From the NCBI RefSeq assembly GCF_001887355.1, contig NZ_MPIN01000012.1, positions 218,124 through 282,123 of the forward strand: a stretch of DNA of 64,000 bases, written 5' to 3'. The translations under genes were made by a program, and so were the position numbers. Below are positions 1 through 64,000 of this stretch, piece by piece (position 1 is the first letter of the stretch; each line of letters opens with the position of its first letter). Under the pieces are notes generated by a model. That model saw only the letters and a list, made by a program, of their open reading frames with translations. It did no database searches and was not told where the DNA came from. Source of the stretch: Cystobacter ferrugineus (GTDB lineage Bacteria; Myxococcota; Myxococcia; Myxococcales; Myxococcaceae).

Positions 1-150
1 ATCGAGCGGCGCGAGGTGGGGCAGCTCGGCGCCATGCCGGTGATGCTCGGGGAGCGCGGGGCGTGCTTTCGTGGCGTGATTGGCGCCCAGCGCCTGCTCA
101 TCGAACCCGAACGGCTCTTCTCCACCCCCGCCTTCTTCCAGGCCTTCTGA
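1..150 (+). CDS. C-terminal fragment of a CheW-like protein (5' end off window)
   Basis: The frame is open from the first base and ends with TGA at 148-150, giving 49 residues. The tail has a short beta-rich stretch (FRGVIGAQRLLIEPERLF) similar to the last strand and helix of CheW-type adaptors, which dock CheA to chemoreceptors. It lies 27 bp before a chemoreceptor gene and in the same direction as receptor, CheA and CheB genes, so it is probably the first visible gene of a chemotaxis operon. The fragment is too short to exclude another family. The CheW call rests mainly on context. Confidence 0.5.
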   Translation: MERREVGQLGAMPVMLGERGACFRGVIGAQRLLIEPERLFSTPAFFQAF

Positions 151-177
151 AGCTCACCCCGAGAGGATTCCCCGCCC

Positions 178-1596
178 ATGGCTTCCCTTTCCCCTTCGAA
201 TGATGGCCGTCTGGGCTCCGCCGCCGAGGAGCTCGAGCGGCGCAGGCGCGTGCTGGACTTCTCCGACGCCGATGCCCGGCGCCTGGCGGAGCTGCGCCCC
301 ATGGCCGAGGCGGCCAACGGCGCCATCACCGAGCGCCTCTACGCGCGCCTCCTGTCGCACGGCGAGCTGCGCGCGCACTTCCAGGGCGAGGCGCACGTCG
401 AGTCCGTCAAGCGCGCGCAGTCCCAGGACTTCCTGGCGCTCTTCCAGGGCCGGTACGACCCGGCCTATGTGGAGGAGCGGCTGCGCGTGGGCCGGGCTCC
501 GGAGCGCTCCGGGTTGGATCCCCTGTGGTACGTGGGCTCCTACGGCCAGTACCTCTGCGCGCTCATCCCGCTGGTGCTCGGGCGCGAGCAGCCGGGGAGC
601 GAGGCCCTGGCCGAGACGCTCCAGTCCCTGGTGAAGTGCGTCTGCCTGGACATGTCGCTGGCCATCGACACCTATATCGAGGCGATGACGGAGCGCGAGG
701 CCAGTCAGGTGCGGCGCTTCGTCAACGCGCTGGAGAGCATGTCCGCGAGCCTGGCCACGTCCTCGGGGGAGATCCTCGACGCCACGTCGCGGCAGACCAA
801 CGCCGCGCAGCAGCAGGCGAGCGCCGTGGCCGAGGTGACGAGCACCCTGAGCGAGCTGCGCCTCACGTCGATGCAGGCCCTGGAGAAGGCCGAGGCGGTC
901 ATCACCGTGTCCGAGCGCTCCATCGAGTCCTCGCGCCTGGGCAGTCAGGCGGTGGAGGCGTGCATCCTGGGCATGCGGGAGATCCGCGAGCAGGTGGAGG
1001 CCATCGCGGACAAGATCCTCTCCTTGAGCGAGCAGACGCAGCAGATTGGAGAGATCATCGCCTCGGTGAACGAGATCGCCGAGCAGTCGAAGCTCCTGGC
1101 GCTCAACGCCGCCATCGAGGCGGCGCGCGCGGGCGAGCACGGCCGGGGCTTCGCGGTGGTGGCCACGGAGATCCGCAGCCTGGCGGACCAGTCCAAGCAG
1201 GCCACGGCGCAGGTGCGCAAGCTCTTGGGCAGCATCCAGTCGGCGACGAACTCGGCGGTGGTGGCGACCGAGGCGGGCACGCGCAAGGTGGAGGCCGGGG
1301 TGGAGCTGGCCAACCGCGCGGGCCAGAGCATCCAGCAGCTCGGGGGCACCATCGAGGAGTCCTCGTCGGCCGCGCGCCTCATCGCCAGCGCGGCGCGCCA
1401 GCAGACGGCCGGCGTGCAGCAGGTGTCCGAGGCCATGGTGGACATCAACGACGCGATGAACAGCACGCTGTCGAGCCTGGGCCAGACGGAGACCTCGGCC
1501 AACCAGCTCAATGACTTGACCCGGAGCGTCAACCAGCTCGTGGACTCGTTCTCGCGGCCCAAGCAGCCCCGGGCCAGCGAGTTCCGGATGGCGTGA
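178..1596 (+). CDS. Soluble methyl-accepting chemotaxis protein with N-terminal protoglobin-like sensor
   Basis: A 472-residue cytoplasmic chemoreceptor; no transmembrane segment is visible. Residues 1-165 resemble the globin-coupled sensor (protoglobin/HemAT) domain, with the diagnostic stretch around residues 101-120 ([19 protein letters not shown]). Residues ~175-460 form a coiled-coil signalling domain with the conserved hairpin tip ([20 protein letters not shown]) that contacts CheW/CheA. In HemAT-type sensors the proximal haem histidine sits four residues before the conserved Gly of R-I-G-L. Here that residue is Pro108, so haem binding as in HemAT is doubtful. There is no C-terminal CheR/CheB tether pentapeptide. 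The ATG is preceded by GAGAGGA. CheA follows after 12 bp. Confidence 0.9.
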
Positions 1597-1608
1597 GGCC
1601 CGCCGCCC

Positions 1609-3777
1609 ATGCCCCGGTCGACCGAGGAGTTGGATCAGGCCATCCGCATGGCCTTCGCCGCCGAGGCGAGGGACTTGCTGCGCCAGGTGGAGCGGGCGCT
1701 GCATGGGCTCGCCGGAGGAGACGCGTCCGAGCGCGAGTCGCGCTGCCGGGACATGCTGCGCGGGCTGCACACCCTCAAGGGGGCGGCGGCGGCCTCGGGC
1801 CATGAGGAGGTGGAGCGCGCCACCCACGCGCTGGAGGACCTGGTGCACGGGGTGCAGGCGGGCCGCGTGGCGCTGGAGGGGCCGGGGCTGGAGGGGCTCT
1901 TCTCGGGCCTCGAGCACGTCTACGAGGCGCTGGACCCGGGGCCGGCGGAGACGGACGCCGCGGCGCCGGCGCCGGGCATGGCCTTCGCCGGAGGGGGGGC
2001 GGGGAGCGAGGCGGAGGAATTCCTGCGGGTGCCTCCCGGGCGGGTGGACGCGTTGCAGGCGCTGGTGGGGGAGCTGGTGCTCAGCCGGTTGCGGCAGGAC
2101 GCGCTGGCGCGGCGGCTCATGGAGGCGCGCGACCTGTTGGGCGAGGCGATGGACCGGTGGCGTGAGATGGGGGCGCGGCTGGAGCCGTGCAAGCGCACGT
2201 TGCCGAGGGCGCAGTGGGCTGGACTGAAGGCGGCGCGGGAGGCGTGTGGCCCGGCGATGAGGGGGGCGTGGCAGGCGCTCTCGGCGGTGGCGCGCGAGGC
2301 GCCGGGGCTGCTGGCGCACGAGGCGGGGGTGAACGCGGCACTGGAGGAGGGGATTCGCGAGCTGCGGTTGATGCCGCTGCAGCCCTTCCTGGAGGAGTCG
2401 GCGCGGGGGGCGCGAGAGGCGGCGCGCGCGTGCGGCAAGGAGGTGCGGCTGGAGGTGCGCGCGGGCGGGGCGGAGGTGGACCGGGTGGTGTTGATGCGGC
2501 TGCGCGAGGTGCTGTTGCACCTGGTGCGCAACGCGGTGGTGCACGGGGTGGAGACGCCCGAGCGGCGGCGCGCGGCGGGCAAGCCGGAGGTGGGCACCCT
2601 CACGCTGGAGGCGTACTGCGAGGGGGCGCGGGCCTTCGTGCGTGTGGCGGACGATGGGGCGGGGGTGGACGTGGAGCGCGTGGTGCGGCGCGCGCGCGCG
2701 ACGGGGTGGAGCGGGGAGGAGGGGGCGCTCGACGCCGAGGGGCTGCTCGCGCTGCTGAGCCTGCCGGGCTTCTCCACGCGCGACGAGGTGGACGCGCTGT
2801 CCGGACGGGGCGTGGGGCTGGACGTGGTGATGAGCATCCTGCGTGAGCTGGAGGGCTCGCTGCGCCTGGAGCACACGCCGGGCCAGGGGACGGCCTTCCT
2901 GTTGGAGGTGCCGGTGTCCACCTCCACGCACCGGGGGCTGGTGGTGCGCGTGGGGGAGGACTGCTTCGGCGTGTTGCTGCACCACGTGGAGCGCGTGTTG
3001 CGGGTGAGCGCCCGCGACGTGGTGAGCCTGGAAGGCCATGCTACGGTGCGGGTGGGGAACGAGCCGGTGTCGCTGGTGGCTCTGTCCGCGCTGTTGGGCC
3101 TGGGGGGCGACGAGGGCACTCCCCGTCGCACGGGGGTGGTGGTGCGCCAGGGCCGGCAGCGGCTGGTGCTGCTGGTGGATGACGTGCCAGGGGAGGAGCG
3201 CTTGTTCATCAAGCCGCTCGGGCCCGCGTTCGCCGGGGCCCCGTTGGTGCTGGGGGGAGCGCCGCGGCCGGATGGCTCGGTGTTGCCGGTGCTCCAGGTG
3301 CCAGCCTTGTTCGCGCGCGCGGCGCAGGGAGCCGGGGAGGGGAGCGCTTCGGCCTGTCTGGTGCCCCGCGCGGTGCCCGAGCCGTGTACGGTGCTGGTGG
3401 TGGATGACTCCCCCACCCTGCGCACGCTGTTGCGCAACGTGTTAAGAGCCGCCGGCTTCTCCGTGGTGGTGGCGCACGATGGCCTGGCGGCCATCGAGGC
3501 GTGGAGCCGGCAGGCGTTCGGCCTGGTGGTGACGGACCTGGAGATGCCGAGGCTGGACGGGGTGGAGCTGTGCCGCTTCGTGCGGCGCTCGGAGCGGCCC
3601 CGGACGCCCGTGCTCCTGATAACCTCGCAGGGCGGCCCCGAGGAACGGCGTCGGGCGCGGGACGTGGGTGTGGACGCGTACGTGGTAAAAGGTGAATTCG
3701 AGCAGGCCTCGTTCCTGGGGCTCGTGCGGAAGCTGACGAACACGGGAGAACACCGCGTTGAAGCTGCTGTTGGTTGA
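1609..3777 (+). CDS. cheA: Hybrid chemotaxis histidine kinase CheA-CheY fusion (FrzE-like architecture)
   Basis: 722 residues. An N-terminal Hpt domain carries the phosphorylatable His54 in LHTLKGAA. A dimerisation helix pair follows around residues 145-260, then an ATPase domain (N box HLVRNAVVHG, G1 DDGAG, G2 GRGVGLDVV), a CheW-like regulatory domain and a C-terminal receiver domain (VLVVDDSP, then DLEMPRLDG with the phospho-acceptor Asp). No separate CheY-binding P2 domain is apparent. This order matches FrzE of Myxococcus, in which the fused receiver modulates kinase output. It is fed by the upstream receptor. Its last 20 bases overlap the start of cheB, which implies translational coupling. 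Confidence 0.93.
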   Translation: MPRSTEELDQAIRMAFAAEARDLLRQVERALHGLAGGDASERESRCRDMLRGLHTLKGAAAASGHEEVERATHALEDLVHGVQAGRVALEGPGLEGLFSGLEHVYEALDPGPAETDAAAPAPGMAFAGGGAGSEAEEFLRVPPGRVDALQALVGELVLSRLRQDALARRLMEARDLLGEAMDRWREMGARLEPCKRTLPRAQWAGLKAAREACGPAMRGAWQALSAVAREAPGLLAHEAGVNAALEEGIRELRLMPLQPFLEESARGAREAARACGKEVRLEVRAGGAEVDRVVLMRLREVLLHLVRNAVVHGVETPERRRAAGKPEVGTLTLEAYCEGARAFVRVADDGAGVDVERVVRRARATGWSGEEGALDAEGLLALLSLPGFSTRDEVDALSGRGVGLDVVMSILRELEGSLRLEHTPGQGTAFLLEVPVSTSTHRGLVVRVGEDCFGVLLHHVERVLRVSARDVVSLEGHATVRVGNEPVSLVALSALLGLGGDEGTPRRTGVVVRQGRQRLVLLVDDVPGEERLFIKPLGPAFAGAPLVLGGAPRPDGSVLPVLQVPALFARAAQGAGEGSASACLVPRAVPEPCTVLVVDDSPTLRTLLRNVLRAAGFSVVVAHDGLAAIEAWSRQAFGLVVTDLEMPRLDGVELCRFVRRSERPRTPVLLITSQGGPEERRRARDVGVDAYVVKGEFEQASFLGLVRKLTNTGEHRVEAAVG

Positions 3778-4798
3778 GGATTCGCGCTCCGTCGTCGCCT
3801 TCCTCGAGCAGCTCCTTCGCCGGGAGCCGGACATCGAGCTGTTGCCGCCCGTGGACAATGGCCGCGACGCGGTGGCGGCGGTGCAGCGCTGGAAGCCGCA
3901 GCTCGTGTTGATGGACCTGGTGCTGCCCGGGGGCATGGGGGGCGAGGAGGCCATCGCCGCCATCATGGCCACGGCGCCCTGTCCCATCGTGGTGCTCAGC
4001 GGGCAGTTGGACACGCGCGGCAGGGATAGGACCTTCGAGTCGCTGAGCGCGGGGGCGGTGGACGTGTTGGCCAAGCCGATGCTGAGCGGGCCGGAGGAGG
4101 TGCAGGCCTTCCGCGAGCGGCTGTTGCGCACGGTGCGCACGATGGCGCACGCGCGGGTGGTGGGACGGGGCCGGGTGTCCCGGCGCCTGCCGGTGGTGCG
4201 CACGCCCTCGGTGGCCACGCCGGTGGTGCCCCGGCCCTGCTCGCTGCTGGCGATTGGTGGCTCCACGGGGGCGCCGCCGTTGGTGTACGAGCTGTTGCGC
4301 ATGTTGCCGGCCCCGGCGCCCTTCCCGGTGGTGATTTCGCAGCACATCGTCCAGGGCTTCGAGCCGGGCTTCGCCCAGTGGCTGTCGGGCACGGGGCACC
4401 GCGCGGTGGTGGCGCGGGGAGGCGAGTGGCTGGAGCCGGGCGGGGTGTACGTGTCCCCGGCGGACCGGGACCTGGTGGTGCGGGGAGGGAAGCTGCGGAC
4501 CCAGCCGGCCAGGGGGGTGGCGATCCCCTCGGTGAACGTGCTCCTGGAGAGCGTGGCGAGCTTCTATGGAGAGCGGGCGGTGGGGTTGCTGCTCACGGGC
4601 ATGGGGGTGGACGGCGCCCAGGGCCTGCTGGCGATGCGCCAGGCGGGGGCACTGACGGTGGCGCAGGACGGGGCGAGTTGTGTGGTGGACGGCATGCCTG
4701 GCGCGGCGAGGGAGCTCGGGGCGGCGGTCCAGACGCTCTCGCCCTCGGGCATGTGCGCCCTGGTGGTCGCGCTCGCGCGCGTGTCCTCGAGGAGCTGA
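3758..4798 (+). CDS. cheB: Chemotaxis response regulator protein-glutamate methylesterase CheB
   Basis: 346 residues starting at TTG inside the end of cheA, with a GGGAG ribosome site 9 bases upstream. Residues 1-120 are a receiver domain (LLLVEDSRS; phospho-acceptor Asp53 in LVLMDLVLPGG; Lys in AKPM). Residues 162-345 are the methylesterase domain with the catalytic triad Ser169 (IGGSTGAP), His196 (ISQHIVQGF) and Asp285 (GMGVDGAQG). It removes methyl groups from receptor glutamates and so resets adaptation of the upstream receptor. The opposing methyltransferase is not next to it. A CheR gene lies far downstream at 52964. Confidence 0.95.
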   Translation: MKLLLVEDSRSVVAFLEQLLRREPDIELLPPVDNGRDAVAAVQRWKPQLVLMDLVLPGGMGGEEAIAAIMATAPCPIVVLSGQLDTRGRDRTFESLSAGAVDVLAKPMLSGPEEVQAFRERLLRTVRTMAHARVVGRGRVSRRLPVVRTPSVATPVVPRPCSLLAIGGSTGAPPLVYELLRMLPAPAPFPVVISQHIVQGFEPGFAQWLSGTGHRAVVARGGEWLEPGGVYVSPADRDLVVRGGKLRTQPARGVAIPSVNVLLESVASFYGERAVGLLLTGMGVDGAQGLLAMRQAGALTVAQDGASCVVDGMPGAARELGAAVQTLSPSGMCALVVALARVSSRS

Positions 4799-4847
4799 GG
4801 CTTCGCGGCGCTGGAGCGGGTGGCTTCCGCCTGCTCCGTGCCCGGGG

Positions 4848-4870
4848 GATGACATTTCAAGTCATCTTTT
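4848..4870 (+). terminator. Small intrinsic terminator-like hairpin after cheB
   Basis: A 6-bp perfect stem (GATGAC at 4848-4853, GTCATC at 4861-4866) with a 7-base loop is followed by TTTT. It begins 50 bp after the cheB stop. The stem is weak for such a GC-rich genome, and its core also forms one of two TGAC-N7-GTCA dyads, so it may instead be an operator. Confidence 0.45.
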
Positions 4871-4890
4871 CGTGCTGACTTCTCCAGTCA
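4850..4890. promoter_or_regulatory. Tandem TGAC-N7-GTCA dyads upstream of the 4910 gene
   Basis: Two 15-bp imperfect palindromes, TGACATTTCAAGTCA at 4850-4864 and TGACTTCTCCAGTCA at 4876-4890, are identical at 12 of 15 positions. Their centres are 26 bp apart, about two and a half helical turns. They end 20 bp before the next start codon, in an AT-richer patch. This is typical of paired operator sites for a small dimeric regulator. The regulator itself is unknown. Confidence 0.5.
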
Positions 4891-4909
4891 TGTCTAGAGT
4901 GTCGCGGGC

Positions 4910-6073
4910 ATGGCGAACGATGAGCGGCAGGAGCGCGCGTGGCGGGCGCGACCCGAGGGAGAAGCGGCGGCGGGACTGCCGCTGAGCTTCTACGCGCGGT
5001 GGGAAGAGGCCACCGTGGACGAGAAGCTGCGTCTGGCGCGGGAGGCGGCGAGCTGCCCTGGCTTCGACGAGGAGGATGCCTTCGAGGTGGGCAGCCGCCT
5101 GGAGCAGGCGCTGGAGGAGGCCGGCCGGTACGCGGAGCTCGAGTCGGTGCTGGACGCGTGGAAGGAGCGGGCCGCGCGGGTGCATGAGGTGGAGCCCGCG
5201 GTGGCGACCTGGCGGGTGGAGCTGGCGTTGCGGCTGCCGGGCCGGGATGTGCGGGGCGCGCTCGTGTCGCTGGCGCGGCGCACGGGGGATTGCGCGCTGG
5301 TGACGCGGCTGGCCGAGTGGTGCCTCTATCGGGGCCGGGTGGAGGAGGCGCGCGCGGGCCTCCTGGAGGCGTGGCCTCGGGTGCGCGAGGACGAGTCGCT
5401 CGCGGAGTGGACGCGGGTGGATTACGTGGTGCGCGCGGTGCTCACGTGCATGGACGCGGAGCTGTTGCGGGCGCCGGATGCGTCCTGGGAGCGGATGGCG
5501 GGGGTGTTGTCGCCATTCGACCGGGCGGTGCCGCATTGGGCCGCGGAGGCGTTGACGTTGCGCACGGGCCGGGCGGCGTGGCGGCGGCGCTCGGGGCGGG
5601 AGGTGCTCGCGCTGCCGCCGGAGCGGTTCTTCGACGCGCAGCGGTCGCTGGTGATGGCCTTCGAGCCGGAGCTGCGGTTGCGCCAGGGCTGGCCCTGGGG
5701 CCGCACGCAGCTCGTCTTCCCGGAGCTCTTCCACCTGCTGCCCGGCCCGTTCGGACAGGGCGAGGCGGGGTCGGGTGCTCCGCACGTGCTCCTGCCGCTG
5801 CTCGGGGATGTGGAGCAGTGGGTGCGAGGCCAGGCCGAGGCGCGTGCGCTGCATCCGCATGTGCATGCCGCCACGGCGCTCGCGCTGCGTCCATGGGGTG
5901 AGTTCCTTCATGGGCTCGGTCTGGTGGGGGCCGGGGAGCTGGCCGGGTGGTGGGAGGGGGCGTGGGAGCTGCTCGGGGGGTTGGGCGAGCAGTTCGAGGT
6001 GTCGGGGGATCGCGCGCTCGTGGACGAGGTGCACCGGGTGTTTCGCGGAGGGTGGCCCCATGGTGAGCGGTGA
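4910..6073 (+). CDS. Hypothetical alpha-helical protein, function unknown
   Basis: 387 residues, not recognised. It is rich in Ala, Arg, Glu, Leu and Trp and predicted to be almost entirely helical. Short helix pairs (for example around residues 55-90 and 120-160) recall TPR-like solenoid repeats. There is no signal peptide or membrane segment. It overlaps the next gene (SEC-C protein) by 14 bp, so the two are probably co-expressed and may act together. It follows the chemotaxis operon in the same direction but is separated by a hairpin and paired dyads, which suggests its own promoter. Confidence 0.7.
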   Translation: MANDERQERAWRARPEGEAAAGLPLSFYARWEEATVDEKLRLAREAASCPGFDEEDAFEVGSRLEQALEEAGRYAELESVLDAWKERAARVHEVEPAVATWRVELALRLPGRDVRGALVSLARRTGDCALVTRLAEWCLYRGRVEEARAGLLEAWPRVREDESLAEWTRVDYVVRAVLTCMDAELLRAPDASWERMAGVLSPFDRAVPHWAAEALTLRTGRAAWRRRSGREVLALPPERFFDAQRSLVMAFEPELRLRQGWPWGRTQLVFPELFHLLPGPFGQGEAGSGAPHVLLPLLGDVEQWVRGQAEARALHPHVHAATALALRPWGEFLHGLGLVGAGELAGWWEGAWELLGGLGEQFEVSGDRALVDEVHRVFRGGWPHGER

Positions 6074-6800
6074 GCGGGAGGAGGCCGGCGAGAGCGTGGA
6101 GTCGCTCGTGCGTGTCCTGGAGGAGGGGTCCGATGCGGACGACGCCGCCTATGAGGCGCTCGTCTCCGCGGCGCGGCGGCTCTTGCGGCGACGAGCCTCC
6201 GAGGCCCTGGGTCCCCTGGTGCGATGGCTCACGCGCACCGAGCCCGGGACGGAGCTGTACGAACTGCTCCTCGCGGGACTGAAGGACTGGGGGCCGGCGG
6301 TGGTGCCCGCCACGCTGGAGGTGCTGGAGGCGACTGAGGAGGGGGAGGCACGCTTCGATCTGCTCCATGTGCTGTCGCATTGCGGCGCGAGGGACGAGCG
6401 CATCTACACGGTGCTGCTCGCGCTGCTCGCCGAGGAGCCCTTCCTGGGGGCGGTCAACCTGTCGGCCTATGGAGATGCGCGGGCGCTCGAGCCCCTGAGC
6501 CGGGCGCTGGACGCGTACGAGCTGGAGGACGACGTGGCGGATGTGTTCGCCCAGCAGACGGTGCTCGAGCTGGGGTTCGCCATCCGGGAGCTGGGGGGGA
6601 CGCTGACGGAGCCGCAGCAGGAGAAGCTCGAGTCCGCGCGGCGCCTGCGCGAGGAGTGGAACGAGACGATCGATCGCTGGCGCGGGAGCGTGCCCGAGCG
6701 GCGGGACCCACGGCCCGGGCGCAACGAGCCCTGCTGGTGTGGCAGCGGGGTGAAGTACAAGAAATGCCACCTGGGCGAGGACCGTGGACGGTTGCCGTGA
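6060..6800 (+). CDS. SEC-C zinc-motif protein with helical repeat region
   Basis: 246 residues from the ATG that overlaps the end of the preceding gene. A GTG at 6063 is an alternative start. Residues 1-215 are helical and resemble HEAT-like repeats (paired LLAGLKDWGPAVVPATLEVL and LLALLAEE segments). The C terminus is a SEC-C motif (PGRNEPCWCGSGVKYKKCH), the zinc-binding module first known from the SecA tail and found on many unrelated proteins as a binding adaptor. The motif is complete (CxC, then CH). Function is unknown. The overlap with the upstream helical protein suggests a joint role. Confidence 0.8.
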   Translation: MVSGEREEAGESVESLVRVLEEGSDADDAAYEALVSAARRLLRRRASEALGPLVRWLTRTEPGTELYELLLAGLKDWGPAVVPATLEVLEATEEGEARFDLLHVLSHCGARDERIYTVLLALLAEEPFLGAVNLSAYGDARALEPLSRALDAYELEDDVADVFAQQTVLELGFAIRELGGTLTEPQQEKLESARRLREEWNETIDRWRGSVPERRDPRPGRNEPCWCGSGVKYKKCHLGEDRGRLP

Positions 6801-6849
6801 GGGGCCTGGGTGGGGGAGGGTGCGCCTGGAAGGGGAGGTGCACGAGGCG

Positions 6850-7200
6850 ATGAGCGAGGAGCCGGGTTGGAGGCCCACCGAGGGGGGCCGTACGTTGGGG
6901 CTGATGGGGAGCGAGGGGGGAACCATCGTCCGCGACGAGGAGCACCCCGCGGGGTTGCGGCTCACCCTGGAGGAGGATGCGTCGCGCTCGTTTCACGCGC
7001 TGACGTGTGGGGTGACGGGCTGGCTCGTGCACTGCCGCTATTTCTCGAGCGAGGCGGAGGCGGCCGCCGCCTGGGAGGAGATGAAGCCCGCGCTGGTGGA
7101 GTTGGCGCTGCAACTGCCCGCCTCGGGACCCCGGAGGTTGGATCCCTCGACGAGGGAGGCGGGGGCGAAGCTGGGGGCCTTCGTGGCTCGCTTCCCCTGA
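6850..7200 (+). CDS. Hypothetical small protein
   Basis: 116 residues from ATG 6850, preceded by a GGGGAGG stretch about 11 bases upstream. The frame is open further up, so starts at 6823 or 6784 cannot be excluded. The product is acidic, has no signal peptide or membrane helix, and has alternating strands in the middle (GGTIVRDEEHPAGLRLTLEE...FHALTCGVTGWLVHCRYF). Not recognised. It follows the SEC-C gene by 49 bp in the same direction and may belong to that operon. Confidence 0.6.
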   Translation: MSEEPGWRPTEGGRTLGLMGSEGGTIVRDEEHPAGLRLTLEEDASRSFHALTCGVTGWLVHCRYFSSEAEAAAAWEEMKPALVELALQLPASGPRRLDPSTREAGAKLGAFVARFP

Positions 7201-7255
7201 GTGTCAGACGGGCGGGCGATACTGCGTCCGGGTGGCTCCCTACCTGGAGGAATCC

Positions 7256-7447
7256 ATGCCCGACTTGACCGGACCGCATTTCTCCCCCTCGTTCGGCCCG
7301 ACGCCCCCCGGCTCTCTCGCTCGGGCCGAGCTGTCTTCGGGCCTTGCCGCCACCTGGACGCTCCCGTCGTTCGTCTCCTCGGCGGCTCCCCGCTCCGAGG
7401 GGGAAGCCCTGTTGCGCCGCATCTTCTCGCGAGGTACGCGGATGTAA
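7256..7447 (+). CDS. Small hypothetical protein (63 aa)
   Basis: A 63-residue ORF with a GGAGG ribosome site 5 bases before its ATG and a terminator-like hairpin starting 5 bases after its stop. The two signals together support a real short gene. The product is rich in Pro, Ser, Leu and Arg (MPDLTGPHFSPSFGP...), contains no Cys, and has no clear membrane segment. Its C-terminal stretch (EGEALLRRIFSRGTRM) could form an amphipathic helix. No family recognised. Confidence 0.5.
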   Translation: MPDLTGPHFSPSFGPTPPGSLARAELSSGLAATWTLPSFVSSAAPRSEGEALLRRIFSRGTRM

Positions 7448-7451
7448 TGAG

Positions 7452-7476
7452 AAAGGCTCTTCACTCCGGGCCTTTT
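7452..7476 (+). terminator. Intrinsic terminator-like hairpin after small ORF
   Basis: The stem AAAGGC (7452-7457) pairs with GCCTTT (7470-7475), followed by another T, and lies immediately after the stop of the 63-residue ORF. The short stem and T-run fit an intrinsic terminator. Confidence 0.5.
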
Positions 7477-7542
7477 CGTTGGCGGGGCGTGGTGGGTATA
7501 GGCTGGTAGAGGCGCATGAATCTGTCGCCAGCTGGAATAACA

Positions 7543-7569
7543 GTCTGCCTGGAGGGTAGGTAGGCAGAC
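7543..7569. repeat. Inverted repeat upstream of receiver gene
   Basis: A perfect 8-bp inverted repeat, GTCTGCCT (7543-7550) and AGGCAGAC (7562-7569), with an 11-base spacer. It lies about 90 bp upstream of the receiver-domain gene and is a candidate operator or leader hairpin. Confidence 0.45.
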
Positions 7570-7655
7570 AGAGGGCACGGTCTGGGCACGGCGGATGGGT
7601 TTCGTGTGAGACTGTGAAACGTGGCGGCGCCCGAATCCAGTTGGGAGTGCGTCCG

Positions 7656-8087
7656 ATGCAACGAGAGCAGGAGGGTGCACGCGTGCGTGGCCGGGTAATG
7701 ATCGTGGATGACGATGTGATGGTGAGTTCGGCGCTGCGCCGGACGCTGGCACGCGAGCATGACGTGGAGGTGGTGACGAGCTCACGTCAGGCCCTGGAGT
7801 TGCTGTCGGGCCCCAAGGGGGGCGAGGTGGACGTCGTCCTGTGCGACCTGATGATGCCGGACCTGACGGGCATGGATCTGCACGCGGAGCTGTCCGTGAA
7901 GGCGCCGGGCGTGGCGCGCCGGATGGTGTTCGTCACCGGTGGGGCCTTCACGCCCGCGGCGCGCGCCTTCATGGATCAGGTGAAGAACGCGCGGGTGGAC
8001 AAGCCCTTCGACTCGCAGCAGTTGCGCGAGCAGGTGCGCGAGTGGGTGGTCAAGGCGCGCACGATGGAGCCTGGCCAGGCGGCGTGA
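7656..8087 (+). CDS. Single-domain response regulator (receiver only)
   Basis: 143 residues from ATG 7656, which has GGGAG about 8 bases upstream. A GTG at 7614 would add 14 residues. The receiver fold covers residues 12-135: acidic pocket VMIVDDD (18-20), phospho-acceptor Asp64 in VVLCDLMMPDLTG, switch Thr in VFVTGG and Lys in VDKPF. There is no output domain, so it probably works as a phosphate relay or protein-binding switch. No histidine kinase is adjacent. The sequence pattern is typical of the many orphan receivers in myxobacteria. Confidence 0.88.
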   Translation: MQREQEGARVRGRVMIVDDDVMVSSALRRTLAREHDVEVVTSSRQALELLSGPKGGEVDVVLCDLMMPDLTGMDLHAELSVKAPGVARRMVFVTGGAFTPAARAFMDQVKNARVDKPFDSQQLREQVREWVVKARTMEPGQAA

Positions 8088-8227
8088 GACGTTCCCGGCG
8101 CCCGCTCGTATGCGGATCGCGATGAATGACGGACCGGGGTGCTGCGTCTTCTCTTCAAGGCCCGCCATCGAGGGTAGGTTGGCCTCCGAAGTGACGCACC
8201 CACCCCGTTGAAAGAGGAGTCTCCGCC

Positions 8228-8974
8228 ATGCCGTCGCCCCGTGCTGTGTTGTTGTCCGCCCTGCTGCTGGGTATTCCGCTGCAAGGCGCCCTGGCCCAAC
8301 CCCGGCCGCCCGCCGTGGTTCCGGTGACGGCGACGCAGGAGCGGACCATCCGCGTGGAAGGCCAGGGCGAGGTGAAGGTGACCCCGGACGAGGCCTTCAT
8401 CGATCTGGCGGTGGAGACCCAGGCCGCCTCGGCCCAGGCGGCGGCCGAGGCGAACGCGAAGAAGATGGACAAGGTGATCGCCGCGCTCGTGCAGGCGGGC
8501 GTGGCGCGCAAGGATCTCGAGACGCGCAACTACTCGGTGGCCATGGAGTACGAGCCGCCGGTGCGCGGGGGCGAGGCGCCCAAGCCGCGCGGCTACCAGG
8601 TGAACAACTCGGTGCAGGTGCACGTGCGTGACCTGTCGAAGGTGGGGCCGCTGCTGGACACGGCGCTCAAGGCGGGCGCCAACCGGGTGGACATGGTGCG
8701 CTTCGGCCTGAGCAAGCCGGAGACGGGCCGGGATGGGGCGCTGCGTGACGCGGTGGCGCGGGCGCGGCAGTCGGCGCAGGTGCTGGCGGCGGCGCTGGGC
8801 GTGAAGCTGGGGCCCGTGCTGGACGCGAGCACCATCACCGAGCCCGTGCGCCCCATGCCCCTGGCGCGCTTCGCGATGGCCACCGCCGAGAGCGCGGACG
8901 TGGCGACGCCCATCCAGCCGCAGGAGCAGACGGTGCAGGCGACGGTGACGCTCATCTACGCCATCGAGAAGTAG
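8228..8974 (+). CDS. SIMPL domain (DUF541) secreted protein
   Basis: 248 residues. An N-terminal signal peptide (MPSPRAVLLSALLLGIPLQGALAQ) is followed by a SIMPL domain: TIRVEGQGEVKVTPDEAFIDLAVETQ opens the domain, repeated VxA-LVQAGVARKDLETRNYSV follows, and VQATVTLIYAIEK closes it. SIMPL proteins are periplasmic or outer-membrane oligomers with roles in stress protection that remain poorly defined. The ATG has a strong AAAGAGGAG site. It stands alone and ends at a hairpin shared with the convergent gene. Confidence 0.9.
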   Translation: MPSPRAVLLSALLLGIPLQGALAQPRPPAVVPVTATQERTIRVEGQGEVKVTPDEAFIDLAVETQAASAQAAAEANAKKMDKVIAALVQAGVARKDLETRNYSVAMEYEPPVRGGEAPKPRGYQVNNSVQVHVRDLSKVGPLLDTALKAGANRVDMVRFGLSKPETGRDGALRDAVARARQSAQVLAAALGVKLGPVLDASTITEPVRPMPLARFAMATAESADVATPIQPQEQTVQATVTLIYAIEK

Positions 8975-8998
8975 TCCGCGCTCCCTCGGAACGCGAAG

Positions 8999-9029
8999 AG
9001 GCCCCGGAGACACGCGGTCCCCGGGGCCT
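8999..9029. terminator. Bidirectional hairpin between convergent genes
   Basis: A perfect 9-bp stem (AGGCCCCGG at 8999-9007, CCGGGGCCT at 9021-9029) with a 13-base loop sits between two convergent stop codons. There is no T-run, but the position and strength fit a shared terminator. Confidence 0.6.
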
Positions 9030-9046
9030 GCTGTCTCCCTCGTGTG

Positions 9047-9499
9047 TCAGCGGGGCAGATCGGCGGCACGGCGCGCCGCGTCCCACGTCCCAGCCACGTT
9101 GGGCGGCATCTCCCGGGCAATCCTCTCCGCCAGCCGCTCGGTGATTTGCGAGTGGATGGACGCGAAGACGACGTGCAGCACGAGCCGCACCTGCTCGGCG
9201 TCGACCTGCAGGTGCTCGGCGACATCCAGATAGAAGTCATCCTTGTCGAACTTGCGTGCGTTCGCGCTCCGCTCCTTCCAACAATGCTGGAAGAGCTCGC
9301 GCAGGCTCTCGGGGAACTGCTCCCTCATCTCCTGCACCAGCCCACCGGGGAGCCGCTCGCACAGCGCGCAGATGACGGCCTCGGCCGCATCCGTCGGAGG
9401 ATACTCGGGGACCTCGCGGTTGATTCGCGCGAGGAAGGACTCCGCGCTCGTTCCAACGCCCTCACCAGACCAGGACTCCGTCTGCTGGGTATGCATCAT
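9047..9499 (-). CDS. DUF2267-like protein
   Basis: 150 residues on the minus strand, with AAAGGAGG about 8 bases before tandem ATG codons. Residues 20-145 form a helical domain (ESFLARINREV...AEAVICALCERLPGGLVQEMREQFPESLRELFQ...FYLDVAEHLQVDAEQVRLVLHVVFASIHSQIT) that matches the DUF2267 pattern of two tandem half-repeats: cystatin-like bundles of unknown function, common in environmental bacteria. It has no signal peptide. A related protein is encoded at 59016. Function is unknown. Confidence 0.75.
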   Translation of the reverse strand: MMHTQQTESWSGEGVGTSAESFLARINREVPEYPPTDAAEAVICALCERLPGGLVQEMREQFPESLRELFQHCWKERSANARKFDKDDFYLDVAEHLQVDAEQVRLVLHVVFASIHSQITERLAERIAREMPPNVAGTWDAARRAADLPR

Positions 9500-9611
9500 G
9501 GGTGTCCGCCTCCTTTCGTGTCAGCTTGGAGACGTCGCGGCGGAATGGCATCGGGTCCGCGCGGGGCCGAGGCCTTGGCTCGAATCCCCGCTCCCGGACC
9601 AGGCAGCCAGG

Positions 9612-11030
9612 CTACTTCGGTGACGCGGGCGCCTTGCCCGGGGGGCCGGCGTACAGGTCGATGACCTCGGACAGGGCGTGCTGGCACACGGAGCAGAAAG
9701 GCACCCGGTCGCGGGTGAACATCACGCAGTCCAACTGGGGCCGGTAATAGCCTCGGGCCTCGTACATGGCCCCCTCGAAGGCGCCTGTCTGCTTCGCGGC
9801 GGGCTGGGCGCGGAAGAAGGCCTCCTCCCAGTCGCGCTGGCGGGTGAAGAGCGCGTCCATCTCCGACTCGGGACGGCGCTCGGCGCGGATGCGGCGGCGC
9901 TGCTCCAGCACCTCGCGCGCGTGCGCCTCGTACTCGTCCTTGGCCCAGGGCGTGGGCAGCGGCGTGCCGGGCGTCACCCACGCCTTCCACTTGAGGCGCG
10001 CCGGATCCTTCAAGGCGGTGACGTTCTTCTCCCACGGCTCCACGCGCTCCTCGCTCGGCGCGTAGGCGCTGTCGGAGGTGTAGTACTCGTCCGCGAGTCC
10101 CGCGAAGTGGTGGCCGAACTCGTGCACGAAGACGTAGGGGGACCAGAGGCTGTCGGCGGCCACGGTGCTGTAGAGGCCGAAGATGCCTCCCCCGCCGTAG
10201 GTGTTGCCGTTGACGAGGATCTCCACGAACTCGTAGGGGGCGAACGCGGCGATGTCCCGGAAGCGCCGGTTCTCGAAGGTGAGCACGTAGCGCTCGCTGC
10301 CGAAGGCGTCATAGGTGGAGCCCACGGGCGAGTCCCGATGGATGCCCGTGGAGGGCCGGGAGATGCCGGACTGCCGCGCGGCCGGCATCAGCCCCCAGAC
10401 GTTGAAGTCCCGCTTGCGCTCCTTGAAGGGCGAGTACGTGAAGAGGATGTCCACGAGCCGCCGCGCGTCCTTCTCGAACTTGGGGCGCTCCTTCTCCGTG
10501 TAGCCATCCCCCAGGATGAGCAGGTCCACCTTGTCCGCGGGCGCGCCCCCCTCCACGAGCTTGAGCAGCGCTCCGGGCGAGGCGGGCGTGGTGGGGTCGA
10601 CGAAGGGATCCTCCGGATCCACCGTCAGGCTCCACACCTCGCGGAAGGAGTTGTCCTTCGCCCGCTTCTTGAGCAGCACCTGCACGGGCTTGTCCGGCGC
10701 GGCGAAGCGCAGCGACTCGTGGAAGGTGCGGTTCACCTCGCGCGCCTCGGGCGTCAGCTCCCACTCGCCGTAGATGGAGGCGAAGCCGCGCGAGTAGAGC
10801 AGGCGGTTGGTGGCCCTGTCCCGCACCTCGAAGAGGTACTTGCCGAGGTTGGTCTCATCGATGGCGCGCGCGGGGTTGCCGGGCCAGGGCAGGGGCTCCA
10901 CCACGAGCCGGTCGAGGCTGAAGCGCTCCTCGGTGGCGTTGCCGGTATGGAAGTAGTCGACGCGGAAGGTACGGGGGCCGGGAGCGGCGGCGGGGCTCGC
11001 GGCCAGGAGCAGGGCCAGCAGGAGGTTCAT
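9612..11030 (-). CDS. Secreted M64-family metallopeptidase (IgA-peptidase M64)
   Basis: 472 residues from the ATG that begins a signal peptide (MNLLLALLLAASPAAA). An earlier in-frame ATG would add 21 Arg-rich residues and is unlikely. The zinc-binding motif HEFGHHFAGLADEYY (HExxH with a downstream Asp/Glu) is that of M64 peptidases. The region before it (LILGDGYT..., GGIFGLYSTVA) also fits the family, and two Cys in the C-terminal tail follow (DCVM...FCSVC). It is probably exported and hydrolyses proteins outside the cell. The PEGA-domain gene ends 28 bp upstream, so the two form a likely operon. Confidence 0.9.
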   Translation of the reverse strand: MNLLLALLLAASPAAAPGPRTFRVDYFHTGNATEERFSLDRLVVEPLPWPGNPARAIDETNLGKYLFEVRDRATNRLLYSRGFASIYGEWELTPEAREVNRTFHESLRFAAPDKPVQVLLKKRAKDNSFREVWSLTVDPEDPFVDPTTPASPGALLKLVEGGAPADKVDLLILGDGYTEKERPKFEKDARRLVDILFTYSPFKERKRDFNVWGLMPAARQSGISRPSTGIHRDSPVGSTYDAFGSERYVLTFENRRFRDIAAFAPYEFVEILVNGNTYGGGGIFGLYSTVAADSLWSPYVFVHEFGHHFAGLADEYYTSDSAYAPSEERVEPWEKNVTALKDPARLKWKAWVTPGTPLPTPWAKDEYEAHAREVLEQRRRIRAERRPESEMDALFTRQRDWEEAFFRAQPAAKQTGAFEGAMYEARGYYRPQLDCVMFTRDRVPFCSVCQHALSEVIDLYAGPPGKAPASPK

Positions 11031-11058
11031 GGCCCGGCACCGTACCCGAAGCCCGCCG

Positions 11059-12543
11059 TCAGAACGTCGCCGACAGCGAGGCGCCCGCTCCATCCGGGCC
11101 CGCCGTGATGTCCACCGACACCGCGGGCGCGGAGCGGGGCGACGGAGATGCCAGGAAGAGCACCGCGCCCGTGGCGAGCGCCGCCCCCGAGCCGATGAGC
11201 AACCCCGTCAGCAACTGGCCCTTGCGCGCGAGCTGGCCCACGAGCCGCCGGCCCGTGACGTCATCGGCCTCGACCCGGCCGTTCTCATTGAGATGGCCGC
11301 GTTGCAACTCCGTCCACTCCTGCTCCGCGGACAGCCGCACCCCGCCCGCCGCCGCCAGGGCCGCCACGCCCACGCCCAGCGTCACGTACGACACCACGCG
11401 CGTGGCGCTCGGTCCGGAGGTTCCGGCGCCCGTGGCACTCACGGCGGGGACGAGCGGCGCCTCCCAGGGAGGCTGGAGATCGGGCCGGGCGACCACGACG
11501 CTGGGCTGCTCCTTGCCGGTGGTGATGAAGTCCACCAGTGCCGAGAGCGACTCGGCCGGGGCATCGAGCCCGCGCGTCTTGAAACCGCCCTCGCGCAGCT
11601 TCTGGCCGCCTTCCACGTTGAGCACCGTGGCGGCGAGCCATTTGGGCCCGCTGCTCGCCCCCTCCAGGCGCACCACGATGACCTCCTCCACGCCCAGGGT
11701 GCCGCCCAGCCGCACCGCGTGCGACAGGCCCTGCTCCCACTGCTCGGGGGTGGCGAGGCAGGGAAAGGGAGTGGCCGACACGGCGCCCTCGTAGGCGAGA
11801 TCCACGAGCACCGGCGTCTCCTCACCCTGAACGGAGAACTGACGCGGGAAGCTCACGGCGTCGCCCTTCTTGAGGGTGAGGGCATAGGTGCCGGGCGGCA
11901 CCTCCAGGGCCAGCGGGGTCTGTCCCACGCTCCGGCCATCGAGGAACACCTCGGAGGAGGGCAGGGTGGACTTCACCGAGAGCCGCGCCTTGCGCGTCCG
12001 GGCGAGCTCGCGGCGCAACTTGTCGAAGGCCTGCCGGGTGGAGGGCGTGTAGTAGTCGGGATCGAGCTGGTATTGCGCGTCCAGTCGCAGCACGTTGAGG
12101 AAGGCGTCGTCGCTCTCCTTCACCCGGCCGAGCGCGCGCAACGTCATGCCCTGCAACAGCCAGGTGTCGACGAACAGCTTCCAGCGCGTCTCGCCCACCG
12201 GCAGGCGGACCACCTGCCCGAGCACCTCGCCCAGGGCCTGCGCGGCCTGGGTGTGGCGCGCCTCGTAGAACTGGCCCCGGGCGGCCTCGAACTGACGCTG
12301 GATGTCCGCGAGGCTTCCGGAGGGTGGGGGAAACAGGCGCTCGGCGAAGTCCGCGGGCGTCAGCACGTTCTCGCCCGTGCGGGCCGACAGGGTGTCGTAG
12401 ACGGCCTTGGTCTGGCTGCTGAGCGCGGCGTCCTTGCAGTCGCCGCTGGCGAGGACCGCCCGGCGTGGTGCCGCCTGCGTCATGCCACCGAGCGCGAGGG
12501 CGAGCACCACCGCCACCGGGTTGAATCTGGAAGAGAAGGTCAT
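11059..12543 (-). CDS. PEGA-domain surface protein
   Basis: 494 residues. The start chosen is the ATG at 12543, which begins a signal peptide (MTFSSRFNPVAVVLALALGGMTQAA). The frame stays open upstream but the extension is Arg/Pro-rich and non-coding in character. Residues ~40-180 are helical and TPR-like (AAQALGEVLG...WLLQGMTLRALGRVKESDDAFLNVLRLD). A PEGA domain follows (KSTLPSSEVFLDGRSVGQTPLALEVPPGTYALTLKKG). Near the C terminus two hydrophobic segments (VVSYVTLGVGVAALAAAGGV and LLTGLLIGSGAALATGAVLFLA) probably cross a membrane. Such proteins are thought to bind cell-surface components. It is co-directional with the M64 peptidase. Confidence 0.85.
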   Translation of the reverse strand: MTFSSRFNPVAVVLALALGGMTQAAPRRAVLASGDCKDAALSSQTKAVYDTLSARTGENVLTPADFAERLFPPPSGSLADIQRQFEAARGQFYEARHTQAAQALGEVLGQVVRLPVGETRWKLFVDTWLLQGMTLRALGRVKESDDAFLNVLRLDAQYQLDPDYYTPSTRQAFDKLRRELARTRKARLSVKSTLPSSEVFLDGRSVGQTPLALEVPPGTYALTLKKGDAVSFPRQFSVQGEETPVLVDLAYEGAVSATPFPCLATPEQWEQGLSHAVRLGGTLGVEEVIVVRLEGASSGPKWLAATVLNVEGGQKLREGGFKTRGLDAPAESLSALVDFITTGKEQPSVVVARPDLQPPWEAPLVPAVSATGAGTSGPSATRVVSYVTLGVGVAALAAAGGVRLSAEQEWTELQRGHLNENGRVEADDVTGRRLVGQLARKGQLLTGLLIGSGAALATGAVLFLASPSPRSAPAVSVDITAGPDGAGASLSATF

Positions 12544-12936
12544 GGTGGGGCGCGCGATTGCAGGGCCCGTTCCGGAGCGGACCGGGAGCGGAGGCGCCGA
12601 GATAGCAGCCGCCGGGCCCTCCCCACAACCCGCCTGGTCCCGCCCCCGAACGCTGTCATTTCGCGGCCTTGGACGGATCCCATGCGGCCTACCCATCACG
12701 GTGTCCCCCGCTCGGCTCCTGGGGGCCCGCCACCCGCTTTCCCGAGCGGCCGTCCCAATCCTGGACGGCGCATCCTGGACGGTGGAACGGCCAGAACGCC
12801 ATCCTGCTTGCCCGGCGGGGAAGCCTCGGGTCATACCGTGTCCGGTGGGAGGGCGTGGCCATCTTCCCTCGGATGTCGGATGGACGCGCTCTCCGTGACA
12901 ACTCCATGACATGGATCAGGAAAAAGTAGGGGCGCC
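12544..12936. other. Divergent intergenic region
   Basis: 393 bp between the divergent PEGA-protein and diacylglycerol-kinase-like genes. It must contain promoters for both, but I see no convincing -35/-10 pair, repeat or RNA gene. The minus-strand frame is open across it without coding character. Confidence 0.5.
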
Positions 12937-13950
12937 ATGAATCTCGCCGTGATGGTCAACCTGCGCGCACGCCGCGGCTCCGAGAAGGTCGGCGGTCTGG
13001 TGCGACGCCTCTTTCCCCGAGCCCGCCTGGCGCTCACCCGCTCCCTCGAGGATGCACGGGCGTGGATCAGCGGCCCCCTGCGGCAGGATCCCCCCACGTT
13101 GCTGCTGGCTGGCGGAGGAGACGGCACCATCACCGGCCTCATCAACGAGATGCGCGCCCAGGGGCTGGCGCTGCCGGCCATTGGCGTGCTGCCGCTGGGC
13201 ACGGGCAATGCGTGGGCGCGCGTCACCGGGGCGCCGAGTGTTCCGGTGGCCCTGCGTCAGCTCGCCCGGTGTGGCGAGAGCCTGCCGCCGCTGCGTCACT
13301 TCTCGCTCGTGGGGCTGGAGGGCCGGGTGGCGCCCTTCGCCGGGACGGGGTGGGACGCGGAGGCCCTGCAGGACTTCAAGGACAACCTGGCGAAGTTCCC
13401 GGCCGGGCCGTTGCGCGAGGCGAACGCGGGCCTGCGTGGCTACCTGGGCGCCCTGGCCACCCGCACCATTCCCCGGCACCTGCTGGGCAAGGCGAACCTG
13501 CGGGCGAAGGTCTTCAACCTGGGGGCGCCCGCGCTCACCGTGGATGAGCAGGGCCGGGTCATCCCCATGCCGGGTGGGGAGACGGGCGCGCTGCTGTACG
13601 ACGGACCCGTGGGCGTGTGCGGAGCGGCCACCACGCCCGAGTTCGGCTTTGGCTTCAAGGCCTTCCCCTTCGCCCAGGCCGTGCCCCACCGCCTGTCCGT
13701 GCGCGTCTATGGCGTGGGGGCGCTGGAAGGCGCGCGCAACGTGTTCAAGTTGTGGCGCGGCCAGCACCCCATGCCCGGCATGCACGACTTCTTCGTCGAG
13801 CGCCTGCGCATGGACTTCGACCGCGATGTCCCCTTCCAGATGGGGGGCGACATCATGGGGATCCGCCGTTCGTTGGAGTTCTCCCTCTCCGAGGAGTCCG
13901 TGAACCTCGTGGACTGGCGGCAACTGGGCCGGCTCGTCGCGAGCGCGTGA
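12937..13950 (+). CDS. Diacylglycerol/sphingosine kinase-family protein (YegS/DagK type)
   Basis: 337 residues. The N-terminal catalytic domain has the nucleotide-binding motif LLLAGGGDGTITGLINEM (residues ~50-67) followed by the second family motif GVLPLGTGNAWAR (~77-89). The C-terminal beta-sandwich includes the LPFETGxx-like metal region (MGGDIMGIRRSLEFSLSEESVNLVDW). Family members phosphorylate diacylglycerol or related lipids using ATP at the inner membrane face. No membrane segment is present. The ATG is preceded by a weak purine stretch. The substrate cannot be told from sequence. Confidence 0.88.
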   Translation: MNLAVMVNLRARRGSEKVGGLVRRLFPRARLALTRSLEDARAWISGPLRQDPPTLLLAGGGDGTITGLINEMRAQGLALPAIGVLPLGTGNAWARVTGAPSVPVALRQLARCGESLPPLRHFSLVGLEGRVAPFAGTGWDAEALQDFKDNLAKFPAGPLREANAGLRGYLGALATRTIPRHLLGKANLRAKVFNLGAPALTVDEQGRVIPMPGGETGALLYDGPVGVCGAATTPEFGFGFKAFPFAQAVPHRLSVRVYGVGALEGARNVFKLWRGQHPMPGMHDFFVERLRMDFDRDVPFQMGGDIMGIRRSLEFSLSEESVNLVDWRQLGRLVASA

Positions 13951-14023
13951 CACGCTCCGCTTGACCGCCTCCCGCCCGAGCCTCTAAGGCCGACGGGACA
14001 CGACCCCAGCGGAGGCAGCCGCC

Positions 14024-14713
14024 GTGAGCCATACCTACGAGTACCCGCGTCCGGCGTTGACGGTGGATTGCGTGGTGTTCGGCCTGGACGAGGAGGACTT
14101 GAAGGTGCTCCTCATCCGCCGGGACCTGGAGCCCTTCCAGGGCCGGTGGGCCCTGCCGGGTGGTTTCGTGCGCATGGACGAGTCGCTCGAGGACGCCGCG
14201 CGCCGCGAGCTCCAGGAAGAGGCCGGCATCCGCCCGGTCCTGCTGGAGCAGCTCTATACCTTCGGCGCCCCGGGGAGGGATCCGCGCGACCGGGTGGTGA
14301 GCGTGGCCTACTTCGCCCTGGTGAAGCTGTCCGACCATCGCGTCCACGCCGCCACCGACGCGCGCGAGGCCGCCTGGTTCCCCGTCTGGGACATGCCCAA
14401 GCTCGCCTTCGACCACGCCGACATCGCCGCCACGGCGCTCCAGCGGCTCAAGGGCAAGGTGCGCTACCAGCCCCTGGGCTTCGAGCTGCTTCCCCCCAAG
14501 TTCACCCTCACCCAGCTCCAGCGCCTGTACGAGAAGATCCTCGAGCGCGAGCTCGACAAGCGCAACTTCCGCAAGAAGCTGCTCGCCATGGGGCTGCTCG
14601 AGGAGCTCGACGAGGTGGAGCAGGACGTCTCCCACCGCGCCGCACGCCTCTACCGCTTCGACCACAAGAAATACAAACAACTGGAGAAGGCCGGCTTCAA
14701 CTTCGAGCTGTGA
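14024..14713 (+). CDS. Nudix-domain transcriptional regulator, NrtR-like
   Basis: 229 residues from GTG 14024. Residues 1-145 are a Nudix domain with a complete box GX5EX7REUXEEXGU ([23 protein letters not shown], ~47-69). Residues ~150-229 are a winged-helix-like domain with the family signature ...[22 protein letters not shown]...[16 protein letters not shown]. This architecture is that of NrtR, the Nudix-derived repressor of NAD biosynthesis and salvage genes that senses ADP-ribose. The intact box means hydrolysis is possible, unlike many NrtR proteins. A 39-bp palindrome lies just after its stop, and a sister palindrome lies before a nicotinamidase-like gene, so both are likely targets. 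Confidence 0.85.
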
Positions 14714-14726
14714 CGCCCTCCTTTCG

Positions 14727-14755
14727 TTGACTTCGTGTTCTGACGACACTAACTT
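14727..14755 (+). promoter_or_regulatory. Sigma-70 type promoter for PP2C-kinase operon
   Basis: TTGACT (14727-14732), a 17-bp spacer and TAACTT (14750-14755) precede the PP2C gene. The -10 lies inside the palindromic operator, so a bound repressor would occlude RNA polymerase. The same -35/operator spacing (7 bp from start of -35 to start of palindrome) occurs at 20410. Confidence 0.7.
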
Positions 14756-14772
14756 GGTGTCCGTCGAACACG
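14734..14772. promoter_or_regulatory. 39-bp palindromic operator, copy 1
   Basis: A dyad centred at 14753 with outer arms CGTGTTC (14734-14740) and GAACACG (14766-14772) and an inner ACAC/GTGT pair; 14 of 19 base pairs are symmetric. It is identical to the copy at 20417-20455 at 25 of 39 positions, including the core GACACTA-NN-TTGGTGTC. It probably binds the Nudix regulator encoded immediately upstream (inference). Confidence 0.7.
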
Positions 14773-14791
14773 GAGTCAGGGGAGGAGCGCC

Positions 14792-15598
14792 ATGTCGCCG
14801 TTGCCCTTCGAGCTCGCCGCCGCCACCGTCCAGGGCCGGGAACACGCCCGGGCGGGGCGCAACAACCAGGATGCCTTCTTCACCCGGACGAGCCCCCGGG
14901 GCCTCGCCGCCGCCGTCGCGGATGGGTGTGGCAGTGGGCGCCAGAGCGAGCTGGGCGCGCAGCTCGGCGCCCGCCGCGCGGTGGAGGGCGCGCTCGCGCT
15001 GCTGGAGGAAGGCGTGTCACCCGGCTCGCCCGGCTTCCTCGCGCGGCTGGAGGCGGACCTGCTGTGCTTCCTGGGAGGGCTCGCCCGGGAGCTGGGACCC
15101 TCGGCCGTGGGCGAGGCCCTGCTCTTCACGCTCGTGGGCGCCGTGCTCACCCCGGACGAGGTGCTCGTCTTCTGCGCGGGTGATGGGCTCTGGGCCCTCA
15201 ATGGCGAGGTCCATCCGATCGGCCCCTTTCCGGGCAACGCGCCGCCGTACCTCGCCTATGGCCTGTTCAAACCGGGCACGGGCTCGCTGTGCTCCCTGAC
15301 GCTGAGACCCACGGCGGAGGTGCACTCGCTGGTGCTCGGCACGGATGGGGCCGCGGACCTGGGCGGGCTCGCCGGGGCGTGTGTCCCCGACAGCGACGAG
15401 CCCGTGGGGCCACTGTCCCGGTTGTGGACCGAGGACCGGTACTTCTCCCATCCGGACGCGCTGCGCCGCCGCCTGTGGCTGCTCAACCGCGAGTCCGTCC
15501 GCGCCGACTTCACCGCCCGGCGCCTCGTGCGCGTGCCGGGCCTGCTCGCCGACGACACCACCCTCGTCATCCTGCGCCGCCAGCGGGAGAGGAACTGA
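14792..15598 (+). CDS. PP2C-family Ser/Thr protein phosphatase
   Basis: 268 residues, cytoplasmic. PP2C motifs are visible in order: GRNNQDAFF with metal-binding Asp27, VADGCGSG with Asp44, LVLGTDGAADL, and the closing DDTTLVIL. The protein is compact, without regulatory insertions, and is of the type paired with bacterial protein kinases. A kinase gene starts 4 bp after its stop, so the phosphatase probably reverses that kinase's action. It is transcribed from the operator-overlapped promoter at 14727. With the kinase and the vWA protein at 21583 it matches the composition of TerY-P triads. Confidence 0.9.
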   Translation: MSPLPFELAAATVQGREHARAGRNNQDAFFTRTSPRGLAAAVADGCGSGRQSELGAQLGARRAVEGALALLEEGVSPGSPGFLARLEADLLCFLGGLARELGPSAVGEALLFTLVGAVLTPDEVLVFCAGDGLWALNGEVHPIGPFPGNAPPYLAYGLFKPGTGSLCSLTLRPTAEVHSLVLGTDGAADLGGLAGACVPDSDEPVGPLSRLWTEDRYFSHPDALRRRLWLLNRESVRADFTARRLVRVPGLLADDTTLVILRRQRERN

Positions 15599-15602
15599 CG
15601 CC

Positions 15603-17471
15603 ATGGACGTCTATCTGGAAGGGAAGAAGCTCCGGGTGGATCCGTCGAAGGCCCTCGGCAAGGGGGGCGAGGCGGATGTGTTCGACCTGGGGGATGGACG
15701 GGTCCTCAAGCTCTTCAAGCCTCCCGAGCACCCCGACTACGACGCCCAGCCCGAGCAGCAGGCCGCCGCCCGCGCCCGGCTCGCCGAGCACCAGCACAAG
15801 CTGCCCGCGTTCCCCCGGCCACTGCCCCCGCGCGTGGTATCGCCCCAGACGCTCGCGACGGACCGGCGGGGGAAGGAGGTGCGGGGCTACGCCATGCGCA
15901 AGCTGGAGGGCGCCGAGCCCCTGCGCCGCTTTGGAGATCCCGCCTTCCGCCGCGCGGGCGTGCCGTCCTCCCGGGTGGCGGCGATCTTCCGGGACCTGCA
16001 CCGCACGCTCGGCGCGCTGCATGGCGGGGGCGTGGTGGTGGGGGACTTCAATGACTTGAACATCCTCGTCATCGGCGACGACGCCTGGCTCATCGACGCG
16101 GACAGCTTTCAGTTCGGGCCCTACCTGTCCACCGTCTTCACCGAGCGGTTCCTGGATCCACTGCGCCTGGGAGGGAAGGCTCAGGGATTGAGCCCCTCGC
16201 GTCCGGCCTCCGCGGACAGTGATTGGTATGCCTTCAGCGTCGCGCTGATGCAGAGCCTGCTCGGGGTGGGGCCGTATGGGGGCATCCACCGCCCGCGTGC
16301 GTCTGGAGCCAAGGCCACGCCGACGGCCCGGGTGCTCCAACGCCTCACCGTCTTCCACCCGGACGTGCAGTATCCCAAACCGGCCACGCCCCTCGGCATG
16401 CTTCCGGATGAGCTGCTGCACCGGCTGCATCGCGTCTTCGTCGAGGACGAGCGGGGCGCCTTTCCCCTGCCGTTGCTGGACGCGCTGCGCTTCACCGTGT
16501 GCGCCTCGTGTGGCGTGGAGCATGCGCGGGCGTCCTGTCCCACGTGCCGTCCGAGCGCGACACGGACGGCCATGCCCATCACCACCGTGCGCGGCCAGGT
16601 GGTGGCCACGCGTCTGTTCACCACCGAGGGAGTCCTGCTGCACGCCTGTGTGGAGGACGGCACCGCGCGCTGGCTGTTCCACGAGCGGGGGGCATACCGG
16701 CGCGAGGATGGCTCGGTGGTGCTCCAGGGCCCGTTGAACCCGGCGCTGCACTGGGCGCTCCAGGGCGGGAGCACGCTGGTGGGGCAGGGCACGGAGTTCG
16801 CGGTGCTGGTGCCGGGACGGCCTCCCGAGCGGCTCGGGGTGGACGCGCCGGAGCAACGTCCGGCTTTCGCCACCAACGCGCGTCACCGGTACTGGGCGCA
16901 AGGAGGGGCGCTGTGGCGGGACGGGGCGTTCGGTCCCGAGCGCCTGGGGGAGGTGCTCGAGGGGCAGACGCGGCTCTTTGTGGGACCGCGTTTCGGGCTG
17001 GGCTTCCACCGGGCGGGAGCGCTGCGCGGCGCCTTCGTCTTCAATGCCGAGCGTCCGGGTCTCAAGGATGGACTGACGTTGCCCTGGCCCTCGGGGAGGC
17101 TGGTGGACGCGGAGGCGGTGTTCGAGGGGGCGGTGTGCTGGCTGTTCCTCGCGGAGGAGACGGGAGGGCGCACGGTGCACCACTGCGTGGTGCTGGGGGC
17201 GGATGGGGTGATGAGGGCGAGCGCGACGGCGGAGGCCGGGGATGGCTCGTGGCTGGGGACGCTCCGGGGCAAGTGCGCGGCGGGGGAGGCGCTCTTCGCG
17301 GCGACCGACGCGGGACTGGTCCGGGTGGAAGTGCGTCAGGGTCGGGTGGAGGTCGTCCGCGAGTTCCCCGACACCGAACCCTTCGTCGACGCCGACAGCC
17401 GCCTGCTCCTCACGCGACAGGGATTCGTCGTCGTGGGCCGCCAGGAGGTGACGGCGCTGCGGATGACGTGA
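15603..17471 (+). CDS. Ser/Thr protein kinase with zinc ribbon and beta-propeller-like C-terminal domain
   Basis: 622 residues. Kinase fold: glycine loop ALGKGGEADVF (17-27), Lys36, catalytic loop GDFNDLN (Asp148, Asn153), and metal-binding LIDADSFQ (Asp165) in place of DFG, as in the TerY-associated kinases. A zinc ribbon follows: C300-x2-C303-x8-C312-x2-C315. Residues ~320-622 are beta-rich with repeated short strands (LFVGPRFGLGFHRAG, LFAATDAGLVRVEV, RQGFVVVGRQEV), consistent with a propeller-like sensor or scaffold. It is co-transcribed with the PP2C gene. A degenerate copy of its 3' end survives at 18408. Confidence 0.88.
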   Translation: MDVYLEGKKLRVDPSKALGKGGEADVFDLGDGRVLKLFKPPEHPDYDAQPEQQAAARARLAEHQHKLPAFPRPLPPRVVSPQTLATDRRGKEVRGYAMRKLEGAEPLRRFGDPAFRRAGVPSSRVAAIFRDLHRTLGALHGGGVVVGDFNDLNILVIGDDAWLIDADSFQFGPYLSTVFTERFLDPLRLGGKAQGLSPSRPASADSDWYAFSVALMQSLLGVGPYGGIHRPRASGAKATPTARVLQRLTVFHPDVQYPKPATPLGMLPDELLHRLHRVFVEDERGAFPLPLLDALRFTVCASCGVEHARASCPTCRPSATRTAMPITTVRGQVVATRLFTTEGVLLHACVEDGTARWLFHERGAYRREDGSVVLQGPLNPALHWALQGGSTLVGQGTEFAVLVPGRPPERLGVDAPEQRPAFATNARHRYWAQGGALWRDGAFGPERLGEVLEGQTRLFVGPRFGLGFHRAGALRGAFVFNAERPGLKDGLTLPWPSGRLVDAEAVFEGAVCWLFLAEETGGRTVHHCVVLGADGVMRASATAEAGDGSWLGTLRGKCAAGEALFAATDAGLVRVEVRQGRVEVVREFPDTEPFVDADSRLLLTRQGFVVVGRQEVTALRMT

Positions 17472-17557
17472 GCCCTGTGGGGTTGAACTCCTATGCTCCC
17501 ACCGCGACGGGAACCTCCCTTTCTCGCTGATTCTTGGATTCGACAGGACCCATTGAT

Positions 17558-18361
17558 ATGGTGCCGGAACAGCATTCGTCTCTTTTGTTCCCCTCCTTCC
17601 TGCGCGGGAGTTACTCGGAAGTTCAACAGAAGGCGCACGAAGAGGGCCTGCGATGTGGCAGGCAATATTTGAAGGACGGCCGTTTTCCTCCCCCTCAAGC
17701 GTTGCTGGAAGTGTCTCCTGGCGAAGTGGTGGTGGCCAACGATACGATCGACTTCAACCGCGAGCGTTCCGCTTGGCGGTTGCATCGGGTGCCGCATGTC
17801 CTGAGTGGTTTGTCGGAAGCGTTGGATTGGCAGGATACCTACCCTTTGAGAGATGCCTACGAAGCCTTCTGTCGAGAGACGCCCTGGGGGGCGTTGTACT
17901 TCGCGATTGGGCGAACCGCTCCCCATGGAGCGGAGCGCATGTCGCTGCGCTTCCAAGCCCTGTTGCGTTTCTGGGAGCCGCTCGAATCCGCGCGCTATCT
18001 CTTCAGTTCCCCAGGCACCGCGCTGACCCTGGGGAAACTGGTGGAGGAGTCCTGCTCCTGGGCCATGGATGCTTGGTGCTTGGTAGGAGGAGATTCAGTC
18101 CGAGAGCGCCTGAATACAGCGGCGGAACGCATGTCACGAGCAACCCGTGAGGATAGCATGGAGGCCATCCTCCGCCAGTTGCCCCGAGTTCTCACCCTCG
18201 CGCGCGACTTGAAGGACCGGGAAGCGGTGGCCGACCCCTTCTTCCAGCGCGAGCGACTCTCCTCGCTCGACTCCGCTGCCTTCGAGCGGGTGTCGGGGGC
18301 GCATCCGGGGACCTTGATCGAAAAGCTGTACGACTGGGATCTCGAACTCGGGACGCATTAG
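17558..18361 (+). CDS. Hypothetical protein in accessory segment
   Basis: 267 residues from ATG 17558 (a TTG at 17534 would add 8). Not recognised. It is predicted mixed alpha/beta then helical (RLNTAAERMSRATREDSMEAILRQLPRVLTLARDL), with no signal peptide or membrane helix. Codon use is less GC-biased than in the kinase before it. It lies between the intact kinase gene and a degenerate copy of the kinase 3' end, as though it arrived by a recombination that duplicated that end. A role in self/non-self or immunity functions is conceivable but nothing in the sequence proves it. Confidence 0.65.
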   Translation: MVPEQHSSLLFPSFLRGSYSEVQQKAHEEGLRCGRQYLKDGRFPPPQALLEVSPGEVVVANDTIDFNRERSAWRLHRVPHVLSGLSEALDWQDTYPLRDAYEAFCRETPWGALYFAIGRTAPHGAERMSLRFQALLRFWEPLESARYLFSSPGTALTLGKLVEESCSWAMDAWCLVGGDSVRERLNTAAERMSRATREDSMEAILRQLPRVLTLARDLKDREAVADPFFQRERLSSLDSAAFERVSGAHPGTLIEKLYDWDLELGTH

Positions 18362-18719
18362 GGGCGTATGGGGAGCCCTCGAAGGGGCACGGTGCCACTG
18401 GATGGGGGAGGTCGTCCAGGAGTTCTCCGACTCCGAGCGCTTGGTTGACGCCGATGGTAGTCTGCTCTTCTCTCGTTAGAGGGTGCTGAATTGAATAGGC
18501 CGCAAGATGCAGAGCAGCCGAGTAGGCATAATAAGGAATGTGCTATGAGTTGATCCATCTCTCCCAAGATGAGGAGCAGTTCAACACCCTCTCCGCGACC
18601 TCCTTCTGACTCTATGTCTCAACTTGCCCTCTCCGTCATTGCTACAATATGTTCCCAACTGGCAAATGGGATGCTAAACTGCGACGAGGTCTGTGGTTCT
18701 GTGCGGAGGGAGCAACTGA
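18362..18719. other. Gene-free stretch with kinase remnant and possible promoter
   Basis: 358 bp between two plus-strand genes. It holds the kinase remnant (18408-18479). Beyond it GC drops visibly, and an extended -10 element (TGCTACAAT at 18640-18648) may be the promoter of the membrane-protein gene; no good -35 is seen. The rest shows nothing recognisable. Confidence 0.5.
18408..18479 (+). pseudogene. Degenerate duplicate of the 3' end of the kinase gene
   Basis: Read in frame, this 72-bp stretch gives EVVQEFSDSERLVDADGSLLFSR then stop. It aligns without gaps to residues near the kinase C terminus, EVVREFPDTEPFVDADSRLLLTR (nucleotides about 17350-17421), with most nucleotides identical. 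There is no start codon or longer coding frame. It is best explained as the scar of a duplication or insertion that placed the intervening gene inside this locus. Confidence 0.75.
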
Positions 18720-19697
18720 ATGAGTGTCTCGGATGTTCAGATATTTGAGGCGAGGCTTGACGGAGTACAACAGGCTGCTAGTCGAGCACGAGGAGTTTTC
18801 CTCGCTGTCACCGTGATTGCCTCGACAACAATCGCTAGTAGTTTTTCAATGTACTTTTCCTGGTTGAGAAATCTTATCAAGGTCGTGCCTGGGGGGATTC
18901 TTACGAAAGAAAATCTTGCGAATGGAAGTCTTGCAGTTGAAAGCACTTTTAAAAGAGTTTTGGAGGAAAGTCTTGTTAGGGGTTGGGTGGATTCGGCTTT
19001 TGTGACTGTTCCTGGCTTGGGCGCCAAGTTCGCGATTGTTGATGCCGCTGTGTGGGCAACAGGCGGGTTGCTCATTTCCGCACTCTGGCTTTTCTTTTGC
19101 CTTAGGCGAGAGAATCACCTGATCGGCTATGTGCTTACAGACGCTTATGATCTTAAGGATAAGATTCCAGGCATCTATCCGCTTGTCGTGCATTCCGTTC
19201 GGGCGTCGCAAGTGTTTGCCACGGGAAGTGCGCGGAATAAGTCATTTTCAAGCATGAATGATGTGAAAGCTGTAAAGGAGAAACCACAGCAAGGTGACAG
19301 TGTTCTTGAGGCTATTCCTCGTGGAGTTATGGTTTTTTTAATGGGTTTGCCCGCTTTGGGGTGTTTCTGTGTGCTCTTTTGTGATTTTTTGAGTGTGTTC
19401 TATGTGCCTGCTCTGTTTCGGGGGAGTAGTGACCCGATTGGGTGGGAGAATGTGAAGGGGAGTCCGCAATTCTGGCTGATGATTGGATTCAATGTGCTGA
19501 TGCTGTTGTCATGCTTTCTGCTCGGAGTTCTTGCTGGCAGGTATCAACTCGCCACGCGAAAGCTTGTCTCTGAGACGGTTGGAATTCTAAGGGGCCTGGA
19601 ATCAAGTAGTCTAGCGCATTTGCCTCTGTCGCAAGCAGAAGATAACCAGCAAGGCCTTCCTTCTTCTGTAGTTGGTGAAAAGTCGGCCATGAAATAG
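18720..19697 (+). CDS. Low-GC orphan membrane protein, function unknown
   Basis: 325 residues with GGAGGG 8 bases before the ATG. Four hydrophobic segments are visible: about residues 26-50, 105-128, 200-232 and 252-275. An extracytoplasmic or cytoplasmic loop lies between the first two, and the C-terminal tail is polar. Base composition is near 50% GC and codons such as TTT, AAA and TCT are common, very unlike the ~70% GC flanks, so recent horizontal acquisition is likely. No family was recognised. It is convergent with a SitI3-like immunity pseudogene, so a link to inter-bacterial competition is possible but unproven. Confidence 0.75.
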   Translation: MSVSDVQIFEARLDGVQQAASRARGVFLAVTVIASTTIASSFSMYFSWLRNLIKVVPGGILTKENLANGSLAVESTFKRVLEESLVRGWVDSAFVTVPGLGAKFAIVDAAVWATGGLLISALWLFFCLRRENHLIGYVLTDAYDLKDKIPGIYPLVVHSVRASQVFATGSARNKSFSSMNDVKAVKEKPQQGDSVLEAIPRGVMVFLMGLPALGCFCVLFCDFLSVFYVPALFRGSSDPIGWENVKGSPQFWLMIGFNVLMLLSCFLLGVLAGRYQLATRKLVSETVGILRGLESSSLAHLPLSQAEDNQQGLPSSVVGEKSAMK

Positions 19698-19740
19698 GGG
19701 CCGACCTCATGACGTGATGTGGCTCGTGCGGAGCATGAGT

Positions 19741-20197
19741 CTATCGCAGGGGGGACGGCAAGGGGCGACGTTCGAAGGGGAGGGCGAGCCTGCTTCTCAG
19801 CCATTTGTCATCCTCCCACAGGCGATAGCCGGAGTTGAAGGTGAGTTTCCCGCAGAGTCTTTGAAAGACAATGGTCTCTCCATTGAAGAGGAGGACCGCG
19901 TCCTGGCTGTACTCCAGTAGGAGTACGACGGCTTGGAGTGTGGTCTCCTTGAATCTGCCCCAGTCCGAATTGTTGATGTGGCGGAACCCGATTCCCAACG
20001 TCGGGGTGAAGTGAAATCCATCCCGGATGATGCTTTGCGTGATCGCGAGCGGCTCCGTGGCGGTGAGCTGCACGGACTCGTCGAACAAGAAAGAGCCATC
20101 CTCACCCCAGGCGAGTCCAGGTGATTTGCCGGTCAGCGCCTCCAGCGCTTGTCGTGGCTTCGCGGGTCGCCAGTTCGAGATCGTATTCAAGCGCCAC
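19741..20197 (-). pseudogene. SitI3-like immunity protein gene, frameshifted
   Basis: From GTG 20197 (AGGAG six bases upstream) the minus strand reads VALEYDLELATREATTS, the usual opening of SitI3-family immunity proteins. The rest of the family pattern (...FGFxPT-like FHFTPTLGIGFRHIN, then DAVLLFNGETIVFQRLCGKLTFNS and a closing LPFERRPLPS) is in a different frame ending at 19741. The total of 457 nt is one base more than a multiple of three, so a single-base insertion near 20150 explains the split. SitI proteins protect Myxococcus from SitA lipoprotein toxins passed between cells. This copy is either broken or carries a sequence error. Confidence 0.7.
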
Positions 20198-20409
20198 TTC
20201 GAACTCCTGTTGATGCGGGAGGGCCTGGCATCAGCCGCACGACGAGGAAGGTGCACCGCGACGTGTACACCAGCACCTCGAGGGCCAGCGGGTCCAGGTG
20301 TTCAACGAGGGGCGCGGCTGCCCCGTCCCATGGGAACTCGGGGGGGCGTCTATCCGGTGGACCCGACAGGGCGCATGGCGCGCGCCAGCGGCACTTCGCC
20401 CTCTTCGAT

Positions 20410-20438
20410 TTGACAACGTGTAACCTGGACACTATGTT
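20410..20438 (+). promoter_or_regulatory. Sigma-70 type promoter for nicotinamidase-vWA operon
   Basis: A perfect TTGACA (20410-20415), a 17-bp spacer and TATGTT (20433-20438). As at 14727, the promoter is overlapped by the palindromic operator starting 7 bp after the start of the -35. It lies 36 bp before the nicotinamidase-like start codon. Confidence 0.78.
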
Positions 20439-20455
20439 GGTGTCGTGGTTACACG
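20417..20455. promoter_or_regulatory. 39-bp palindromic operator, copy 2
   Basis: A dyad centred at 20436 with perfect 9-bp outer arms CGTGTAACC (20417-20425) and GGTTACACG (20447-20455) and an inner ACAC/GTGT pair; 15 of 19 base pairs are symmetric. It shares 25 of 39 positions with copy 1, including the core. Where the two copies differ, each tends to keep its own symmetry, which is the mark of selection for protein binding. Confidence 0.78.
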
Positions 20456-20473
20456 AAGTCGGGAGGACGCACC

Positions 20474-21544
20474 ATGAAGGCCGTTTCGAAGGTCCAGGAG
20501 CTTCCGCTGCCGTCGTTCTACGCGCCCGCCAATGCGGGGATGTTCGCCTACGGCCCCAACGCCTCGCGGCTCCAGTCCGAGGCCGGTGCCTGGCGCGACT
20601 CCCAGGGGCTCGCCGCCTCCGCCACCGACTCGTTCAACCTGCACCTGCTGCTCATCGACGTGCAGAAGGACTTCTGCTTCCCCGAGGGCTCGCTCTACGT
20701 CGCGGGCCGCAGCGGCCGCGGCGCCATCGATGACAACCGCCGCATCGCCGAGTTCATCTACAAGAACCTCGGCGCCCTCACCCACGTCACCACCACGCTC
20801 GACACGCACTTCGCCTACCAGATCTTCTTCCCCTCCTTCTGGGTGGACCAGGACGATCAGCCCCTCACCGCCCACCGCGAAATCACCCGCGAGCAGATCG
20901 AGCGCGGCCAGGTGCGCCCCAACCCCGCCATGGCCAAATGGCTCTGCGGTGGCAACTACCCCTGGCTGCTCAAGCAGGTGAAGTACTACTGCGAGGAATT
21001 GGAGCGCGCGGGCAAGTACACCCTCTACCTGTGGCCCCCTCACTGCCTGCTCGGCAGTGATGGCCATGCGCTCGCCGGCGTGGTGCAGGAGGCTCGCCTG
21101 TTCCACTCGTTCGTGCGCGGCGCCCAGTCCTGGGCCGAGGTCAAGGGCGGCAACCCCTTCACCGAGAACTACTCCGTGCTGCGCCCCGAGGTCCTCACCC
21201 GCCACGACGGGCAGCCGCTCGCCCAGCGCAACACCCAGTTCCTCAAGACGCTCCTCACCGCCGACGCCGTCGTCATCGCCGGCCAGGCCGCCAGCCACTG
21301 CGTGAAGAGCTCCATCGATGATCTGCTCGGGGAGATCCTCGCCCAGGACGCCGCGCTCGCGCGCAAGGTGTACCTGCTCACCGACTGCATGTCCGCCGTC
21401 ACCGTCCCCGATGGCAAGGGCGGTTTCGCCGCCGACTTCACCCCCCAGGCCGACGCCGCGCTCCAGCGCTTCGCCGACGCGGGCATGCACCTGGTCAAGT
21501 CCACCCAGCCCCTCGCCTCGTGGCCGGATCTGCGCATCGCCTGA
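20474..21544 (+). CDS. Nicotinamidase-like cysteine hydrolase (isochorismatase superfamily)
   Basis: 356 residues, longer than the ~200 of typical nicotinamidases owing to an N-terminal extension and insertions. The catalytic triad appears intact: Asp62 (LLLIDVQKDFCFP), Lys224 (AEVKGGNPFTENYS) and Cys276 (AGQAASHCVKSS). The metal site residues Asp110, His112 (TTLDTHFAYQIFFPSFW) and His190 (LWPPHCLLGS) fit the nicotinamidase pattern, so hydrolysis of nicotinamide to nicotinate in NAD salvage is the likely reaction. It is transcribed from an operator-controlled promoter and followed after 38 bp by the vWA gene. Confidence 0.85.
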   Translation: MKAVSKVQELPLPSFYAPANAGMFAYGPNASRLQSEAGAWRDSQGLAASATDSFNLHLLLIDVQKDFCFPEGSLYVAGRSGRGAIDDNRRIAEFIYKNLGALTHVTTTLDTHFAYQIFFPSFWVDQDDQPLTAHREITREQIERGQVRPNPAMAKWLCGGNYPWLLKQVKYYCEELERAGKYTLYLWPPHCLLGSDGHALAGVVQEARLFHSFVRGAQSWAEVKGGNPFTENYSVLRPEVLTRHDGQPLAQRNTQFLKTLLTADAVVIAGQAASHCVKSSIDDLLGEILAQDAALARKVYLLTDCMSAVTVPDGKGGFAADFTPQADAALQRFADAGMHLVKSTQPLASWPDLRIA

Positions 21545-21582
21545 CTTCCCTCGCCGTCCCTCCGACTCGAAAGGAATCCGAC

Positions 21583-22362
21583 ATGAGCTCTTCTCCCGTC
21601 TCCCAGCTCCTCGAGGACGCGCACGCCGAGGGCGTCCTCAGTCCCACCTCCCTCCAGGCCCTCACCACCGTGGACCTGGGCGCGCAGATCCAAGCCGGCC
21701 TGGGCATCAGCGTGGACGACGTGCAGTCCAGCGAGGTCGTGCTCGTCACCGTCATGCCGGATGACTCCGGCTCCATGGCGAGCCATGCGCGCACCGTGTG
21801 CGAGGGCCACAACCTCGTGCTCGACGCGCTCCTGGCCAGCCAGCAGAAGGACGGCGTCCTCTTCCACACCCGCTACCTCAATGGCTTCGTGCTCAACCCC
21901 TTCCGGCCCCTGGAGGACGTGGTGCGCATGCACGACAAGAACTACGACCCCGACCAGGGCACACCCCTCTATGATCAGGCGGTGGTGCTGCTCGGCACGG
22001 TGCTCGCCAAGGCGCAGGAGTTCACCCGCAACGGTGTCTCCGCCCGCACCGTCACCCTGCTCATCACCGATGGCGCGGATGCGCACTCCCAGCGCGCCCG
22101 GGCCCGCGAGGTCGCCGCGCTCGTGGAGGACCTGCGCCGCGCCGAGAACCACATCGTCGCGGGCATGGGCATCGACGATGGCAGCACCGACTTCCGCAAG
22201 GTCTTCCGGAGCATGGGCATCGAGGACAAGTGGATCCTCACCCCGGGGCACAACGCCCAGGACATCCGCAAGGCCTTCCAGGTGTTCAGCCAGTCCGCGG
22301 TCCGGGTGAGCCAGGGCGCCGCCACCTTCCATCCCAGTGCCCTGGGCGGCTTCGGGGCGTAG
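21583..22362 (+). CDS. vWA-domain protein, TerY-like
   Basis: 259 residues from ATG 21583 with AAAGGA upstream. A von Willebrand A domain spans ~50-235 with a complete metal-ion adhesion site: D60-x-S62-x-S64 (VMPDDSGSMAS), Thr in DQGTPLYDQA, and Asp in LLITDGADAHS. There is no signal peptide. vWA proteins of the TerY group are encoded with a PP2C phosphatase and a zinc-ribbon kinase in TerY-P triads, which are predicted stress or conflict signalling modules. Those two partners lie 4-7 kb upstream under a matching operator, so this looks like the third member. Confidence 0.85.
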   Translation: MSSSPVSQLLEDAHAEGVLSPTSLQALTTVDLGAQIQAGLGISVDDVQSSEVVLVTVMPDDSGSMASHARTVCEGHNLVLDALLASQQKDGVLFHTRYLNGFVLNPFRPLEDVVRMHDKNYDPDQGTPLYDQAVVLLGTVLAKAQEFTRNGVSARTVTLLITDGADAHSQRARAREVAALVEDLRRAENHIVAGMGIDDGSTDFRKVFRSMGIEDKWILTPGHNAQDIRKAFQVFSQSAVRVSQGAATFHPSALGGFGA

Positions 22363-22506
22363 CGTCTGGGGATGACCCAGAGGGAGCGGGCGCTTGGTGT
22401 GCCGCTCCCCCTCCTTTCAGGGTCTCGTCGCTCCTCGCGCGGCGCGAGCCTCATCCGGACTCCATCTTTCCCTGCTGAGAGGTCGCACGGAGCGGGTGGT
22501 CTGCAC

Positions 22507-23973
22507 ATGAGTCTCAAGCGTGTCATCACGTTCGCGGTCGCCCTGCTCGCGAGCCTGGGTCTGGTCGCCGCTACTTCCCTCGTCATCCTGACGACGTACC
22601 TGCATCGGGCCACCCTGAGCATGCAGGCGGCCGTGCAGGGCATCCAGGTCGCCCAGGACTTCGAGGTGACCCTGCTCAACCTGCACCGGCTTCAGGGCTC
22701 GCTCCGGCGGGGGGAGGCCGTGACCGTCAGCACCATCGAGGAGGCCGAGCGGCACCTGTCCGACCAACTGGAGAGAACCCGGCGTCAGGCCCAGTCGGAG
22801 GAGGAGCGGGAATTGGTCACCCAGGTGGACAAGGCCTTTTCCCTCTACCTCGATGCCCAGGGCCGCTCATTGGAGGTGCCCGCCGGACAGATGAGTACGG
22901 AGCTCAACCACCGTCTGGAAAACACCCTCTCGGCCATCAACCAGCTCATCGTCCTCAACATCCAGGAGGCGCGTGTGGAGCAATCCCGGGTCGATCGCTG
23001 GGACCAGATGGCGGATCTGGCGGGCCTGGGCGTCGCCGTGCTCCTGGTGCTGGGCGTGGTCGTCCTGTTGGTGTGGATGCAACGCGCCGTCTTCCACCCC
23101 CTGCTGGGCATCAGCCGGGCCATGCGCCGCTTCGGCTCCCGCGGCGAGCGGATCCAGGCTCCCATGGAGGGAGCCGAGGAATTGCGCGACATGGCGCGCA
23201 CCTTCAACGAGATGGCCGACTCCCTCCTGAACCAGCGCCAGGCGCGGCTCACCTTCCTCGCCGGTGTGGCGCATGATCTGCGCAATCCCCTCTCCGCGCT
23301 GAAGATGTCCGCCGCGCTCGTCACGTCGCGAGGCCCCGTGTCCGAGGAGCGTTTGCGGAAGACGATGGCCCTGGTGAGCCGTCAGGTGTCGCGGTTGGAC
23401 CGGATGGTGGGAGACCTGCTCGACTCCACCCGCATCGAGGCGGGCCGCTTCGAGCTGAAGCTGGAGGAGCGGGACGCGGGTGAACTGGCTACCTCCGTGG
23501 TGGAGCTGTACCGCTCCAGTGGCGCCGCGCACGAGCTGCGATTGCTGTTGCCGGATGGACCGCTGCCGCTGCGCTGCGACCCCACGCGCGTGGAGCAGGT
23601 GCTCAACAACCTGGTGAGCAACGCGCTGAAGTACTCGCGCGAGGGCAGTGTGGTGGACGTGGAGGTCCGGCGCGAGGGCGAGGAGGTGTGGCTGTCCGTG
23701 AGGGATCAGGGCATCGGCATCTCCGCCGAGGAGTTGCGTCATCTCTTCACCCCCTTCCAGCGCACGGGGAGCGCGCGCGAGAAGGCCCCCGGCGTGGGCA
23801 TTGGCCTGTCCGTGGCGCGGCGCATCGTGGAGGCGCATGGCGGCCGCATCGAGGTGGAGAGCAGCCCGGGCCGGGGTTCCACCTTCCGTGTCCGGCTGCC
23901 TCGCTCTCCCAGTGTATCCGCCCCTCGGGAGGCCCGGCCGGGGCCCTTCGCTCCGGACCCGGTGTTCTCCTAG
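22507..23973 (+). CDS. Membrane sensor histidine kinase (TM-sensor-TM-HAMP-HK)
   Basis: 488 residues from ATG 22507. Transmembrane helices lie near residues 6-29 and 170-193 and enclose a helical periplasmic sensor. A HAMP linker follows (~194-245), then the HisKA domain with His256 in GVAHDLRNPLSALKMSAALV, and an ATPase domain with N box (VLNNLVSNALKYSREG), DQGIGIS and GVGIGLSVARRIVEAHGG. It autophosphorylates and passes phosphate to a receiver, but no response regulator is adjacent. It starts 144 bp after the vWA gene in the same direction, and it is unclear whether the two are linked. Confidence 0.93.
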   Translation: MSLKRVITFAVALLASLGLVAATSLVILTTYLHRATLSMQAAVQGIQVAQDFEVTLLNLHRLQGSLRRGEAVTVSTIEEAERHLSDQLERTRRQAQSEEERELVTQVDKAFSLYLDAQGRSLEVPAGQMSTELNHRLENTLSAINQLIVLNIQEARVEQSRVDRWDQMADLAGLGVAVLLVLGVVVLLVWMQRAVFHPLLGISRAMRRFGSRGERIQAPMEGAEELRDMARTFNEMADSLLNQRQARLTFLAGVAHDLRNPLSALKMSAALVTSRGPVSEERLRKTMALVSRQVSRLDRMVGDLLDSTRIEAGRFELKLEERDAGELATSVVELYRSSGAAHELRLLLPDGPLPLRCDPTRVEQVLNNLVSNALKYSREGSVVDVEVRREGEEVWLSVRDQGIGISAEELRHLFTPFQRTGSAREKAPGVGIGLSVARRIVEAHGGRIEVESSPGRGSTFRVRLPRSPSVSAPREARPGPFAPDPVFS

Positions 23974-24092
23974 GTTCCGACCTTCTTGGAGGACGGGAGG
24001 CGGGGAGTTTTTGCACGTCGCCTATCGACGGCGACAGCTTCTTTGCGCGACTGTGCGGGCCCCTTGTCCCTTCACAGGAGTGAAGAAGCACG

Positions 24093-24899
24093 ATGAAGCA
24101 CGTCACGTCCCTCAAGCGTCTGCTGCCGTCCACCCTGGCCCTGTTGGCGCTCACCGGCTGCCCCAAGGATGGAACCGAGACCGAGCCCTGCGAGAAGGCG
24201 GACTACGCCCAGGCCCATCCCGAGGAGTGTGGTCCCCAGACCCGGCCCCCCGTGTGCGACCAGGCGGCCTATGACCGCGCCAACAACGACTCCGCCGCGG
24301 TCACCCAGTCGGATGTCAGCAACGCGCTCTTCGCCATCTCTCCGTCCAACACCCGCCTGAGCTGGAAGGACGCCGAGAAGACCGCGGTGCGCGTGGTGGT
24401 GTGGACCACCTTCCCGGGCTATACGAATGATTCGGTGGGGAACTACACGTTCACTCGCGAAGTGTTCGTCACCGCGGCGCCCCAGGTTCAGGATCTGTGC
24501 AAGGCCTCGACGCTGACGGGCAACGATCGCGCCAATCGCATCAATCAATACCTGGGTCTGCCCGCCGAGGCGGAGAACAAGCGGCAGATCGTGGAGCTGT
24601 GGGTGAAGCCGTCGGATCTGTTCCGTCCCTGCCCGGACGCGGATATCACCGACACCACGTGTGACCTGACGTACCCCAGCGACGTCACGCCCTCGCACAA
24701 GACCTGGCTCGACAACTACTTCGCTGGCAGCCACAACCCCTGGCAGCAGACGAAGTACCCGTTCACGGGCCTGGGCTACACCTATGACTGGTGCAGCGGT
24801 GGTACGTCGCCCGTGGGCGCCAGCGAGTACATCGTCAGGTCGGGTGCGGTCGCCCAGGTGATCGGCTACACCACGGCCGACGTCTACTGCGCGAAGTAG
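24093..24899 (+). CDS. Hypothetical lipoprotein
   Basis: 268 residues with a lipoprotein signal (MKHVTSLKRLLPSTLALLALTGC; lipid Cys23). The mature part begins with a Cys-rich segment (CEKADYAQAHPEECGPQTRPPVCDQAAYDRANND) that resembles a repeated C-x-x-A-x-Y-A/D motif. A globular region with several Cys pairs follows (FRPCPDADITDTTCDLTYPS; TYDWCSGG; DVYC). No enzyme motif is recognised. It is probably attached to the outer membrane. The gene stands alone and ends at a strong hairpin. Confidence 0.75.
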   Translation: MKHVTSLKRLLPSTLALLALTGCPKDGTETEPCEKADYAQAHPEECGPQTRPPVCDQAAYDRANNDSAAVTQSDVSNALFAISPSNTRLSWKDAEKTAVRVVVWTTFPGYTNDSVGNYTFTREVFVTAAPQVQDLCKASTLTGNDRANRINQYLGLPAEAENKRQIVELWVKPSDLFRPCPDADITDTTCDLTYPSDVTPSHKTWLDNYFAGSHNPWQQTKYPFTGLGYTYDWCSGGTSPVGASEYIVRSGAVAQVIGYTTADVYCAK

Positions 24900-24919
24900 C
24901 GGGCCCGGGCCCAAGTGTC

Positions 24920-24951
24920 CAGGAGGCGTCTCGCGCTCGGGGCGCCTCCTG
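24920..24951. terminator. Strong hairpin after lipoprotein gene
   Basis: A perfect 9-bp stem, CAGGAGGCG (24920-24928) with CGCCTCCTG (24943-24951), 20 bp after the stop codon. There is no T-run. Its position between two plus-strand genes fits a terminator. Confidence 0.55.
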
Positions 24952-24984
24952 CGGCCAGTGGGCGGGTGGAGTAGAAACCTCCCC

Positions 24985-26100
24985 GTGCCTGCTCCGCTCC
25001 GCCGTGCCCTTGGCTCCGCCCTCGTGGCGGCACTGTTGTTCCCCCTGGGTTGCTACACGCCTCTCACCACCGTGAAAGAAGACGAGGCTCGTTTGCGCGC
25101 TCCCGACGACACCGTCCGTCCCGCGCCGCGCTGGGGCATCGCCCTGCACGGCGGTGCGGGCATCATCCCCCGCGAATCCCTCTCCCCCGAGCGCGAGGCC
25201 GCCATGCGCGCCGCGCTCGCCGAGGCCTTGAAGGCAGGCCATGCCGTGCTCGCCCGGGGAGGCACCAGCGTGGAGGCCGTCACCTCCGCCATCCGCGTCC
25301 TGGAGGACTCGCCCTACTTCAACGCGGGCAAGGGCGCCGTCTTCACCCATGAGGGCAAGAACGAGCTGGATGCGTCCATCATGAACGGGCGCACGCGCGA
25401 GGCCGGAGCGGTGGCGGGCCTGCGCCACGTGAAGAACCCCATCACCCTGGCGCGCGCCGTCATGGAGAAGTCCCCCCATGTGATGCTCATCGGCGAGGGC
25501 GCCGAGGCGTTCGCGCGCGAGCAGGGTCTCGAGCTCGTGCCCGAGGACTACTTCTACACCGAGGAGCGCTGGCAGTCGTTGCAGCGCGCGCTGGAGGCCG
25601 AGAAGAAGAAGCAGCAGGCTCCCCCGGAGCCGGGTCAGCCCCAGGGTCCCTCCACCTACCAGGGGCCGATCGATGGAGACCACAAGTTCGGCACCGTGGG
25701 CGCGGTGGCGCTCGACCAGGCGGGGAACCTCGCCGCGGGCACCTCCACGGGGGGAATGACGAACAAGCGTTTCGGCCGGGTGGGCGACTCGCCCATCATC
25801 GGCGCGGGGACGTACGCCAGCGAGCGCTGCGCGGTGTCCGGCACCGGCCATGGCGAGTACTTCGTCCGTTACAGCGTGGCGCGCGATATCTGCTCCCACG
25901 TGGAGCTGTTGGATCTACCGCTGAGCGAGTCCGCCAATCACATGGTCATGGAGGTGCTGCTCCAGGCTGGCGGCGAGGGAGGGGTCATCGCCATGGACGC
26001 GCAGGGCAACGTGGCCATGCCGTTCAACACCTCGGGCATGTACCGCGGCTACATGGGTCCGGAGGGCGAGCCCTCCGTCGCCATCTTCAAGGAGCCCTGA
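24985..26100 (+). CDS. Isoaspartyl peptidase / type III L-asparaginase, lipoprotein
   Basis: 371 residues from GTG 24985; a GTG at 24958 is also possible. An N-terminal lipoprotein signal (VPAPLRRALGSALVAALLFPLGC, Cys23) is unusual for this normally cytoplasmic or periplasmic enzyme. The Ntn-hydrolase fold is clear: IALHGGAGIIPRE, YFNAGKGAVFTHEGKNELDASIMNG, then the autocleavage site GT(237)VGAVALDQAGNLAAGTSTGGMTNK, where Thr237 becomes the nucleophile, and GTGHGEYFVRYSVA. A Lys/Gln/Pro-rich linker (~204-228) lies before the cleavage site. It probably hydrolyses beta-aspartyl dipeptides at the cell envelope. Confidence 0.9.
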   Translation: MPAPLRRALGSALVAALLFPLGCYTPLTTVKEDEARLRAPDDTVRPAPRWGIALHGGAGIIPRESLSPEREAAMRAALAEALKAGHAVLARGGTSVEAVTSAIRVLEDSPYFNAGKGAVFTHEGKNELDASIMNGRTREAGAVAGLRHVKNPITLARAVMEKSPHVMLIGEGAEAFAREQGLELVPEDYFYTEERWQSLQRALEAEKKKQQAPPEPGQPQGPSTYQGPIDGDHKFGTVGAVALDQAGNLAAGTSTGGMTNKRFGRVGDSPIIGAGTYASERCAVSGTGHGEYFVRYSVARDICSHVELLDLPLSESANHMVMEVLLQAGGEGGVIAMDAQGNVAMPFNTSGMYRGYMGPEGEPSVAIFKEP

Positions 26101-26103
26101 GCC

Positions 26104-26556
26104 TCACACCGGGGCCGAGGGCCCCGCCGCGCCCTGGGTGGCCGAGAGCACCCAGCGCTCCAACTCCGGGCGGGGCATCAGCCCGCTGCGGCGCGCCACT
26201 TCCCGGCCTCCGGAGAAGAGGACGAAGGTGGGGATGCCCCGGACGCCCAACTGGCTGGCCGCGTGCGGCTCCGCCTCCGTGTTGAGCTTGAGGACGACGA
26301 GCCGGCCCGCGTGGGCCCGCCCCACCGCGTCGAAGATGGGCGCGGCGGCACGGCAGGGCGCGCACCAGGGCGCCCACAGGTCGAGCAGGACGGGCACGGG
26401 AGCGGAATTCACCGCCCGCCAGAGTGCCTCGCCGTTCACCTCCTGGGGCGCGCCCGACAGATCGAGTGGGCGCTGACAGCGGCCGCACGTGGGCTGGCCC
26501 GGAGGCGCGGGCTGGCGCACGCGGTTGAAGGCACCACACGAGGAGCAGCGGAACAT
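26104..26556 (-). CDS. Thioredoxin with N-terminal zinc ribbon (thioredoxin-2 type)
   Basis: 150 residues from the ATG at 26556, preceded by GGGAGG. The N terminus holds two CxxC pairs (C4/C7 and C24/C27), a zinc ribbon as in TrxC. The thioredoxin fold follows with the active site WCAPC (Cys65, Cys68) and cis-Pro in RGIPTFVLF. It reduces protein disulfides in the cytoplasm; the zinc site usually tunes redox response. It is convergent with the asparaginase gene (3 bp apart). A second thioredoxin is encoded at 59506. Confidence 0.92.
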   Translation of the reverse strand: MFRCSSCGAFNRVRQPAPPGQPTCGRCQRPLDLSGAPQEVNGEALWRAVNSAPVPVLLDLWAPWCAPCRAAAPIFDAVGRAHAGRLVVLKLNTEAEPHAASQLGVRGIPTFVLFSGGREVARRSGLMPRPELERWVLSATQGAAGPSAPV

Positions 26557-26655
26557 GAGGACCTCCCAGTCTCCTGGCCGAAAGATAGTGCTCCCGAGGC
26601 AAGCGGGAGGGGCCGGGCGCCCGCCCATCGGGCATGCGGAGAGGGGGATGGCTCT

Positions 26656-27321
26656 CTACCCGTCGATGTCCAGGTACGTCCGCTTCGCCGTCACCGAGTA
26701 GAAGCGAGCCTCGGGCAGCACGTACGCGGTGAGGCGCCGGCCGTAGACGCAGCCCGAGTCCAGGCCGATGGCATGGGGGTGGCGCTGCACCCCGCGCAGG
26801 GCGTCATGGCCGAAGATGATGAGCTCGGGTCCCCGCCACAGGCTCGCCCAGGGCACCCCGGCCTCCAGCTTCTTCGAGGGCTCACCCTCCGAGGTGATGC
26901 TGCGCAGGTTGAGCATCAGCTCCGGCTCCTGCTTCTCCAGCGGGACGCCCGGCACCAGGCCCCCGTGCACCACGCGCACGTTGAGCTCGGGGAAGGACAG
27001 GTGCAGGGGCAGCGATTCGAGGTAGGCCCAGTCCGCGTCCGTGAGGGTGTCCAGCACCTGCTTGTGCTCGGGCTTGAGCTTCTTGTGCTTGGGCATCTCC
27101 CCCTTGTGCCAGCGCAACACATGCTCGTCGTGGTTGCCGCGCACCGCGAGCATCCCGCGCTCCCTCGCCCGGCGCACCACTCCCGCCGAGTCTGGTCCCT
27201 TGGCCACGAGGTCTCCCACCAGCACCACCCGGTCTCCTGGACGGTGGCCGCACTCCTCCAGCAGCGCGTCGAGCTCCTCCGCGCACCCGTGCACGTCTCC
27301 GATGAAGAGGGTCCGGGTCAT
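26656..27321 (-). CDS. Calcineurin-like metallophosphatase (ApaH/PrpE type)
   Basis: 221 residues. Metal-binding motifs of the PPP/ApaH group are complete: GDVHGC (Asp9, His11), VLVGDLVAKGPDS (Asp37) and RGNHD (Asn63, His64), followed by VVHGGLVPG and the late His in IFGHD. It probably hydrolyses phosphoprotein or diadenosine tetraphosphate; the motifs do not decide which. Its ATG overlaps the stop of the acyltransferase gene by the ATGA arrangement (27318-27321), so the two are translationally coupled. Confidence 0.9.
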   Translation of the reverse strand: MTRTLFIGDVHGCAEELDALLEECGHRPGDRVVLVGDLVAKGPDSAGVVRRARERGMLAVRGNHDEHVLRWHKGEMPKHKKLKPEHKQVLDTLTDADWAYLESLPLHLSFPELNVRVVHGGLVPGVPLEKQEPELMLNLRSITSEGEPSKKLEAGVPWASLWRGPELIIFGHDALRGVQRHPHAIGLDSGCVYGRRLTAYVLPEARFYSVTAKRTYLDIDG

Positions 27322-28307
27322 GCGCGCTCCGTTCCTCCCGGCGCCAGTGACTCCGTGGGGGGTTGCACCTTCCAGCGCCGGTGCAGCCACAGCCACTGGC
27401 CCGGGTTGCGCCGGATGTGACGCTCCAGCACCGCCGTCACCGCCGCCGTGTGCGCCGCGATGGGATCCTGCCCCTCCTGGACCGTGGGGGCGGGGATGGG
27501 TCCCTCCACCTCCAACCGCAGGATGCGCCCGCTCGCGTCGCGCACGCCCATCACCACGAACACCGGCGCCCCGGTGCGCTGGGCCACCACCGCCATCGCC
27601 GGCGTGGTGGACGCCGGCCGCCCGAAGAAGGGGACGAACACCGCCGCCTTCGCCGGCAGTGCTTGATCCAACAGCATCAACACCGACTCGCCCAACCCCA
27701 CCGCTTCCTGCGCCTGGGCGATGGCGCCCTTGGGGTAGATGAGGCCCGCGCCCGCGGCCACCCGGTTGTCCACGATGCGCATGTTGAGCGCCCCCTTCAG
27801 CGGGCGCACCAGCGCGTTCAAGGGGATGCCCCGCTGGACGAACAGCTTTCCCGCTCGCTCCCAGTTGCCGAAGTGCGCCGTCACCAGCAGCGCGCCCTGG
27901 CCCGTGGCCACGTGGGCCTTGAGCGCTTCCCAGTCTCCGGACGCCTCGGGGGCGGCCCAGGACAGGTCCACGTGATCCCTCGTGTCGATGGACTCGATGA
28001 CCACGCGCGCCATGGTGATGTAGGCCTCGAGCGCGATGCCACGCCGCTCCGCCTCGCTCTTCTCCGGGAACGCGTGCGCGAGATTCTCCAGGGCCACCCG
28101 GCGGCGGATGCCCAGGGTGAACGCCAGCCAGCCCACGAAGCGGGCCAGGCCATCGCGCACCGAGGCGGGCAGGGCGCTCAGCGCATCCATCACCCGGTTG
28201 GCGAGCCAACCCACTCCGGCAGAGGGACGCTCGCCCATCACCTGGGAGAGACGGGGCGCGGGTGGAATGCGGGTGAGGCTCGAGGAAGGGGACGGGGAAC
28301 TGGACAC
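27318..28307 (-). CDS. LpxL/HtrB-type lipid A acyltransferase
   Basis: 329 residues from GTG 28307, chosen because AGGTGGAG lies 7 bases upstream. An ATG at 28238 would drop 23 Ser/Pro-rich residues. The lysophospholipid acyltransferase domain carries the catalytic HX4E motif (AHFGNWE) and later family stretches (DQALPAKAAVFVPFFGRPASTTPAMAVVAQRTGAPVFVV; WLWLHRRWK). One N-terminal amphipathic or membrane helix is present (VRDGLARFVGWLAFTLG). It transfers acyl chains to lipid A precursors on the inner membrane. It is coupled to a metallophosphatase gene. Confidence 0.9.
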   Translation of the reverse strand: MSSSPSPSSSLTRIPPAPRLSQVMGERPSAGVGWLANRVMDALSALPASVRDGLARFVGWLAFTLGIRRRVALENLAHAFPEKSEAERRGIALEAYITMARVVIESIDTRDHVDLSWAAPEASGDWEALKAHVATGQGALLVTAHFGNWERAGKLFVQRGIPLNALVRPLKGALNMRIVDNRVAAGAGLIYPKGAIAQAQEAVGLGESVLMLLDQALPAKAAVFVPFFGRPASTTPAMAVVAQRTGAPVFVVMGVRDASGRILRLEVEGPIPAPTVQEGQDPIAAHTAAVTAVLERHIRRNPGQWLWLHRRWKVQPPTESLAPGGTERA

Positions 28308-28400
28308 GGCGGCACTCCACCTGGAAGGAGGTGCCCGAGGCAAGGGGCGCTTGCGCCGTGTCGCTACACCGTCTGGGCCTCTTGGGCTAGATCCGCGCGC

Positions 28401-31130
28401 ATGCTCAGAACCTTTCGATGCGCGGCGCTCGTCCTGTCGGCTGCCTTGACGGCGTGCGCCGCCCGTCCTGTGGTGTCCGCTGCATCCGCCTCCGCGCCCG
28501 TGCCCGCGCCAGGTTCCGCCCCGGTGGCCGCGCGTTCCCCTCCGGTGTCGCCCACCCTGCGCCTGCCCACGGGCGTGCGGCCCACCGGGTACTCGGCCGA
28601 GCTGACGCTGGACCCCACCCGGCCCACCTTCCAGGGGGTGCTCGACGTCGACCTGGACGTGAAGGAGGCCACGGAGACGGTGTGGCTGCTGGGCCATGAG
28701 CTCACGGTGAAGGAGGCGGCCCTGACGGTGGGGGGCGTGCCGGTGGCGGTCTCCCAGGTGAAGGGCACGGGGGACTTCCTCGGCTTCCAGCCCGAGGCGG
28801 CGCTCGAGCCCGGTCCCGCGCACCTGCGCCTCGTCTACGAGGGCGTGCTGTCCGAGCGCGAGGTGAGCGGGGCCTTCCGCGCGCGCGAGGCGGGTGACTG
28901 GTATGCCTTCACCCAGTTCGAGCCGCTCGGGGCGCGGCGGGTCTTCCCGTGCTTCGACGAGCCGGAATTCAAGGTGCCCTGGCAGCTCACCTTCCACGTG
29001 CCCGCGGGCCTGACGGTGGTTTCCAACACCCCCGTGGTGAGCCAGGAGCCGGGCAGCGCGGGGGGCACCACCTGGCGCTTCGCCCGCACGCAGCCGCTGC
29101 CCAGCTACCTCATCGCCTTTGGCGTGGGCCCCTTCGACTTCCTGGAGGCCCCGGCCTCGGGGGAGAAGGCCGTGCGCACCCGCATCGTCACGACGCGGGG
29201 CCGAGCCCGGGAGGGGGCCTATATCGCCCGGATGACACCCGTATTGCTCGCCGCGCTGGAGCGCTACTTCGGCGTGCCCTACCCCTACGAGAAGCTGGAC
29301 TTGCTGGCCATCCCCCTGTTCCAGGGGGCCATGGAGCATCCGGGCCTGGTGACGTTCAACTCGGAGTCGCTGCTGGCCCGGGAGGAGGAGGACTCCGTGG
29401 AGCGCCAGCGCCGCGTCTACGACACGCATGCGCACGAGCTGGCGCACCAGTGGTTCGGCAACCTCGTCACCATGCGGTGGTGGGATGACCTGTGGCTCAA
29501 CGAGGCCTTCGCCACCTGGGCCGCGAGCCACATCATCGAGGAGACGCAGCCCTCGTGGGACGCGCCCCTGACGCGGGTGGGCAGCCGCTCGCGCACGTTG
29601 AACGCGGACAGCCTGCTGTCGGCGCGCCGCATCCGCCAGCCCATCCAGAGCGAGGACGACATCTTCAATGCCTTCGACGGCATCACCTACGGCAAGGGTG
29701 CCGCGGTGTTGTACATGACGGAGCAGTGGCTGGGCCCGGACGTCTTCCAGCGCGGGGTGCGCCGCTACCTGCGCACGCACGAGCACGGCAGCGCCACCGC
29801 GAGCGACTTCATCGCCGCCCTGTCGGCGGAGGCGCAGCGGGACGTGTCGGGGGTGCTGGACTCCTTCCTGGAGCAGGGGGGCGCGCCGCTCATCACCGCC
29901 CGGCTGGACTGCTCGGCGCGGGTGCCCGAGGTGGAGCTGTCCCAGCGCCGCTTCCTGCCCCTGGGCTCCGCGGGCGGCACGGAGCAGCAGCGTTGGAAGG
30001 TGCCGGTGTGCGTGCGCCATGGCACGGGGGCCCGGGCGGGACGTGCCTGTACGCTCCTGGAGACCGAGACGGCCCGCCTGCCGCTGCCCGAGGCCCGGGG
30101 CTGCCCCACCTGGCTCCAGCCCAATGCGGACGGCGCGGGGTACTACCGCACGGCCCTGGACGCGCGGATGCTCAGCCGGTTGCTCTCCACCGACAGCCGT
30201 CACCTCTCTCGTGCCGAGCGGGTGGCCCTGCTCGGGGACGTACAGGCCCTGGTGGGGGCTGGCACGATGCCCGCCGCGGACGCGCTCGGCCTGCTGCCGG
30301 GCCTGGCCGGGGAGAAGGACCTGAGGGTGTTCCAGTCCTCGCTGGAGCTGTTGGAGCTGATGAAACCCTCGGTGCTGTCCGAGCCGCGCCTGGCCGACCA
30401 TGCGCGCTTCCTGCGGGACACGTATGGTGCGCGGGCCCGGGCGCTCGGCTTCACGCTGCGCGCCAACGAGGACGTGGACACGCGGCTGCTGCGGCCCATG
30501 CTGCTCGCGCTCGCCGGGCAGCAGGGCGGGGACTCGCGGCTCACGGCGGAGGCTCGGCGCCTGACGGAGCGCTGGCTCGGGGGCGACACCCGGGCGATCG
30601 ACGCCGGACTGGTGGAGCCCACGCTGGCCACCGCCGCCACCTGGGGCGACGCGGCCCTGCACGCGAAGATGATGACGGCCTTGCGCGCGGAGTCGGATCG
30701 CAAGCGGCGGGAGGAACTCCTCGGCGCGCTGGGCGAATTCCGCCAGACGGACCTGGTGCAACAGAACCTGGGGCTGCTGGTGGATCCGGCCGTGGATCTG
30801 CGCGAGGTGTGGAGGTTGTTGTTCGGCGCGGCCATGGACGTGCGCTCGCGGGACGTGGCCTACGGCTTCGTGACGAAGAACTACGACGCGCTCGCCGCGC
30901 GGCTGCCGGATGAGATGGTGGCGTACCTCACGCTGGTCGCCTCGTCCTATTGTGATCCGGTGCACCGCCAGGAAGTCGCCGCCTTCTTCACCGAGCGCAT
31001 GGCGCGTGCCGCTGGAGGCCCTCGCGCCCTGGCCTCGGTGCTGGAGTCCATCGACCTGTGCATCGCCTTCAAGGCGGCCCAGGGCCCCAGCATCGAGTCC
31101 TTCCTCGCCGCCCCCCGGCGCGGGCGCTAG
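28401..31130 (+). CDS. M1-family aminopeptidase, lipoprotein
   Basis: 909 residues. A lipoprotein signal (MLRTFRCAALVLSAALTAC, Cys19) and a Pro/Ala linker lead to the M1 fold. The zinc motif is H345-E346-x2-H349 with Glu368 (HELAHQWFGNLVTMRWWDDLWLNEAFATW). The exopeptidase substrate motif, normally GAMEN, reads GAMEH (309-313), a small but real variation. A C-terminal helical ERAP1-like domain (~530-909) is present. It removes N-terminal residues from peptides, probably at the cell envelope during nutrient scavenging. The ATG is the first after the divergent acyltransferase start. The upstream open frame is antisense to that gene. Confidence 0.93.
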   Translation: MLRTFRCAALVLSAALTACAARPVVSAASASAPVPAPGSAPVAARSPPVSPTLRLPTGVRPTGYSAELTLDPTRPTFQGVLDVDLDVKEATETVWLLGHELTVKEAALTVGGVPVAVSQVKGTGDFLGFQPEAALEPGPAHLRLVYEGVLSEREVSGAFRAREAGDWYAFTQFEPLGARRVFPCFDEPEFKVPWQLTFHVPAGLTVVSNTPVVSQEPGSAGGTTWRFARTQPLPSYLIAFGVGPFDFLEAPASGEKAVRTRIVTTRGRAREGAYIARMTPVLLAALERYFGVPYPYEKLDLLAIPLFQGAMEHPGLVTFNSESLLAREEEDSVERQRRVYDTHAHELAHQWFGNLVTMRWWDDLWLNEAFATWAASHIIEETQPSWDAPLTRVGSRSRTLNADSLLSARRIRQPIQSEDDIFNAFDGITYGKGAAVLYMTEQWLGPDVFQRGVRRYLRTHEHGSATASDFIAALSAEAQRDVSGVLDSFLEQGGAPLITARLDCSARVPEVELSQRRFLPLGSAGGTEQQRWKVPVCVRHGTGARAGRACTLLETETARLPLPEARGCPTWLQPNADGAGYYRTALDARMLSRLLSTDSRHLSRAERVALLGDVQALVGAGTMPAADALGLLPGLAGEKDLRVFQSSLELLELMKPSVLSEPRLADHARFLRDTYGARARALGFTLRANEDVDTRLLRPMLLALAGQQGGDSRLTAEARRLTERWLGGDTRAIDAGLVEPTLATAATWGDAALHAKMMTALRAESDRKRREELLGALGEFRQTDLVQQNLGLLVDPAVDLREVWRLLFGAAMDVRSRDVAYGFVTKNYDALAARLPDEMVAYLTLVASSYCDPVHRQEVAAFFTERMARAAGGPRALASVLESIDLCIAFKAAQGPSIESFLAAPRRGR

Positions 31131-31475
31131 AAATCAAGACGACGGATTCCGCGCCAATGACAGTCAATGAGCGAATGTCAGCGCCGCGGGGGCGCCCAAC
31201 TCAAAACGTCCCGGCAGACCTCCGCGAGCACTGGAACCTCGCGCTACCCCGTCCGCCCGTGCGCGGTCCCTGAGGGACGCCCTGTCCGCGGCCTTCCTCG
31301 CCGCGCCGCGTCGCACGCCAATCACCCTCGGGTGCGATCCCGTCCTCCGGAGGACGGAACCCACCAGCATAGTTCCGTTGGAGAACACCCTCTCGGTTAA
31401 ATTCCAGAAAAACTTGACCAAATGGCAATCAACCCATTAGCCTTCTTAACGGGGGAACCCTTCCAGGAGGTGGAA
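31131..31475. other. Gene-free stretch with palindrome
   Basis: 345 bp between the M1 aminopeptidase and a small gene. Its GC falls towards the 3' end. It holds a perfect 18-bp palindrome (31340-31357). No RNA gene or clear promoter was recognised. Confidence 0.5.
31340..31357. repeat. Perfect 18-bp palindrome
   Basis: CCGTCCTCC followed directly by GGAGGACGG, with no loop. It lies about 120 bp before a small gene with a strong ribosome site and is a candidate operator or, as RNA, a hairpin. Confidence 0.5.
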
Positions 31476-31706
31476 ATGGGTAACATGAAGGATGAGGACC
31501 TGAAGGAGCTGCCGGTGTCCGAGTCGCCTTTCAAGCGGGGCGCGGAGGACGAAGCGCCTCGGCCCAACGTGACACGCACACCTCCGGGGGTCTGGCCACA
31601 GGTGTCCCAGGCGGACATGGGACGGGTGATGCGGCGCTTGAGGGGCGCCGCCGAACGCGTCCGGGAATCCGAGCCGCTGGTGCGGCTGGTGGGCAAGACG
31701 GGCTGA
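31476..31706 (+). CDS. Small hypothetical protein (76 aa)
   Basis: 76 residues from ATG 31476, which has an ideal AGGAGG 5 bases upstream. An in-frame ATG at 31422 lacks such a site. The product begins acidic (MGNMKDEDLKELPVSESPFKRGAEDEAPRP) and ends basic (MRRLRGAAERVRESEPLVRLVGKTG). It has no Cys, signal peptide or membrane helix. It stops 7 bp before the convergent sensor-kinase gene. Not recognised. Confidence 0.6.
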   Translation: MGNMKDEDLKELPVSESPFKRGAEDEAPRPNVTRTPPGVWPQVSQADMGRVMRRLRGAAERVRESEPLVRLVGKTG

Positions 31707-31713
31707 GGCCTCT

Positions 31714-34017
<2,304 letters not shown>

Positions 34018-34295
34018 GGGCCCACCCACGTGATGCCTCGCGAGGGCAAGTCCGGCACGCGCGTGCACGTGGACAACAGCAACAGCATGGCAGCCGCAAA
34101 TCCAACGCTTTGCATGTCATCTTCCCCGTACACGCCTCCCTCCGGGGATGGGCGGCGTTCAAGGGTTCATCTTAGATGCTGAGAAAACACCGGAAAAGCA
34201 GGGCTCCCAGGAGGTACTCCCTCGACGCCGTGAATCCAACAGAATCAGAGTGAAGGCGAAGCCAATTCCCACGGGGGGAGAGGCTGATTGGAAAT

Positions 34296-35045
34296 TTATT
34301 TTTTCTTGGACAGGAAGGCGTTGAAGGCCTCACGGGCCTCGGCCGAGGCGAGCCGTTGCATGAAGAGGGCGCCCTCGCGCGAGAGGGTTTCGTCCACGGC
34401 GGCGCGCAGGGGCTCGCGCAGCAGCTTCTTGGTGAGGCGCACGGACTCCACGGGCCGGGAGGCGAGCGCGGCGGCGCGCGAGCTCACCAGCGACTCGAGC
34501 TCCGCGTCGGGCACCACCCGGTTGACGAGGCCCGCGCGCAGGGCGGTGGCGGCGTCGAAGGGCTCGCCGAACATGAGCAGCTCGGAGGCGAGCGCCATGC
34601 CGGCCAGGCGGGGCAACAGCAGACTGGAGGCGCCCTCGGGGCTCAGGCCGAGGTTGACGAAGGGCATGCTGAAGACGGCGCGCTCGCTGGCGGCCACGTA
34701 GTCACAGTGCAAGAGCAGCGTGGTGCCGATGCCCACCGCCACGCCCTCCACGCGCGCCACGATGGGCCGGGTGAAGTGGGCGAGCGTGTGCAGGAAGCGG
34801 AACACGGGGGAGTCCTCGCCCTTGGGAGGATTCTCCAGGAAGTCCTTGAGATCGTTACCGGCGGTGAAGCTGCCCCCCGCGCCGGCGAGCACCACGACGC
34901 GCACGGCGTCATTCGTGTCCGCGTCGCGCAGCGCCTGGGCCGCCAGCGAGTACATCTCGGCGGTGAAGGCGTTCTTCTTCTGCGGCCGGTTGAAGGTGAG
35001 GGTGAGGACTCCGGCTTCCAGGTGGCTGAGCAGCGTGTCGGACAT
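34296..35045 (-). CDS. Enoyl-CoA hydratase/isomerase family protein
   Basis: 249 residues of the crotonase fold. Visible signatures are FNRPQKKNAFTAEMY at the N terminus, the oxyanion-hole segment GSFTAGNDLKDFL, IVARVEGVAVGIGTTLLLHCDYVAAS, and GLSPEGASSLLLPRLAG with one acidic catalytic position. It probably hydrates or isomerises an acyl-CoA in fatty-acid or amino-acid breakdown; the exact substrate is not readable. The last residues (LSKKK) lack a targeting signal. It is followed 278 bp downstream by the sensor-kinase gene and lies after prs in the same direction. Confidence 0.88.
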   Translation of the reverse strand: MSDTLLSHLEAGVLTLTFNRPQKKNAFTAEMYSLAAQALRDADTNDAVRVVVLAGAGGSFTAGNDLKDFLENPPKGEDSPVFRFLHTLAHFTRPIVARVEGVAVGIGTTLLLHCDYVAASERAVFSMPFVNLGLSPEGASSLLLPRLAGMALASELLMFGEPFDAATALRAGLVNRVVPDAELESLVSSRAAALASRPVESVRLTKKLLREPLRAAVDETLSREGALFMQRLASAEAREAFNAFLSKKK

Positions 35046-35111
35046 GGCCGGGCACCTTAGCCCGGCGGCCGCCGGGAGGGGCGGGACTCGCACCCCGGGT
35101 ACGTCCCGGGC

Positions 35112-36026
35112 TCAGCGCCGCTCGGAGGTGACGCGGCAGATGGCGTCGGCGAGCAGCGGGGCGAGTCCCACCACGGAGTGCTCGAAGGGGAGCGTGCGCT
35201 GCTGGGGGACGCTGTCGGTGGAGATGAGGCGGCGGATGGGCACCTGGCTCAGCCGCTCCACCGCGGGGCCCACCAGCAGGGCGTGGGTGGCCACCACGGT
35301 GATGTCCTCGGCGCAGCCCTCCTTGAGCACCGTCTCCGCCGTGGCGGCGATGGTGCCCGCGGTGGAGATCATGTCGTCGACGATGATGGGCCGCAGGCCG
35401 CGCACCTCGCCCACGAGCCCGCGGACACTCACCTCGGAGCCGCTCATGCGGCGCTTGTGCACGATGGCCAGGGGCAGCCCGAGCTGGCGCGCGTAGCGCT
35501 CGGCGAGCTTCACCGCGCCCAGGTCCGGCGACACCACCACCGCGCCGTCGCCCGCGTGGGGCCGCGCGGCCTCGGCCAGGAGGTGGCTGGCGTCCAGGTG
35601 CTCCAGCGGCATGCCGAAGCAGCCCTCCAGCGCGGGGGTGTGCAGGTGCACCGCCACCAGGCGCTCGAAGCGGCCGCGCTCGAGCAGGTCCACCACCAGC
35701 TTGCCGCCGAGCGCCTCGCCCGGCTTGCCCCTCCGGTCCTGTCGCGCGTAGCCGAAGTAGGGCACCACCGCCATGAGCCGCGCCGCGCCCGCGCGCCAGC
35801 ACGCGTCCGCCATCAGCAGCAGCTCCATCAGGTGCTCGCCCACCGGCGGCGCCGTGGGCTGGATGAGGCACACGTTGCGGCCGCGCACGTCCTCCTGGAC
35901 CTCCACGTACAGCTCACCATCCGGGAAGCGTTCCAGGTGGCAGCGGCCCAGGGGCCGTCCGAGCGTGCGGGCGAGGTTCTCACCCAGTGCGCGGTTGGCG
36001 GTGCCACTGAAGACGGTCAGTTCCAT
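35112..36026 (-). CDS. prs: Ribose-phosphate pyrophosphokinase (PRPP synthetase)
   Basis: 304 residues, slightly short of the usual ~315. The Prs motifs are present: FPDGELYVEVQEDVRGRNVCLIQPTAPP, YFGYARQDRRGKPGEALGGKLVVDLL, VVSPDLGAVKLAERYA, and the PRPP-binding loop PIIVDDMISTAGTIA. It converts ribose 5-phosphate and ATP to PRPP for nucleotide, His, Trp and NAD synthesis. The loop position usually Asp in DDMIDTAG is Ser here, and VSPD(A/V)GG reads VSPDLGA. It may therefore be a paralogue rather than the main housekeeping enzyme. It is divergent from the oligoribonuclease gene, 51 bp apart. Confidence 0.9.
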   Translation of the reverse strand: MELTVFSGTANRALGENLARTLGRPLGRCHLERFPDGELYVEVQEDVRGRNVCLIQPTAPPVGEHLMELLLMADACWRAGAARLMAVVPYFGYARQDRRGKPGEALGGKLVVDLLERGRFERLVAVHLHTPALEGCFGMPLEHLDASHLLAEAARPHAGDGAVVVSPDLGAVKLAERYARQLGLPLAIVHKRRMSGSEVSVRGLVGEVRGLRPIIVDDMISTAGTIAATAETVLKEGCAEDITVVATHALLVGPAVERLSQVPIRRLISTDSVPQQRTLPFEHSVVGLAPLLADAICRVTSERR

Positions 36027-36077
36027 GGGGCGGCATCATCTCTCAATCGCCCGGGCTCGGGGTAGACTGCGCGGCCC

Positions 36078-36656
36078 ATGCCCGCATCCGCCCCGCCGCC
36101 CCCGTGTTTCGTCTGGCTCGATCTGGAGATGACCGGACTCGACCCCGACGACTCCGCCATCATCGAGATTGGCGTCATCATCACCGGCCCGGACCTGGTG
36201 CCCCGGGCGGAGATGGAGCGCGTCATCTGGCAGCCCGAGGAGGTGCTCGCGCGCATGGAGCCCATCGTCCGGGAGATGCACACGCGCAACGGCCTGGCCA
36301 AGCGGGTGCGCGAGTCGCAGACGTCGCTGCGCGTGGCCGAGAAGGAAATCACCGCCCTGGTGTCGCAGTACTGCGACGTGGGCGAGGGCATCCTCTGTGG
36401 CAACTCCATCCACACCGACCGGCGCTTCCTGGTGAAGTACATGCCGATGCTCGACCGCTACCTGCACTACCGCCAGGTGGACGTGTCGAGCCTCAAGGTG
36501 CTGGCGAGCGCGTGGTTCCCGGACAAGGTGGCCCAGCGCAAGGCGCCCTCGGGGCACACGGCGCTGGCGGACCTGCGCTCGAGCATCGCCGAGCTCACGC
36601 ACTACCGCACCCACCTGTTCGTGCCCCCCACGACACCTCCGGGTGGCACCACCTGA
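36078..36656 (+). CDS. orn: Oligoribonuclease
   Basis: 192 residues, the standard family length. The DEDDh exonuclease motifs are visible: WLDLEMTGLD (Asp15, Glu17), GNSIHTDRRFL, and the C-terminal HTALADLRSSIAEL with His and Asp. It degrades short RNA oligomers, including pGpG from cyclic-di-GMP breakdown, in the cytoplasm. The ATG lies 51 bp from the divergent prs start. The last residues (PPTTPPGGTT) are a flexible tail. Confidence 0.95.
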   Translation: MPASAPPPPCFVWLDLEMTGLDPDDSAIIEIGVIITGPDLVPRAEMERVIWQPEEVLARMEPIVREMHTRNGLAKRVRESQTSLRVAEKEITALVSQYCDVGEGILCGNSIHTDRRFLVKYMPMLDRYLHYRQVDVSSLKVLASAWFPDKVAQRKAPSGHTALADLRSSIAELTHYRTHLFVPPTTPPGGTT

Positions 36657-36715
36657 GAAGGGGGTGGGAAGGTGGTGGGAAGGTGGCGGGACGCGCCCGG
36701 CGCCCCCCGTGCGCG

Positions 36716-37072
36716 TCACGTCTTCTTGTTCAGCTCCGCGGTGACGGTGTCCAGCAGGTCATCCAGCTCGAAGGGCTTGGCGAGGAAGCGGCTGCCCTGC
36801 AGCTCCGCCTTGGTCACGCGCCCGGCGCTCATCACCACCACGGGGATGGAGCGCAGGGCGGGGTCTTCCTTGAGCCGGCGCAGCATCTCCTGGCCATCCA
36901 TCACCGGCATCATCAGGTCCAACAGGATGAGGTCCGGCCGGTCGCGGCCCACCTGTTGCAGCCCCTCGGCGCCGTTGGCGGCGGTGGAGACCTCGTAGCC
37001 CTCCACGGAGAGGATGTCCGTGAGGGCCTCCAGGATGGCCACCTCGTCGTCCACGATGAGCAGCTTGCTCAT
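36716..37072 (-). CDS. CheY-like response regulator, partner of KaiC-like ATPase
   Basis: 118 residues forming one receiver domain: LLIVDDE, phospho-acceptor Asp52 in LILLDLMMPVMDG, Ser/Thr switch in VVMSAG, and Lys in LAKPFELDDLL. There is no output domain. Its ATG overlaps the stop of the KaiC-like gene by four bases (37069-37072), so the two are made together. The receiver probably carries a phosphorylation signal to or from the ATPase complex. Confidence 0.93.
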   Translation of the reverse strand: MSKLLIVDDEVAILEALTDILSVEGYEVSTAANGAEGLQQVGRDRPDLILLDLMMPVMDGQEMLRRLKEDPALRSIPVVVMSAGRVTKAELQGSRFLAKPFELDDLLDTVTAELNKKT

Positions 37073-38598
37073 GGGCGGCCTCCCCGCTTGAGGGGCGTGC
37101 GCCGCCGGGGCGCGGCCTTGCGCTGGGGGGAGGGGCGCCTGGTGGCCCGTGGCCGGTGCCGGCCCTGGAGGATGTTCTCGGCGCTCTCGGAGCTGTCCGC
37201 CACGTCGATACCCCGCGAGGAGAGGGAGAACTCACGCGACGTGGACTCGTAGGGACTCTCGCTCATCTTGAAGATGGAGAGCATCCGGTACAGCCGCGAG
37301 CGCAACTCCACATAGCGGAGGAAGACGATGTTGTCGATGAGTGCTTCCAATCCCTGCAACGGCCCTTCCTCGCGCGGCCCGAAGAGCATGGGCGTGCGCT
37401 GGAGCATCAGGGGGGTGACGCCGCGCGTGCGCAGCGCGGTGAGCAGCGCGGTGACGAAGCCGAGCGTGCGCCGCGGGTCCATCGTATGCAGGAGCAGCTC
37501 CAGGCCATCCAGCACCAGCCGGCCCGCCTGGTGGCGCTCCACGAGCGCGAGCAGCTCATGGGCCAGGGCATCGGGCAGGCACTCCACCGGGGAGCGCGAC
37601 TCCACCACCAGCCGGCCCGACGCCAGCGCCGGGGCCAGCGTCAGGCCCACTCCCCGGGCCTTGGCGAGCAGCCGGTCGCGCGTCTCCCCGAAGCCGAAGT
37701 ACAGGCCCTTCTCTCCTCGCCGCACCCCCTCCGCCAGGAAGTGCAGCCCCAGCAGCGTCTTGCCACTGCCGGGCGCTCCGGACAGCAGCGAGCAGGAGCG
37801 CTCCGGTACGCCGCCCGAGAGCATCTCGTCCAGGCTCGGCACCCCGAAGCCCAGCCGCCGCGCGGGGGCCGGCTGCTCCTCGCGCGGGGGCGGGACGAAG
37901 GCCTCCAGGCGCGGGTACACCACGAGCCCGCCGGAGTTGATCTCGAAGACGTGCCGGCCGGTGATTTGCGGCTCGCCGCGCAGCTTCGTCACCTCCAGCG
38001 AGCGCACCGAGCGCAGGCCCTCCAGGTGCATCTCCAGCACGAGCACCCCGTCCACCATGGCGAATTGAGGGTCCGCCGCGTTCTCCTGGCGGTTGGTGAG
38101 CACCAGCGTGGTGCAGCCGGCCAGCGCGTTGTGCACCCCCAGGGCATGGAGGAACTCGCGGAAGACGAGCACCGAGCCGGCGCTCTCCTGCGCCGCCAGC
38201 AGCCCATCCACCACCAGCACCGTCGCCTGGTGCTCGCGCACCGAGCGGTAGAGCAACCGCGACAGCCCCTCGAGCCCCTCGCCCTTGAGCGTGGCGTAGG
38301 CGCTCACGTAGTGCAGCGACTGGCCGATCACCTCGCGCCGGAAGAAGCGCATGCCGCGCAGGTGCGTCATCATCCGCTCGTGCGACTCGGAGAGCATGGT
38401 GATGAAGACGGCGCGCCCGCCACCGGCCACGTGCGAGAAGCATAGCTGGTTGCCCAGCACGGTCTTCCCCGTGCCCGGGGCGCCCGAGACCATGTAGGTT
38501 CCCCCGTGGACCCAGCCGCCGTTGAGCAGCGCGTCCAGTCCGGACGAACCGGTCACCACCCGGCGCACGGGCTCCTCGGTTGGCTCGATGTGACTCAC
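37069..38598 (-). CDS. KaiC-like RecA-superfamily ATPase, double domain
   Basis: 509 residues from GTG 38598, with AGGAG 8 bases upstream. Two RecA-type domains each have a Walker A motif: GAPGTGKT at 39-46 and GAPGSGKT at 274-281. Walker B-like hydrophobic-D stretches (TVLVVDGLL; RLVLDGLELL) follow. This doubled layout is that of KaiC. KaiA and KaiB are absent nearby and a CheY-like protein is coupled instead, so it more likely serves as a signalling ATPase than a circadian clock. The tail is a basic, Arg/Lys/Pro-rich segment (RHRPRATRRPSPQRKAAPRRR) that may bind nucleic acid or membrane. Confidence 0.92.
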   Translation of the reverse strand: MSHIEPTEEPVRRVVTGSSGLDALLNGGWVHGGTYMVSGAPGTGKTVLGNQLCFSHVAGGGRAVFITMLSESHERMMTHLRGMRFFRREVIGQSLHYVSAYATLKGEGLEGLSRLLYRSVREHQATVLVVDGLLAAQESAGSVLVFREFLHALGVHNALAGCTTLVLTNRQENAADPQFAMVDGVLVLEMHLEGLRSVRSLEVTKLRGEPQITGRHVFEINSGGLVVYPRLEAFVPPPREEQPAPARRLGFGVPSLDEMLSGGVPERSCSLLSGAPGSGKTLLGLHFLAEGVRRGEKGLYFGFGETRDRLLAKARGVGLTLAPALASGRLVVESRSPVECLPDALAHELLALVERHQAGRLVLDGLELLLHTMDPRRTLGFVTALLTALRTRGVTPLMLQRTPMLFGPREEGPLQGLEALIDNIVFLRYVELRSRLYRMLSIFKMSESPYESTSREFSLSSRGIDVADSSESAENILQGRHRPRATRRPSPQRKAAPRRRTPLKRGGRP

Positions 38599-38794
38599 GC
38601 TGCCCGCTCCTCTCGCCCGTCCCACACTATTGGGTCAAGATGTACTCAGACGCGCTTTCCGCCACGAATGTCCGAAGGTGCCCGGACCCCCCCGGGTTCG
38701 TGGAGTTCTGGACACTCCCGGGAGGTTGGGGGCTAATGCCGCGCGGCGCCGGGGGGTCCCGGCCCGTCGCACCCAAGCCGAGAGGACTCACGCC

Positions 38795-39013
38795 GTGGGG
38801 ATTGTGCGCATCCTGGGTATCATGCTCCTTGTCGCTGGCACCGTGTTCCTGGTGAGTGCCTGGCGCGCCACCGACTCCATGGTGGAGCGTGCCGCGCACA
38901 AGCTCACCGGGCGCTACACCGAGAGCACCCAGCGCGACCTGGCCCTTGGGGGCGCTGGGGTGGTGGGCGGCGTGTTGCTGCTCGCCCTGGGGGGAGGCAA
39001 GCGCCGCCGCTAG
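38795..39013 (+). CDS. DUF3185-family small membrane protein
   Basis: 72 residues from GTG 38795, preceded by AGAGGA. Two hydrophobic helices are visible: residues ~4-22 (VRILGIMLLVAGTVFLVSA) and ~50-68 (LALGGAGVVGGVLLLALGG). The polar hairpin between them (ATDSMVERAAHKLTGRYTESTQR) carries the D-S-x-x-E and FTGRxTxST-like pattern of DUF3185. It ends in GGGKRRR. Function is unknown. It is divergent from the KaiC-like gene and convergent with the subtilase gene. Confidence 0.75.
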   Translation: MGIVRILGIMLLVAGTVFLVSAWRATDSMVERAAHKLTGRYTESTQRDLALGGAGVVGGVLLLALGGGKRRR

Positions 39014-39019
39014 GTGGGC

Positions 39020-40588
39020 TCAGCGCGAGAGCACCTGCTGGAGGGCCCGGCGCAGGTTGGGCTGGGGGCCGATGTGCTTGGAGGAGGGCGCCTGGGGCGT
39101 GCCGGTGGTGCGCAGCAGCGCGCGCATCGCGCGGGGATCCACCGGGCCCTTGCCCGCGGCGAACGCGGCGCCCTGGATGGCGGCCACCGCTCCGGCCACG
39201 ATGGGGGCCGCGCTCGAGGTGCCATTGAAGGAGCCCGTGTAGCCCCGGTGCTCGCCCAGGCCGCTCAGGTCGCCGAAGCCCAGGGTGACGACCTTCTCGC
39301 CCCAGCTATGCACGTCCACGCGCGAGCCGTGGTTGGTCCAGCACATGGGGGTGCGGCCGTTGGCGGAGCTGGCGCCCACGAGGATGGCGCCCGAGTCGCG
39401 GTGCGCCCGGTCGAAGGCGCCACGGTAGGCGGGATCATCCAGGTCCGCGCCGCCATTGCCGGCCGCCTCCACCACGTGGACGCCGTGGGCGGTGGCCTGC
39501 GCGATGGCGTCGAAGTTGGCCCGCCAGTACTCCAGGGGCACGTAGTTGCACTGGCTGACGTTGCAGGCGCAGCTCTTCATGGCCTTGGGGCCCGGGGCCT
39601 GCAGCTCCACCAGCACCACGCCGCCCCGGCCCGCGGCGCGCGCCGCGTGCTGGATGGCGCTCGCCATGCTCTGGGTGGCGATGCCCTGGCGTCCCGCCGA
39701 GGCCTCGTGCGCGATGCCGGTGATGCCATAGCCGTTGTCCTGGCCCACCATCACCCCCATCACCGCGGTGCCGTGGTCGCGCCACTCCACGTCCTGGAAC
39801 TGCTCGCCTCCCAGGTAGAAGAAGACCGGCAGATCCTCGTGCCGGTTGTTCCAGGCGCCCTCCACGTCGACGAGCCGCACGCCCTTGCCCCGGCCGCCGG
39901 GCACCGTCCAGGCGTAGCGCGCGTCGATGCCGCCAGGCGCCGCGTCCAGGTAGCCCTGGCGCAGCTCATAGTTCGCGGTGGCGTTGCCGTGCACGTCCCA
40001 CGCCGACACGCTGGCCGTCCAGGACACGGGCTCGGCGTAGGCGATCTCCACGCTGTCCAGCGCGTTGAGCTGCATGACGAGCTCGTTCACGTCGGCCGCC
40101 TGCATGCCAGGCTCCAGCGGCAGCTCGTAGTAGAGGTCCAGGTCCGCCATCTCCTTGCCACTGCGCTCCTCGGCGAGGTACTTGCGCTCGGCCAGGGTGT
40201 ACTCGGGATCGCGGAAGAGCCGCACGGGCCGGCCCCAACGCGACTGACGATCCACGATGCGCTGCAACTCGGAGACGTCCGTGCTCAGCCGCACGTCGGT
40301 GATGTGTTGCCGCTGCATGCGGCCGCGCTCGTCCAGGTCGCGCTCCTCGCTGAGGATGCGCATCACCCCGCCGCGCAGGCGCACCCGCGTCCCCTCATGG
40401 AACTTCACGACCAGGCGCTGGACCGGCGTCTCCTCGTCCAGCTCGGGCGTGGTGGGCTTCACCGTGGACAGCCGCGGCTCCAGCACCTTGACTCCGCTGG
40501 CCTCCGCACAAGGCGCGACCAGCAGGCTCAGGCCGAGCAGCACCGTGGGCGTCACGTGGAACTTGAGGAAAGAGGCCTTCGTCGTCAT
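39020..40588 (-). CDS. Secreted subtilisin-family serine protease (S8)
   Basis: 522 residues from ATG 40588, which starts a signal peptide (MTTKASFLKFHVTPTVLLGLSLLVAPCAEA); the upstream open frame is not coding-like. A propeptide of about 160 residues precedes the catalytic domain. The triad is Asp241 (VRLVDVEGAWN), His272 (WRDHGTAVMG) and Ser458 (FNGTSSAAP), with the oxyanion Asn in EAAGNGG. Cys340, 342 and 347 cluster in one loop (KSCACNVSQC) and may form disulfides. It is probably an extracellular protease for predation or development. Neighbouring genes suggest no operon. Confidence 0.92.
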   Translation of the reverse strand: MTTKASFLKFHVTPTVLLGLSLLVAPCAEASGVKVLEPRLSTVKPTTPELDEETPVQRLVVKFHEGTRVRLRGGVMRILSEERDLDERGRMQRQHITDVRLSTDVSELQRIVDRQSRWGRPVRLFRDPEYTLAERKYLAEERSGKEMADLDLYYELPLEPGMQAADVNELVMQLNALDSVEIAYAEPVSWTASVSAWDVHGNATANYELRQGYLDAAPGGIDARYAWTVPGGRGKGVRLVDVEGAWNNRHEDLPVFFYLGGEQFQDVEWRDHGTAVMGVMVGQDNGYGITGIAHEASAGRQGIATQSMASAIQHAARAAGRGGVVLVELQAPGPKAMKSCACNVSQCNYVPLEYWRANFDAIAQATAHGVHVVEAAGNGGADLDDPAYRGAFDRAHRDSGAILVGASSANGRTPMCWTNHGSRVDVHSWGEKVVTLGFGDLSGLGEHRGYTGSFNGTSSAAPIVAGAVAAIQGAAFAAGKGPVDPRAMRALLRTTGTPQAPSSKHIGPQPNLRRALQQVLSR

Positions 40589-40824
40589 CCGTCCTGACTC
40601 CGATGTTGAGGGGGGAGACATGACCGTGACCTCGGAGGCTGGGATGAGGGCCCGAAGGCCCGAACCTTCCCCCGGGGTCACGTGGGCGGCCCGCTTCAAT
40701 GCTTGTTCTGAATGGGCCTCCCACTGCACATGCATTCGCGGTGGGAGGTATTAGCAGATATTTTCACTCTGGGAAATATGTCGGCCAAGTCAAGATTTCC
40801 TAAATTCTCGATGTGTTCCTTTTC

Positions 40825-41507
40825 TCATGGCGTGAAGAGAAACTCATCCAACCCGGACTCATTGGCCGTGTCGCGCGAGGCCAGGTCGGCATCGTCCGGG
40901 TCGAAGCCGTGGATGGAGTCGCCGGGCGGAGGGGGGAGACCGTCGTCCAGGCACCGTACGACGCGGGGCGGCGTGCCCACGCCATCGCCGTCCCGGTCCG
41001 CGTAGGCCTGGAAGGGCCGGTGCACGTCCGCCCGGGTGTCGTCGCAGCCGTCCCGTTTCGGACACGGTGGCGCCGTCTCCATCCGCGTCGCGCCAGTGGT
41101 GGGTGTGCGACATCCAGCGGGTGCTGTCGTCGGGCGCACAGTCTCCTGCCCCGAGGGCGTAGCCGGGCCGGGCGCTGTCGCTGGAGCAAAAGGTCTCCGC
41201 GGGCCCGCTCCCCACCTGGTCTCCGTCGGGGTCGAGGTACTGGACGCGGGGCGTCCATACGTCCGCGCGGGTGTCGTCACAATCAGACCCCATCTCCATC
41301 CTCGTCCCGGCCCAGGTCGTTCCAGGGGGTGTAGCGGGTCGGGTCCCCGGGTGCGCAGTCCGTCACCATCTCGGTGAGCTCCGGCGGCAGGCTGGGTCCG
41401 GTGCAGTGGAGCGAGGGTTCACCCTCCGTGGCTCCATCGCCGTCACTGTCGTGTGCGCCACAGCCGAGCCGCGCGCCCATCAGCGCCAGCACGAGCGCCC
41501 TTCCCAT
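40825..41507 (-). pseudogene. MopE-like Cys/Asp-rich lipoprotein gene with two frameshifts
   Basis: From ATG 41507 the first frame gives a lipoprotein signal (MGRALVLALMGARLGC) and DGDG repeats up to about 41290. The pattern then continues in a second frame (DCDDTRADV...DGDQVG...CSSD) to about 41065. A third frame (DGCDDTRADVHRPFQAYADRDGDGVG...) runs to the stop at 40825. Removing one base at each junction, the first in a run of four G, gives a continuous 226-residue protein of repeated C...DxDGDGxG...C...DCDD units, the putative metal-binding motif of MopE-like proteins. The total length, 683 nt, is exactly two bases over a multiple of three. Either a pseudogene or two sequence errors. Confidence 0.7.
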
Positions 41508-41675
41508 CGTGTCATCTGTCCGCTCCCCCCTGTCTGTCCGTGAGAGGGATTAACGGCGGGTGAGCTTGCAGCCCGCGACGCCCTGGCCGGTGTCGTTGCC
41601 CCGTGCCTCGATACAGTCCAGAACCCATCGTCGCCACGATCCCGATGCCTCGCGCACGGAGGTTGCGAAGGGCGC

Positions 41676-41707
41676 TTGACCTTGACACCAGTGTCAGGTG
41701 CTACGGT
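41676..41707 (+). promoter_or_regulatory. MerR-type promoter with operator dyad
   Basis: TTGACC (41676-41681) and TACGGT (41702-41707) are 20 bp apart, longer than the normal 17 and typical of MerR-activated promoters. A palindrome TGACAC-CA-GTGTCA (41683-41696) fills the spacer. The site lies 19 bp upstream of the merR-family gene, so autoregulation and control of the adjoining hydrolase gene are likely. Confidence 0.65.
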
Positions 41708-41726
41708 TTTTCCCATCGAGGCAGGA

Positions 41727-42116
41727 ATGAACATCGGACAGCTTTCCAGACTGTCGGGCGCGAGTGCTCGCTCGATCCGCCATTACGAGAAGGCGGGACT
41801 GCTCGTCTCGAGCCGCCGGAGCAATGGCTACCGTGAGTTCGGTCCCGAGGCCGTGCTCCGGGTCCAGCACATCGCCCGCATGATCCGTCTGGGTTTCTCC
41901 CTCGAGGAGATCGCCACCTTCTCCCCGTGCATGTTCAGGAGCGAGTCGGCCGTCATCTGCCCGGACGCCCTCGCCGCGCACCAGGAGAAACTCGCCGACA
42001 TCGAGCGTCAGATCGCCGAGCTGGAGTCCCGTCGCGCCCGGCTCATCGAAACGCTCTCACACGCGGCCCCCGCCAGCATCCCCTGGCGAAGGGTCGCCTC
42101 CGCCAGACGAGGATGA
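41727..42116 (+). CDS. MerR-family transcriptional regulator
   Basis: 129 residues from ATG 41727. The N-terminal winged helix is typical (MNIGQLSRLSGASARSIRHYEKAGLLVSSRRSNGYREFGPEAVLRVQHIARMIRLGFSLEEI). A C-terminal coiled-coil dimerisation helix follows (~87-118). The segment between has CMFRSESAVICP, two Cys ten residues apart, which could sense a metal or electrophile. It acts on the dyad in the long-spacer promoter just upstream. The hydrolase gene starts one base after its stop, so the regulator probably controls that enzyme. Confidence 0.9.
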   Translation: MNIGQLSRLSGASARSIRHYEKAGLLVSSRRSNGYREFGPEAVLRVQHIARMIRLGFSLEEIATFSPCMFRSESAVICPDALAAHQEKLADIERQIAELESRRARLIETLSHAAPASIPWRRVASARRG

Positions 42117-42117
42117 C

Positions 42118-43053
42118 ATGAACCGTAGAGACCTCCTGAAGAGCACCGTGCTCACCACCGCTACCCTGTCCCTCGCCGGGCCCGCTTCCCAGGCCCATGC
42201 GGCCCCCGCCCGGGCGGAGAGCAAGACCTTCCTCCTGGTGCACGGTGCCTGGCACAACTCCCTGCACTGGGGACGCGTCGCGCAGCACCTCTCCGGCCTC
42301 GGCCACCGCGTGGTGTCGATCGATCTGCCGGGTCACGGCCTCAACGCCCGCTTCCCCTCCTCGTACCTCACGGGGGATTGGACGAAGTTCGCCGAGGAGC
42401 CCTCGCCCCAGCGAGACCTCCGCCTCGACGCGTGCGCCTCGGCGGTGGTCGACGCCCTCAAGACGCTGCGGGGCCCGAGCCGGCCGATCCTCGTCGGCCA
42501 CAGCATGGGCGGGGCGGTGATCACCCGGGCGGGTGAGCTCGCCCCCGAGCTGGTGGGCCGGCTGGTCTATCTGAGTGCCTATTGCCCCGTGCGGCTGAAG
42601 AAGCCGAGCGACTATGGGGTGCTGCCCGAGGCGAAGACCGGCTACGGAGACAATCTCTTCGTGGGAGACCCGGCGGCCGTGGGGGCGTTCCGCATCAATC
42701 CTCGCGGGGACGCCGCGTACCTCGAGGCGCTGCGCGCGACCTATTACAACGACGTGGACGCCCAGGAGTTCCTGCCCTTCGCGCTCACGCTCACACCGGA
42801 CCTCCCGGTCGGCCTGTGGACGTCCGAGGTCATCGCGACGCGCGAGCGCTGGGGCCGCATCCCGCGCAGCTACATCCGTTGCACGAAGGACCGCGCCACG
42901 GCGCCCGCCTTGCAGGACTTGATGATCCGCGAGGCGGATGCCTTCACCCCCGCCAACCCGTTCGAGCAGAAGACCCTGGAGTCGAGCCACTCGCCCTTCG
43001 CGTCGCAGCCGGCACGGCTCGCCAACCTCCTGGCGAGCCTCAAGGCGGGGTGA
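42118..43053 (+). CDS. Alpha/beta hydrolase with twin-arginine-like signal
   Basis: 311 residues. The N terminus MNRRDLLKSTVLTTATLSLAGPASQAHAA resembles a Tat signal peptide. The hydrolase fold has VHGAWHNSLHW (oxyanion region), DLPGHG, the nucleophile elbow GHSMGGAV and a late His in SSHSPFASQP. It is like the salicylate-esterase/EstC-type family of small esterases. Substrate is unknown. It is translationally adjacent to the MerR regulator and controlled with it. Export in folded form would place it in the periplasm. Confidence 0.88.
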   Translation: MNRRDLLKSTVLTTATLSLAGPASQAHAAPARAESKTFLLVHGAWHNSLHWGRVAQHLSGLGHRVVSIDLPGHGLNARFPSSYLTGDWTKFAEEPSPQRDLRLDACASAVVDALKTLRGPSRPILVGHSMGGAVITRAGELAPELVGRLVYLSAYCPVRLKKPSDYGVLPEAKTGYGDNLFVGDPAAVGAFRINPRGDAAYLEALRATYYNDVDAQEFLPFALTLTPDLPVGLWTSEVIATRERWGRIPRSYIRCTKDRATAPALQDLMIREADAFTPANPFEQKTLESSHSPFASQPARLANLLASLKAG

Positions 43054-43064
43054 GCGTGAAGTGA

Positions 43065-43718
43065 CTACCACCAGGGATCCATGAGCAGGAAGGTCGCGTC
43101 CTCCTCGAACGCGGACCCGTACTCATTGTCGAGGTAGAGCCCATAGGTGTACCCGTCGTAGTCGTCCACGTTGAGGTACGAGTCCGGGTAGTTGCAGCTC
43201 TCGAAGCTCAGCTCGTTCGAAGCCGCCAGTCCGGGGCGCGGGCAGAACGTCGCGTCCTCGCTGAAGGCCAGGGTGTTGTTGTCCGGGTCCAGGAAGATGT
43301 CCGAGCCGCGGTGCCGCAGGAAGTACCCCTCGTAGTTGCTGGCCTCGAACGAGATGCACCGGTCGTCCGCCAGGCCGGGGACGATGCGGAACGTGGCGTC
43401 TTGCATGTCCAGGTTCGAGGACCGGCTCGAAATGAACGAGGCCTCACCCCGGCCGTCGTAGTGCCGGATGTAGAACTCCGGGGCGATGTACGACTCGAAG
43501 GAGGCGTAGTCGCCCCGCCAGTCGTACAGGGAGATGACTCCCGAACTGCCCACACCCTGGAGCGCGGGGCAGCCCTGGTACACGGGGGGAGGCGGCGGGG
43601 GCGGGGGGTCCACGTGGCCGTGTCCACCACCGCCGCTCTCGACGACGCACCCGGACAAGGTCATCGCCACCGCCATCGACAGGAACAGGGTGAACCGCTT
43701 GGACGCCATGTGAGCCAT
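43065..43718 (-). CDS. Lipoprotein with AbfB-like carbohydrate-binding domain
   Basis: 217 residues from ATG 43718, with AAGGA nine bases upstream; ATGs at 43727 and 43709 are alternatives. The lipoprotein signal (MAHMASKRFTLFLSMAVAMTLSGC) is followed by a Gly/His stretch and a run of eight Pro. The rest is a beta-trefoil with repeats of the AbfB pattern: SFESYIAPEFYIRHYDG...DATFRIVPGL, SFEASNYEGYFLRHRG...DATFCPRPGL and SFESCNYPDSYLNVDD...DATFLLMDP. AbfB domains bind arabinose-rich polysaccharide. No catalytic domain is attached, so it is probably a surface sugar-binding protein. Confidence 0.82.
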   Translation of the reverse strand: MAHMASKRFTLFLSMAVAMTLSGCVVESGGGGHGHVDPPPPPPPPVYQGCPALQGVGSSGVISLYDWRGDYASFESYIAPEFYIRHYDGRGEASFISSRSSNLDMQDATFRIVPGLADDRCISFEASNYEGYFLRHRGSDIFLDPDNNTLAFSEDATFCPRPGLAASNELSFESCNYPDSYLNVDDYDGYTYGLYLDNEYGSAFEEDATFLLMDPWW

Positions 43719-43849
43719 GTTGTGCATTCCTTCAGGGGGAAACGTTGAGGGACCGACGTCCGCGCGGCGCGGAATATTCAGGGCAAGCCGCCAGGCGGCC
43801 TTCGCCGGCGGGCATCGTGCTGGGGCCCTGATGGGATAGAAGCGGTGCG

Positions 43850-45154
43850 GTGAGCCCGACTCCTCCCTCCGACGCACCCCGAGTCCGCGAACGCCTGCTG
43901 TCCATCTTCGGCGGCTCGGTCGGCAACCTCATCGAGTGGTACGACTTCTACATCTACTCGGCCTTCTCGCTGTACTTCGCCTCGTCGTTCTTCCCCGGCG
44001 ACAACCCGCTCGTGCGGCAGCTCAACGCGGCGGGCATCTTCGCGCTCGGCTTCCTCATCCGTCCCATCGGCGGCTGGTTGATGGGGCTCTACGCGGACTC
44101 GCGCGGGCGGCGTGCCGCGCTGACACTGTCCGTGTCCCTGATGTGTCTGGGCTCGCTCGTCATCGCCCTGTGCCCCACCTATGAGCAGGTGGGCATCCTG
44201 GCGCCGATCGTGCTCGTCCTGGCCCGGCTGCTCCAGGGGTTGTCGCTCGGGGGCGAGTACGGCACCAGCGCCACCTATCTCAGCGAGGTGGCCACCTCGC
44301 GCCACCGCGGCTTCTACAGCTCCTTCCAATACGTCACGCTCATCATGGGCCAGTTGCTCGCGACGCTGACGTTGCTGGTGCTCCAGCGCCTGGTGCTCAC
44401 CGGGCCCCAGCTCGAGGCCTGGGGCTGGCGCATCCCCTTCCTGTGTGGCGCGGCGCTCGCCATCTTCGGCTTCTACATGCGCCGCAACATGGTGGAGACG
44501 GAGGCCTTCCAGGCCCAAGCGGCGAAGCGTACGGCGCACCGGCCCATGCTCGAGCTCGCGCGCCATCCCCGGGAGATCGCCCTCGTCATCGGGCTCACCC
44601 TGGGCGGTACGCTCGCCTTCTATACGTACACCGTCTACATGCCCAAGTTCCTGGTGAGCTCCGTGGGCCTGTCGCGCGACGACGCCACGCTCATCTCGGC
44701 CGGCTCGCTCTTCCTCTACATGCTCCTGCAACCCGCCTTCGGCTTCCTGTCCGACAAGGTGGGCCGCCGGCCGGTGCTCATGGGCTTTGGCCTGCTGGGC
44801 ACGCTGTGCACCGTGCCCCTGTTCACCGCGCTCACCAGCACGCGCGATGCCTTCACCGCCTTCTTCCTGGTGATGACCGCGCTCGTCATCGTCTCGGGCT
44901 ACACCTCCATCAACGCCGTGGTGAAGGCGGAGCTGTTCCCCGCGAGCATCCGCGCCCTGGGCGTGGGACTGCCCTATGCCCTGACGGTGTCCGTGTTCGG
45001 CGGTACGGCCGAGTACGTGGGCACCTGGTTCAAGCTCCAGGGCCACGAGTCCTGGTTCTACTGGTACGTGACCGGCGGCATCTTCTGCTCGTTCCTGGTC
45101 TACCTGCTCATGCGCGATACGGCGCGCCACCACCGCTTCGACCCGGAGTCCTGA
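43850..45154 (+). CDS. MFS transporter, metabolite:H+ symporter type
   Basis: 434 residues with 12 predicted membrane helices. The N-terminal GGSVGNLIEWYDFYIYSAFSLYFASSFFPG and the loop GLYADSRGRRAALTLSV are the hallmarks of the metabolite:H+ symporter family (KgtP/ProP-like). A second copy of the loop, FLSDKVGRRPVLMGFG, lies between helices 8 and 9. It takes up an organic acid or similar substrate with protons across the inner membrane. The start is GTG 43850. It is divergent from the AbfB lipoprotein gene. Confidence 0.92.
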   Translation: MSPTPPSDAPRVRERLLSIFGGSVGNLIEWYDFYIYSAFSLYFASSFFPGDNPLVRQLNAAGIFALGFLIRPIGGWLMGLYADSRGRRAALTLSVSLMCLGSLVIALCPTYEQVGILAPIVLVLARLLQGLSLGGEYGTSATYLSEVATSRHRGFYSSFQYVTLIMGQLLATLTLLVLQRLVLTGPQLEAWGWRIPFLCGAALAIFGFYMRRNMVETEAFQAQAAKRTAHRPMLELARHPREIALVIGLTLGGTLAFYTYTVYMPKFLVSSVGLSRDDATLISAGSLFLYMLLQPAFGFLSDKVGRRPVLMGFGLLGTLCTVPLFTALTSTRDAFTAFFLVMTALVIVSGYTSINAVVKAELFPASIRALGVGLPYALTVSVFGGTAEYVGTWFKLQGHESWFYWYVTGGIFCSFLVYLLMRDTARHHRFDPES

Positions 45155-45354
45155 TCCCAGCTCCGAAGGACTGGAGGGGCCGGAGCGTTGTCGGGGGATG
45201 GAGTCGGGAGTGGCGGGTTCGTCCACATCCGCCGACGTGTACGAATGCCGTGATTTTCGAAGGGAAGTCTCTGGTGTTCCAGCTCTGTCTGGCGCCACAC
45301 AGTCGAGGCGAGGGCGCGGTGTCGTTCCGGGCGAAGACTCCTCATATCGGGGAC

Positions 45355-46992
45355 ATGCTTTCCCCTGGTCTTCTGTACGAAGAGGAGCGCCTCGAGGCGC
45401 TCGTGCGCCACGCCATCCTGGATACGCCCCCCGAACGTGAGTACGACGACGTCGTCCAGCTCGCGGCGAGCCTGTGTGGTGTGCCCATGGCGCTGGTGAG
45501 CCTGGTGGACCGGGAGCGGCAGTGGTTCAAGGCGAACGTGGGGTTGCCCGGGGTGTCGGAGACGGAGCGCTGTATTTCCTTCTGCACCTTCGCCATCGAG
45601 CGTGAGGAGCTCTTCGTCGTCGAGGACGCCCGCGAGGACGTGCGCTTCGCCTCCAACCCGCTCGTGACGGGGGCGCCCTTCCTGCGCTTCTACGCCGGGG
45701 CTCCCCTCCAGTCCGAGGACGGGTTCCTCCTGGGCACGTTGTGTGTCCTGGACTCCGTGCCCCGGAAGCTCACCGAGACGCAGCGCCGGGATCTGCTCGC
45801 GCTCAAGCGCCAGGTGGAGCTGCTGCTGCGCCTGCGCCTGAAGGTGAAGCAGACCGAGGCGCGCAACCAGCAACTCCTGGTGTCCTCGGGGGATGCGGTG
45901 CTGCTGCTCGACGAGGCGGGGGACGTGTTGGAGCTCAACCCGGTGGCGGCGCGGGTGCTGGGCGGCGAGGCGGGCCGGTTCCTGGGCCTGCCCTTCGAGA
46001 CGCTCGTCGCGCCGGACGAGCGCGAGACGGTGCTCCGGGCATTCCGGGAGGTGCGCGCGCACGGCTCGGCGCGCGTGGAGAACCTGGGGCTGCGCTTGCA
46101 TCGCGGGGAGCGCGTGGTGCTGGACGTGGTCCTCTCGCTCCAGGAGGTGGGCTCGGCGCGGCGGCTGCTGCTCGTGGGGCATGATCTCACCGAGCGGCGG
46201 CGCCTGGAGCGGCAGAGCCTGCAGAATGATCGGCTCGCGTCCATGGGAGCCCTGGCCGCGGGCATCGCCCATGAAATCAACAACCCCCTGGCCTTCGTGC
46301 TCTCCAACCTGAACTTCCTGCATAGCTGGCGCGCGGATCTGGAGCGGCGGCTGGCGGAGCTGCCCGGTGTTCCCGAGCAGTTGCAGGCGGTGCTCGGCGA
46401 GGCCGGAGAGGTGCTGGCCGAGTCCATCGAGGGTTGTCAGCGCATCCGGGACATCGTGCGCGACATGCGCTTCTTCTCCCATCACTCCTCGGACGAGGCG
46501 CTCGCGCCCGTGGACGTCAACGCGAGCCTCGACTTCGCGCTGCGCATGGCCTCACCCGAGCTCAAGAGCACGGCGCGGCTGGAGAAGAGCCTCGATGAGG
46601 AGCTTCCTCCGGTGCTCGCCAGTGGAGGGCGGCTGAGCCAGGTGTTCCTCAACCTGATCATCAACGCGATCCATGCGATGCAGCCCGGGGGCCCGCGGCA
46701 ACACACGCTGTGCGTGCGCACCGTGCGCGAGAGCGAGTGCGTGCGCGTCGATATCTCGGACACCGGACACGGGATTGCCCCGGAGGTGCTGCCGCGCATC
46801 TTCGATCCGTTCTTCACCACCAAGCCCGTGGGCGCGGGCACGGGGCTGGGGCTGTCCGTGAGTCACGCGCTCGTGCAGAAGATGGGCGGCGAGCTGCGGG
46901 TGCACAGCGAGCTGGGCCGGGGCACCACCTTCTCCCTGATGCTTCCCGTGCGCGCGCGCCTCGCCGAGCCCCGTCCGGCCCTGGCCTCGTGA
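45355..46992 (+). CDS. Soluble GAF-PAS sensor histidine kinase
   Basis: 545 residues, cytoplasmic. A GAF domain occupies ~10-160 (EERLEALVRHAILDTPPEREYDDVVQLAASLCGVPMALVSLVDRERQWFKANVGL). PAS follows (~175-290: SSGDAVLLLDEAGDVLELNPVAARVLGG), then HisKA with His306 (GIAHEINNPLAFVLSNLNFL) and an ATPase domain (RLSQVFLNLIINAIHAM; DTGHGIAPE; GTGLGLSVSHALV). It resembles the 31714 kinase in its C-terminal half. No paired regulator is encoded nearby. It is convergent with the TPR lipoprotein gene, four bases apart. Confidence 0.92.
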   Translation: MLSPGLLYEEERLEALVRHAILDTPPEREYDDVVQLAASLCGVPMALVSLVDRERQWFKANVGLPGVSETERCISFCTFAIEREELFVVEDAREDVRFASNPLVTGAPFLRFYAGAPLQSEDGFLLGTLCVLDSVPRKLTETQRRDLLALKRQVELLLRLRLKVKQTEARNQQLLVSSGDAVLLLDEAGDVLELNPVAARVLGGEAGRFLGLPFETLVAPDERETVLRAFREVRAHGSARVENLGLRLHRGERVVLDVVLSLQEVGSARRLLLVGHDLTERRRLERQSLQNDRLASMGALAAGIAHEINNPLAFVLSNLNFLHSWRADLERRLAELPGVPEQLQAVLGEAGEVLAESIEGCQRIRDIVRDMRFFSHHSSDEALAPVDVNASLDFALRMASPELKSTARLEKSLDEELPPVLASGGRLSQVFLNLIINAIHAMQPGGPRQHTLCVRTVRESECVRVDISDTGHGIAPEVLPRIFDPFFTTKPVGAGTGLGLSVSHALVQKMGGELRVHSELGRGTTFSLMLPVRARLAEPRPALAS

Positions 46993-46996
46993 AGGC

Positions 46997-48229
46997 TCAC
47001 CCCGCGCCGGGCTTCGTCGAGGACGTGGGCTCGAGCTCTCCGCGCAGGATGGCCAGCACCCTCGCCCGGGTGTCGTCGTAGGAGGGCTCGCCCTGGAAGA
47101 GCCCATACGTCTCGTGGGTGGTGTCCGCGGCGTAGGCGTCCAGGTGGAACAGGCGGGGAAGCGAGGGATCCCGCTCGTGGGCGAAGGCGTTGGTGAAGGC
47201 GTAGGAGCCCAGGGAGATGACGCGCACGGGCTCCTTGCTTCCCGGCGCGTACACCTGGAACTCGTAGCGCCGCGCCCAGTCTCCCTTCAGCTCGAAGTCC
47301 TCCACCACCACCACGGTGTGCTCGCCCTCGCGGAAGCGCTCCCGGATGAAGTAGTCCTGAGCCACGAGCCCCTCCTGGCGCAGCTTCAGCAGGGCCTCGC
47401 GCTCGGCGTCCCGCCGCGCCGTGTCGCCGAGCGCCTGATGCACCTGCACCAGCGACTCCCGCGTCCTCCAGTTCCGGGGCTCCAGGGTGGCGGCCTTCTG
47501 GAAGGAGGCCAGGGCGGCGGCGGACTCGCCCCTCTGCTGGAGGAGTTGTCCGGCATGGGTGTGGGCCAGGACGAAATCCGGCTCCAGCTCGCGCGCCCGC
47601 TCGAGGGCGGTGAGCGCCTCGTCGGGCCTGCCCTCGTCGATCTCCAGCAAGCCGAGCAGGAAGAAGCCCTGGGCGTCGCGCGGCTCCAACTCGAGCGCGC
47701 GGGTGAGGGCGGCACGCGCCTCGGCGGGCTGATCCAACTGCAAGTGGAGCGTGCCGAGCAGTTGCCAGTAGCGGCCCTGGTGGGGCGCGAGCCGCGTGGC
47801 GCTCCGGGCCTCGGCGAGGGCGGCGGTGGGCTGGCCGGTCCCCCCCAGGAAGAAGGCCTGGAGGTAGTGGGCCTCGGCCTGCTCCGGCGCGAGCGCGAGC
47901 ACCCGCTCGGTCTCCACGCGGGCCCTGTCGGGCTGGCGCAGGGCGAGGGCCGTGCGCGCGAGCACCGCGTGCAGCCCCACATCCCGGGGGTGTTTCTCCA
48001 GCCGCTCTCCGACTTCCCGTGCGAGGGATTCCAGCTCCTCGCGTGAGGCGTCCAGGTGGGCACCGCGCTGGAGGGCCTGGGCTTTTCGCAGACGCGCCTC
48101 GTAGCCCTCCCGATCCTCCTCGGAGACGGGGCGGGCGGCGCGGCTCGCGGCACAGCCGGACCCCGTGAGCAGCAGGGCGAGCAGGGCGCCCGGAAGTCGG
48201 AGTCGTGGCATTCGCCGCGGGCGCGTCAC
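46997..48229 (-). CDS. TPR-repeat lipoprotein
   Basis: 410 residues from GTG 48229, which overlaps the stop of the upstream kinase gene (GTGA). The signal MTRPRRMPRLRLPGALLALLLTGSGC places a lipid on Cys26. About six TPR units follow (~60-275), for example AEAHYLQAFFLGGTGQPTAALAEARSATRLAP and WQLLGTLHLQLDQPAEARAALTRALELEP. A C-terminal beta-rich domain (~290-400) follows. It is probably an envelope scaffold. Co-translation with a cytoplasmic kinase is odd and suggests they serve one pathway. Confidence 0.85.
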   Translation of the reverse strand: MTRPRRMPRLRLPGALLALLLTGSGCAASRAARPVSEEDREGYEARLRKAQALQRGAHLDASREELESLAREVGERLEKHPRDVGLHAVLARTALALRQPDRARVETERVLALAPEQAEAHYLQAFFLGGTGQPTAALAEARSATRLAPHQGRYWQLLGTLHLQLDQPAEARAALTRALELEPRDAQGFFLLGLLEIDEGRPDEALTALERARELEPDFVLAHTHAGQLLQQRGESAAALASFQKAATLEPRNWRTRESLVQVHQALGDTARRDAEREALLKLRQEGLVAQDYFIRERFREGEHTVVVVEDFELKGDWARRYEFQVYAPGSKEPVRVISLGSYAFTNAFAHERDPSLPRLFHLDAYAADTTHETYGLFQGEPSYDDTRARVLAILRGELEPTSSTKPGAG

Positions 48230-49791
48230 GTGTGCTCCTCCTTCCGCGCGGCGGGCGCGGCCCTGCGCTCGGGGCGGAGGTTCGTGTGCCGGTAGTCGCC
48301 GCGGTGCGAGGCCTTGCGTGGCAGTTGGACGGTGAAGGTCGTCCCCTCCTCCAGGCCGGACTCCACGTGGATGGTGCCGCCATGGGCGTGCACGATCTCC
48401 TGCGCGATGTAGAGCCCCAGCCCCAGCCCGGACATCGGATCAGCCGTTTCCTGCGAGGCCCGGCGGAAGGGATCGAACAGGTGGGGCACGAACTCGGGCG
48501 GAATGGGCTGGCCCTGGTTGTGCACGCGCAACACCACCAGGTCATCCATGCCCGTCAACGTCACCTGCACGGGTTGTCCCTGGGCGCCATGCTTCACGGC
48601 GTTGGTCACCAGGTTCTGCACCACCTGGATGATGCGGCCCCGGTCCCATTCACCCTGGCCATCACCGTGGCTGCTCTGCTCGATGGGGTTCTGGGGGGCC
48701 ATGAGCTGCAACTCCTCGATGACCTCGGCGGTGATGGCGAAGAAGTCATCGGGCCGGCGCTCCACCGGGATGCCGCCGCCCAGCCGGCCCCGGGTGAAGT
48801 CCAACAGGTCGGCGATCATCCGCGTCATGCGCTCGGCGCCCAGGTTGATGCGCGTGGTGGCGTTCTTCACCTTGGGCTCGTTCACCTGGCGCGAGAGCAA
48901 TTGCGAGTGGAGCATGATGGCCTGCAAGGGGCTGCGCAGGTCGTGGCTGACGATGCCCAGCAGCCGCTCGCGGAACTCGTTGGAGCGCCGCTGCTCCTCC
49001 TCCATGCGCCGGCGCTCGGTGGCGTCGCGCAGCACCACGGCGAAGCCGCGCAGCGCGCCGCCTTCCCTGTGCAGGGCACTCACGGTGATGTCGGCCCAGA
49101 ACCGGCCTCCTCCCCGGCGCGAACGCCAGCCCTCGCCCGTGTAGACGCCATTGCGCTCGGCCGCCTCCATCTCCTTGTCCGCCACGGCGTGGCGCAGCTC
49201 CGTGGGGACGAGCATCTCGCGGTAGGGCTGGCCCAGCACCTCCCGCTCCGAGTAGCCGGTGATGCTCTGGGCGCCCGCGTTCCAGGTGACGATCCTCCGC
49301 TCGGCGTCCAGCATGAAGATGGCGTGCCCGTACACGCCCTCGATGACCAGGTGCAGCGTCTCCTTGGACTCGACGAGCGCCTGGCGCTGGCGGGCGCGCT
49401 CCAGGGCGAAGCGCAGGGCGCGCGGCAGCACCGCGTAGGACTCGGGCGTCTTGGGCAGGTACTCCTCCAGCCCCTCCTGCACCGCCTGCAGCGCCTGCCA
49501 CTCCTCGGCCGTGCCGGTGAGCATGATGACGGGGATGCCCGGCCACGTGCGCTGCACGTCGTGCAGTAGATCCAACCCGGTGGTCCAGGGCAGCAGGTAG
49601 TCGATGAGCACGGCATCGAACCGCTCGTGGCCGAGCACCTGGTCCCACTGCGCCTCTTCGCCCACCTCCTCCACGTGCATGCCGGGAAAGGAGCGCTTGA
49701 GGATGCGCACGGCCATGAGCCGATCCGCGGGGTTGTCGTCCACGACGAGAACCCGCAGCCGCTCGATGGGCTCGAGGAGCTCACGCGCCAT
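48226..49791 (-). CDS. Hybrid REC-PAS-histidine kinase
   Basis: 521 residues from ATG 49791. An N-terminal receiver domain (VLVVDDNPAD; phospho-acceptor Asp64 in AVLIDYLLPWTTG) is followed by PAS (~140-250: YGHAIFMLDAERRIVTWNAGAQSITGYSEREVLGQPY). HisKA carries His283 (GIVSHDLRSPLQAIMLHSQLLS), and an ATPase domain completes it. A receiver placed before the kinase suggests the protein is both a target and a source of phosphate. It overlaps the preceding kinase gene by 11 bases and the following TPR gene by 4. Confidence 0.92.
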   Translation of the reverse strand: MARELLEPIERLRVLVVDDNPADRLMAVRILKRSFPGMHVEEVGEEAQWDQVLGHERFDAVLIDYLLPWTTGLDLLHDVQRTWPGIPVIMLTGTAEEWQALQAVQEGLEEYLPKTPESYAVLPRALRFALERARQRQALVESKETLHLVIEGVYGHAIFMLDAERRIVTWNAGAQSITGYSEREVLGQPYREMLVPTELRHAVADKEMEAAERNGVYTGEGWRSRRGGGRFWADITVSALHREGGALRGFAVVLRDATERRRMEEEQRRSNEFRERLLGIVSHDLRSPLQAIMLHSQLLSRQVNEPKVKNATTRINLGAERMTRMIADLLDFTRGRLGGGIPVERRPDDFFAITAEVIEELQLMAPQNPIEQSSHGDGQGEWDRGRIIQVVQNLVTNAVKHGAQGQPVQVTLTGMDDLVVLRVHNQGQPIPPEFVPHLFDPFRRASQETADPMSGLGLGLYIAQEIVHAHGGTIHVESGLEEGTTFTVQLPRKASHRGDYRHTNLRPERRAAPAARKEEHT

Positions 49792-51019
49792 GCGTGACGC
49801 CTCCGCTGTCTTCTCCTCCTGTCGAGCAGGGCAACTCCACGGTGAAGGTGGAACCGCTCCCCGGAATGCTCTCCGCGTGGATGCGCCCCCCCAGGGCCTC
49901 CGTGACCTGCCGGGTGATGAAGAGGCCCAGGCCCAGGCCTCCATAGTGGCGCTCCGAGACTCCCCGCTCGAACCGGCCGAAGAGGCGCGCGCGTACGGAC
50001 TCGTCCATTCCGATGCCTTCATCGCGCACGGTCAGCCGGGCCCACCCCTCGTTCTCTTCCACGCGCACGCTCACCGTGCCGCCCGCGCCGAACTTGAGGG
50101 CGTTGGACAGCAGGTTGGTCACGATCTGCTCGAGCCTCAAGACATCCCATTGGCCCAGCACCCGGGCGGGAGCCTCCAGCTCCAGCGGGCAGTTGGCGCG
50201 CGCGGCCTGGGCCTCGAAGTTGGAGACCACGTCGCGCACGATGGCCGCGAGGTTGACGTCCGGCTCACGGCGCAGCGTGAGCCGCCCGCTGGTGATGCGC
50301 GTGGCGTCCAGCAGGCTGTCCATGAGTGCCGTCACCCGCCGCACCTGCGCGCTCGCCGCCTCCACGTGCCCGAGCAGGCGCTGTGCGTCCACCTCCGGCT
50401 TGCCCAGCTCCTGCCGCATGAGCTGCAGGCGCAGGGCGAGCGGCGTGAGGGGCGTCTTCAGCTCGTGGCTGGCCACGGACAAGAACTCGTCGCGCAGGCG
50501 CACCGCCTCTTGCAGCTCCACCACCAGGCGCTCGCGCTCCAACTCGGCGCGCTGCCGCCGGGCCTCCAACTCCTCTCGCTCACGCTCGCGCAGCGCCGCC
50601 TGCTGCCGCCGCAGCGCCTCGCGCTCCCGGTGCAGCTCCACGAAGACGCGCACCTTGGCGCGCAGCCGCTCGGGATCCACCGGCTTGCTCAGCCAGTCCA
50701 CCCCTCCCGTCGCGTACCCGGTCGCGACGACGGCCTCCTCGGAGTTCGCCCCGGTGAGGAAGATCAACGGCAGGGGCCGCAGCGCCAGCAACTGGCGCAT
50801 GCGCTGCGCCGTCTCGACCCCATTGAGGCCGGGCAACCGGAAGTCCATGAGCACGAGCGCGAACTCCTCGTCCCGGACGTGCTCCAGGGCTTCCTCGCCG
50901 GAGGACACCTTCACGACATGGAGGGAGAAGGGCGCCAGGCAACGCTCCAGGGCGACCAGGTCGGCTGGTTGGTCATCAACCAGCAAGACGCTGGTGCGCA
51001 GGACTTCCCTTGCTTGCAC
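49781..51019 (-). CDS. Hybrid REC-histidine kinase
   Basis: 412 residues from GTG 51019, with GGAGG four bases upstream. The receiver domain has phospho-acceptor Asp59 (LVLMDFRLPGLNG). A long Arg/Glu-rich coiled coil (~130-175: ALRRQQAALREREREELEARRQRAELERERLVV) leads to HisKA with His185 (ASHELKTPLTPLALRLQLM) and an ATPase domain (LRLEQIVTNLLSNALKFG; DEGIGMDE; GLGLGLFITRQV). It is cytoplasmic. It is the first gene of an overlapping set with the REC-PAS kinase and TPR lipoprotein, so a phosphorelay among them is likely. Confidence 0.92.
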   Translation of the reverse strand: MQAREVLRTSVLLVDDQPADLVALERCLAPFSLHVVKVSSGEEALEHVRDEEFALVLMDFRLPGLNGVETAQRMRQLLALRPLPLIFLTGANSEEAVVATGYATGGVDWLSKPVDPERLRAKVRVFVELHREREALRRQQAALREREREELEARRQRAELERERLVVELQEAVRLRDEFLSVASHELKTPLTPLALRLQLMRQELGKPEVDAQRLLGHVEAASAQVRRVTALMDSLLDATRITSGRLTLRREPDVNLAAIVRDVVSNFEAQAARANCPLELEAPARVLGQWDVLRLEQIVTNLLSNALKFGAGGTVSVRVEENEGWARLTVRDEGIGMDESVRARLFGRFERGVSERHYGGLGLGLFITRQVTEALGGRIHAESIPGSGSTFTVELPCSTGGEDSGGVTHGA

Positions 51020-51324
51020 GGCGCCTCCATCGGACTCCGGTATGTCGCCGTAACAGATACGGCCTGCTCCCGCGAGAAGTGATGTCGTCCCAGGCGGGAG
51101 CCCTCGTCCGGGGGACAACATGCCAGACTGCCCCCTTTCATTCCTGACGGCCAGGGCTTCGCTGGTTGGCTCCCATATCTTCAGCCTCGGGTGGGGGCCC
51201 GGCCGGGGCGGATTCTCCGAGGGAGAAGTTAAGGACGGCGAGCCTTGCCGCCGAGCTGGCTTTTTTTTGTATAAGGGCGCGCGGACGGGTGGCGCTTGCT
51301 GCCCTGGAGAGAAAGGCAGGACAC
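51020..51324. other. Divergent intergenic region with T-tract
   Basis: 305 bp between the divergent kinase and FKBP genes. A run of eight T (51261-51268) is directly followed by GTATAAG, so TATAAG (51270-51275) is a candidate -10 for the FKBP gene. A weak AGCC/GGCT hairpin before the T-run could alternatively form a terminator for an upstream leader. No other feature was seen. Confidence 0.45.
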
Positions 51325-52092
51325 ATGCGGAAGTTTCTGGTGGTGGCGGCACTGTTCGCCGTGGTGGGTTGTCAGCCGCAGGGTTCCAACAATGCCGGGG
51401 GGGCCAGTGGCGCCGGTGCCAACCCGCAGACGGACGAGCAGAAGACCTTCTATGCCCTGGGCGTCACCCTGGCGCGGCAGATCCAGGTGTTCGACATGTC
51501 GCCCGAGGAGCTGGAGTACGTCAAGGCGGGTCTGACGGCGCAGGTGACGGGCAAGGAGCCCGTGGTGGACATCCAGGCCTTCGGACCGAAGCTGCCGGAG
51601 CTGGCGCGCACCCGCTCCACGGCACGGGCGGAGAAGGAGAAGGTGAAGTCCAAGACCTTCCTGGAGGAGGCGGCCAAGGAGTCCGGCGCCGAGCGCACCG
51701 AGTCGGGGCTCATCTACAAGACGATCACCGAGGGCACGGGCGCGCAGCCGACGGCCTCCGACATCGTGAAGGTGAACTACCGGGGCACGCTGCCGGACGG
51801 CAAGGAGTTCGACAGCTCCTACAAGCGCAATGAGCCGGCCCAGTTCCCGCTCAACGGCGTCATCAAGTGCTGGACCGAGGGCGTGCAGAAGATGAAGGTG
51901 GGCGGCAAGTCCAAGCTCGTGTGCCCGTCGGACCTGGCCTACGGCGACCGCGGCACGCCGGGCATCCCCGGTGGCTCGGCGCTCGTGTTCGAGGTGGAGC
52001 TGCTCGACGTGCAGAAGAACGAGCCGCCCCCCGCGCCGCCCGCGCCCGCCCCGGCGGCTCCCGCGCCGCAGGGCCAGCCGGCCAAGAAGTAG
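51325..52092 (+). CDS. FKBP-type peptidyl-prolyl isomerase, lipoprotein
   Basis: 255 residues. The lipoprotein signal MRKFLVVAALFAVVGC (Cys16) is followed by a helical FkpA/Mip-like dimerisation region (~38-110: EQKTFYALGVTLARQIQVFDMSPEELEYVKAGLTAQVTGK...). The FKBP domain follows (~120-225: VKVNYRGTLPDGKEFDSSY, GVIKCWTEGVQKMKVGGKSKLVCPSDLAYGDRG, IPGGSALVFEVELL). A Pro/Ala-rich tail ends in QPAKK. It catalyses cis-trans isomerisation of proline bonds and assists envelope protein folding. The ATG has AAAGGCAGG upstream. It is a single gene with a strong hairpin after it. Confidence 0.93.
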   Translation: MRKFLVVAALFAVVGCQPQGSNNAGGASGAGANPQTDEQKTFYALGVTLARQIQVFDMSPEELEYVKAGLTAQVTGKEPVVDIQAFGPKLPELARTRSTARAEKEKVKSKTFLEEAAKESGAERTESGLIYKTITEGTGAQPTASDIVKVNYRGTLPDGKEFDSSYKRNEPAQFPLNGVIKCWTEGVQKMKVGGKSKLVCPSDLAYGDRGTPGIPGGSALVFEVELLDVQKNEPPPAPPAPAPAAPAPQGQPAKK

Positions 52093-52125
52093 TCGCACCG
52101 GCTCGCGGCTCTCGAAGCCGCCCTC

Positions 52126-52171
52126 ACGGGCCCTCGTTCCTCCCCGGTGTGAAGGGGAGGCGAGGGCCCGT
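52126..52171. terminator. Long bidirectional terminator hairpin
   Basis: An 11-bp outer stem (ACGGGCCCTCG 52126-52136 with CGAGGGCCCGT 52161-52171) and a 7-bp inner stem (CCTCCCC 52139-52145 with GGGGAGG 52154-52160), separated by a two-base bulge on one side, with an 8-base loop. It lies between the convergent FKBP and CAP genes and serves both. Confidence 0.75.
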
Positions 52172-52175
52172 CGTC

Positions 52176-52751
52176 TTAGTAGGGCTTCTCTCCCACGAAG
52201 TTGCCCGGGGGCGAGTAGTCACACACCCAGAGCTGCCACTTGGGGAACTGCGCGCCGAAGGGGGAGTTCTTCGTGCAGATGACCGTGGCGCACCCCACCT
52301 GCGTGCTCTTGCGCCACACCACCTGGGTGTAGTGGCCGCACACCTTGCCCGGCGCGCACTTGTTGGTCGAAGGGTTGTAGTCGGCGGACTCGCCGACCCA
52401 GTCGGCCACCACCTGGGCGTTCGTCTTCGAGCCCGGAGGCGCCGCCGCCGCGAGGTTCTCTCCATAGGAGCCGCGGTGGGCGTTGTGCTCGAACTTGCAC
52501 TGCTTCGCGTAGGCCTGCGCCACCCGGGCGGCGTCCTCCGACCAGGTCAGGGCGGGCAGCGCGGGCTGGGGCGTGGGCTTCGCCGCCGCGCGGGCTTCGT
52601 TGTGCGCGGCGAGCATCTCGGTGGCCAGGGGCGTGGTGGCGGTCTTGGCGGGGGCCTTGGGCGCGGCCTCGCTCTCGCCGCCACACCCGGGGGTGGCCCA
52701 GGTCAGACAGCCCAGGGACAGGGCGAGCAGGGGAGATCGGAACAGGGGCAT
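52176..52751 (-). CDS. CAP-domain (SCP/PR-1-like) lipoprotein
   Basis: 191 residues from ATG 52751. The signal ends at a lipobox (LTWATPGC, Cys23). The CAP domain covers ~42-185: AAHNEARAAAKPTPQPALPALTWSEDAARVAQAYAKQC, GSYGENLA, the signature GHYTQVVWRKSTQVGCA, and WVCDYSPPGNFVGE. Cys residues in the domain can form the usual disulfides. Bacterial CAP proteins are secreted; their activities vary and are not readable here. It ends five bases after the shared terminator. Confidence 0.9.
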   Translation of the reverse strand: MPLFRSPLLALSLGCLTWATPGCGGESEAAPKAPAKTATTPLATEMLAAHNEARAAAKPTPQPALPALTWSEDAARVAQAYAKQCKFEHNAHRGSYGENLAAAAPPGSKTNAQVVADWVGESADYNPSTNKCAPGKVCGHYTQVVWRKSTQVGCATVICTKNSPFGAQFPKWQLWVCDYSPPGNFVGEKPY

Positions 52752-52963
52752 GTTGGGCTCCAGGGGCTCCTCCCACTTCAGGTGGAAGGGAGATTCATGG
52801 CAAGGATGCACTCCGGGGATGGGAACACCCTAGCGCCTCGCTCCTGCCCCGGGCCGACCCTGGACATGTCGAACGACCCCCTCGCTGGCCTCCGTCCAGC
52901 CGTGGGAGCCTTGGAGTTCCCGGGGCTCCGCCCTTGTCTGGCCGCGCGGCTGTTGATGGAAGC

Positions 52964-53788
52964 ATGACGGACACCGAGTGCCGGGAGTTGTTGCGGTGGG
53001 CCGCGCCGCGCCTGGGGCTGCGCGAGGAGGGCTTTCGCCGGGTGCGCGCCCAGGTGTGCAAGCGCGTGGGCCGGAGGATGAAGGCGCTGGGGCTCTCCGG
53101 ATTGGCCGCCTACCTGGCGCGGCTGGAGGAGGACCCCGCCGAGCGGGCCGTGTTGGATGCGCTGTGCCGTGTCACCATCTCCCGCTTCTACCGGGACTCG
53201 GCCCTCTTCGACGCGCTGCTCGAGCCGCTGCTGCCCCAGGTGCTGGAGTCCGCGCGCGCCCGGGGAGAGTCCCGCTTGCGTGTCTGGAGCGCGGGGTGCG
53301 CCAGCGGCGAGGAGCCCTACAGCGTGTCCGTCCTCTTCCGGCATGGGCTCGCGCCGCGCTTCCCGGACTTCCGCCTGGAGCTGGTGGCCACGGACGCGGA
53401 CGCCTCGCTCCTGGAGCGGGCCCGGCGGGGTTGCTACCGGCACGCCACGCTGCGCGAGCTGCCCGCCGCGTGGCGGCTCGAGGCCTTCACCCCGCTCGGT
53501 GACGAGGACTGTCTGCGGCCCGAGTACCGCGAGGGACTCGACTTCCGCCGGGAGGACCTGCGCGAGCACATGCCCGAGGGCCCCTTCCACCTGGTGCTCT
53601 GCCGCAACGTGGCCTTCACCTACTTCGCGCCCCCCGTGCAGCGGGAGGTGTTGGCGCGGCTCCTCACGCGGCTCGTCCCCGGGGGCCTGCTCGTGCTCGG
53701 CGCCCACGAGTCCCTCCCCGAGCCGGTGCCGGGACTCACGCGGGCCGCCGGGCCAGACCTGCCCCTCTTCCACTGGGCGACACCGTAA
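52964..53788 (+). CDS. cheR: Chemotaxis protein methyltransferase CheR
   Basis: 274 residues. An N-terminal helical domain (~1-75, with CRVTISRFYRD at its end) is followed by the SAM-binding domain (VWSAGCASGEEPYSVSVLF; ELVATDADASLLERARRGCY; LVLCRNVAFTYFAPP). It methylates glutamates on chemoreceptors. No receptor, CheB or tetratricopeptide tail is attached or adjacent. The only chemotaxis genes in the window are nearly 50 kb away, so it may serve that cluster or another one. The ATG is preceded by a modest GGA purine stretch. Confidence 0.9.
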   Translation: MTDTECRELLRWAAPRLGLREEGFRRVRAQVCKRVGRRMKALGLSGLAAYLARLEEDPAERAVLDALCRVTISRFYRDSALFDALLEPLLPQVLESARARGESRLRVWSAGCASGEEPYSVSVLFRHGLAPRFPDFRLELVATDADASLLERARRGCYRHATLRELPAAWRLEAFTPLGDEDCLRPEYREGLDFRREDLREHMPEGPFHLVLCRNVAFTYFAPPVQREVLARLLTRLVPGGLLVLGAHESLPEPVPGLTRAAGPDLPLFHWATP

Positions 53789-53807
53789 GTATGTGACGCA
53801 CCCTGAC

Positions 53808-53837
53808 TTGCATGAAACCCGACAATTCTCGTACTAG
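53808..53837 (+). promoter_or_regulatory. Possible promoter of the 53886 lipoprotein gene
   Basis: TTGCAT (53808-53813), an 18-bp spacer and TACTAG (53832-53837) in an AT-richer patch directly after cheR. The hairpin at 53847 would lie in the transcript leader. Confidence 0.45.
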
Positions 53838-53846
53838 TGGCTCACT

Positions 53847-53867
53847 CTCGTTTTCTAGGAAAACGAG
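53847..53867 (+). promoter_or_regulatory. Perfect 9-bp stem-loop in leader of the 53886 gene
   Basis: CTCGTTTTC (53847-53855), loop TAG, GAAAACGAG (53859-53867). It lies 18 bases before the start codon and just before its GGGAGGGG ribosome site. It may be an operator in DNA or a translational control hairpin in RNA. Confidence 0.55.
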
Positions 53868-53885
53868 CGGGAGGGGTGTGAGCGC

Positions 53886-54791
53886 ATGCGTAACTTCTTG
53901 GGTGTCATCGTCGCGGTGATGTTGGGGGGTTGTGGCGGGCAGGTGGGGGAAGGGGTGACTTCGGAGCAGCAGGCCGGCGCGCGGGAGGGGCTGTCGCTGA
54001 CGCGGGGGCCGGAGGGCGCCTCGGGCCGTTTCACGCACCAGGGGGTGGAGGCGCTCTTCTCCTCGCGGCAGGTGGAGCCGGGTGTCTTCCGCCTCGAGGT
54101 GCGGCACAACGGCATGACGCTCACGGGCCTGGTGGACACGGCCAGCGGCGTGTCGTCGCTGGATGGCTTCGCGGAGGACAGTGGCCAGGACACGCAGATG
54201 CTGGATGGGGACCGGGAGCTGCTCACGGCCCTGTACGCGGCGCTCAACGCGGAGCTGCCGGCGGGCAAGGATCTCACGCCCGAGCTGAAGTACCTGCGGC
54301 GCGCGGTGGGCCTGTGGGCCGAGCACCCGGGGTCGGTGCAACTGCAGCGCACGGTGATGGGTGAGCAGGGCCGGGGCTACACGATGCTGTGCAGCTACGC
54401 CAAGTGCGGCGGCTACTACACGGGCAGCTGCAGCTCCTACAACTGGTACTCGTACGCGAAGCACGACTGCCAGCATGGCGGCTTCGACCTGGCGAAGAAC
54501 CAGCAGATCGCCCAGCTCGGCGACCACGGGACGTGCAGCGGGGACGAGCTGTACCTGAACAGCAGTGGTAGCTGGGTGTGCGGCGAGCCCGACCACTTGA
54601 GCCGTCCGAAGGTGCGGGGCAACTGCTTCGGCCGCTGCGGCGGGGGTTGTGGCGGGGACACCCAGTACACGGTGGATGCCACCAACCATGACGGCTGCGT
54701 GCGCAACGGCCACGCGCTGGCCAGTGCCTACTGCGATGACCAGTTCACCTCCGCGAGCGATGACGAGCTGTTCGCTCCGGACTGCTACTGA
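53886..54791 (+). CDS. Hypothetical Cys-rich lipoprotein
   Basis: 301 residues with a lipoprotein signal (MRNFLGVIVAVMLGGC, Cys16). Residues ~20-150 are mixed. The C-terminal half is rich in Cys, Gly, Tyr and Ser (LCSYAKCGGYYTGSCSSYNWYSYAKHDCQHGG; GNCFGRCGGGCGGDTQYTVDATNHDGC), with about twelve cysteines likely paired in disulfides outside the cytoplasm. The pattern resembles small secreted Cys-rich domains, but no family was recognised. The next lipoprotein gene starts two bases after its stop. Confidence 0.75.
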   Translation: MRNFLGVIVAVMLGGCGGQVGEGVTSEQQAGAREGLSLTRGPEGASGRFTHQGVEALFSSRQVEPGVFRLEVRHNGMTLTGLVDTASGVSSLDGFAEDSGQDTQMLDGDRELLTALYAALNAELPAGKDLTPELKYLRRAVGLWAEHPGSVQLQRTVMGEQGRGYTMLCSYAKCGGYYTGSCSSYNWYSYAKHDCQHGGFDLAKNQQIAQLGDHGTCSGDELYLNSSGSWVCGEPDHLSRPKVRGNCFGRCGGGCGGDTQYTVDATNHDGCVRNGHALASAYCDDQFTSASDDELFAPDCY

Positions 54792-54793
54792 CG

Positions 54794-55156
54794 ATGCGCG
54801 GGCTGAGTCTGGCGTTGCTCCTGGGGGCACTGGTGGGCTGTGCCCCCTCGACGGCGAGCAAGACCGAGGCCGCACGCGAGACCGTGCGGCGCTTCTTCAC
54901 CGAGCTGCCCTCGGGGGACTGCGCGGTGCTCGGTCCGATGCTCGCCGGAGAGGGCGGTTCCTCCTGCCAGGAGGAGGTGGCGGACTTGATCTCGCACGGC
55001 GTCTCCCTGGTGGAGGTGCTGGACGTGAAGGTGGATGGGCGCGATGCGAACGCGGTGATGGTGCGTGCGCGCGTGGCTCGGGATGGACGGGTGCGCGAGC
55101 AGCCGATGCTGCTGCGCGTGGAGCGCCACCCCGAGGGCTGGAAGTTGCGTCTGTAG
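54794..55156 (+). CDS. Small lipoprotein
   Basis: 120 residues with lipobox LVGC (Cys16). The mature part starts with a helix (SKTEAARETVRRFFTELPSGDCAVLGPML) and continues with strands (VEVLDVKVDGRDANAVMVRARVARDGRVREQPMLLRVERHPEGWKLRL). This layout is that of NTF2-like/DUF4878-type lipoproteins. Function is unknown. It is tightly packed with the upstream Cys-rich lipoprotein and the downstream membrane-anchored gene. Confidence 0.75.
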   Translation: MRGLSLALLLGALVGCAPSTASKTEAARETVRRFFTELPSGDCAVLGPMLAGEGGSSCQEEVADLISHGVSLVEVLDVKVDGRDANAVMVRARVARDGRVREQPMLLRVERHPEGWKLRL

Positions 55157-55172
55157 ACAGAAGGGCCATGTG

Positions 55173-55712
55173 ATGAACCCCCGCTTCCGTTTCGTCGTAC
55201 CGCTCGCCGCGTGTCTGGTGTTGGGAGGCACGCTGCTGTGGGCGCTCCGGGACGTCTCGTCCGCTCCGTCCCCGGAGATGTCCGCGGCTGTGCCTTCCTC
55301 GTCCTCTCCAGCCGTGCCCGAGCCGTCCAGGTCCGGGCCGTCTCCGTCCGCATCGTCTGGCGCGGTGGCGAACCTGGCCCCCACCGCGAGTCAGGAGCTC
55401 GCGGCGAGGGAGGAGCCGCCGCCGGAGTCCGGGGAGGAGAGCCTCCCGCCGCAGGAGAACGACCCCATCGAACCGGAGAAGCCCCAGACGGCGGCATGGC
55501 GCCACGAGAAGCTGGTGCACATCACGGGGCTGCTGGATCGGGACGTGGAGCGGATGGAGGGGGAGCGTCAGGCCGCACAGGCACGCGGGGATGATGCGGA
55601 GGCCCGGCGGCTGGCGGTGCAGATCTCGCGTCACCGGGCGAGGTTGGGCTCGCTGCGCGAGGAGACGGCGGTGATGGCGGAGGCGGCCCGTCAGGAGGAG
55701 CAGGCGCGGTGA
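55173..55712 (+). CDS. Membrane-anchored Pro/Ser-rich hypothetical protein
   Basis: 179 residues from ATG 55173. One N-terminal membrane helix or uncleaved signal (RFVVPLAACLVLGGTLLWAL) is followed by a low-complexity Ser/Pro/Glu stretch (~30-105). A C-terminal helix (HEKLVHITGLLDRDVERMEGERQAAQARGDDAEARRLAVQISRHRARLGSLREE) is probably a coiled coil. No family was recognised. Its stop overlaps the start of the protease gene (GTGA at 55709-55712), so it is translated with it and might anchor or regulate it. Confidence 0.7.
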   Translation: MNPRFRFVVPLAACLVLGGTLLWALRDVSSAPSPEMSAAVPSSSSPAVPEPSRSGPSPSASSGAVANLAPTASQELAAREEPPPESGEESLPPQENDPIEPEKPQTAAWRHEKLVHITGLLDRDVERMEGERQAAQARGDDAEARRLAVQISRHRARLGSLREETAVMAEAARQEEQAR

Positions 55713-56929
55713 GGGGGGGCAGGCTCCGGCGGTTCGCCGTAGGGGGGGGGCTGGTGGCGAGCCTCGGAGCCTGCGCGCCTGTTCCTTCTGATGTGGACGA
55801 GCCTCCGGCCTCCCGGGGGGACGCGGTGGTGGGAGGCACGGAGGCACCCGGGGATGGGGCCGTGGTGGCGCTGGTCGCCCGGCGGGTGCGCTGCGCGGGG
55901 GAGTCCCTGACGCTGTTGTGCTCGGGGGCGCTGATCGCTCCGGACGTGGTGCTGACGGCGGCGCACTGCCTGGACGTCTTCGGTCCAGAGGGCGCCTACG
56001 AAGTCTTCTTCGGAGAGCGTTTGCTGCCGGAGACTCGGACCCAGGGGCGTTTCGTCCGGGTCTCGCGCGCGGTGCGGCACCCGGACTACGAGCGGGAGAC
56101 CCACGCCCACGACGTGGCCCTGCTGCGTCTGGCGGTCGCGGTGGAGGTGCCCCCTCTGCCACTCCCGGGCGGGGACGTGCTGACCCCGGGCGGGGCCGCG
56201 CGCGTGGTGGGCTTTGGCGACACGCGGGACGGGGACGCGCCGCCGGGCGTGCGGCGCCAGGGTGGACTGCGGGTGACGGAGGTTCGGCCGGACGTCTTCC
56301 TCGCCGGGCCGGCTCCGGCGATGAGCTGCGTGGGCGACAGCGGCGGGCCCGTGCTGGTGCGGGACGCGGAGGGCCGCGAGGTGCTCGCGGGCGTCACCGT
56401 GAGCGGCGACTTCGCCTGCCAGAAGGAGGCCGTCAACCTGCGGGTGGACGCGGTGCGCGGCTCCTTCCTCCAACCCTTCCTCGACGAACTCCCGGAGCCG
56501 CCTGGGCCCCGGCTCGCCCTGGATGCCCTCTGCGCACAGCCATGCACGCGCGACGCCGACTGCCCCGCGGGCCTCGCCTGCGCCGAGACGGTGGATGCGT
56601 CGCGCCGTTGCTTCCTGCCCGCGCTGCAACCCGGGGACTTCGGCGCCCCGTGCGCCGAGGACGCCCAGTGCGGAGCCGGGAGCGTGTGCGCGCGCCTGGA
56701 GCCCGAGGGCGACGACACGTGCCGCTGCTTCACCCCCTGCGCGCCGCCCCCTTCGGAGCCCGTCTTCGAGCCCTCTCCGGCGGACGACATCCCCCAGGGC
56801 TGTGTGGGCGCGCCGGGCTCGGGAGCGCTGGCGCTGGGAGCACTCGCCGCGTGGCTGTACCGCCGGAGGCCACCGCCGCGAGCGCGGAGGGCTACAGGGC
56901 GTTGCCGCGCTTCATCTTGCGCCGGGTGA
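55709..56929 (+). CDS. Trypsin-like serine protease with MYXO-CTERM-like tail
   Basis: 406 residues from GTG 55709. The signal ends at a possible lipobox (VASLGAC, Cys22). The S1 protease domain starts at VVGGTEAPG, with His86 (LTAAHC), Asp135 (HDVALLR) and Ser211 (CVGDSGGPV). After it come two Cys-rich EGF-like or knot segments (CAQPCTRDADCPAGLACAE; CAEDAQCGAGSVCARL). The end, GCVGAPGSGALALGALAAWLYRRR, is a MYXO-CTERM-type sorting signal. Unusually, about 20 residues follow the Arg cluster. It is a surface or secreted protease. Confidence 0.88.
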   Translation: MRGGRLRRFAVGGGLVASLGACAPVPSDVDEPPASRGDAVVGGTEAPGDGAVVALVARRVRCAGESLTLLCSGALIAPDVVLTAAHCLDVFGPEGAYEVFFGERLLPETRTQGRFVRVSRAVRHPDYERETHAHDVALLRLAVAVEVPPLPLPGGDVLTPGGAARVVGFGDTRDGDAPPGVRRQGGLRVTEVRPDVFLAGPAPAMSCVGDSGGPVLVRDAEGREVLAGVTVSGDFACQKEAVNLRVDAVRGSFLQPFLDELPEPPGPRLALDALCAQPCTRDADCPAGLACAETVDASRRCFLPALQPGDFGAPCAEDAQCGAGSVCARLEPEGDDTCRCFTPCAPPPSEPVFEPSPADDIPQGCVGAPGSGALALGALAAWLYRRRPPPRARRATGRCRASSCAG

Positions 56930-57161
56930 CGGTCCTCTGGGTGGGCCGGACCTCGGTGGTGGCGGGGCCGTGTCCCACTGGCTCCGTCATGGCGGGCCCC
57001 GGGGTCGCCTTGCGCATCAACTTCTGCCGGCGCAGGGCCGCGGCCTGGTCGCGCGGAACGGTCTTCTTCCCCTTGCTGGCCTGCGGGTTGGTCTGCGCCT
57101 CGTCGACGCTCGTCATCCGCCGCGGATTCTTCGTTCCTGCCATTCGAGTTCTGACGGCCAT
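56892..57161 (-). CDS. Small basic protein, paralogue 1
   Basis: 89 residues from ATG 57161, with AAGGAGG six bases upstream. It is very rich in Arg, Lys, Thr and Pro: MAVRTRMAGTKNPRRMTSVDEAQTNPQASKGKKTVPRDQAAALRRQKLMRKATPGP.... It has no Cys and is probably largely disordered, with nucleic-acid binding possible. It shares the pattern MAVRT-x4-G-x-KN...NPQASKG...LRR-x3-L with the protein at 57964, so the two are paralogues of an unrecognised family. Its 3' end overlaps the end of the protease gene on the other strand by 38 bases. Confidence 0.7.
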   Translation of the reverse strand: MAVRTRMAGTKNPRRMTSVDEAQTNPQASKGKKTVPRDQAAALRRQKLMRKATPGPAMTEPVGHGPATTEVRPTQRTVTRRKMKRGNAL

Positions 57162-57244
57162 GGCTGCCTCCTTCCCTGGAGGTAGGGACCGCCCGGCCAT
57201 TTTTCATCCTCCGCCTTCCCACTCCCTCGGAGGACGCTCGCCCC

Positions 57245-57901
57245 TCAGCGGCCCATGGCCGCCGCGGCCGTGGGACAATCCGCCACCACGGCCTGGGCCT
57301 GGGCGTCTCCACCCGCCGCCTCGCGCACCGCGCGCGACACCGCGTTCGTGCACTTCGAGGGCGAGGGCGTTGCCCGTCCATGGCAGCACCGCCACCCATC
57401 CAGGGTCTTCAGGTAGCGAAGGGACTCGGTCCGGGTGGGCATCACCATGAACCACACCGCGGACAGCGCCAGCACCAGCCAGCCCCCCTTCCACGCCAGC
57501 CCCCCACGCCAGGGCGGCACGGACTTCGCCTCCAGTCCGAGGGGCCGCTCGAAGACGCGGCGCTGGAGGATGGGGGCGACGAGCAGGTCCACCAGGGCCA
57601 GGGGCGCCCGGGCCGCTCCGCGCGAGGCCCCGGGCGCACCGTCGCCGCGCACCAGCCGCAGGCCCACCAGGCCCTGGCCCAACGTCCACCCGCTCAACCC
57701 CCCGACGAGACACATCACGCACCACACGCCCGCCGTGACGGCGATGAGCCGTCCGGGGGTCCGGCTCACATCCAGTGCGCGCAGGAGCCCCCATCCCAGG
57801 AGCAGCGAGAGGGCCAGGTCCAGCAGATCTCCAAGCCACTGCCGCCCCAGGTAGAGGGTGTCGGCGGTCTCGACGTCGGAGGAGAACAGCGTGTCGCTCA
57901 T
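57245..57901 (-). CDS. RDD-family membrane protein
   Basis: 218 residues. Three hydrophobic segments are visible near residues 20-42, 52-75 and 142-162. The RDD signature appears as RQWLGDLLDLALSLLLGWGLL and GWTLGQGLVGLRLVRGDG. The C-terminal tail is polar with several Cys (WRCCHGR, KC, DC). RDD proteins are poorly understood and have been linked to transport and ion homeostasis. It lies between the two small basic paralogues on the same strand. Confidence 0.78.
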   Translation of the reverse strand: MSDTLFSSDVETADTLYLGRQWLGDLLDLALSLLLGWGLLRALDVSRTPGRLIAVTAGVWCVMCLVGGLSGWTLGQGLVGLRLVRGDGAPGASRGAARAPLALVDLLVAPILQRRVFERPLGLEAKSVPPWRGGLAWKGGWLVLALSAVWFMVMPTRTESLRYLKTLDGWRCCHGRATPSPSKCTNAVSRAVREAAGGDAQAQAVVADCPTAAAAMGR

Positions 57902-57963
57902 TTTCCCCCAACATAGACCGCCCTCGCCCCGCGTCCCGATTTGTTGCGTCGGGAGGGCGTTGT

Positions 57964-58230
57964 CTACCCGCCACTGCGGCGGATGTGCATCTGGCTGGGC
58001 GGCTTCTTGCGCCCGTTCACCGACGTCGCCAGCCGGGGCGTCTTCGGGTGATGGGGCTCGGCGGCGGGCCCCAGGGTCACCCGCTCCAGCAGCCGTTCCC
58101 GGCGCAGCAGGGGGATCTCATCATGGAAGGGGATGGCTCTGCCTTTGCTCGCCTGCGGACTGGGCTGAGCGGCGTGCACACCCACCTGCCGCCGGTTCTT
58201 GATTCCCACGATATCCGTTCGAACTGCCAT
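57964..58230 (-). CDS. Small basic protein, paralogue 2
   Basis: 88 residues from ATG 58230 with AAGGGAG upstream. It begins MAVRTDIVGIKNRRQVGVHAAQPSPQASKGRAIPFHDEIPLLRRERLLERVTLGPAAEPHHPKTPR and ends NGRKKPPSQMHIRRSGG. The N-terminal half aligns with the 56892 protein, while the C-terminal halves diverge apart from being basic. It has no Cys and is probably flexible. Both copies and the RDD gene between them face the same way, which suggests a local duplication. Confidence 0.7.
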   Translation of the reverse strand: MAVRTDIVGIKNRRQVGVHAAQPSPQASKGRAIPFHDEIPLLRRERLLERVTLGPAAEPHHPKTPRLATSVNGRKKPPSQMHIRRSGG

Positions 58231-58346
58231 GTGCGCTCCCTTGGACTGAACGTGGACTTCAGGACAAGGCTGGGGGCGGGGCACGGCGGTGTCACCCCGG
58301 GGAGAAGCGCCGGGGGGCCTGAACGGTTGCTCGCGGGGGGGATGCG

Positions 58347-58877
58347 TCAGGACTTGCGGCGCTTGCGCTTGCCGAGCACGTCGGGCGGGAACAGCCAGCC
58401 GTCCTGGACGGGGGCGGGCTTGGACTCGTTGCGCGGCCGCTCGGGCTTCTCGTTGGCCGTGGACACGAGCGTCGCCTTCACCTTGCGGTTGGCGGCGTGG
58501 GGCAGGGCCTTGAGCGGCGGCTGGTTCACCTTGCGGCAGTTGCGGCACCACGACTGTGGGCGGCGCTCGCCCCGGATGACCCGGATGCCGAAGTCCTGCT
58601 CGGTGGGCCCGACGTGGCCACAGCGGGGGCAGCGCGAGAGCGCCGTCTTCCCCACTTCCTTTTCCTTCTCGCGGCCCAGTTGCACCACGAGCTTCAGGGC
58701 GGCCGCGAACCCCGGTTTCGGGTTGGCCTCCTGCTTCCGGGCCCGCTTCTTCCGTCCGCCCCCATTGAGGACAGGCATCAGATAATTCTCCCCGAGAAGG
58801 TTGCCCTGCCCCAGGATGCTCAACGCGCCGTTGGTCGAGTAGCTCACGGCGTCCTTCATACTAACCGAGTCTGACAT
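58347..58877 (-). CDS. Zinc-ribbon protein with basic tail
   Basis: 176 residues from ATG 58877; an ATG at 58859 is an alternative. The N terminus is ordinary (MSDSVSMKDAVSYSTNGALSILGQGNLLGENYLMPVLNGG), followed by a basic stretch (GRKKRARKQEANPKP). The core zinc ribbon is CPRCGHVGPTEQDFGIRVIRGERRPQSWCRNCR, two CxxC pairs 25 residues apart. A Lys/Arg/Pro-rich tail ends VLGKRKRRKS. It probably binds nucleic acid or proteins. The small basic paralogues lie downstream on the same strand. Confidence 0.75.
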   Translation of the reverse strand: MSDSVSMKDAVSYSTNGALSILGQGNLLGENYLMPVLNGGGRKKRARKQEANPKPGFAAALKLVVQLGREKEKEVGKTALSRCPRCGHVGPTEQDFGIRVIRGERRPQSWCRNCRKVNQPPLKALPHAANRKVKATLVSTANEKPERPRNESKPAPVQDGWLFPPDVLGKRKRRKS

Positions 58878-59015
58878 GACTTGCTGATCGTCGAGGTGGC
58901 CTGCCCGCCACCCAGGCGGCCCACCCTCCCCCCATGTCCTGACGCACCCCGCCCCGCCCCCTTCCCGGTGGGAATGCGCACCTTCCCGGGACACCCTTTC
59001 CGAGAGGAGCGTCAC

Positions 59016-59471
59016 GTGTCTGACACCCCACCGGGCAATCCCCTGAGCCGTGGTGACAAGCGTCCCCCCTCCCGTGCCGGGCCCTCTTCCGCCGCCTTCA
59101 CCGCCGCCCTGATCCAGCATGGACACCTGGAGCCGGCACTGGCGGAGTGTGCGGCCGTGTCGGTCGTCACCGCCCTGCTGCGCAACCTCGAGCTGGACGA
59201 GGACCAGGAGCCCCAGGGCCACCTGATGCGCAAGCTGGTGGAGTTCCTCCCCGCCCGGGACATGGGCAAGGACTCCCATGCACCCATCGGAGGCCAGGAG
59301 GCCTTGTTCACGTGCGTGGCGCGGGAGCTGCGCCTGGACGTCTCCGCGGTGGAGCCCCTGGTGCGCACCGTCTTCCAGACCCTGCGTGGCTTCCTCTCCG
59401 AGGGCGAGTGCCAGGACGTGGAGCGCAGCCTGTCCTGGGACCTGCACTACCTGTGGCGGCGCACCCAGTAG
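59016..59471 (+). CDS. DUF2267-like protein
   Basis: 151 residues from GTG 59016 with GAGGAG six bases upstream. After a polar N terminus, residues ~30-148 form helices with two half-domains (LAECAAVSVVTALLRNLELDEDQEPQGHLMRKLVEFLPARDM; GQEALFTCVARELRLDVSAVEPLVRTVFQTLRGFLSEGECQDVERSLSWDLHYLWRR). This is similar in layout to the 9047 protein. Function is unknown. It is convergent with a thioredoxin gene, with a GC-rich spacer between them. Confidence 0.75.
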   Translation: MSDTPPGNPLSRGDKRPPSRAGPSSAAFTAALIQHGHLEPALAECAAVSVVTALLRNLELDEDQEPQGHLMRKLVEFLPARDMGKDSHAPIGGQEALFTCVARELRLDVSAVEPLVRTVFQTLRGFLSEGECQDVERSLSWDLHYLWRRTQ

Positions 59472-59505
59472 GGCGTGCCGGGCGAGCGCCCCGGCGGGGC
59501 GGGCT

Positions 59506-59841
59506 TCAGGGCGCCTGGAGGAACTGCTCCACGGCGCTCTCCAGCCGCTGCCGGGGCTGGGCGCCCACGATCTGACCCACCACCCGGCCCTGCTTGAAGA
59601 GGAGCAGGGTGGGCACGGCGCGGATGCCATACGCCTGGGCCGTGTCCTGGTTCTCGTCGATGTCCAGCCGTGTCACCTTCATCCGGCCCTTGTTCGCGGT
59701 GGCCAGCGCCTCCAGCGCGGGAGTGATGGCGCGGCACGGAGCGCACCAGGACGCGGTGAAGTCCACCAGCACCGGCCCCTCCTCCCGCAGCACCTGCTCG
59801 CCGAACTCCGCGTCCTTCACGTCGATGATGTCTCCCGCCAT
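59506..59841 (-). CDS. trx: Thioredoxin
   Basis: 111 residues, normal length. The active site is SWCAPC (Cys33, Cys36), close to the classical WCGPC but with Ala. The cis-Pro lies in RAVPTLLLFKQG. It reduces disulfides in cytoplasmic proteins. The ATG has GGGAGAG five bases upstream. It is the second thioredoxin of the window. Unlike the one at 26104 it has no zinc ribbon. Confidence 0.93.
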   Translation of the reverse strand: MAGDIIDVKDAEFGEQVLREEGPVLVDFTASWCAPCRAITPALEALATANKGRMKVTRLDIDENQDTAQAYGIRAVPTLLLFKQGRVVGQIVGAQPRQRLESAVEQFLQAP

Positions 59842-59978
59842 GGTTCTCTCCCTCGTGTGTCGAAGCGCGGATGGGGGCTCGGGGCCCCGCTCCCGCGGTG
59901 GTGTGGGAGGAGAGATAGCGGTGGGGCCAGGCGGGGACGAGAGCCCGGCGCGCGACGGATTGTTCCGTGAAGAGCCCG

Positions 59979-60896
59979 CTACCGGGGCCCGTCCTCCCAG
60001 GGCAGTCCCGGGCCGCCCCGGGTGAGGGCCTCGAGGAAGACCTTCACCTTGGCGGGCATCCGCTGACGGCTGGGATGGACGGCGTAGAGCGCGAGGCCCG
60101 GGGGCGATACCGCCTCCAGCACCGGCACGAGCGCGCCGGCACGCACGTCTTCCGCGACGAGCACGGTGGGCAGGCGCACCAGCCCGAGCCCGGCCCGGGC
60201 CGCCGCGTGGCCCGCGCGCACGCTGGGCACCTGCAACCGGCCCGTGACTGGCACGGTGCGCGCGCCGCCCGGGCCCGTGAAGAACCACACCTCGTCCGTG
60301 CCCGGCTCCGCCACCAGCACGCATTCGTGATGGGCGAGCTCCTCGGGCGTGCGGGGCGTGCCGCGCCGGCCGAGGTAGGCGGGGCTCGCGTAATAGCCGG
60401 TGCGCACGTGGCCGAGCCGGCGCGCCACCAGCGTCGAGTCCACGAGCGGTCCGGTGCGCAGGGCGACGTCATACGCCTCGGCCACGAGGTCCACGTGGGC
60501 GGGCGCCAGGGACACCTCCACGCGCACCTGGGGGTGGCGCAAGAGGAAGTCGGCGATGACGGGCGTGAGCAGCTCGCCGAGCAGTGAGAACGTGGCCACG
60601 CGCAACGTGCCCCTGGGGATGTCCCGCGACTCGCTCATCGCCTGGTTCACCGCGCGGGCCTCGGCGACGAGCCGCGCGCAGTGCGCGTGGTACTCGCGCC
60701 CCGCTTCCGTGAGCCGCAGCCGCCGCGTGTTGCGCTCCAACAGGCGCGTGCCCAGACGCTCCTCCAGGGCCGCCAGCCGCCGGCTCACCGTGGACTTGCG
60801 CAGGCCCAGCCGCGCCGCCGCCGCGGTGAGGCTCCCCGTGTCCGCCACCTCGGCGAAGACGAGCATGTCATCGAGCAGGGGGGGAGTGGGGGACAC
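59979..60896 (-). CDS. LysR-family transcriptional regulator
   Basis: 305 residues from GTG 60896; ATG 60866 is an alternative, and neither has a clear ribosome site. The N-terminal helix-turn-helix is typical (FAEVADTGSLTAAAARLGLRKSTVSRRLAALEERLGTRLLERNTRRLRLTEAG). The effector domain (~95-295) is of the group often found with oxidoreductase genes (HVDLVAEAYDVALRTGPLVDSTLVARRLG). Such regulators usually control a divergent gene. Here that is the membrane-protein gene starting 235 bp away. The ligand is unknown. Confidence 0.9.
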   Translation of the reverse strand: MSPTPPLLDDMLVFAEVADTGSLTAAAARLGLRKSTVSRRLAALEERLGTRLLERNTRRLRLTEAGREYHAHCARLVAEARAVNQAMSESRDIPRGTLRVATFSLLGELLTPVIADFLLRHPQVRVEVSLAPAHVDLVAEAYDVALRTGPLVDSTLVARRLGHVRTGYYASPAYLGRRGTPRTPEELAHHECVLVAEPGTDEVWFFTGPGGARTVPVTGRLQVPSVRAGHAAARAGLGLVRLPTVLVAEDVRAGALVPVLEAVSPPGLALYAVHPSRQRMPAKVKVFLEALTRGGPGLPWEDGPR

Positions 60897-61131
60897 GGGA
60901 GCCGGCAGCCTCTTCGGGCCGCCGGGAGTTCGCAAGCTGAATCCGGGAAGCCCACGGTCGGCACCGCCCTCGTTCCGGTGAACCGGGCCCACCTGGGCGG
61001 TCGGGCCCAGGCGCCCCTCGACGGAGGGCGGGGGCACGAGTCGCTCGGGGCCTGGCGCCTGTCACGGACTCCAGCACTGGTTTTCAACCCCTGGGGTGAA
61101 TCGAGTCGTACCAGAACGTTTGGAGTCAAGA

Positions 61132-62685
61132 GTGCATGCGAGCAATCAACCCTCTGATTCGAATGACGTCAGCTCTCGGGAGGGCTGTGAACCAAAGGTG
61201 GAACCGGTGTCCAGAAGCAGTTGGAAGGCCTTCCTCAAATGGTGGAATGACGCCAGGTATCGGAAATCAAAGGTGGACCCGGTCCCCAGACGCAGATGGA
61301 AGACCTTCTTCAAATGGTGGGATGAGTTTTTCGATGGGGTCGCGGCGTTCGCTCGGTCTCATCCGGTGTTCTCCCGACTCGGGGCCCTCGTCCAGTTGGC
61401 GGGATTCGTCGCCGCCAGCTACCTCTATATCCGCTACCTGGCGAGCAATGCGGGACAAGCCAGTCCGTCCCATGAGCCGATCAATTTGCTCGATTACTGC
61501 GCGACGATCTTCGCGCTCCTGCCGAGTCTGCTGGTGCTCGGTCACTTCATCGCGAAGCGCAGGCGCTCACCCAGGATCCACATCCAGACGATCCAGGAGT
61601 ACCTCCGCTTCCGGGAGAACATCTTCCGCAAGGGCAGACACTCGGAAAACAAACTCATTTCACAAAACTTCCTGAGGTTTCAGGACGAAAAAGAACTCGA
61701 CTCCCTCCTCCGCCCCCGGCCCAGTCAGTACCTGGTGAGCATCTGCGCCCTGGCCCTGTGCTTCCTCGTCCTCTCGATATACTCCGATGCCCTGCACGGG
61801 ATCCGCGGGACTCTTCCCGACAAGGGCGCGGGCGGACAGTTCTACGAGGAAGGGATCCGCGGGCTGGTGTTCACGGGTTACGGCGTCTACGTCTACACGC
61901 TCATCGTGATCCTTCATCGCATGCGCGCACAGACGCTCTCCACCGAGTGCTTGCTGGGCGCGGCGCTGAGGGTCATCACGATGATGGTCATTGGCTTCAT
62001 GGTGGGGGAGACAGGCCTCTTCCTCATGCATGCGATGCATGCGACCTCCAACGTCACGAGCAGTTCCTCGGAGGTGGACTCCAGCGCCATGGTGAGTTCC
62101 TCGATGGGCCTCGTCGTGTACTTCGCCATCGGCGCCTTCCCTTTCTGGGGATATGAGGCTCTGCGCGAGAAGGCACGGAAGCTCCTCCAGCCCAAGGCCT
62201 CCTCCGAGAAGATCCCGTTGGAGTACGTGAGTGGACTGGACGAGATGATCATCGAGCGGCTCGAGGAGCTTGGCGTCAGCAATGTCCAGCATCTCGCCAC
62301 CTATGACCCCGTCCTCCTGGCGCTCCGGACCAACTACCCCCTCAAACGGATCATCGATTGGATCGATCAGGCCATCCTGGCCGTGCACCTGCAGGACAAG
62401 ATCCGCTTCGCGCGGGAACTCGGCATCCGAGGTGCCACCGACTTGCGCCATCTCTACGCGGATATCCAGAAGGGTCGTCCCACCCGGTACTTTCGCATCT
62501 TCCGCCAGCGGTACTGTGCCCATTGCGGTCAGTTCAAGCCGGGCAGCGCCGAGGAGCGGGCTCGCGCCCTGCTCCAGGAACTGGCCAACAGGACCCAGTC
62601 CAGTATCGAAAGCATCCACGCGATCGGCGCGAAGCTGACGGCGGACATCCATGTCCTCCTGCTCGGCGGGCTCCAGCGGGAGTGA
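61132..62685 (+). CDS. Membrane protein with internal duplication and C-terminal helical domain
   Basis: 517 residues from GTG 61132 (GGAG six bases upstream); GTG 61096 would add 12. Near the N terminus a 25-residue unit (KVEPVSRSSWKAFLKWWNDARYRKS) is repeated imperfectly as KVDPVPRRRWKTFFKWWDEFF. Several hydrophobic helices follow (~85-105, 120-140, 200-220, 245-265, 285-307, 325-345). The soluble C terminus (~370-517) contains helix pairs like LDEMIIERLEELGVSNVQHLATYDP, reminiscent of helix-hairpin-helix modules, and CAHC. Function is unknown. No family was recognised. Confidence 0.75.
   Translation: MHASNQPSDSNDVSSREGCEPKVEPVSRSSWKAFLKWWNDARYRKSKVDPVPRRRWKTFFKWWDEFFDGVAAFARSHPVFSRLGALVQLAGFVAASYLYIRYLASNAGQASPSHEPINLLDYCATIFALLPSLLVLGHFIAKRRRSPRIHIQTIQEYLRFRENIFRKGRHSENKLISQNFLRFQDEKELDSLLRPRPSQYLVSICALALCFLVLSIYSDALHGIRGTLPDKGAGGQFYEEGIRGLVFTGYGVYVYTLIVILHRMRAQTLSTECLLGAALRVITMMVIGFMVGETGLFLMHAMHATSNVTSSSSEVDSSAMVSSSMGLVVYFAIGAFPFWGYEALREKARKLLQPKASSEKIPLEYVSGLDEMIIERLEELGVSNVQHLATYDPVLLALRTNYPLKRIIDWIDQAILAVHLQDKIRFARELGIRGATDLRHLYADIQKGRPTRYFRIFRQRYCAHCGQFKPGSAEERARALLQELANRTQSSIESIHAIGAKLTADIHVLLLGGLQRE
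61194..61318 (+). repeat. Imperfect tandem repeat, 75-bp period, within the 61132 gene
   Basis: The unit starting AAAGGTGGA at 61194 recurs at 61269 (period exactly 75 bp, 25 codons). The second copy is incomplete and diverged, so the duplication is not very recent. Each copy encodes a basic, Trp-rich amphipathic segment. Confidence 0.7.
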
Positions 62686-62736
62686 GCCCCAGTGTTTGCT
62701 GGCCCCGGGGTGGCTCTTGGGGGATTCTCCCGGCCC

Positions 62737-63255
62737 ATGAGCATCAATGGAAACTTCCGGCGGGTGAGCGCCGATCAGCTCCGCGACCTGCTCGCCTCCC
62801 CCGAGCAGGTGAATGACGTCGTCTATCCCCCCGAAGACGAGGACTCGGACGACGACACCTCCTCCAACGCCGATCACCTGCCCATGGAGAAGAACTGGCA
62901 CGGGCTGCACTTCCTGCTGACGGGAACGGCCTGGGAAGGCGCGTCGCCGCTGAACTTCATCGCCGCGGGTGGCCAGCGCGTGGGCGAGGAGGACGTCGGC
63001 TATGGTCCCCCGCGCGCCTTCACCCCCCAGCAGGTGAAGGACATCTCCCGGGCGCTCGAGGGCGTCGACGGGGAAGGGCTGCGCCGGCGCTTCAACGCCA
63101 GGAAGATGGACGAGCTGGAGATCTACCCGCAGGGCTGGTCGGACAACGACGCCGAGGAGTCGCTGGAGTCCCTGCTCGAGGACTTCGACGCGCTCCGGAG
63201 CTTCCTGCGCGAGGGCGCCGAGCAGGGGCAGGCCCTGCTCGTGTACCTGAACTGA
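62737..63255 (+). CDS. DUF1877 (YfbM-like) family protein
   Basis: 172 residues from ATG 62737. The family pattern is visible: MSINGNFRRVSADQLRDLLASPEQVNDVVYP at the start, KNWHGLHFLLTGTAWEGASPLNFIAAGGQRVGEEDVGYGPPRAFTPQQVKDISRALEG in the middle, and a helical C terminus (ESLESLLEDFDALRSFLREGAEQGQALLVYLN). YfbM-like proteins are cytoplasmic and of unknown function, and several are found next to toxin or effector genes. It lies 51 bp after the membrane-protein gene in the same direction. Confidence 0.85.
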   Translation: MSINGNFRRVSADQLRDLLASPEQVNDVVYPPEDEDSDDDTSSNADHLPMEKNWHGLHFLLTGTAWEGASPLNFIAAGGQRVGEEDVGYGPPRAFTPQQVKDISRALEGVDGEGLRRRFNARKMDELEIYPQGWSDNDAEESLESLLEDFDALRSFLREGAEQGQALLVYLN

Positions 63256-63274
63256 CGCCCCGCTGGAGCACCTC

Positions 63275-64000
63275 TCAGGCCCCGCCCGTGTCCCCGCCCG
63301 TGGTGGGGTGGGGGAAGACGGGCGTGCCGCCGGGGGTGGTCGGGTCGTGCGGGAGGCTGCCCCGGGGGCTGCGCAGGTAGACGAAGGGCGTGGCGAAGAG
63401 GAAGTTGCTCACCCGGGACGTGTAGATGTCCGCGTAGCGCTCCACCTGGCGCGCCAGGTGGCTCTTGTCGTTGCCCGCGCGGGTGAGCAGCCCCCAGACG
63501 GGGTTGGACAGCTCGCTCGCGGCGCGCGCCATGGGGCCCAGCTCCGCGTCGAGCGCTTCCTGCTGGGCGCGCAGCTCCAGGGAGCGCGCGTGCAACTGCT
63601 CGTCGCCCGGCAGCGACTCGTCGCGCGCGGTGTAGCCCAGGCGCCGCCGCTGCAACTCCAGCCGCACCTGGCACGACTCGGCTTCCAGCCGCTCCTTCTG
63701 CTGCATGCGCTCGGCGAGCCGCGCCTCGGTGGCGCGGAAGGAACTGATGGCGCGGATCTCGTCCTCCAGCTCGCGCAGGATGAGGGCGGTGCGCCAGCGC
63801 AGCGCGCTCTTGCTCACGTGCACGTCGCCGAACATGTGGTCGCCCACGTAGAGGATTTCATCCCCGCTCATGCCCAGCGACCGCTCCACCTCGCTCGCGC
63901 TGCCGCCGAAGTAGGGCACCCCGGGCTTGAGCGGCCCCGAGTGCGGACGCAACAGGCCCTCCTGTCCCGCCACCGTCACCACCTCGAAGAGCGAGGAGCG
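63275..64000 (-). CDS. HAD-IG family 5'-nucleotidase, C-terminal part (5' end off window)
   Basis: The minus-strand frame is open to the window edge, giving the last 241 residues. HAD motif IV is present in YVGDHMFGDV, preceded by YFGGSASEVERSLG, which matches cytosolic purine 5'-nucleotidases (cN-II-like, HAD-IG). A long coiled-coil insertion follows (FRATEARLAERMQQKERLEAESCQVRLELQRRR...). The end has LLTRAGNDKSHLARQVERYADIYTSRVSNFLFATPFVYLRSPRGSLPHD, the family's conserved tail. It removes phosphate from nucleoside monophosphates. Confidence 0.88.
   Translation of the reverse strand, partial: RSSLFEVVTVAGQEGLLRPHSGPLKPGVPYFGGSASEVERSLGMSGDEILYVGDHMFGDVHVSKSALRWRTALILRELEDEIRAISSFRATEARLAERMQQKERLEAESCQVRLELQRRRLGYTARDESLPGDEQLHARSLELRAQQEALDAELGPMARAASELSNPVWGLLTRAGNDKSHLARQVERYADIYTSRVSNFLFATPFVYLRSPRGSLPHDPTTPGGTPVFPHPTTGGDTGGA

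Follow-up and report, generated by a model that had tools for sequence, protein, structure and literature searches.

A decayed copy of a kinase gene's 3′ end lies behind an orphan member of a multicopy gene family at the kinase–nicotinamidase junction of Cystobacter ferrugineus

We analyzed a 64,000-nt stretch of the Cystobacter ferrugineus genome (hereafter, the window) in which a gene cluster at 14024–22362 carries a kinase-like gene and a nicotinamidase-like gene separated by additional DNA. Ahead of the kinase, this cluster has a PP2C gene and a gene for a NUDIX/NrtR-type regulator. The kinase 3′ end, its decayed repeat (hereafter, the scar), and the cargo between the two genes comprise the following features.

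15603–17471, forward strand: kinase-like gene of 622 aa with a C-terminal EFPDTEPFVD motif, source of the repeat (open reading frame; relatives at 44 loci in genome contigs).
17345–17411, forward strand: stretch of the kinase gene that is repeated in the scar.
17472–17557, forward strand: leader of the 17558 gene (leader listing; alignment between this genome and congener G003).
17558–18361, forward strand: the 17558 gene, an orphan member of a multicopy family, 267 aa, probable immunity gene (family matches; pairing with a partner elsewhere).
18362–18395, forward strand: tail of the inserted 17558 unit (homology with G003 stops at 18395).
18404–18470, forward strand: the scar, a decayed copy of the kinase 3′ end (nucleotide alignments to the kinases of this genome and of congener G002).
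18477–18479, forward strand: TAG aligned with a kinase CAG (Gln), a nonsense change (codon alignment).
18480–18719, no strand assigned: spacer, 51% GC (shuffle comparisons).
18720–19697, forward strand: open reading frame of 325 aa, 48% GC, hydrophobic and membrane-protein-like by eye.
19741–20160, reverse strand: SitI3-family (immunity-type) coding stretch (NCBIfam NF040657, E 1.1e-16; three-frame translation).
20474–21544, forward strand: nicotinamidase/isochorismatase-like gene, normally directly 3′ of the kinase (Isochorismatase match below cut-off).

The kinase-like protein had no Pfam match, its kinase-type NCBIfam matches were weak and far under the cut-off, and PADLOC returned one weak match (PD-T4-6, E 0.0072). 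The product of 20474–21544 matched Isochorismatase at E 0.00022 with 21.8 bits, against a cut-off of 27. The order kinase, nicotinamidase-like gene, VWA gene recurs in cyanobacteria, candidate phyla, and others; our literature search found no paper joining at least three of nicotinamidase, von Willebrand, PP2C, and TerY.

In relatives the junction between the two genes is short. With the gap measured as the distance separating the kinase match from the nicotinamidase match behind it, the genes are adjacent, 30–403 nt apart, in 15 other relatives whose kinase is at least 67% identical (G001, G006, G010, G016, G017, G019, L073–L078, and L080–L082; hand count), including the congener G001. L079 duplicates the contig of G019 and L083 that of G006, and L093 and L099 were excluded as their contigs are cut inside the kinase. 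At this identity level, cargo between kinase and nicotinamidase occurs only in the window and in two congeners, G002 and G003. The gap was 54–154 nt in six of the eight relatives compared, about 870 nt in G002, and about 2370 nt in G003. A nicotinamidase stands behind the kinase at 38 of the 44 loci in genome contigs, with a largest gap of about 425 nt; three of the remaining six end at a contig edge inside the kinase, and three (L089, L097, and L115) have sequence behind the kinase with no nicotinamidase match in it. Named records among the kinase loci include Archangium, Myxococcus, Corallococcus, and Citreicoccus, and L075, titled Comamonas sp., sits among them.

Positions 18404–18470 repeat 17345–17411 of the kinase gene with 77.6% DNA identity over 67 nt. 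The translation of 18408–18476 is EVVQEFSDSERLVDADGSLLFSR, the next codon being TAG, and 14 of its 23 residues are identical to the kinase of the same genome. The local score between the scar and the kinase end was 59, compared with at most 34 among 1000 first-order Markov shuffles, and the repeat had an E value of 4.6e-10 when the 2.5-kb flanks of the 17558 gene were compared with each other. In a whole-genome search, the G002 kinase matched the scar over 89 nt (18394–18482, 76%, E 2.8e-11). In a control of the same geometry, none of 110 window positions yielded a repeat at E ≤ 1e-5, and 133 positions spread over ten other kinase loci yielded four matches, which represent two distinct repeats. 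The alignment thus goes beyond chance similarity and bears out the claim of an earlier sequence-only reading that 18408–18479 encodes a match to the kinase C terminus. That reading had called the match the kinase end, which holds for the 3′ part of the gene; the kinase extends 17 codons past the point matched by the TAG, so the scar is not its very end. It had also placed the scar outside any gene, and indeed no open reading frame of at least 80 aa crosses 18408–18479; a 69-aa antisense frame (18358–18567) does span the scar and was given no weight. A third DNA match, on contig 3 (30 nt, 93%, E 1.7e-5), covers a short stretch only and is probably a chance match.

On neither side was further likeness to the kinase above shuffles. 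Shuffled sequences scored as high as 18471–18560 against the kinase end plus leader of the same genome in 357 of 500 trials and against the G002 kinase end in 161 of 500, and 18362–18403, directly upstream of the scar, was no more kinase-like than shuffles (335 of 500). The last of these comparisons bears on the proposal, also made in the sequence-only reading, that a second kinase gene was lost here; in this case a complete gene would have been reduced to the 75–90 nt that remain. A kinase fragment outside the kinase gene does exist, as this proposal requires, but the genome has a single kinase match, and no tandem second kinase was found in the 39 genomes searched, 19 of which carry a match (extra rows were contig splits or weak partial matches, E 2.8e-8 to 6.8e-4). 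Loss of a second kinase gene is therefore quite improbable.

In a DNA search of 96 family genomes, which scored at most the seven best candidates per genome and left the G010 kinase itself unreported, a second copy of the kinase end was reported in one genome; the matches in G002 and G003 were their kinases. A stub more decayed than the scar could accordingly escape this search. The junctions of the 15 short-junction relatives leave little room for an extra stub.

The scar is, to judge from its sequence, a dead fragment with no visible function, since its kinase motif is broken, a nonsense codon stands at 18477, and its changes run mostly from GC to AT. The EFPDTEPFVD-type motif is kept in most of the kinase C-termini listed (myxobacteria, cyanobacteria, and candidate phyla), with variation in distant ones; the scar reads EFSDSERLVD. 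Because the TAG aligns with a kinase CAG, it is a nonsense change and no kept stop. The scar and the kinase of the same genome differ at 17 of 69 nucleotide sites (6, 2, and 9 at the first, second, and third codon positions), so that eight of the 17 differences fall at first or second positions, against one of ten changes in the equivalent stretch when the same kinase is compared with those of G002 (1, 0, 6) and G003 (0, 0, 3). A hand count of 16 scar changes, which omits one site where this genome's kinase is the odd one out, gave nine from GC to AT, one from AT to GC, and six that were neither. That the scar is a chance similarity, a short functional peptide, or an attachment site is extremely improbable: its 23 codons are open in frame, but the score far exceeds the shuffle maximum, the motif is broken, a nonsense codon is present, changes run mostly from GC to AT, a second copy was reported in just one of 96 family genomes (a search of limited sensitivity), and the Pfam and NCBIfam matches of the three window cargo ORFs include no integrase family.

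The cargo begins with the 17558 unit. Homology between the leader and G003 starts right after the kinase stop, and the last ~60 nt of the leader resemble, by eye, the leaders of closer 17558-family copies elsewhere. Since the G003 homology ends at 18395 and the scar begins at 18394–18404, a joint lies at the end of the 17558 unit. Beyond it, 18480–19697 has a GC content of 48–51%, compared with 67–74% in the cluster genes on either side. The membrane-protein-like ORF matched its own genome only among the 25 searched (none of the 24 others) and no Pfam or NCBIfam family. The SitI3-family stretch scored 61.6 bits against NF040657 (cut-off 31) over profile positions 38–139 of 140, so about 37 N-terminal positions are not in frame; ALEYDLELAT, read in another frame within 19741–20256 of the reverse strand, resembles the missing start, and on this basis the gene is probably frameshifted.

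The two congeners carry different cargo at the same junction. G002 has one reverse gene, and G003 has a 17558 orthologue with 86% protein identity to the window copy, a reverse gene of the G002 type (94.9% DNA identity over 570 nt), and a lipoprotein-like ORF. The G003 ORF (locus L061, reverse strand, 211 aa) adjoins the reverse gene between the 17558 orthologue and the nicotinamidase; no family match was obtained in Pfam or NCBIfam, and the two may represent a truncated SitA-like gene and the immunity gene belonging to it.

The 17558 family (~267 aa) had 20 matches in this genome, three of them fragments under 100 aa, and 9, 16, and 18 matches, fragments included, in three congeners; it is present in 16 of the 96 family genomes. 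The 17558 protein had no Pfam match and one meaningless NCBIfam match (E 0.097), and a Pfam search with 36 members gave weak, scattered matches only, the best being VG15 in three members (E 0.0037). Its structure was predicted with confidence (pLDDT 92), and the model had no PDB match at E ≤ 0.001 and a VIA-align Z of at most 3.4. Of 37 copies, 23 are preceded on the same strand, at a distance of no more than 1.6 kb, by a relative of one of two nuclease-like lipoprotein partners; between the last partner match and the gene lie 30 to ~155 nt. The 37 are a subset of the copies found, namely those with at least ~150 aligned residues within the fetched stretches; the 23 were counted by hand and include the two query partners themselves and a few partners broken into pieces (a 54-nt piece at L144 was left uncounted), and one of the 14 copies without a partner, L152, has 22 nt of upstream sequence only. 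Two partner proteins resemble Tox-REase-9 (PF15650) weakly, below the Pfam cut-off of 27.3 bits (E 0.0059 and 0.023; 17.2 and 15.4 bits). A stretch LRPDI...FEIKP in these two is, we presume, reminiscent of PD-(D/E)XK nucleases, and several partner proteins show what we take to be a lipobox-like GC motif. Given the pairing with an upstream lipoprotein gene, the 17558 family probably confers immunity to a nuclease-like lipoprotein toxin. The window copy is an orphan, with no partner toxin gene beside it.

The sequence-only reading had proposed that the 17558 gene and what follows were inserted with duplication of the kinase end. The locus in relatives agrees: the junction is uninterrupted in 15 of them, and the kinase end is repeated behind the 17558 gene, which together argue for insertion. 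As to how the insertion took place, we give an even chance to a displacement: an exchange of cargo, with the kinase gene as anchor, would have left the scar as a 3′ stub, and the junction would serve in this genus as a site where spare (orphan) immunity genes are swapped. Incoming DNA consisting of a kinase end and the 17558 gene would have paired with the resident kinase gene as homologous anchor, while at its other, non-homologous end an illegitimate joint would have formed within the resident kinase's 3′ end. A fragment of this old kinase end would have remained, along with the older cargo, namely the membrane-protein-like ORF and the SitI3-family gene. One cargo would thereby have replaced, or been stacked on, another, and the stub would then have decayed without function. 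What the sequences show is the repeat and its decay, the short junction in relatives, and cargo that differs between congeners; the order of events and the mode of joining are inferred. Displacement would account for a joint where the 17558 unit ends, for the unlike cargo beyond the scar, and for how far the scar has diverged. The final ~50 nt of the kinase are missing from the stub, and displacement would need a further deletion or joint to account for their loss. No strain with the kinase directly before the membrane-protein-like ORF and SitI3 gene was found, and the ORF, as noted, was unmatched in the 24 other genomes.

The main rival is tandem duplication of a unit made up of the kinase 3′ end, leader, and 17558 gene, the scar being the start of the second unit, whose 17558 copy and part of whose kinase end would have been lost on the arrival of the membrane-protein-like ORF and SitI3 gene. 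As expected of a duplication joint, the scar follows immediately on the 17558 unit; against this, in 18480–18720 neither a further leader nor a further 17558 copy rose above shuffles (108 of 500 scored as high), nor did any kinase-end homology. We consider such a duplication possible, though rather less than an even prospect. The origin of the scar bears on it as well. In an unconstrained tree the scar grouped with the G002 kinase (UFBoot 89), but the AU test rejected none of five placements (p 0.12–0.83) and kept the scar with the kinase of its own genome (p 0.28), as a duplication would have it; bp-RELL (0.038) was the sole test to put that placement outside its set. We therefore make no claim on the origin of the scar.

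The scar has diverged further than a copy arising since the separation from G003 should have: 17 differences in 69 sites have a probability of 0.003 at the fourfold-site rate between this genome and G003 (47/389) and of 0.043 at the rate between this genome and G002 (63/393). At one site it lacks the private base of this genome's kinase and keeps that found in all 17 other kinases compared; at two sites it shares the G002 base against this genome and G003, and at two others the base of its own genome's kinase against G002. Its divergence and the missing private base suggest that the scar may derive from an earlier or foreign allele of the kinase, as its stub, and not from recent copying of the present gene. 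Fourfold divergence between this genome and G003 was 23/125 in the 17558 gene and 47/389 in the kinase, which is compatible with common descent of the pair in both genomes.

Stubs of neighboring genes, which speak for displacement, also occur at three other family loci (L125, L123, and L134), the control for which was the same-geometry test alone (the 110 window positions and the 133 in ten kinase loci). A direct repeat across the gene at E ≤ 1e-5 was found for eight of the 37 copies (six of 34 loci); these eight are not independent, as several are repeated toxin–immunity units. At L125 a 699-aa gene, which we take to be histidine-kinase-like by its motifs, faces a 17558-family array, and 74 nt comprising a unit tail and the last codons of this gene recur at one place within the array (84%) and at one place in L123 (86%); the 8.9 kb fetched around L123 contained no match to the 699-aa gene. 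L125 (4072–8363, contig 10 of the C. ferrugineus genome) holds three consecutive family copies; a partner lies directly upstream of two of them, and the flanking units are ~80–89% alike. At L134, ~860 nt of a neighbor's 3′ part are repeated at 89% on the opposite side, beside a family-member fragment. L136 and L124 have short direct repeats. Repeated toxin–immunity units that carry neighbor 3′ ends, as at L125 and L134, lend weight to tandem duplication, which fits these two loci at least as well as displacement does. A broader generalization is tentative and less likely than not: that this large unnamed myxobacterial immunity family spreads as units by anchored illegitimate recombination, carrying 3′ stubs of the last neighbors that would record each gene's route, with the kinase–nicotinamidase junction as a favored landing slot.

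The closest known parallel for displacement is found in the type VI secretion immunity arrays of Vibrio cholerae, where, as described in PMC5361080, homology-facilitated illegitimate recombination is proposed: a homologous anchor combined with an illegitimate joint leaves the 3′ end of the older gene, a mechanism that the authors themselves term putative. As in those arrays, what are here probable orphan immunity genes are stacked downstream of a conserved gene with the older 3′ end shifted back, and a non-homologous joint lies beside a homologous anchor (PMC5361080); a kinase 3′ stub lies behind the unit, and relatives are without the insert. Unlike the arrays described there, the anchor here is the kinase of a conserved cluster instead of an effector or secretion gene, the window copy has no toxin gene, and a single event in one genome is concerned (PMC5361080). 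The 17558 gene sits behind the kinase without a partner toxin, and its putative immunity role is suggested by gene pairing. The Myxococcus SitA/SitI system of lipoprotein toxins transferred by outer-membrane exchange, with their immunity genes, is likewise described as a lipoprotein toxin gene followed by an immunity gene in myxobacteria (PMC5562445), and a SitI3-family stretch lies in the same junction as the 17558 gene. Unlike the Sit proteins, 17558 and the two partners tested match no NCBIfam Sit family.

The scar itself is a genuine but ordinary genomic scar of a known kind, marking an exchange of cargo. Of more interest are the junction slot and the 17558 family around it, which is multicopy, unnamed in Pfam and NCBIfam, and may serve kin discrimination. 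If stubs of neighboring genes regularly accompany such units, the movement of immunity genes would become traceable in social bacteria.
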